Shown here: positions 1 through 21,283 of the stretch, piece by piece
Layout: every line of letters begins with the position of its first letter
Position numbering within the stretch: position 1 is the first letter of the stretch
Virus record (IMG/VR): IMGVR_UViG_3300018079_000040
Span: 1-21,283 of that record
Source: a virus
Length of the DNA: 21,283 nt
Reading direction: 5' to 3' (one strand)
Program-made: the position numbers and the translations under genes
Notes under the pieces: model-generated
The model's input: the letters and a program-made list of their open reading frames with translations, nothing else
Databases searched by the model: none
What the model was told of the DNA's origin: nothing

Positions 1-127
1 ATATTATATGTATCTAGAGTTAGATATTACTTAGATAAACATAGATTATGGTTCTTACTTAGGTATTACTCTAGTTCTATGCATCACACCTCAAAGTAAT
101 CCCTAACAAAAATGTATTACATTGTAT

Positions 128-286
128 TACGTAGTATACCATAGCTAATGGGCGATACGTACATAAGCATGCGTAAGTATTTTACACTAGGGGCGAATGG
201 TTAATGGCAAATGGAGTACGTAGTATTCAGTAGTGTTATGTTGTACCTAATCATAATTACTTACGTACTTAGTCGCTACGTAGTAT
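128..286. repeat. three perfect copies of TACGTAGTAT
   Basis: The 10-mer TACGTAGTAT is present at 128-137, 217-226 and 277-286, all in the same orientation. Its palindromic core TACGTA also occurs alone at 156-161, 262-267 and 318-323. The spacing (89 and 60 bases between 10-mers) is irregular, and the copies sit in different flanking sequence. That looks more like dispersed protein-binding sites than a tandem array. Only occasional TACGTA words were noticed elsewhere in the 21 kb. Confidence 0.7.
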
Positions 287-331
287 GCACTAAGCAAAGG
301 AAGTAGGTAAGGGTAACTACGTAAGGCAAGG

Positions 332-346
332 CACACCCCCGGTGTG
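332..346 (+). promoter_or_regulatory. short GC-rich hairpin upstream of the first gene
   Basis: CACACC (332-337) and GGTGTG (341-346) can pair across a three-base CCC loop. No T-run follows it, so it is not a standard terminator. It may be an operator half-site pair or an mRNA leader hairpin. The function is inference only. Confidence 0.3.
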
Positions 347-409
347 GGCAAGCTGTGGTGGCATCACATTTACATGCAATAAAAACAAAAGAGATATTTA
401 GGACTGACC

Positions 410-616
410 ATGTGGACCTTGATTGTACTCGTTCTCACAACAACTATCACGACAGCCACAGTAGATAAGTATTCCACCCAGGAGTTATGTCTTATTTCCC
501 AACTTCGATGGGAAAAAGAATTCTTGGCCGCATATCCAGGTGACAACGATTATATATTTGCATGTCTACAGCCAAAACCAAATGACTTACCCGACTTACC
601 CAAAGCCCAAGAGTAA
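410..616 (+). CDS. small secreted or membrane-anchored protein, 68 aa, unknown function
   Basis: The protein starts with a hydrophobic stretch (residues 2-17, IVLVL followed by a Thr-rich segment) that reads as a signal peptide or a single N-terminal anchor. The rest is a soluble domain with two cysteines (C27 and C52) that could form a disulfide in the periplasm. Small exported two-Cys proteins of this layout are common in phage genomes and usually have no assigned role. An AGGA motif at 400-403, six bases before the ATG, supports this start. The gene opens the operon and is followed two bases later by a lectin-like gene. No family could be recognised. Confidence 0.65.
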   Translation: MWTLIVLVLTTTITTATVDKYSTQELCLISQLRWEKEFLAAYPGDNDYIFACLQPKPNDLPDLPKAQE

Positions 617-618
617 CT

Positions 619-1341
619 ATGCCTACATTTACGCCTCTAGCCACAAGCACATTTACTAGGCCAGATGAAAGCCCAATATTAGAAGTAAATAAGTGGACGG
701 AGTTGACGCCTCCTGGCGGGGTGATGCAAATTACATCAAACTCGGCCCGTCCATCATCTTTTGCTAGTGATGCCGGTGCCCTCTATACAACCCTTGGCCA
801 ATCTTCTAATCAATATGCGCGTGCAAACTTTACATGTACAGGCGGATCAGTTGCTGGAGTAGGACCTTGCTTATTGTTAAGAAATGCTGTGCAGACTGTC
901 AATACCTTGTATCGCTTTTCGATCAGTAAAAAGGCCACCGGCAACGCCACTATTGCACGATTTATTAATAACGCCTATACTGAATTAGTAACTTGGACTC
1001 AGCCTTTTACGGACGGTGATGAATTTACGTTTGCCGTTGAAGGCACAAGCCTCAATCAAATTATTTTATATGCATATGATTCTGTCTTGACAGAAATACG
1101 ACAGCATGTTGATTCAAACGTGATAGCTGGTCCAAATACAGGATACAGTGGAATAGGGTATTCATCCATTGTTACTGCTTGCACTCTTGATAATTTTGAA
1201 TGCGGCTTTTTTTCAGCTAGTGTACCACCAGACTTTAAGCCACTAGGCATTCTTGATTCAAGTGCATTTCCTGATTTACTCGATAAACGTGTTACGAACA
1301 TACTAGTACCCAAATTTATAAAATTACGGAGGGTTAAATGA
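619..1341 (+). CDS. jelly-roll (concanavalin A-like) lectin-type virion protein with a capsid-like C-terminal motif
   Basis: This 240-aa protein resembles phage LamG/ConA-like proteins. It has an F-x-R-P-D-E-x-P opening (about residues 12-19), alternating beta strands, and a repeated pattern of exposed Thr/Ser/Gly with buried aromatics. By family analogy it should bind sugars or a cell surface as a fibre or decoration part. Residues 213-229 read DSSAFPDLLDKRVTNIL. That closely matches residues 6-22 of the major capsid protein encoded at 11391 (DSGAFGDLLDKRVTKLF), with 12 of the first 14 positions identical. The end of the protein is basic (KLRRVK). The binding site is weak (AAGAG at 609-613). 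The stop codon overlaps the next start as ATGA. The lectin call is from fold pattern, not a motif. Confidence 0.65.
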   Translation: MPTFTPLATSTFTRPDESPILEVNKWTELTPPGGVMQITSNSARPSSFASDAGALYTTLGQSSNQYARANFTCTGGSVAGVGPCLLLRNAVQTVNTLYRFSISKKATGNATIARFINNAYTELVTWTQPFTDGDEFTFAVEGTSLNQIILYAYDSVLTEIRQHVDSNVIAGPNTGYSGIGYSSIVTACTLDNFECGFFSASVPPDFKPLGILDSSAFPDLLDKRVTNILVPKFIKLRRVK

Positions 1342-1697
1342 AAGTATCAATCGCCAGTCTTGTAGGATTATTCGTAGTGGCACTCTTTGCCAGCCCCGTG
1401 CTGGCTGCAACGTTGACATGGGATCGTAACTCAGAGATTGACATGAAGGATTATGCAGTCTATGCATGCTTTACTGCAAACTGTATCGTAACGAAAACCC
1501 CTACGATGTTACAGCCCGGATTTACTCTGCAACCCACGGTTGGGGTGTTACCAACCCATACCCTTGATATTGTCGGAAAAGAAGGTAGCGTAGCTGTCAC
1601 GGCGCGTGACCAGGTTTTGAATGAATCAAGCCTTAGTGTGCAAGTCCCTTTCGATGCAAAGGCCCCCGTCAGTCCAGGAAGCCCACGATTCCAATAG
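1338..1697 (+). CDS. secreted fibronectin type III-like protein
   Basis: The protein is 119 aa. Residues 1-23 form a classical signal peptide: charged start, hydrophobic core and an ASPVLA cleavage box. The mature part begins ATLTWDRNSEIDMKDYAVYA, the usual first strands of an FnIII domain. It later has VTARDQVLNESSLSVQV (about residues 87-103), the usual last strands. Two cysteines (C44 and C49) sit close together. FnIII domains act as adhesion or spacer modules. An exported free-standing domain in a phage could act in the envelope of the infected cell or at release. GGAGGG at 1328-1333 gives a strong ribosome binding site inside the preceding gene, and the ATGA overlap suggests translational coupling. 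Confidence 0.65.
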   Translation: MKVSIASLVGLFVVALFASPVLAATLTWDRNSEIDMKDYAVYACFTANCIVTKTPTMLQPGFTLQPTVGVLPTHTLDIVGKEGSVAVTARDQVLNESSLSVQVPFDAKAPVSPGSPRFQ

Positions 1698-1729
1698 ACT
1701 GTAATAAACTTAGGTTAAGTTGAGGTACA

Positions 1730-1966
1730 ATGGTTAACATGGCTGTGCGAGTAATCATAGTTATGTTAATGACGAGCTTGACTGGGTGTATCACTCTCAA
1801 AGTCTGTGCTGATTGTGGTAAGACTGGTGAGCCCGTGGTGGACGTTACAGAAATTGAAGTCACGCCAGTTTATACCATTTGTATTCCAGCACGAGGTGAC
1901 GAACAAGATTTTGAGGATATTTGGATTTACCACTCCTATGACAGCATGAAGAGTGCCTGTATATGA
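1730..1966 (+). CDS. small lipoprotein, unknown function
   Basis: A 78-aa protein whose N-terminus has a short hydrophobic stretch ending in the lipobox LTGC (residues 17-20), so C20 should be lipidated and the protein anchored in a membrane facing the periplasm. The mature part is short (58 aa), has four further cysteines and is acidic near the end. It has no C-terminal membrane segment, so it is not a unimolecular spanin. An outer-membrane spanin partner is possible, but no inner-membrane spanin gene was seen. GAGG at 1722-1725 precedes the ATG by four bases; an in-frame ATG at 1739 is a possible alternative. The TGA at 1964-1966 is in the same frame as the next gene. Confidence 0.6.
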   Translation: MVNMAVRVIIVMLMTSLTGCITLKVCADCGKTGEPVVDVTEIEVTPVYTICIPARGDEQDFEDIWIYHSYDSMKSACI

Positions 1967-1975
1967 GTTGACTAT

Positions 1976-2911
1976 ATGCACGAACAATCTGAAACAATCA
2001 AGCGCAACGGTAAGTGGATCAATGTATACGGGCGCGCCTTACCCAAAGCAGGACAACAACTGCCAGGTAGTCAAACATATGCTAGCTTGGAAGAGGCCGA
2101 GGCTGCTGCCAAGGCACGGTCGAAGTCATTTGACTTTCATGTACAAAAGTTCAAAGGCAATCCCCGCACAGAAGGATTACAGATCGACATTAATCGTTTA
2201 AAAGCAGAAATACGTAAGGCCCAAAAGAAAACAGCGATTGTAAGTGGGGAGGCTGATCCATATATCCAGGCTCTACCGACTGGTAAAATCACAACACGTA
2301 CTGTTGGAAAATATTTTGCAAGACCGATTGGTCAAGAGGGTCAAGAGGGTAACATGATAGAGCAACTTCCAGTTCTTATGGATGTTTTCAAAAAGCACAT
2401 GCAACAGTTGCCTCTTCAGAACGACGTTGATATGAACGAGCATCATAAAAAGCTGTTATCGACTGGGCCGTTTCTTGAGGCCCATACACGTCAAGCCATA
2501 TGGGGTGCAGAAGCCGCCAAACGTCTAATGCCGTTTGAGCATGATAATCCTGAGCCTATTCAACCCGCCAGTCCTGTATTGATGACACAACTTGATACAA
2601 CCACGAGGCAGAATATAAAAGAAGGCGCGTCAACAGGTAATGTTGGTCAAGATGCACAATTGAAAGCCCTTCTTCCTGATGCTATGAGTCAATTACCTCC
2701 TGTGGCTAGCGGGAGCAACCGCGACATAGAGAACCTAAAAAAAGCGGGGGCAAGTGATCCTCTTTATTCACAGGATGAGATTAAGCGGCGTTTAGGACCA
2801 GCCAGATCTAGATCAAAGGCTCCAATAGATCCAAATGAAGGTATGGACCCTGAATTGCGAAAGGCTGTCGAGGCTGAAGATATGCGGTTGAAGAAATTGA
2901 AGATAAGATAA
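1976..2911 (+). CDS. hydrophilic 311-aa protein, unknown function
   Basis: No family was recognised. The protein is hydrophilic and has no membrane segment. Its N-terminus reads KRNGKWINVYGRALPKAG (about residues 9-26), followed by an Ala/Glu/Lys-rich helical stretch (about 38-85), a short GQEGQEG repeat (about 119-125, from a tandem 9-base repeat near 2330-2347) and a charged helical C-terminus. It could be a virion-internal or tail-associated protein, but nothing proves this. The start is unusual: the only upstream purines are in the weak word TGAG, and the first codon after the preceding in-frame TGA that can start is this ATG, three codons later. It stops inside the TAATCT of the next gene's leader. 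Confidence 0.7.
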   Translation: MHEQSETIKRNGKWINVYGRALPKAGQQLPGSQTYASLEEAEAAAKARSKSFDFHVQKFKGNPRTEGLQIDINRLKAEIRKAQKKTAIVSGEADPYIQALPTGKITTRTVGKYFARPIGQEGQEGNMIEQLPVLMDVFKKHMQQLPLQNDVDMNEHHKKLLSTGPFLEAHTRQAIWGAEAAKRLMPFEHDNPEPIQPASPVLMTQLDTTTRQNIKEGASTGNVGQDAQLKALLPDAMSQLPPVASGSNRDIENLKKAGASDPLYSQDEIKRRLGPARSRSKAPIDPNEGMDPELRKAVEAEDMRLKKLKIR

Positions 2912-2926
2912 TCTGGAGGGATTATG
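2909..2926 (+). promoter_or_regulatory. translation start cassette, copy 1 of an 18-base repeat
   Basis: TAATCTGGAGGGATTATG holds the stop codon of the preceding gene (TAA), a strong ribosome binding site (GGAGGG) and the ATG of the 59-aa zinc-ribbon gene. The same 18 bases occur at 3595-3612. This strong site is what makes the short gene credible. Confidence 0.7.
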
Positions 2927-3103
2927 CCTAGGTATGATTTTAAGTGTCGTGAATGTAACCAAATATTTGAAGCACTTGTTCCGCATACACTCTCTGTACT
3001 TCCGTGTATATGCTGCAACAATAATAATCCGTTGATTACATCACTAGGTCAAGCGTTGGCTGATCGTCTGTTATGTTTTCCATCACGTATTCACATTCAT
3101 TAG
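2924..3103 (+). CDS. 59-aa FmdB-like zinc-ribbon protein
   Basis: The translated product starts MPRYDFKCRECNQIFEALV. This is the layout of FmdB-type small zinc-ribbon proteins (MPxYxxxCxxCxxxFE). Cysteines C8 and C11 form the first knuckle and C28, C30 and C31 (CICC) the second, so a single zinc site is likely. Such proteins bind metal and may bind nucleic acid or protein partners; their exact role is usually unknown. A strong GGAGGG site lies five bases before the ATG. It sits between the 311-aa unknown and a tiny membrane peptide. The C-terminus (FPSRIHIH) is basic. The gene is shorter than 60 codons and easily missed. Confidence 0.7.
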   Translation: MPRYDFKCRECNQIFEALVPHTLSVLPCICCNNNNPLITSLGQALADRLLCFPSRIHIH

Positions 3104-3111
3104 AGGTCTTT

Positions 3112-3186
3112 ATGATGACCGGCCTTGTAGTCGTAATTATTTTTGTTTGTCTTGTTAATTTGATATATGCAATGGAGAATCCATGA
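3112..3186 (+). CDS. 24-aa single-pass membrane peptide upstream of the holin
   Basis: The frame reads MMTGLVVVIIFVCLVNLIYA followed by MENP and stop. About 16 consecutive residues are hydrophobic, enough for one membrane helix, with a short polar tail. GAGG at 3103-3106 lies before the double ATG, and the stop TGA overlaps the holin ATG as ATGA (3183-3186), a typical translational coupling arrangement. The peptide could be a holin regulator (antiholin-like) or an accessory lysis peptide, or it may only serve to couple translation of the holin. The reading as a real gene rests on its hydrophobicity, binding site and overlap. Confidence 0.5.
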   Translation: MMTGLVVVIIFVCLVNLIYAMENP

Positions 3187-3593
3187 GTTTTATCTCAGAT
3201 ATTTTTGCAGGTGGTGCTGAAGGTGTTTTGAAAGGTGTTAAGGATGTTGTCTCAACATTCAAAGCAGATCCGTTAGAGCTTGCGAAGATTGAACATGCTA
3301 TTACTAAAGCGCAGATGGATCTTCAGCTAGGTTTATCTCAGGCTCAAACAAAGATTAATGAAATTGAGGCTGGTAGTGCTGACCGCTTTGTGTCGCGTTG
3401 GCGTCCTGCCTGTGGTTGGATCGGCGTAATAGGCTTGGGGTATGCCACTGTTTTTCATCCTGTTGCATCGTGGGCTTCAATAAATTTTGGTTTAATGCCT
3501 CCTCCGCAACTTGATACGATTATTCTTATGGAGTTGGTGACAGGGTTACTTGGGCTGGCTGGTATGCGAACGTATGAAAAGATGTTAAAGTAA
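3183..3593 (+). CDS. holin, GTA-type three-helix family
   Basis: This 136-aa protein matches the pattern of the phage and gene-transfer-agent holins often named holin of 3TMs. It has an amphipathic, charged N-terminal half (residues 1-66), then DRFVSRWRPACGWIGVIGLG (68-87) leading into a membrane segment (about 77-100), a short PPPQLD loop and a second segment (about 111-129), ending in a short basic tail. Holins make holes in the inner membrane at a set time so that endolysin can reach the wall. The start overlaps the stop of the 24-aa membrane peptide, and GGAG at 3174-3177 supplies the ribosome site. No endolysin gene is visible in the window, so the lysis genes are not all together. Confidence 0.75.
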   Translation: MSFISDIFAGGAEGVLKGVKDVVSTFKADPLELAKIEHAITKAQMDLQLGLSQAQTKINEIEAGSADRFVSRWRPACGWIGVIGLGYATVFHPVASWASINFGLMPPPQLDTIILMELVTGLLGLAGMRTYEKMLK

Positions 3594-3594
3594 T

Positions 3595-3612
3595 TAATCT
3601 GGAGGGATTATG
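3595..3612 (+). promoter_or_regulatory. translation start cassette, copy 2 of an 18-base repeat
   Basis: TAATCTGGAGGGATTATG again, identical to 2909-2926, here starting the 110-aa gene at 3610. The two genes share nothing else obvious, so the repeat is confined to the initiation signal. Confidence 0.7.
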
Positions 3613-3942
3613 CTTACTATAGGCGACAAGGTTTTTGTAGAAGATTCAGGCCAAGTCGATATTGGGTTTTTGTCATGGGCCTATATAAAGGATCATCGAG
3701 AAGCAACGATCAAACAAAAAATGGAGTTTGCTGCACTTGGAGTTGATCTAAAAGACTATGTTCCGACTGACGTTGATTACATCTACGCCTTAGAATGGTC
3801 AGAGCGTTTCTCAGGTGGGCATACGTGCCAAAATAATTGTGCAGCTGAACAAGGGCAATTTGTGGCTGCCAAACATTTGTCATTAAATTTTGAAGCGAGT
3901 CGTGAGGTACAAACAGTACCAAATCTCGGTCTGACAATCTAA
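3610..3942 (+). CDS. hypothetical protein, 110 aa
   Basis: The function is not recognised. The protein is soluble and mixed alpha/beta in appearance, with VEDSGQVDIGFLSWAYIKDH near the N-terminus and a cysteine pair at C73 and C77 (HTCQNNCAAE) in the second half. A single CxxxC pair is not enough for a zinc finger by itself. It lies between the holin and the gene in the small-terminase position, so it may belong to either the lysis or the packaging group. GGAGGG at 3601-3606 gives a strong start. Length, binding site and continuous packing with its neighbours support it as a real gene. Confidence 0.65.
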   Translation: MLTIGDKVFVEDSGQVDIGFLSWAYIKDHREATIKQKMEFAALGVDLKDYVPTDVDYIYALEWSERFSGGHTCQNNCAAEQGQFVAAKHLSLNFEASREVQTVPNLGLTI

Positions 3943-3950
3943 GGAAGTCT

Positions 3951-4529
3951 ATGAAACACAGGTCAACCAAATTAAAACAAGTTGCTAAGTCTACTACGGT
4001 AGAACCTGTTATGCCGGTGGGCCAAACCCCTCCATTGGCCCCATCGGTGTTAAAACGAGGCCCAGGACGCCCACGTAAAGTGAATCCGTTTGAAAAGACT
4101 GTGCCTGCAACTGTTGCTAATGACCCCAAACTGCTGACGACCTTTCGACGTGCCTTGGCAGATGCTGAACAAGCGTTTATGACACCGGCTGATTTCGACG
4201 GTGGAGGAACAGCAGAGGGTGCTCCAACGGTTACAAAAGAGAGTCTACAACGAAGAGTGACACGTCGCCTGAATGTACTTGACCGCTATTTGACTGATGA
4301 AAAGCTGATTGAATTGTTGGCTTTCTCTAATTTGAAAGAGGTTGGTATTTACGAAGGTATCATGCTGGACAAATCTTTGGTGCTTCAGGGTCAACCTAAT
4401 GTAATTATTGGGAGCGAAGATAGGGCTCGGATGGACAACGTAATGCCCAAACTGTTGACTGAAATGAAGCGTAGAGGCTTGATTACTACTGTCAGTGAAC
4501 GAAAGATAGAGTTTGCTACGGGGTCATAA
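3951..4529 (+). CDS. putative terminase small subunit with AT-hook
   Basis: The 192-aa protein lies directly upstream of the large terminase, the normal place for the DNA-recognition subunit. Residues 36-43 read RGPGRPRK, an AT-hook, which binds the minor groove of AT-rich DNA, within a basic disordered N-terminus. The rest is helical, ending in LKEVGIYEGIMLDKSLVLQG and then DRARMDNVMPKLLTEMKRRGL (158-178). This helical pattern is seen in proteins preceding terL in short-tailed phages. Expected role: bind the packaging start site and deliver DNA to the ATPase. No classical helix-turn-helix was identified, so the call rests on position plus the AT-hook. AAGGAAG precedes the ATG. Confidence 0.5.
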   Translation: MKHRSTKLKQVAKSTTVEPVMPVGQTPPLAPSVLKRGPGRPRKVNPFEKTVPATVANDPKLLTTFRRALADAEQAFMTPADFDGGGTAEGAPTVTKESLQRRVTRRLNVLDRYLTDEKLIELLAFSNLKEVGIYEGIMLDKSLVLQGQPNVIIGSEDRARMDNVMPKLLTEMKRRGLITTVSERKIEFATGS

Positions 4530-4538
4530 GGGGGGAGC

Positions 4539-6227
4539 GTGGGACAGATTATAGATCCAAGCACCGATCTGTCTAGCCTGACAGATGAACAGCTGTTTGA
4601 AGCCACCGATAGTATACTTCAATTGCAAGAAACAGACTTACAAGAGTTTGCCTTGCATTATTATGTACCAGCCAACGCTGAGGTTGCAAAGTTACACGAT
4701 TTGACATGTGGCACAATTGGGATTTTTGGTGGTAACGGATCAGGGAAGACGGAACATGCCTTGGTTGAAGGTATCATACGTTCGACTGGTCGTATTCCTG
4801 AAAGTCTACGTTATACGTACCCGCGACAGAAGCTACGTGGTCCAATTCATATGAGGGTGGTCTGTGAATCGATAACAGCTATCCTAGAACCGATCATTTT
4901 ACCAAAGCTCCAATATTGGAGTTGGTCTGGGTTAAATCCGCAGGGCGGTATAAAAGGCCACTGGGGATGGATCCCACGTCATTGTTTAGTCGGTGGGGAT
5001 TGGAAAAAGAGTTATAACACTAGGACACGAATGTTGAATGTCAGGTATCTTAACCCTGATACAGACAAGTTTGAAGGTTATTCAACTATTCAGTTCATGA
5101 GTTACGATCAAGACCCAGAGAATTTCGCCTCCGGCGATGTTCATTATTGCTTACACGATGAACCTCCTCCGTTTCCAATCTGGCGTGAAAACCGTGCTCG
5201 TGTTATGAGAGGTGGCTCAGGATCTACGATGGTCGTGTCCATGACATGGCCTGATAATCCTGCTAGTCCTGTTGATTGGATCTTCGATGAGATCTATGAC
5301 AAGGGGATGCCTGGAACGTTGAAGCACGATGATATTGAAGTTATCAATATCTTCACAACGATGAATCCGCACTTGGATCAAACTAAGGTTGCGGAGAGTG
5401 CTTCACTCATGACAAAGACCGAAAAGAGTACTCGTATCTATGGTCTACCTATTCGATTTAGTAACCGGATTCATCCTGACTTCACCAATCAAGACAAATG
5501 GTGGTGTTACGAATGCGGGAACATAACCCTGGTAGATTCAGATGATAAATGCTCTGACTGTAAGTCACATGAGGTTGGTATATATAATAATGTTGAAATT
5601 TGTATTCCTAATACACACTATCCGTGCATTTGCTTGCTCGACCCTCATCCGCGTAAGCCTCACTTCCTTTTATGGGTACAAGTTACTCCGAACGAAGATT
5701 ATGAAGTAATTGCTAGCCTTCAAGTTGAAGGCGGGGCTGAATCTGTACGTGATGAAGTAAAACTTATTGAAGAACAATTACAGCACAAATATATTACTCG
5801 TATTATGGACCCAAACATGGGGGCACAACCGAGTGGTGCGAAACGCGACCTTACATGGCAAATGGAATTTGACAATGTTGGATTACATTTTGATTTAGGT
5901 GACGATAGTAGTGTAGGGCGTGCAAGACTAAACGATTTTATTCGGCCTGATCGTAATTTTAGACGCACGCGCTTGAGAGTCGATCCCTCATGTGACGATG
6001 TTATTTTTCAGATGATGCGCTATGTGTGGGCCGATCATAAAAACGCTGAGAATAAGGATATTTCACAAGTGCCTTTACAGAAGCACGACGACTTCCCTAC
6101 ATTGTTAAAGTATCTCATGAACTATCTACCAGCAGGAGTATTTTCTACTCCTACTATTTATAAGCGTGAGCGTAGTACTTCAGATTACAAAATTAAGGAT
6201 ACAAGGGTGAACTATGGCAGAGGGTGA
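4539..6227 (+). CDS. terL: terminase large subunit (DNA packaging ATPase and nuclease)
   Basis: The 562-aa motor protein pumps DNA into the empty head and cuts it. Walker A is GGNGSGKT (residues 64-71), preceded by GTIGIF. Walker B is the strand VHYCLHDEPP with HDE at 206-208. The C-terminal RNase H-like nuclease has candidate acidic residues at D368 (LLDPHP), D424 (RIMDPN) and D517/D518 (KHDDFPTLLKYL). Between ATPase and nuclease, C323-x2-C326 and C338-x2-C341 form a zinc-ribbon-like insertion, which is unusual. The start is GTG with a strong AAGGGGGGAG site; the next in-frame ATG candidates lie beyond Walker A. The end overlaps the portal gene by 14 bases. Confidence 0.93.
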   Translation: MGQIIDPSTDLSSLTDEQLFEATDSILQLQETDLQEFALHYYVPANAEVAKLHDLTCGTIGIFGGNGSGKTEHALVEGIIRSTGRIPESLRYTYPRQKLRGPIHMRVVCESITAILEPIILPKLQYWSWSGLNPQGGIKGHWGWIPRHCLVGGDWKKSYNTRTRMLNVRYLNPDTDKFEGYSTIQFMSYDQDPENFASGDVHYCLHDEPPPFPIWRENRARVMRGGSGSTMVVSMTWPDNPASPVDWIFDEIYDKGMPGTLKHDDIEVINIFTTMNPHLDQTKVAESASLMTKTEKSTRIYGLPIRFSNRIHPDFTNQDKWWCYECGNITLVDSDDKCSDCKSHEVGIYNNVEICIPNTHYPCICLLDPHPRKPHFLLWVQVTPNEDYEVIASLQVEGGAESVRDEVKLIEEQLQHKYITRIMDPNMGAQPSGAKRDLTWQMEFDNVGLHFDLGDDSSVGRARLNDFIRPDRNFRRTRLRVDPSCDDVIFQMMRYVWADHKNAENKDISQVPLQKHDDFPTLLKYLMNYLPAGVFSTPTIYKRERSTSDYKIKDTRVNYGRG

Positions 6228-8715
6228 AGGGTACACAGACGAAATACAGCCTCCTGCTAACGGAGGAATGGAAGAGTCAATCCCAGGGGCACCCACAGGT
6301 CCAAATGATATTCTGGAAGGTGAAGAACCAGTTGGGTTTTTTATTCAACCGCCTCAACGTAAGAAAACACTGGTGAAGGATAAGCCAAAGACTGTCGCCA
6401 CACTTATTAAAAAATATGGCGATAATCTTATGGATCGGTCGGACTGGACAGAACGTAGAATTCAACGTACTGCAAAGTACCGTGGATGGCGTGAAACAAA
6501 GACGTTCCCTTGGGAGAACGCAAGCAACGCTCACTTACCGATTATTATGACCGACGTTCAACGGACAGAAGATACGTTGCACAATGCCGTGCTGTCTGTT
6601 CGGCCTGTGATGACTGCCAAGGCTATGAGCAAGGCTTGGGAGGTAAAAGAGAAAGTAGTTGATAATCTCATCGATCATCAAGTATTTGTTGAGAACTTCG
6701 GTGAAGTTCGTATTGGTAACTTGATTTCGGCATTTACGCAAGATGGTCAGTTTATTGCTTACGTTCCGTACATTAAGGAAAAGCAAAAAGTTACTCGTGT
6801 TTACATGATCGATTTCCCACCTGATAAAAACTCGTGGGATAAATGGATTATGAAACACTTGTATGAGTATTTTCCGAAATCCACTATTTTGCCTGGTGAT
6901 AAAGCGCCGTGGAGTTGGGTAATAAAAACTCAACACCCGTTGACTGGTGAAACAGTTATTGAAAAAATTGAGGTTGTACGCGATGGAGAAGAAGATAGAG
7001 CACAGTTACTCTGCCACAAAGACGAAACAATCTTTGACGGCCCTTCACTTATCCCCAAAGAGCTTGAAGACATTGTGGTGCCTGGTCGTTGTGAGAACCT
7101 CCAGCCGCAAACCATGTCAAATCCAACTGGTGCGCCTCACGTCTTCATGGTAGATTATCCCTCAAAGGATGAGATACTAAAACTAATTGAAAGTGGTTTC
7201 TATGATGAAGTCAGTACTGAAGACAAAGCTAAAATAAAGGCAACAACTAAACGCAAGACTGACGCACGTGATCCTGAAGAACAAAAAACACTACAAGACG
7301 ATTTGACTGGTATACAGACTGGTACGTATGCAGATGAGCAAGAAGATCCGTTTGTACGTTTGACCTATTTTGGGCGTGAAGATATTGACGGTGACGGGTT
7401 TGAAGAGGAAGTAGTTTATTGGTTCTTAGAGAATCCTCAAGTGTTCTTGAGAGCACGATACTTGACAGAAGTATATCCTACTACTCCAATGCGTCGTCCT
7501 TTTGCAATGGCAAAGTACATTCCTGTCAACGGGCAGTTCTACGCAATCGGACTTATCGAACTTATGGAGTCTGGATACGATATTATCAAGAAAACTTTCG
7601 ATCAGATGGTGGATAGTGGTGACTTGACAAATACGCCGTGGGGATTTTACCGGCCTATGTCTGGTATTCGTCCTGAAGTAATGCGTATGGGTCCAGGTGA
7701 CTTGTACCCAACAAATGATCCAAAAAACGATGTGCATTATCCAACATTACCACAAGGGATGGCCAGTTTTGGACACAACCTTATTACTCTCGTCAGTCAG
7801 ATTCTCGATCAAACTACTCTTGTGGGTCAGTTGCAACTTGGAGGAGTACCGGCAGGTAAGTCTTCTGCTTTGCGAACAACTCAAAACATGCAATCGTTAC
7901 TTCAGCAAGGCGATGCACGGCCTGAACGTGTTATGCGTCGTTTCTTTGGTGGGCTTGTTGAAATTTGGCATCAGTTTCATGAACTAAACCAGATCTTTTT
8001 ACCAAAGGCCAAACAGTTTCGCATTTCGTCAGGAATGACAAAAGAAGCCAACCCGTTTGTAACTGTTGGTAGTCGTGAAGAGATTACTGGTCGGTTTATG
8101 TTTGAATTCGGTGCCAGTATTTTGAACACCAATAGAGCATTGGCTACCTCTGCCTTACAAGATATGTTTGGTGTGCTTGTCAATCCCTTGCTGTTTCAAC
8201 TTGGAATTGTATCCCCAACAAACGTGCATACCCTTTTGAGTGATTGGATTAGAGCACGAGGGCAAGATCCACAGAAGTATATTACATCTCCGACAAACGA
8301 TCCGTTTGGCGATATGGTTAAGATTTCTGCTGAAGATGCCCTTCTGACGATCGTGAACAATTATTATCCATATGGTAGGCCAATGGAGCCACTAATTGAG
8401 CACTTACGGAAGTTGCAAGAATTTGTAAGTGACAAGAAAAATATGGATCTGCTGACACCATCGCAAGTTCAAATGCTTAGTCAATATTCAGCCGAACGAG
8501 TTTCAGAGCTTCAGCAACAGATGCAGCAACAACAGCTTATGGCGAATGCTGCATTGATGCAACAGTCAATGGGTGGTGGTGAAGGACAAGAGGCTGGTAA
8601 GGCTGCAACGGCTTCTAATCCCCCTAACACAGGTCCAGGTGGGAACGCGAAGGTGCAAGGTAATGAAATGCTCGATGAGTCACTTCCAGGCGCTGGTGGT
8701 GGGGCTAACGGATGA
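6214..8715 (+). CDS. portal protein
   Basis: An 833-aa protein right after the large terminase, in the place and size range of portals of short-tailed phages. The portal dodecamer forms the DNA gate at one head vertex, docks the terminase and later the tail. The N-terminus (1-55) is acidic and Pro-rich; the conserved start of the fold is seen as SDWTERRIQRTAKYRGWRET (76-95) and SNAHLPIIMTD...SVRPVMTAKA (104-137). The core is mixed alpha/beta, followed by helices. The last roughly 70 residues are Gln- and Gly-rich (ELQQQMQQQQ, then a Gly/Ala/Asn tail), likely a flexible barrel end inside the head. AAGGGTG at 6203-6209 is its ribosome site. It overlaps the next start as ATGA. Confidence 0.85.
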   Translation: MAEGEGYTDEIQPPANGGMEESIPGAPTGPNDILEGEEPVGFFIQPPQRKKTLVKDKPKTVATLIKKYGDNLMDRSDWTERRIQRTAKYRGWRETKTFPWENASNAHLPIIMTDVQRTEDTLHNAVLSVRPVMTAKAMSKAWEVKEKVVDNLIDHQVFVENFGEVRIGNLISAFTQDGQFIAYVPYIKEKQKVTRVYMIDFPPDKNSWDKWIMKHLYEYFPKSTILPGDKAPWSWVIKTQHPLTGETVIEKIEVVRDGEEDRAQLLCHKDETIFDGPSLIPKELEDIVVPGRCENLQPQTMSNPTGAPHVFMVDYPSKDEILKLIESGFYDEVSTEDKAKIKATTKRKTDARDPEEQKTLQDDLTGIQTGTYADEQEDPFVRLTYFGREDIDGDGFEEEVVYWFLENPQVFLRARYLTEVYPTTPMRRPFAMAKYIPVNGQFYAIGLIELMESGYDIIKKTFDQMVDSGDLTNTPWGFYRPMSGIRPEVMRMGPGDLYPTNDPKNDVHYPTLPQGMASFGHNLITLVSQILDQTTLVGQLQLGGVPAGKSSALRTTQNMQSLLQQGDARPERVMRRFFGGLVEIWHQFHELNQIFLPKAKQFRISSGMTKEANPFVTVGSREEITGRFMFEFGASILNTNRALATSALQDMFGVLVNPLLFQLGIVSPTNVHTLLSDWIRARGQDPQKYITSPTNDPFGDMVKISAEDALLTIVNNYYPYGRPMEPLIEHLRKLQEFVSDKKNMDLLTPSQVQMLSQYSAERVSELQQQMQQQQLMANAALMQQSMGGGEGQEAGKAATASNPPNTGPGGNAKVQGNEMLDESLPGAGGGANG

Positions 8716-8900
8716 AACGTACATTACAAAATCAAATAATTTGTGAGCATTGTGTATTACTTGTTGGCATGGTGTATGAAGACGAAGATCCAGCACGTCC
8801 TGGATTTTACGCAAATAGGTGTGTGCCGAATCCTATGCCAACCCGCTGTGATGTATGCCACGGAGCGTTAAAACGAATTAGTGGTGTTTTAATAACATAA
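8712..8900 (+). CDS. 62-aa zinc-finger-like protein
   Basis: Cysteines are arranged as C11-x2-C14 (CEHC) and C46-x2-C49 (CDVC), with C37 and H50 in addition, so a single treble-clef or zinc-ribbon site is likely. The protein is otherwise short and basic at both ends. The ATG overlaps the portal stop (ATGA, 8712-8715), so it is probably translationally coupled to the portal. Phage head operons often carry such tiny zinc proteins of unknown role; binding to DNA, RNA or a virion protein is possible. No family name can be given. Confidence 0.65.
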   Translation: MKRTLQNQIICEHCVLLVGMVYEDEDPARPGFYANRCVPNPMPTRCDVCHGALKRISGVLIT

Positions 8901-8912
8901 CTGGAGGGTTAA

Positions 8913-9272
8913 ATGGCTGTTGATATAAAAGATCATCGTCGGTATGTAGATGGCAAGTTAGCGGAGGCAGAACAAGTTGCAGCAGAGAAAGTTGCACAGC
9001 AAGCACTTCTTCCCCAGTCGCCTAGTGATCTTGCGGTTACTGGGCACGACCAACTCGATAAGTTGATTCGTACTCTGCAAGATTTGCTCAACAAGTCTGA
9101 CGAACATGCAAAAGAGCTTGCCTTTAAGGGTATTGGATGCGTACAAGAGGAAATGATACGGTTACAGCAATTTGAGTATTTCTATACCAAAGGCAAGAGT
9201 GATGCTTACAAAGAAGTTGCGCAAATACCAGCACGGATAATCGCAGAATCCAAGCTCACTCTGGTCGAGTAA
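8913..9272 (+). CDS. helical (coiled-coil) protein, 119 aa, head operon
   Basis: Most of the protein should be helical: residues 12-30 (GKLAEAEQVAAEKVAQQAL) and 46-112 contain long runs of charged and Leu/Ile/Ala residues with heptad-like spacing. There is one cysteine and no membrane segment. It lies between the portal group and the scaffold-like gene, so a role in head assembly is plausible, but this is inference from position. GGAGGGTTAAATG (8903-8915) supplies binding site and start; the same 13 bases start the FnIII-like gene at 1338. A possible terminator hairpin follows its stop. Confidence 0.6.
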   Translation: MAVDIKDHRRYVDGKLAEAEQVAAEKVAQQALLPQSPSDLAVTGHDQLDKLIRTLQDLLNKSDEHAKELAFKGIGCVQEEMIRLQQFEYFYTKGKSDAYKEVAQIPARIIAESKLTLVE

Positions 9273-9280
9273 ATAATTTT

Positions 9281-9306
9281 CAGGGTATTCGCCCTGCGGG
9301 TTTCTT
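9281..9306 (+). terminator. weak hairpin, possible terminator or processing site
   Basis: CAGGG (9281-9285) can pair with CCCTG (9292-9296) across a TATTCG loop, and the sequence after it is CGGGTTTCTT, a broken T-rich run. The stem is only five base pairs, so full termination is doubtful; it could be a partial terminator or an RNA processing site between the portal group and the scaffold-capsid group. TTGACA at 9305-9310 resembles a -35 box, but no matching -10 box was found before the next ATG. Confidence 0.35.
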
Positions 9307-9334
9307 GACACCCTAAGTCATGCATAGGTGATTC

Positions 9335-10231
9335 ATGCCAGTGACAGAACAAAAGCCAGAAGACAAAGAAGTTCAGAACGAGGAAGTTGACGAACTTGAA
9401 GCCCCTAACGAGGTAATCGACCCAGAACCTCTCTTGGAGCCTGAAGGTGCGCCAGATCCAGACCCTAAAAAAGGAGCGGTTCCGCATCCGTTAACTCCTG
9501 GTGGTCGTCGTTTTGAACAAGTGTATGCAGAAAGTAAGCAAGCAAAGCGTGACTTAGTTCAGGAACGTGAATTGCGAATCGCTGCTGAAGCGAAGCTGTC
9601 TGTTCTTGAACATAAAGGACCAGCTACATCGACTGGTGATGATCCTGAGTATGACTGGCCTCAACTTGAGGAGTTTATACAGCAAGGTCGAATCACTCGT
9701 GCCGATGCACAAGCTCATCGTGAGAAAGTTATTGAAAAACGATTAGCGCGATCTATCAAAGGTGAATTTACCCAAGAAGTCACTACAGCAAACCGAAGTC
9801 AGGCATTACAGGTCAGTATTCAAAAGTATATCGATGCTATTCCTGCAATCATGACTGAGGGTTCTGACGAACGTGAAAGACTAGAATCAGAGTTTGAATT
9901 CTTAGCCTCCGTTCAAGGTATAGATCATGCAAAGATGACTGATTCTCAGCGTAAGGCGCTACAGCTTACTGCATTGCGTACAGTTCATGGCCCCATCGAC
10001 TCCCTTGTAAAGCGGAGCGAAAAGCCAAAAGGTGAAACCCATCAAGGGTTGCCTGGTGGCACCAGACCTAGACCTTCAACAAACCCTGACCAAGCCCTCT
10101 TGGATGGCCTCACAAAACGCGAAGTTGTTCATTACAACAAGATGTTTCGTGCCGGTCGATATCCTGGTGGATGGAAGGATGTTGTTGCAGAGTTGAAGTT
10201 TGACAGGAAATCTCCAAAGGCTAGCCGATGA
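9335..10231 (+). CDS. putative scaffolding protein
   Basis: The 298-aa protein lies after the portal group and before the capsid genes, the normal place for scaffold. Residues 1-45 are very acidic (Glu/Asp/Pro-rich), then GGRRFEQVYAESKQAKRDLV (57-76) leads into a long charged helix likely to form a coiled coil to about residue 95. A middle helical part follows, and the C-terminus is basic (RAGRYPGGWKDVVAELKFDR). Acidic, helical, non-enzymatic proteins in this place guide capsid protein into a procapsid and then leave. There is no protease motif. AGGTG at 9326-9330 is the ribosome site. The stop overlaps the next ATG (ATGA, 10228-10231). Confidence 0.6.
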   Translation: MPVTEQKPEDKEVQNEEVDELEAPNEVIDPEPLLEPEGAPDPDPKKGAVPHPLTPGGRRFEQVYAESKQAKRDLVQERELRIAAEAKLSVLEHKGPATSTGDDPEYDWPQLEEFIQQGRITRADAQAHREKVIEKRLARSIKGEFTQEVTTANRSQALQVSIQKYIDAIPAIMTEGSDERERLESEFEFLASVQGIDHAKMTDSQRKALQLTALRTVHGPIDSLVKRSEKPKGETHQGLPGGTRPRPSTNPDQALLDGLTKREVVHYNKMFRAGRYPGGWKDVVAELKFDRKSPKASR

Positions 10232-10587
10232 GTGTAACAATTCTTGCGAAGCGTGAGTTTTCTAAAAGAGAAGTAACAGCAGCTCAAGAAGCTCCTGGAA
10301 AAACCTGGGGTCGTACTGCTGGCAGTTGGGTACATGATTTATGCGCTCTGCGTAAAGTCATTACTCTTTGCCCACTCTGTACGCACAAGTTTAATCCTGG
10401 ACGACTTGGGTATAGAAAAGAAAAAGAGTTTCCTTTTGTGCAAGCGAAGTGTGACGGTTGCGATACGTTTGACGTGAAATGCTCTGCGTACTTCTTTGAA
10501 GCAACGTATCATGAGGTACGATCCACGGCTGCTGATCGTCGTGCAACGAAGACTGCACATAGGAAATTGTTAGCTAAATCAATGTAG
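10228..10587 (+). CDS. zinc-ribbon-like protein, 119 aa, head operon
   Basis: CPLC (C48, C51) and CDGC (C75, C78) make a likely four-Cys zinc ribbon, with C39 and C85 nearby. The rest is basic, with Arg/Lys-rich N- and C-termini. The spacing between the knuckles (23 residues) is normal for a zinc ribbon. The start overlaps the scaffold-like gene by four bases (ATGA), so it is coupled to it. Its place between scaffold and decoration genes suggests a head-assembly or DNA-contact role, but the function is unknown. It is the third free-standing zinc-type protein in the window. Confidence 0.6.
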   Translation: MSVTILAKREFSKREVTAAQEAPGKTWGRTAGSWVHDLCALRKVITLCPLCTHKFNPGRLGYRKEKEFPFVQAKCDGCDTFDVKCSAYFFEATYHEVRSTAADRRATKTAHRKLLAKSM

Positions 10588-10595
10588 GGATACAA

Positions 10596-10616
10596 AGGCG
10601 ATCCTTCGATGCGCCT
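10596..10616 (+). promoter_or_regulatory. RNA stem-loop before the decoration gene
   Basis: AGGCGATC (10596-10603) pairs with GAT (10608-10610) and CGCCT (10612-10616) across a CTTC loop, with G10611 bulged: eight pairs in all. It ends three bases before the AATTAGGAGAATAACATG translation start. No T-run follows, so it is more likely an mRNA stabiliser or processing site at the head of the decoration-capsid message. Confidence 0.5.
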
Positions 10617-10631
10617 AATTAGGAGAATAAC

Positions 10632-11339
10632 ATGGAGTTCGCATATTTACTCGGCGGTGGTACACCAACAATTAAGAAGTACAAAATGGCAGCTGGACAT
10701 GCTGCTGGTATTATTGTACTCGTTCCTGCTGCTGATGCGACAGGATTGACGACTTCAACAACGACTGGGATGGTAGATGCGGTTGGTTTAACATTAGACG
10801 CAATCTTATCTCAGGGTGCGCCAGTAGCGTATAGTACAACCCAAGGTGCGGTAGAGCATTTGCAGTCAGTGATTATCAATTCTGACGCGGTATTCAAGGC
10901 ACTTCTAGTCGGCTCTGCTGCAAACGCAGTTTTAGAAACACGAACTGTTGGGACAGCATCTTCAAACGGATTAACAGTTGTGGGAACGACTGGTGATACC
11001 GACCCTTCCTCACCCGATATGGATGAAGGAACAGTATGGTATGCTAGTGGTTCTAACGGTGGTGCTTCGCGCAAGATCACGTCAACGACAACTACGTTGA
11101 CAGTTACAGTGATTGTCCCGTTTAGTGCAAACCGTATTGGTGACAAGTATCACACAGCTGACTATACACCTGGAACAGAAGGCGTGACATTAAGCACAAA
11201 CTTGCAAAATGTACGTGGTGAAATTGCCGCAACTACAGGGAGAATGTCTTGTATTGACTTGAATCTGAACGGTGCTGGCAATAGTTCACTGGAATTAATC
11301 TTGACCGACCATATTTGGTCAGGGTCTGCGCTTTCATAA
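10632..11339 (+). CDS. putative head decoration or capsid-stabilising protein
   Basis: The 235-aa protein directly precedes the major capsid gene. It is rich in Thr, Gly, Ala and Ser with little charge, and reads as beta-rich: AGHAAGIIVLVPAAD (22-36) with GMVDAVGLTLDAILSQGAPV (46-65). It then has a Thr-rich loop region (about 105-165) and a C-terminal strand-rich part with NLNGAGNSSLELILTD. Small beta-rich proteins before the capsid gene often sit on the outer capsid surface and lock the shell after expansion; here that role is inferred from position and composition. AGGAGAATAAC gives a good start. It ends 51 bases before the capsid ATG. Confidence 0.55.
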   Translation: MEFAYLLGGGTPTIKKYKMAAGHAAGIIVLVPAADATGLTTSTTTGMVDAVGLTLDAILSQGAPVAYSTTQGAVEHLQSVIINSDAVFKALLVGSAANAVLETRTVGTASSNGLTVVGTTGDTDPSSPDMDEGTVWYASGSNGGASRKITSTTTTLTVTVIVPFSANRIGDKYHTADYTPGTEGVTLSTNLQNVRGEIAATTGRMSCIDLNLNGAGNSSLELILTDHIWSGSALS

Positions 11340-11362
11340 TATTTAATATTTAATGTATGGAG

Positions 11363-11378
11363 TTCGGGTTTACCCGAA
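11363..11378 (+). promoter_or_regulatory. perfect hairpin just before the capsid ribosome site
   Basis: TTCGGG (11363-11368) and CCCGAA (11373-11378) pair across a TTTA loop. The ribosome site AAGGGAG begins at the end of the hairpin and the capsid ATG is at 11391. No T-run follows directly. It could protect the 5' end of a capsid mRNA, mark a processing site, or act as a weak terminator for the upstream message. Confidence 0.5.
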
Positions 11379-11390
11379 GGGAGTTTTATA

Positions 11391-12308
11391 ATGGGTGTAC
11401 CTCATGATTCAGGGGCATTTGGTGATCTACTCGATAAGAGAGTTACCAAGTTGTTCTATGATGAATTAACGCAGTTACCCGATAGGGTTGGCGAATTTTA
11501 CGCTATGGACACATCCAAAGACAGCTTTGAAAAGTGGTCCGGCGTAGGTGAGATTGGTGATTTCACTGAGTTTAATGGTTCAGTGGCTTACCAAAGTCAA
11601 TCGCAGGGTTATGACGTGACAGCAGAGCACAGAGCGTTTGTAAACGGGTTTCAAGTAACTCGTCAGATGTACGATGATGATCGGCATGGGATTTGGGAGA
11701 GAAAGTCTCCTGCACTTGCGAATGCGTATTCACGCACTCGTCAAGGTCATGGTGCTCGTGTTTTCAATTTCGCATTTTCAAATGACTCGTTCTTCTACAA
11801 CAACACAGAAGCTGTGGCGTTGTGCTCGGACAGTCATACCACAACGTCAGGTGCATCGACAGCCGTTGGCTTCGATAACTTGACAACTGCATCATTTACT
11901 GCAACTGGCGTTTCGGTCTTACGCACACAAATGCGTGGTTTCCGAGGTGATGTTGCTAATAAGATCAGTGTCATGCCGGATAAATTAGTATATCCGATTG
12001 ATTTGGCTGATCGTGCAGATGAAATTATCAAGTCTAGCAAAGATCCTAATTCGGCTAACAATGCCTATAACCCACAAGGTAATGGTCGTTGGACTGGTAC
12101 AGATTGGGAATACTTGAGCGATACTAACAATTGGTTCATGCTTGATACCAAGAATGCCAAACAGTGGTTGGTGTGGTTTGATCGTATTCCTCTTGAGTTC
12201 GGCAAGGCAGAAGAGTTTGACAGCTTTGTAGCCAAGTGGCGTGCATACTGTCGGTATTCTTATATGTGGCTGAACTGGAGATGGATCGCAGGGGCGGAAG
12301 TTTCATAA
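11391..12308 (+). CDS. major capsid protein
   Basis: The 305-aa protein sits where the shell protein is expected: after portal, scaffold and decoration genes. The N-terminus DSGAFGDLLDKRVTKLFYDE (residues 6-25) matches the opening of phage capsid proteins of this group (DSGAF-x-DLLD-x-R), followed by a beta-rich domain (YDVTAEHRAFVNGFQVTRQM) and a long middle helix (about 102-130), consistent with the HK97-type fold. It ends in an aromatic-rich tail (KWRAYCRYSYMWLNWRW). Several hundred copies would form the head. It has a strong site (AAGGGAG) and an upstream hairpin, as expected for a highly made protein. Residues 6-22 recur at the end of the lectin-like protein at 619. Confidence 0.85.
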   Translation: MGVPHDSGAFGDLLDKRVTKLFYDELTQLPDRVGEFYAMDTSKDSFEKWSGVGEIGDFTEFNGSVAYQSQSQGYDVTAEHRAFVNGFQVTRQMYDDDRHGIWERKSPALANAYSRTRQGHGARVFNFAFSNDSFFYNNTEAVALCSDSHTTTSGASTAVGFDNLTTASFTATGVSVLRTQMRGFRGDVANKISVMPDKLVYPIDLADRADEIIKSSKDPNSANNAYNPQGNGRWTGTDWEYLSDTNNWFMLDTKNAKQWLVWFDRIPLEFGKAEEFDSFVAKWRAYCRYSYMWLNWRWIAGAEVS

Positions 12309-12335
12309 ATAAACCTTTAACGAAAGGGGGTAGCC

Positions 12336-12350
12336 ATGACGACAAAGTAA
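12336..12350 (+). other. four-codon mini-ORF with its own strong ribosome site
   Basis: AAAGGGGG at 12323-12330 is followed by ATG ACG ACA AAG TAA (12336-12350). Its stop overlaps a second AAAGGGGG (12349-12356) that serves the basic protein at 12364. The peptide (MTTK) is too short to act as a protein. The arrangement may reload ribosomes for the next gene or be a leftover of a duplication of the initiation site. Confidence 0.45.
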
Positions 12351-12363
12351 AGGGGGTGATTTT

Positions 12364-12525
12364 ATGTCACTCATTACTCAAGCGTTATGGCGGCGTCGTA
12401 AACTTTCTCGTACTGAATGGCGTGCCAAGCATTCTGGCCGTAAACATATTGCTCACGGTGGACGTGGTAAGAAATACGGTTTGAAATCTGGTAAGCAAAA
12501 GAAGTATAAAAAGTCTTCGATGTAA
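12364..12525 (+). CDS. 53-aa very basic protein, likely nucleic acid binding
   Basis: The product starts MSLITQALWRRRKLSRTEWR and continues with Lys/Arg/His/Gly/Tyr-rich sequence to KKYKKSSM. More than a third of the residues are Lys or Arg and only one (E18) is acidic, so the charge is extremely positive. There is no cysteine or membrane segment. It lies 55 bases after the capsid gene with a strong AAAGGGGGTG site, so it is probably a virion or assembly protein. Possible roles are binding the packaged DNA, neutralising charge inside the head, or binding RNA. Many phage heads have a tiny gene here, but its function is usually unknown. The gene is under 60 codons and easily missed. Confidence 0.65.
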   Translation: MSLITQALWRRRKLSRTEWRAKHSGRKHIAHGGRGKKYGLKSGKQKKYKKSSM

Positions 12526-12549
12526 TCCGCTTTTATTAACATTTTGTGA

Positions 12550-12626
12550 GCAGGTGTAGCTCAGCTGGTAGAGCAGTGCTTTTGTAAAGCACAGGTCGCA
12601 GGTTCGATTCCATGCCACTTGCTCCA
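12550..12626 (+). tRNA. tRNA-Thr, anticodon TGT, with encoded CCA and an odd T stem
   Basis: The acceptor stem is GCAGGTG (12550-12556) with CACTTGC (12616-12622), including one G-T pair. The D arm is GCTC/GAGC with an eight-base loop. The anticodon stem is GTGCT (12576-12580) and AGCAC (12588-12592) with loop TTTGTAA, giving anticodon TGT, which reads ACA (Thr). The T loop is TTCGATT and CCA is encoded at 12624-12626. GCAGG (12598-12602) pairs with CC-TGC only if A12612 is bulged, so the T arm has one extra base. It lies between two tiny genes in a late operon, and the phage uses ACA freely, so it may support late translation. Confidence 0.88.
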
Positions 12627-12635
12627 AAGGTTCTT

Positions 12636-12761
12636 ATGTATGATCTGGATAATCCTCCGAAAGCAAAGTTGAACAAAGTCAAGAAACTCAAATTGAAGCA
12701 ACCGAAAACAATAAAAAAGCTCTGGACTAATTCAGATATAGACCAGACGTACACTAAATAA
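12636..12761 (+). CDS. 41-aa Lys-rich protein after the tRNA
   Basis: The frame reads MYDLDNPPKAKLNKVKKLKL and on to DIDQTYTK. Eleven of the first 28 residues or so are Lys or similarly basic, with an acidic beginning and end, and no cysteines or membrane segment. AAAGG at 12626-12630 is a good ribosome site and directly abuts the tRNA CCA end, five bases before the ATG, so ribosome loading and tRNA processing share sequence. It could be a second small basic virion protein next to the 53-aa one. Function unknown; it is too short for a family call. Confidence 0.5.
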   Translation: MYDLDNPPKAKLNKVKKLKLKQPKTIKKLWTNSDIDQTYTK

Positions 12762-12765
12762 TATC

Positions 12766-12797
12766 TGATCGTGGCGTCAGGGGCGCGTGACGGATCA
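12766..12797 (+). promoter_or_regulatory. two-part stem-loop upstream of the beta-helix gene
   Basis: TGATC (12766-12770) pairs with GATCA (12793-12797), and inside it CGTCA (12775-12779) pairs with TGACG (12788-12792) across a GGGGCGCG loop, with a GTGG bulge on the 5' side. There is no T-run. A TATAAT at 12804-12809 lies just after it, but no -35 box is seen, so a promoter here is only a weak possibility. Confidence 0.45.
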
Positions 12798-12826
12798 TGA
12801 AAGTATAATCGTGCCAAAAGGAAAAC

Positions 12827-13834
12827 ATGGCTCTTATTACAAAGTACGGTTCATTTTGGGGGATGATCCCTCAGACAAGCGGTAGATATTTTTGGGTTGC
12901 ACCTGCAGCGACTTATACTGTTGAAGGTCAATCATATGAATCTAGTGATAACAATGATGGGTTATCACCTGAGCGTGCATTACGAACAGTCAATCAAGCT
13001 ATCACAAATGCTACAGCAAGTGTTGGTGATGTGATTGTAATGCTTCCTGGTTCTCACTCGGTTACTACTCCAATCGTCATTAATAAAGCTGGTTTAACGA
13101 TTACGGGTATTCCTGGTAAAGATCGATCATTTACTACTCGACATGCTTCTGGTAGCAAGCGTCTTCGTACACAACTTACTAGCACACAAACTGCTGGTAT
13201 TTGTATGACCGTTTCTGCTCCTGACGCAGAAATTGCGTTTATCCATTTTGCGCCTCCGGCTGCTGGTGGACGAGGGATCAGCTTGACTCCGACTTTGGCA
13301 ACAGCAAACAGGGTGTACGTGCATGACTGCACGTTTGCATTGCAAGCAACTGCTTCAGTCACAACGTATGGGATTCACGTCCCTGCAAACGTCACAGCCG
13401 ACGTGCTCGATGAATCTTTAATTTCAGGTTGCTACTTTGTGTCAGGTCTTGACACGTCAAGTGGAGCCAACGGTGCTGGCGTCTTGATTGCTGGTACAGC
13501 ACATGGGTTTACAATTGAGAACAGCACATTTGAGTTAAAAGGAACAGCAGCGTGGGCGGCTGCAATCGACTTGGTGCCAATCAGCGTTGGCGCACATTTA
13601 GGGATCGTCATTAGAGATAATGATTTCATCAATCCTACATCGTCAACAACGGTTATTACAACTGCGGTACGTTCTGTGACAGCTACGACTATTGCTTCGG
13701 TGCATATGCTTCGGAACTATGTGTCTGCTGGTACAGATGGTGCTACGGCTGTTGCAAACAACGTCATTGCGTTCGCTGAGAACTATTTGGCTGGTGTTGC
13801 TTCACCGTTTGGCGCGTTGTTTGGTAACGTCTAA
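12827..13834 (+). CDS. right-handed beta-helix virion protein
   Basis: The 335-aa protein begins MALITKYGSFWGMIPQTSGR, then has DNNDGLSPERALRTVNQAI (41-59) and GDVIVMLPGSHSVTTPIVI (67-85), the usual opening of phage pectate-lyase-like beta-helix proteins. Successive coils follow as short strands alternating with turns (GLTITGIPGK, GICMTVSAPDAEIAFIHF, VYVHDCTF, GFTIENSTFEL, GIVIRDNDFINP). It has no clear catalytic residues, so it may be structural rather than enzymatic. Lying after the capsid gene it may decorate the head or act as a tailspike-like host-binding protein; both are inference. AAGGA at 12817-12821 gives the start. Confidence 0.7.
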   Translation: MALITKYGSFWGMIPQTSGRYFWVAPAATYTVEGQSYESSDNNDGLSPERALRTVNQAITNATASVGDVIVMLPGSHSVTTPIVINKAGLTITGIPGKDRSFTTRHASGSKRLRTQLTSTQTAGICMTVSAPDAEIAFIHFAPPAAGGRGISLTPTLATANRVYVHDCTFALQATASVTTYGIHVPANVTADVLDESLISGCYFVSGLDTSSGANGAGVLIAGTAHGFTIENSTFELKGTAAWAAAIDLVPISVGAHLGIVIRDNDFINPTSSTTVITTAVRSVTATTIASVHMLRNYVSAGTDGATAVANNVIAFAENYLAGVASPFGALFGNV

Positions 13835-13859
13835 GTCGTCTTATTTTGGAGGGGAAATA

Positions 13860-14675
13860 ATGATTGCTTTATCTGATTCTGGATATTCAGCGGGAACGAT
13901 TATTGTTGCCGCTGGTATCCAGCCTCGGTATTATGAGTTTCAATTGTCGCTTGAAGGATTGGGTGCTCCTGCTGGCACCAAGTTGCACATTGAACGAAGT
14001 TGTGACATTGCTCAGAACTTCAACAATGGTGTAAAGAAAATGCAGGGAGATTGGGCATGGTTTTTAGGTGACGATCACTCGTTTTCACCTACACTGTTAC
14101 TCCATTTTCTGAAACACAATGTTGACGTGGTTGTACCTATTACACCATGTAAAGGACCACCGTATGCCCCTTGCATTATGCACGGCATTGACGGCGAATG
14201 GCATGAGAATATGCCACTGTATCATTGGGATGAAATATCAGGTCAAGGCTTACTGCCTCTTCCTAAAGGTGATTTCATCGGCCAAGCAGGGATGCTTGTA
14301 AAAAAGCATGTACTTGATAGCATCGGATATCCGTGGTTCAAGTGTGGGCAGATAGACCCTGGAAGACTCCAAGAAGATTTAACCTTTTGCCGTGAATTGC
14401 AGCAACGAGGTTATACTGTGCATGTCGATCAAGATGTTATTTTCGATCATCACGTGCCAATGCGTATTACTGCACGAAGGATTAACGATCAGTGGATACC
14501 TGGCGTCGGTAGTGGAGCAGGTACGGATTTAGTTCTTATGCCATATAGTGCGACTCGTAAAAATGGTAATGACGAGAACCACGATTTTAATTCAGATTCA
14601 GACCCACGTTCATCCATACCGGATGCGGGATCATCACCCCTTAGTGATGCAGGAGAAGAAGTATGCAAGACTTAA
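13860..14675 (+). CDS. GT-A-type glycosyltransferase (family 2-like)
   Basis: The 271-aa enzyme shows NNGVKKMQGDWAWFLGDDHS (55-74), where DDH (71-73) is the metal- and nucleotide-sugar-binding DxD-like motif. Later it has GMLVKKHVLDSIGYPWFK (144-161) and QEDLTFCRELQQRGYTVHVD (171-190), with ED (172-173) as the likely acceptor or base region and DHH (196-198) after it. Such enzymes transfer a sugar from a nucleotide donor. Within a structural operon the substrate may be a virion protein or host surface sugar. The last 35 residues are Ser/Asp-rich. The true start is the ATG at 13860 behind GGAGGGG (13848-13854); the frame is open further upstream only inside the beta-helix gene. Confidence 0.75.
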   Translation: MIALSDSGYSAGTIIVAAGIQPRYYEFQLSLEGLGAPAGTKLHIERSCDIAQNFNNGVKKMQGDWAWFLGDDHSFSPTLLLHFLKHNVDVVVPITPCKGPPYAPCIMHGIDGEWHENMPLYHWDEISGQGLLPLPKGDFIGQAGMLVKKHVLDSIGYPWFKCGQIDPGRLQEDLTFCRELQQRGYTVHVDQDVIFDHHVPMRITARRINDQWIPGVGSGAGTDLVLMPYSATRKNGNDENHDFNSDSDPRSSIPDAGSSPLSDAGEEVCKT

Positions 14676-15427
14676 AAAAGAATTTACTTCGGTTTCATCA
14701 ACGCGAACAGTTAAAGGGTGAGATTACGCAAGCTGAAGGAATGCTTGCACAAGCCAAGATTGAAGATCGTGGAACGATCTTGGCCGGAATTAATCGTACC
14801 AAACGACAACTTGATTCTCAATCACCTACTCCGTTGACACCAAAAGAGAAAGATACTCTTCATAGCCTTGAGAAAAGGCTGCGTACTCGTATTACCACAA
14901 ATATGCCGACTGAAGAAGTCATGCGTAAGAATCCTGCTGGTGCAGTTGATTGGCACCAGAAATGGGAGAAGGTTAATAAACCACTTATCCGTATGTGGAA
15001 GAATGCAGTTATTCAGTTGAACCCTGACAACTCTGATCGTGACTTGTCGAACCTTGAAAGATACAGGCCGACTGGACAATTGGACAGGCTGCGAAGTGAT
15101 GCACAAATTCCTGGGTTAATGTCGTACAGCAATATTCCTGACGAAAACTGGCCGTTTGCAGCCCCAGAGAATACAGCAGCAAAGCAAGCAGAGCGTGTCT
15201 ATGCAACAGAGCATGCTGAAACTGACGTAAATTCTGCACTTGAACAGTTGGACAAAGACGAGGAAGAGGAACACTTGTCTACATGCTCACCTGAACAACG
15301 TGCCATTCTCTCAGAGCGATTGGCACATGGTAGAGAAGTACTAGCGAAGAAAAGAGCAGACGCAAAGCAGCTTGAAGCAGCACTAGACGGTAAAAGTATT
15401 GAACAAGAAGTAGTTGGTGCAGATTAA
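14663..15427 (+). CDS. coiled-coil protein, 254 aa, unknown function
   Basis: Long helices dominate: residues 1-51 (Lys/Glu/Gln/Leu rich), 58-77 (TPKEKDTLHSLEKRL) and 185-246, with the acidic patch DKDEEEEHL near 194-202. The middle (about 90-140) holds an aromatic-rich stretch (VDWHQKWEKVNKPLIRMWKN). There is no cysteine cluster and no membrane segment. Its start lies 13 bases inside the glycosyltransferase gene, with GGAGAAG upstream (14650-14656), so the two are coupled. It may be a virion connector or assembly protein. The function is not recognised. Confidence 0.6.
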   Translation: MQDLKKNLLRFHQREQLKGEITQAEGMLAQAKIEDRGTILAGINRTKRQLDSQSPTPLTPKEKDTLHSLEKRLRTRITTNMPTEEVMRKNPAGAVDWHQKWEKVNKPLIRMWKNAVIQLNPDNSDRDLSNLERYRPTGQLDRLRSDAQIPGLMSYSNIPDENWPFAAPENTAAKQAERVYATEHAETDVNSALEQLDKDEEEEHLSTCSPEQRAILSERLAHGREVLAKKRADAKQLEAALDGKSIEQEVVGAD

Positions 15428-15445
15428 CAATTAAGGCCGTTCCGG

Positions 15446-15459
15446 TCTACTGCGGTAGA
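15446..15459 (+). promoter_or_regulatory. small hairpin before the second lectin-like gene
   Basis: TCTAC (15446-15450) and GTAGA (15455-15459) pair across a TGCG loop and are followed by TTTAATAG. The short stem and weak T-run make full termination unlikely; a leader or processing role is equally possible. Confidence 0.3.
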
Positions 15460-15485
15460 TTTAATAGCAACGGTAAAGGATGAAC

Positions 15486-16523
15486 ATGGCATTTCCATTT
15501 ATATTTGAGTCGAATTTTGAAGGTGGAGTTGTAACTGAATGGGACAGTGAAACTGATGTTGAAGGTGTGCTTAATGTACGTCATTATAGTCACAACGCTA
15601 GACAAGGCGTGCAGAATGTCGGTCCTATTGCTCCGTGGCGTGGTGCCTTTGAAGCTGAGTGGGATTTAGTAGGCGATACTGCGGACCATACACTTATTGA
15701 GGGTGATTTAGATATTGCGGATACTGTTACTCGTTGGACTCGTTTTTATCTGTTCTTAGGTAAAGATTTACAAGGTATAACAGATATTTTTAATATATTT
15801 GAACTGCAAGGAACTGCTGACGCCGTTGAAAATGCAATCAGTCTGCGTGTTACAACCAATGTTGCCAATGTTGAAATAGGGATTGGTCAAACCGCTGCTG
15901 CTGTCTTTGCGCCTCAACCTCTTGAACGTGGACGCTGGTATTGTATAGAACTGGAATCTACGATTCAAACTGGCGGTACTGGCACAATCAATTTGTATGT
16001 TGATGGTGCTCTTGTTCAAGCTGTAACAACTTTGACTAATACAGCAGTCCTGCGTGGTGTACTTGGTACTCAAAACACCTTGGCGACTACGGTTGGTCAT
16101 ATTTTTGTTGACTCGTTTATATTCGATGATTTACGAATCTTTCCGCAAGTTGACAGATTTCCAGATGTATTTTGGGTGACAAAGAGTACACATATTTGTG
16201 TTGGTGATTCTGAATTACTGAACGTAACTCTTGTACCTACAGGTGCGGGGGTAAACCTTGTACTAAAAATCTATGATACAGACAGTGCTTTCGTTAGTGA
16301 TGAAAGTAACGTGGTAGCCTTGTTACACAACTTGATAGCCGCAGAACCTCCAATTGACTTAGCCGATGTTCCTGTGTGTGTTAAGCGAGGTGCTTATATC
16401 CAACTTGCAGGCACAACTCCGCAGGCTCTTATCCATATTGGTCGGTCACAAGGATATAGAAGTCAAGGTCGTATAAGACAGCATGGCATAAATCGTAAAC
16501 CTCATAATTTGAGTCAGGAATAA
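15486..16523 (+). CDS. LamG/concanavalin A-like lectin-type virion protein
   Basis: The protein is 345 aa from this start. It begins MAFPFIFESNFEGGVVTEWD. The first 220 or so residues fit a jelly-roll lectin domain: FEGG..TEWDSETD, RWTRFYLFLGKDL, LERGRWYCIELES and GTINLYVDGALV, then VGHIFVDSFIFDDLRI as its last strand. A second beta-rich part (about 225-320) and a basic tail (RSQGRIRQHGINRKPHNLSQ) follow. Such proteins usually bind cell-surface sugars as head or tail fibres. AAAGGA (15475-15480) is six bases before ATG 15486, so this start is preferred over the ATG at 15480, which overlaps the ribosome site. It is the second lectin-like gene in the window. Confidence 0.7.
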   Translation: MAFPFIFESNFEGGVVTEWDSETDVEGVLNVRHYSHNARQGVQNVGPIAPWRGAFEAEWDLVGDTADHTLIEGDLDIADTVTRWTRFYLFLGKDLQGITDIFNIFELQGTADAVENAISLRVTTNVANVEIGIGQTAAAVFAPQPLERGRWYCIELESTIQTGGTGTINLYVDGALVQAVTTLTNTAVLRGVLGTQNTLATTVGHIFVDSFIFDDLRIFPQVDRFPDVFWVTKSTHICVGDSELLNVTLVPTGAGVNLVLKIYDTDSAFVSDESNVVALLHNLIAAEPPIDLADVPVCVKRGAYIQLAGTTPQALIHIGRSQGYRSQGRIRQHGINRKPHNLSQE

Positions 16524-16525
16524 TT

Positions 16526-16786
16526 ATGTTGTCGTTTATTAAAAACTTATTTAAGTCTTCGACAACTCCTTATGTTAGTCCGGTTAGCACAACTAACGTG
16601 TTGTTTACTCCGTATCACGATTTCTTTTCTGCCGAATTACAGTCACAGTATGTTGCAGGATTAATATATACTGTACGACCTGGAAATGCAAAGTTAGCAT
16701 TACAGGTTGGAACGTGGGTTTTAGAGAAGAAAGTTAAAATTGTCGATAGCAACGCAAAAATAGCTGGTAAAGGGAAGGTGTCATAA
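16526..16786 (+). CDS. hypothetical protein, 86 aa
   Basis: Not recognised. It has a short amphipathic N-terminal segment (MLSFIKNLFKSS) and a soluble remainder with basic C-terminus (EKKVKIVDSNAKIAGKGK). No cysteines and no long membrane segment. AGGAA at 16516-16520 lies five bases before the ATG, and the stop overlaps the next gene's ATG (TAATG, 16784-16788). Position between lectin-like and fibre-type genes suggests a small virion part. It may be a linker or chaperone for the neighbouring fibre, but this is a guess. Confidence 0.55.
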   Translation: MLSFIKNLFKSSTTPYVSPVSTTNVLFTPYHDFFSAELQSQYVAGLIYTVRPGNAKLALQVGTWVLEKKVKIVDSNAKIAGKGKVS

Positions 16787-17163
16787 TGGCAGTCACACAT
16801 GTAACAGCAGTACGTGATATTTTATGTAATGCTGCTGTAGATGAAATAGATGGTGGTGCGGGGGCAGGTACACTTGTATTTCGCACTTCTGGTGATGTTG
16901 AAGTAGCGACACTAACTTTTAGTGATCCTGCGTTTGGTGCGTCGTCAAGTGGTACAGCGACGGCAAGTGCAATTACTGCTGACGCAAGTGCGACTGGTGG
17001 AACGATTGCCAAGGCTGCGCTTACGACTAGCACACCAGCAGATAAAATTTTGTGTTCTGTGACGGCGACTGGTGGCGGTGGTGATATTGAATTAAACAGC
17101 GTTGTAGTGTCGGCTGGTCAACAGGTGTCTGTGTCATCGATGACATATTCTGCACCTGCATAA
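16786..17163 (+). CDS. beta-rich virion protein, 125 aa, fibre-associated type
   Basis: It resembles a common group of small phage virion proteins: RDILCNAAVDEIDGGAGAGT (10-29), LVFRTSGDVEVATLTFSDPA (30-49), then an Ala/Ser/Thr-rich middle and VTATGGGGDIELNSVVVSAG (92-111). Members occur next to tail fibre genes in short-tailed phages and are thought to be part of the virion. Low charge and regular strands support a beta-sandwich. The start overlaps the preceding stop, and AAGGTG lies upstream. The precise role is unknown. The recognition is from sequence style and context, not a motif with known function. Confidence 0.6.
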   Translation: MAVTHVTAVRDILCNAAVDEIDGGAGAGTLVFRTSGDVEVATLTFSDPAFGASSSGTATASAITADASATGGTIAKAALTTSTPADKILCSVTATGGGGDIELNSVVVSAGQQVSVSSMTYSAPA

Positions 17164-17172
17164 AGGGTTATT

Positions 17173-17967
17173 ATGGCTTTTGTTAATGCAGATCGTATTA
17201 AAGAAACGAGTACAACTACTGGTACAGGTACTTATAGCCTTGATGGTGCCGTGACGGGGTTTCGTACATTTGTTACTGGAATCGGCACAGCGAACCGTTG
17301 TATGTACATTGCTGAGAACGGTACTGACTGGGAACTTAACGAAGGTGTTGTAACTGACGCTACACCAGACACGTTGACTCGTGACAGGTTTATGCTGAGT
17401 TCAACAGGGTCAGCAATTAGTTGGGCTGCTGGTACACGCACTTTATTCGTTATTTATCCTGCTATTGAAACGAATCCAAAAATAAGGCATCTAGCAGCTA
17501 GATATACTAACGCAACATCGACAGGCACAGAAGTTACTGGTCTTTCATTTAATAACCTCTCACCAGGCACGTATTGGGTAAAATGGAAGCTGCTGTATGA
17601 GGCTTTGGCTTCTACATCAAGTATTAAATTTGGTGTCAATATCACTGGGGCCGTCAACGAATTTGTCGCCCATGCATATTTCCCTTCGGCTGGTGTTACG
17701 GGTGCAACTGGGACCATGCACGACGCCAACAACGCAACAACTGGACAGGTATATGCTTACGCAAATACCCGCACTGAGTCTACGACAGCCCCAAACTTAG
17801 GGCCGTGGATCGCTACAACAACCGCTGCTGTACCACATATGCTTGAGGTTGAATGCCTCGTTGTTGTAACTGCTCTGACCGACATTGAGCTATGGTGTGC
17901 ATCTGAAGTTACAGCTGAAATTTCACTTGAAATAGGGAGTAGTGGTTTGTGTTTTCGGACTAACTAG
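17173..17967 (+). CDS. tail fibre-type protein
   Basis: The 264-aa protein opens MAFVNADRIKETSTTTGTGT and has YSLDGAVTGFRTFVTGIG (21-38) and TDWELNEGVVTDATPDTLTR (51-70), then TRTLFVIYPA (88-97). This is the well-known N-terminal domain of phage fibre and tail-associated proteins (RxKETTTTTGTGT...AGAVTGFQSF...TEWEVGxGTxT..TLSRD). The C-terminal part (about 105-264) is another beta-rich domain with NNLSPGTYWVKWKLLYEA. The role is likely host recognition or particle decoration. AAAGGG at 17163-17168 is the ribosome site. It stands next to the 125-aa virion protein and before the repeat protein. Confidence 0.75.
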   Translation: MAFVNADRIKETSTTTGTGTYSLDGAVTGFRTFVTGIGTANRCMYIAENGTDWELNEGVVTDATPDTLTRDRFMLSSTGSAISWAAGTRTLFVIYPAIETNPKIRHLAARYTNATSTGTEVTGLSFNNLSPGTYWVKWKLLYEALASTSSIKFGVNITGAVNEFVAHAYFPSAGVTGATGTMHDANNATTGQVYAYANTRTESTTAPNLGPWIATTTAAVPHMLEVECLVVVTALTDIELWCASEVTAEISLEIGSSGLCFRTN

Positions 17968-17991
17968 ATGAGGGTGTACATGAGGTTCTAA

Positions 17992-18630
17992 ATGTGGAGC
18001 GGACAAGCATGGAGTGCCGCACCTTGGTCGGCTGAAGCAGTAGTTATACAACCAATAATTGACGTTACAGATGGTAATATCTCAGCCCAAAATGCAACAG
18101 TCGATGGGGAAGGACTTAGTACCTCATTAAGTACAGACGGTGTTATTACTGCACAAGCTGCGACGGTAGCTGGTTCAGGATTAAGTACTTCGCTTTCTAC
18201 TGACGGTGTTATCGTTTCACAAAATGCTAGCCTGGTAGGAGTTGGCGAGGTTGGTGATCCTACTATTTCTGGTACAGGTGTCTTAGTATCACAAGCATCA
18301 GATATAACTGGTGAAGGGCTGAGTGCTTCGTTGTCAACTGACGGAGCAATCTCTGCACAAGCTGCGACATTAGCTGGCGTTGGTCTGAGTGCTTCACTCT
18401 CAACAGACGGAGTGATCTTAGCAGGGTCTGCAGTAATTGTAGGCGTGGGTGAAGTCACAGGTGGAGCTGCAGGGGGTTATTCTATTTACAGATTACGCTT
18501 AAAGCGTCATGATATACACATTATTCGTAAACATAGACGAAGAGTATCTTATTTTGAAGGTTTGATAGGAACAACATGTCAACAACCACTGAAGTACGCA
18601 CGTTTACCGATATCTTTACAGAGATCTTGA
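17992..18630 (+). CDS. 22-residue-repeat virion protein with basic C-terminus
   Basis: The 212-aa protein starts with MWSGQAWSAAPWSAEA, a Trp/Ala/Ser-rich head, then six repeats of about 22 residues (27 to about 160; consensus DGVISAQAATVAGxGLSTSL), then a basic tail (YRLRLKRHDIHIIRKHRRRV). Such Ala/Ser/Gly-rich short repeats can form an elongated beta structure in fibres or surface proteins. The repeats form two sets of three. The start at 17992 has GAGG at 17982-17985; an in-frame ATG at 17968 is cut off by a TAA just before it. Its end overlaps the next gene by 55 bases. The exact function is unknown; virion location is inferred from its neighbours. Confidence 0.6.
   Translation: MWSGQAWSAAPWSAEAVVIQPIIDVTDGNISAQNATVDGEGLSTSLSTDGVITAQAATVAGSGLSTSLSTDGVIVSQNASLVGVGEVGDPTISGTGVLVSQASDITGEGLSASLSTDGAISAQAATLAGVGLSASLSTDGVILAGSAVIVGVGEVTGGAAGGYSIYRLRLKRHDIHIIRKHRRRVSYFEGLIGTTCQQPLKYARLPISLQRS
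18070..18470 (+). repeat. six coding repeats of about 66 bases, in two sets of three
   Basis: The repeat units start near D27, D49, D71, T95, D117 and D139 of the protein at 17992. Units 1, 2, 4 and 5 end in GLSxSLST, while units 3 and 6 end in VGVGEV, so the array is a duplicated three-unit block of about 68 residues. The opposite strand is open through the repeats as a by-product. Confidence 0.7.
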
Positions 18631-19598
18631 ACAAGATGCGTCAGCCAACTAACGTGACTGCGATTACAGCACAAGCGAAGCGGTACGCAAATACAGCACT
18701 GCACGATATGGTATTTGGGTTTGAGTACAAACTACCGTGGTTGGAACGTGACTCACATATTATTACACAAGCACCTTATACAACCGGAACGGTTGCAGCC
18801 ACACGAGGGAGTACTACTTTAACAGGCACGTCTACCTTATGGACAACATCAAATGTTTATGGTGTAAATAATGCTAGAACTACAGGCAAAATTGTTCTTG
18901 GTGATAACAACATTTACACTATTAGTGCTGTTGGCGGTGCTGGTGACATCACATTAGGTCAACGTTATGTTGCAGATAACGATCTAGCTGCTGGCGCATC
19001 ATATACTTATTTTGAAGATGAGTATACCCTTGCCTCAGATTTCTTAAAGCCTGTTGATTATCGTCGGTTCAGTCCAGCATTCAATCTTCCTATTATAGGC
19101 CGTAACGATTTTAGACGTATGTATCCGAAGCCTAACAGATCTGGGACACCAAAGGTTGTGACGATTCTTGATAAACCATTTAGTGGTTCAACAACGCCTG
19201 TTCTTATTGTCCAGTTCTTTCCATCCCCGAATACAAATTTTATTATTCCATATTCGTATATTACAAAGAATCTTGCTGTCTCAAGTGCTGGTGTTGAAGC
19301 CTTATCAATGACTGACGATACGGACGAACCAGCCTTGCCTGTTCAATACCGGCAGGCCCTGGTGTGGTTTGCAATTTCACAGTGGTACAGAGATAAGAAA
19401 GATGATACACGAAGCGAATCAGCTAAGACAGATTACCAAGAATGCGTAAACCGAATCGTTGGCGATCAACGAATTGGGGCCAACACAGGGGTACATATTC
19501 AACCTAGAGCGGGATTATATGACCAACGATCGGTATATAGTGGTGGCAAAAACAGACGCTTCTCTGTCAACAACTCCTTTGACGATTTCCGTACTTGA
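18576..19598 (+). CDS. putative head-to-tail adaptor or tail tubular-type protein
   Basis: The 340-aa protein opens with TFTDIFTEILNKMRQPTNVT (9-28), then helices with ITAQAKRYANTALHDM (30-45), as in adaptor and tubular tail proteins of short-tailed phages. An inserted beta domain has TGTVAATRGSTTLTGTSTLW (70-89), the typical strand pattern of such proteins. The C-terminus is helical (YRQALVWFAISQWYRDKKDD) followed by a flexible Arg/Ser end. Expected role: a ring that binds the portal and carries the tail nozzle. AGGA at 18567-18570 supports this start although it overlaps the repeat protein by 55 bases. The call rests on pattern and position. Confidence 0.65.
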   Translation: MSTTTEVRTFTDIFTEILNKMRQPTNVTAITAQAKRYANTALHDMVFGFEYKLPWLERDSHIITQAPYTTGTVAATRGSTTLTGTSTLWTTSNVYGVNNARTTGKIVLGDNNIYTISAVGGAGDITLGQRYVADNDLAAGASYTYFEDEYTLASDFLKPVDYRRFSPAFNLPIIGRNDFRRMYPKPNRSGTPKVVTILDKPFSGSTTPVLIVQFFPSPNTNFIIPYSYITKNLAVSSAGVEALSMTDDTDEPALPVQYRQALVWFAISQWYRDKKDDTRSESAKTDYQECVNRIVGDQRIGANTGVHIQPRAGLYDQRSVYSGGKNRRFSVNNSFDDFRT

Positions 19599-19610
19599 TA
19601 GGATATAATC

Positions 19611-21191
19611 ATGCCGTTACAAGGAAGTAAGTGGATAACTCACCGCTTTGGCGGTGGATGGGCTACTGACTTTGGACCAACTACGTATGGGAGTCCAGAT
19701 CAAAACGGAATGATAAGCATTCCATTCTTACGTGATGCTCGTAATATCGTCTATGAATTCGACGGTGGAGTACATAAAGCACCTGGTACTACTGTCTTAA
19801 ATGGCACAGTGCTAGAATCAGGCGCACCTGTTCGTGGTATTTATGACTTCTGGCGTCAAGGCACGGTCGATTCACCCGTACAAAAACGAATTGTTCATGT
19901 AAATACAAAAGTAAAGTACGATCAAGCTGATGGTACGTTTATAGATTTATTTACAGGCATGAGTAGTACATCGATTCCTCAGTATGATACCTTTGACGAT
20001 TTGTTACTTATTGGATCATCGGTTGCTGCTGATTTACCACGTTCGTTCGATGGTACAACTGGACAAAACCTAATAGGTTCGCCTCCTAACTTTTCATTTT
20101 CAGTCCATCATAAGAATCACCAGTTTGCTGCTGGTGTGTTCACCAATCCATCACGACTTTATTTTAGTGTTCCATTAAATCCTGAAGACTGGACTAACAC
20201 AGGGTCAGGATCTATTGACATTGATCCAAGTGACGGTGACATGATAACAGGGCTGATTAGCCACAAAGACAACCTGTGGGTATTTAAAGGACCGAATAGA
20301 GGCAGTATACATCGTATTTCTGGCTCGGCTCTTGCTGATTGGGCAAAAGTACCATTTGTGAGTGGGTTGCCTGTGCCGTGGATTCATAGTATATTCAAGT
20401 TCGGTGATGATATTGGGTTTATCACAACGAACGGAAGTGTTCATAGTCTTAAAGCAACAGCAGCGTATGGTGATTACAACCAAGCATGGCTGTCCTATCC
20501 GATCAATAAATACATGCAAGAAAATCTGAATAACAGTCGGGCTCGATTCTTTTGTTCTGCAACAGATCCTAATCGTGGGCAAGTATGGCTTGGGATAACA
20601 CCATCAGGCCAAACTACAAACACACGTTACCTCATAATGGATTATAGATTTCTGTCACAGAATGAAACGTACCCGCGTTGGTCGTATTGGGATAGTCGTG
20701 CTTTTGCGGCCATTCATCTAGTACGTGATGTTCAACGGCCTCGTCTTATGGCTGGCGGATATGATGGTAAAGTATACAAACTCGATAATACAACGCGATC
20801 AGATAGTGGTGTAGCGATCAACATGAATGTTGAAACACCGTCAATGACCTATGGTGACGAGTGGTTGTTGAAAAATATAGTTGATGCTGGTGTATCCTTA
20901 AACGCACTGAATGATAACAGTTTGACGTTTACCTGGTTTCTTGACGGTACAGCATCAGGAACTTCCACTGTCACACAAGGTGCAACTGGTGGATTGTTTG
21001 ACGTTGGATTATTTGATACCGCCGTCTTTGGTGGGCAAGCCTTCTTACCTCGATTCTTCGGTATTGAAAACGGTGGTGATTTCCGATCTATTGCATATGC
21101 GTTTTCTGATTCCGTCAATGAAAGTGATCTTGAGATTCATAACTTTATGGTAAAGATTTCCCCAAGTGGTGAAAGCACGGAGAACGCATAA
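19611..21191 (+). CDS. putative tail nozzle or tubular protein B-type protein
   Basis: The 526-aa protein starts MPLQGSKWITHRFGGGWATD and has FLRDARNIVYEFDGGVHKAP (38-57), an opening seen in nozzle-type proteins of short-tailed phages that form the distal tail tube. Repeated beta-rich blocks then suggest a propeller: FDDLLLIGSS, FSVHHKNHQFAAGVF, DGDMITGLISHKDNLWVFKG, GGYDGKVYKLD. The protein has no enzymatic motif. It follows the adaptor-like gene by 12 bases, with TAGGAT upstream, and is followed at once by a fibre-type gene, the usual order in short-tailed phages. The functional name is inference; a structural tail role is well supported. Confidence 0.65.
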   Translation: MPLQGSKWITHRFGGGWATDFGPTTYGSPDQNGMISIPFLRDARNIVYEFDGGVHKAPGTTVLNGTVLESGAPVRGIYDFWRQGTVDSPVQKRIVHVNTKVKYDQADGTFIDLFTGMSSTSIPQYDTFDDLLLIGSSVAADLPRSFDGTTGQNLIGSPPNFSFSVHHKNHQFAAGVFTNPSRLYFSVPLNPEDWTNTGSGSIDIDPSDGDMITGLISHKDNLWVFKGPNRGSIHRISGSALADWAKVPFVSGLPVPWIHSIFKFGDDIGFITTNGSVHSLKATAAYGDYNQAWLSYPINKYMQENLNNSRARFFCSATDPNRGQVWLGITPSGQTTNTRYLIMDYRFLSQNETYPRWSYWDSRAFAAIHLVRDVQRPRLMAGGYDGKVYKLDNTTRSDSGVAINMNVETPSMTYGDEWLLKNIVDAGVSLNALNDNSLTFTWFLDGTASGTSTVTQGATGGLFDVGLFDTAVFGGQAFLPRFFGIENGGDFRSIAYAFSDSVNESDLEIHNFMVKISPSGESTENA

Positions 21192-21283
21192 ATGGCTCTC
21201 ACACAAGTCTACACGGCAGTTTCTAATGACGTGATTACGTCGGCACGCTGGAACAACGAATTTGGTAACATTTATAACAACGG
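21192..21283 (+). CDS. fibre or tail-associated protein, N-terminus only (cut by window end)
   Basis: Thirty codons are seen. The product begins MALTQVYTAVSNDVITSARW and continues NNEFGNIYNN, the common N-terminal anchor of phage fibre and tail-associated proteins (DVITAARWNNEFxNIYNN). It probably attaches to the tail tube just encoded upstream and carries a host-binding domain beyond the window. The ATG follows the stop of the nozzle-like gene directly (TAAATG), and AAAGCACGGAGAACGC gives only a modest ribosome site. The rest of the gene and its size are not visible. Confidence 0.65.
   Translation, partial: MALTQVYTAVSNDVITSARWNNEFGNIYNN

Follow-up and report, generated by a model that had tools for sequence, protein, structure and literature searches.

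A capsid-gene fragment carried in frame at the 3' end of a phage accessory gene, probably the scar of an illegitimate recombination

We found that, in the 21,283-nt stretch of viral DNA analyzed here (the window), the 3' part of an accessory gene carries a segment (1251 to 1298, plus strand; codons D213 to T226 and their edges) that matches the 5' end of the major capsid protein (MCP) gene at 38 of 48 nucleotides and has abrupt ends. The accessory gene (619 to 1341, plus strand) encodes 240 aa, and its frame is likewise open in a second record (IMGVR 3300018063_000032), which is 99.98% identical over the whole window and has the same tail. The matching segment of the MCP gene lies at 11401 to 11448 on the plus strand, where the DNA alignment and an AlphaFold model place it in residues 4 to 19 of the N-arm. 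The best explanation of the tail is probably that it is an MCP 5' fragment captured by illegitimate recombination, with the MCP gene of the window (11391 to 12308, plus strand; 305 aa) as the source of the segment or the source's sister.

The protein at 11391 matches the Pfam families PF25209 (Phage_capsid_4; 42.1 bits, cut-off 27) and PF10124 (Mu-like_gpT; 36.1 bits, cut-off 20.1). Its AlphaFold model, built with 22 sequences, has a pLDDT of 81 and an N-terminal helix at residues 10 to 28, and a Foldseek search with this model returned the capsids of D3, HK97, JBD30, and Mu with E-values from 1e-11 to 3e-8. By its family matches and its predicted fold with an N-arm helix, the protein is thus an HK97-fold MCP of the Mu gpT-like type. 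Other head proteins in the window are SU10-like, so that these are combined here with a Mu gpT-like MCP: the gene at 6214 to 8715 encodes an SU10-type portal, and the product of 18576 to 19598 matches an SU10 adaptor just under the cut-off. In addition, positions 3183 to 3593 encode a GTA-type holin with three transmembrane segments. A tRNA-Thr (TGT) lies at 12550 to 12626, between the MCP gene and the next gene, and a tRNA follows the MCP gene in the related contigs L044 and L007 as well. The MCP genes of these two contigs (8713 to 9366 in L044 and 3149 to 3774 in L007) each carry an interruption, near codon 96 in the former and near codon 249 in the latter; the L007 insert contains a group I intron (Rfam RF00028) and an HNH-like open reading frame, and the L044 insert contains a LAGLIDADG-like open reading frame (LAWLAGIFDGEGT) and gave no Rfam match even at an E-value of 0.1.

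An earlier note on this DNA had reported that the C-terminal part of the 619 protein and the MCP share 12 of 14 residues and 33 of 42 bases, and we reproduced both counts exactly, with residues 213 to 226 of the accessory protein (DSSAFPDLLDKRVT) aligned to MCP residues 6 to 19 (DSGAFGDLLDKRVT). Over the 17-residue span given in that note, identity is 12/17 at the amino acid level and 37/51 at the nucleotide level. The best DNA alignment is the 48-bp segment, with an E-value of 2e-8 when gene is compared with gene; a search of the virus's 33-kb genome with the 117-bp tail gave 8e-8, and the pairwise protein E-value was 9e-5. Past this segment, no DNA similarity to the MCP gene was detected in either direction (shuffle P of 0.79 downstream and 0.13 upstream). 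Because the similarity stops at 48 bp, a longer, degraded MCP paralogue is ruled out. At the protein level, the ten residues that follow the tail core show a weak hydrophobic resemblance to MCP residues 20 to 29 (P about 0.02 to 0.03).

The DNA identity in this stretch is also greater than the protein match alone would give. When the two peptides are fixed and codons are drawn according to the window's usage, 27.5 identical bases are expected, compared to the 33 of 42 observed (P = 0.017), and the same codon is used at 8 of the 12 shared residues (P = 0.03). Since the codons would be independent if the peptides had converged, identity above random codon choice favors common DNA descent of the tail and the MCP segment over convergence, though not overwhelmingly.

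The distribution of the peptide gives a direction to this relationship. We scanned 2.9 million viral contigs for the signature F-x-DLLDKR[IV]T, encoded as degenerate DNA, and obtained 18 matches, of which one was the tail under study, in the near-identical record, and all the others were MCP N-termini. The same signature had 13 matches in 257 Gb of cellular genomes, in unrelated contexts and with no MCP among them. Because, apart from this one tail, only MCP N-termini carry the signature among the viral contigs, the segment appears to be an MCP signature that moved from the capsid gene into the accessory gene. The tail is also closest to the MCPs of its own clade, with 33 of 42 bases identical to the window's MCP gene and that of L003, 30 of 42 to those of L044 and L046, and 25 to 27 of 42 to those of L004, L007, and L050.

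The accessory gene itself has the features of an insertion. Its left neighbor, g410 (410 to 616, plus strand; 68 aa), is 33% identical over 46 residues to a protein encoded at 37838 to 38023 of the related genome G005 (E = 6e-6), and its right neighbor, g1338 (1338 to 1697, plus strand; 119 aa, with a signal-peptide-like start), is 57 to 58% identical to the product of G005 positions 38020 to 38376, 66% identical to a protein of L078, and 34 to 37% identical to a protein of G003. In G005, whose MCP is 79% identical to that of the window, the g410 and g1338 homologues are adjacent, with no intervening gene, and the stop codon of one overlaps the start codon of the other. In L078, the gene upstream of the g1338 homologue is another one, which by eye resembles an M15 peptidase gene, and in G003 the homologue is elsewhere and on the other strand. 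The slot is empty in G005 and filled by another gene in L078, and the 619 gene therefore resembles an accessory insertion between g410 and g1338 that carries the MCP piece close to its 3' border. The gene lies in an accessory/lysis region, outside the structural cluster.

Among other phage proteins, those designated L158 (271 aa), L159 (232 aa), L163, L165, L167, and L168 share a C-terminal tail, MM-x-G-x-G-R/S-stop, and are otherwise unlike one another (LamG-like, glycine-rich, or strand-rich); two of them lie near a g1338 homologue. A scan with this pattern gave 11 matches, about half in real-looking proteins and the rest resembling chance, and we regard the motif as a candidate shared C-terminal tag.

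We found no relatives of the 619 protein other than its copy in the 99.98% identical record, in searches of viral contigs, INPHARED, genome contigs, Pfam, PHROGs, NCBIfam, and PDB sequences. The earlier note had called the protein "lectin-like"; no lectin family or fold match was obtained in Pfam, PHROG, NCBIfam, or PDB sequences, and the label, without database support, is unconfirmed. A single-sequence AlphaFold prediction consisted mostly of strands and was uninformative (mean pLDDT of 34). Of the five differences between the near-identical record and the window, two fall in the accessory gene (window positions 1169 and 1186), and both alter the amino acid (I184T and L190F), a clustering with a P of about 0.01. 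Elsewhere in the window, the gene at 17992 encodes an internal protein repeat, in which two 109-bp stretches (18105 to 18213 and 18309 to 18417) are 71% identical.

The earlier note had offered a trace of ancient recombination as one of two readings of the match, and our data support a trace of recombination: the DNA identity exceeds that implied by the peptides, the ends are abrupt, and the host gene is an insertion. As in other mosaic genes, the shared segment ends abruptly and is of common DNA descent, and the gene is missing from its slot in relatives, with the limits here that only one lineage carries the tail and that the border of the insertion is not located to single-base precision. 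In the sequence of events that we propose, the accessory gene would have been inserted between g410 and g1338 in this phage lineage, and about 48 bp of an MCP 5' end would have been picked up at or near its 3' border, the donor being the phage's own gene or the gene of a closely related phage in the same cell. The capture probably occurred by illegitimate, microhomology-type recombination, either while the accessory gene was being inserted or later. The piece would have entered in frame, adding 14 to 16 residues of new C-terminus and leaving a short stretch of codons before the stop by the g1338 ribosome site, and the resulting tail would have no special capsid function. The event cannot be reconstructed, because no homologue of the 619 protein, and hence no parental form lacking the tail, was found in the collections searched.

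The other reading raised in the earlier note was a docking tag, in which the tail would mimic the MCP N-arm and occupy an N-arm site, bringing the accessory protein onto or into the capsid, for example, at the procapsid or the portal vertex. The copied segment is indeed from the N-arm, in which AlphaFold predicts a helix at residues 10 to 28. In the Mu-like phage JBD30, N-arm residues 6 to 25 are helical in the procapsid; at maturation this helix unfolds and rotates, and the arm bridges capsomers and bends at the portal (PMC11445458). Docking would also fit the state of the peptide. In the core DLLDKRVT, all base differences from the phage's own MCP gene are silent and the peptide is unchanged; nine neutral changes from the present MCP sequence would leave at least 12 of 14 residues with a P of about 0.003, a test that is biased by ascertainment, since a less conserved copy would have escaped notice, which explains part of the excess. 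The weak continuation of hydrophobic positions past the core points in the same direction. A peptide kept beyond neutral decay implies either that the tail is under protein-level constraint or that the donor was an unsampled MCP allele that had already diverged, and the second possibility explains the MCP-like substitution pattern equally well: pairs of MCPs that share 32 to 33 of 42 bases share 11 to 13 of 14 residues, the same as the tail. We found no other positive evidence for docking.

Several observations weigh against a docking role. The tail holds only half of the predicted arm helix, the confidently predicted part (MCP residues 21 to 30) is not conserved in it, and the tail has a proline in the middle of that part; the location of the gene, away from the structural genes, also does not favor a capsid component. 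In addition, in 53 further MCP contigs, no other protein carried the N-arm of its own phage (maximum of 8/14), and none was found in the relatives compared earlier, where two readings of 14/14 were the MCP's own frame and where the L044 entry began at the second MCP exon and was thus not a proper comparison. We therefore reject a general family of N-arm-tagged proteins, which had no member in either set. A literature search found nothing direct on N-arm mimicry or on MCP fragments in accessory genes. On balance, we consider a docking tag unlikely.

A captured tail could also have been retained for another use, such as folding or stabilizing the protein, or simply to provide a stop codon and the spacing needed to translate g1338. 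The last codons (NILVPKFIKLRRVK region) and stop of the accessory gene (1299 to 1341, plus strand) overlap the start of g1338 in an ATGA sequence and hold its GGAGG-like ribosome site, and G005, in which another gene lies upstream of the g1338 homologue, retains this overlap. This proposal, however, accounts for neither the MCP-likeness nor the conservation of the peptide, and no direct evidence supports it; we regard it as quite improbable.

Chance or convergent likeness of two unrelated peptides is a very improbable source of the match. It would be compatible with the modest protein E-value, with the fact that a single short stretch is involved, and with the 13 unrelated cellular matches to the same degenerate pattern. 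However, when all the window's proteins were compared with one another, the next best 14-residue pair had 9 identities, and 30 shuffled protein sets peaked at 8 or 9 of 14. These shuffles, together with the DNA scores of 2e-8 to 8e-8, the codon identity above random, and the best match of the tail to the MCP of its own clade, led us to dismiss chance. An assembly chimera is unlikely, as 10 of 48 bases differ between the copy and the MCP gene and the second record has exactly the same tail, and so is a DNA- or RNA-level element, as the MCP relatives keep the peptide while their DNA varies (21 to 33 of 42 bases identical to the tail and 21 to 40 of 42 to the window's MCP gene) and the 33-kb genome holds only two copies.

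The idea of docking is nevertheless physically reasonable by analogy with known capsid-targeting systems. Cargo proteins of Encapsulin Family 1 carry a C-terminal targeting peptide (of the SDGSLGIGSLKRS type) that directs them to an HK97-fold shell, where it binds a pocket made partly by the N-terminal helix of the shell protein (PMC8346489). The tail resembles this arrangement in being a short C-terminal peptide on a non-shell protein in an HK97-fold system. It does not fit the pattern of Encapsulin Family 1, since it differs from the SDGSLGIGSLKRS consensus and a phage MCP, encoded next to a portal gene, makes up the shell here, and, unlike cargo peptides, it copies the shell's own N-arm and is known in one lineage. 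A working N-arm mimic would be the phage counterpart of these peptides, a tag that copies the shell itself, although we think this improbable. If docking holds, the 619 protein would likewise combine a putative exposed domain with a segment that binds the capsid, as do the capsid decoration proteins T5 pb10 and T4 Hoc; in contrast, pb10 binds the hexamer centers by a helical domain of its own and not by a copy of the MCP N-arm (PMC5292684). Compared to the arms of the Mu and JBD30 MCPs, the copied residues 6 to 19 correspond in position to the JBD30 N-arm, which is described only as part of the MCP (PMC11445458), whereas the copy here sits on an accessory protein. If the tail does bind, it would show that a phage can derive a capsid-targeting tag from a copy of its own shell protein's N-arm, and such a tag could be useful for loading or decorating HK97-type capsids.

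Under the preferred reading, a recombination scar, the match is real and of an ordinary kind, being unusual in its capsid-gene donor and its in-frame retention. Illegitimate-recombination scars and gene mosaicism are familiar in tailed phages. Like such scars, this one comprises an accessory gene between conserved neighbors with a foreign, sharp-ended fragment in its 3' part; unlike the usual ones, it draws its fragment from a capsid gene of the type that the phage itself carries, and the fragment, still in frame, forms a C-terminal tail. As a scar, it would thus be a clean case in which part of a structural gene was joined in frame to an accessory gene, with both the source and the slot identifiable.
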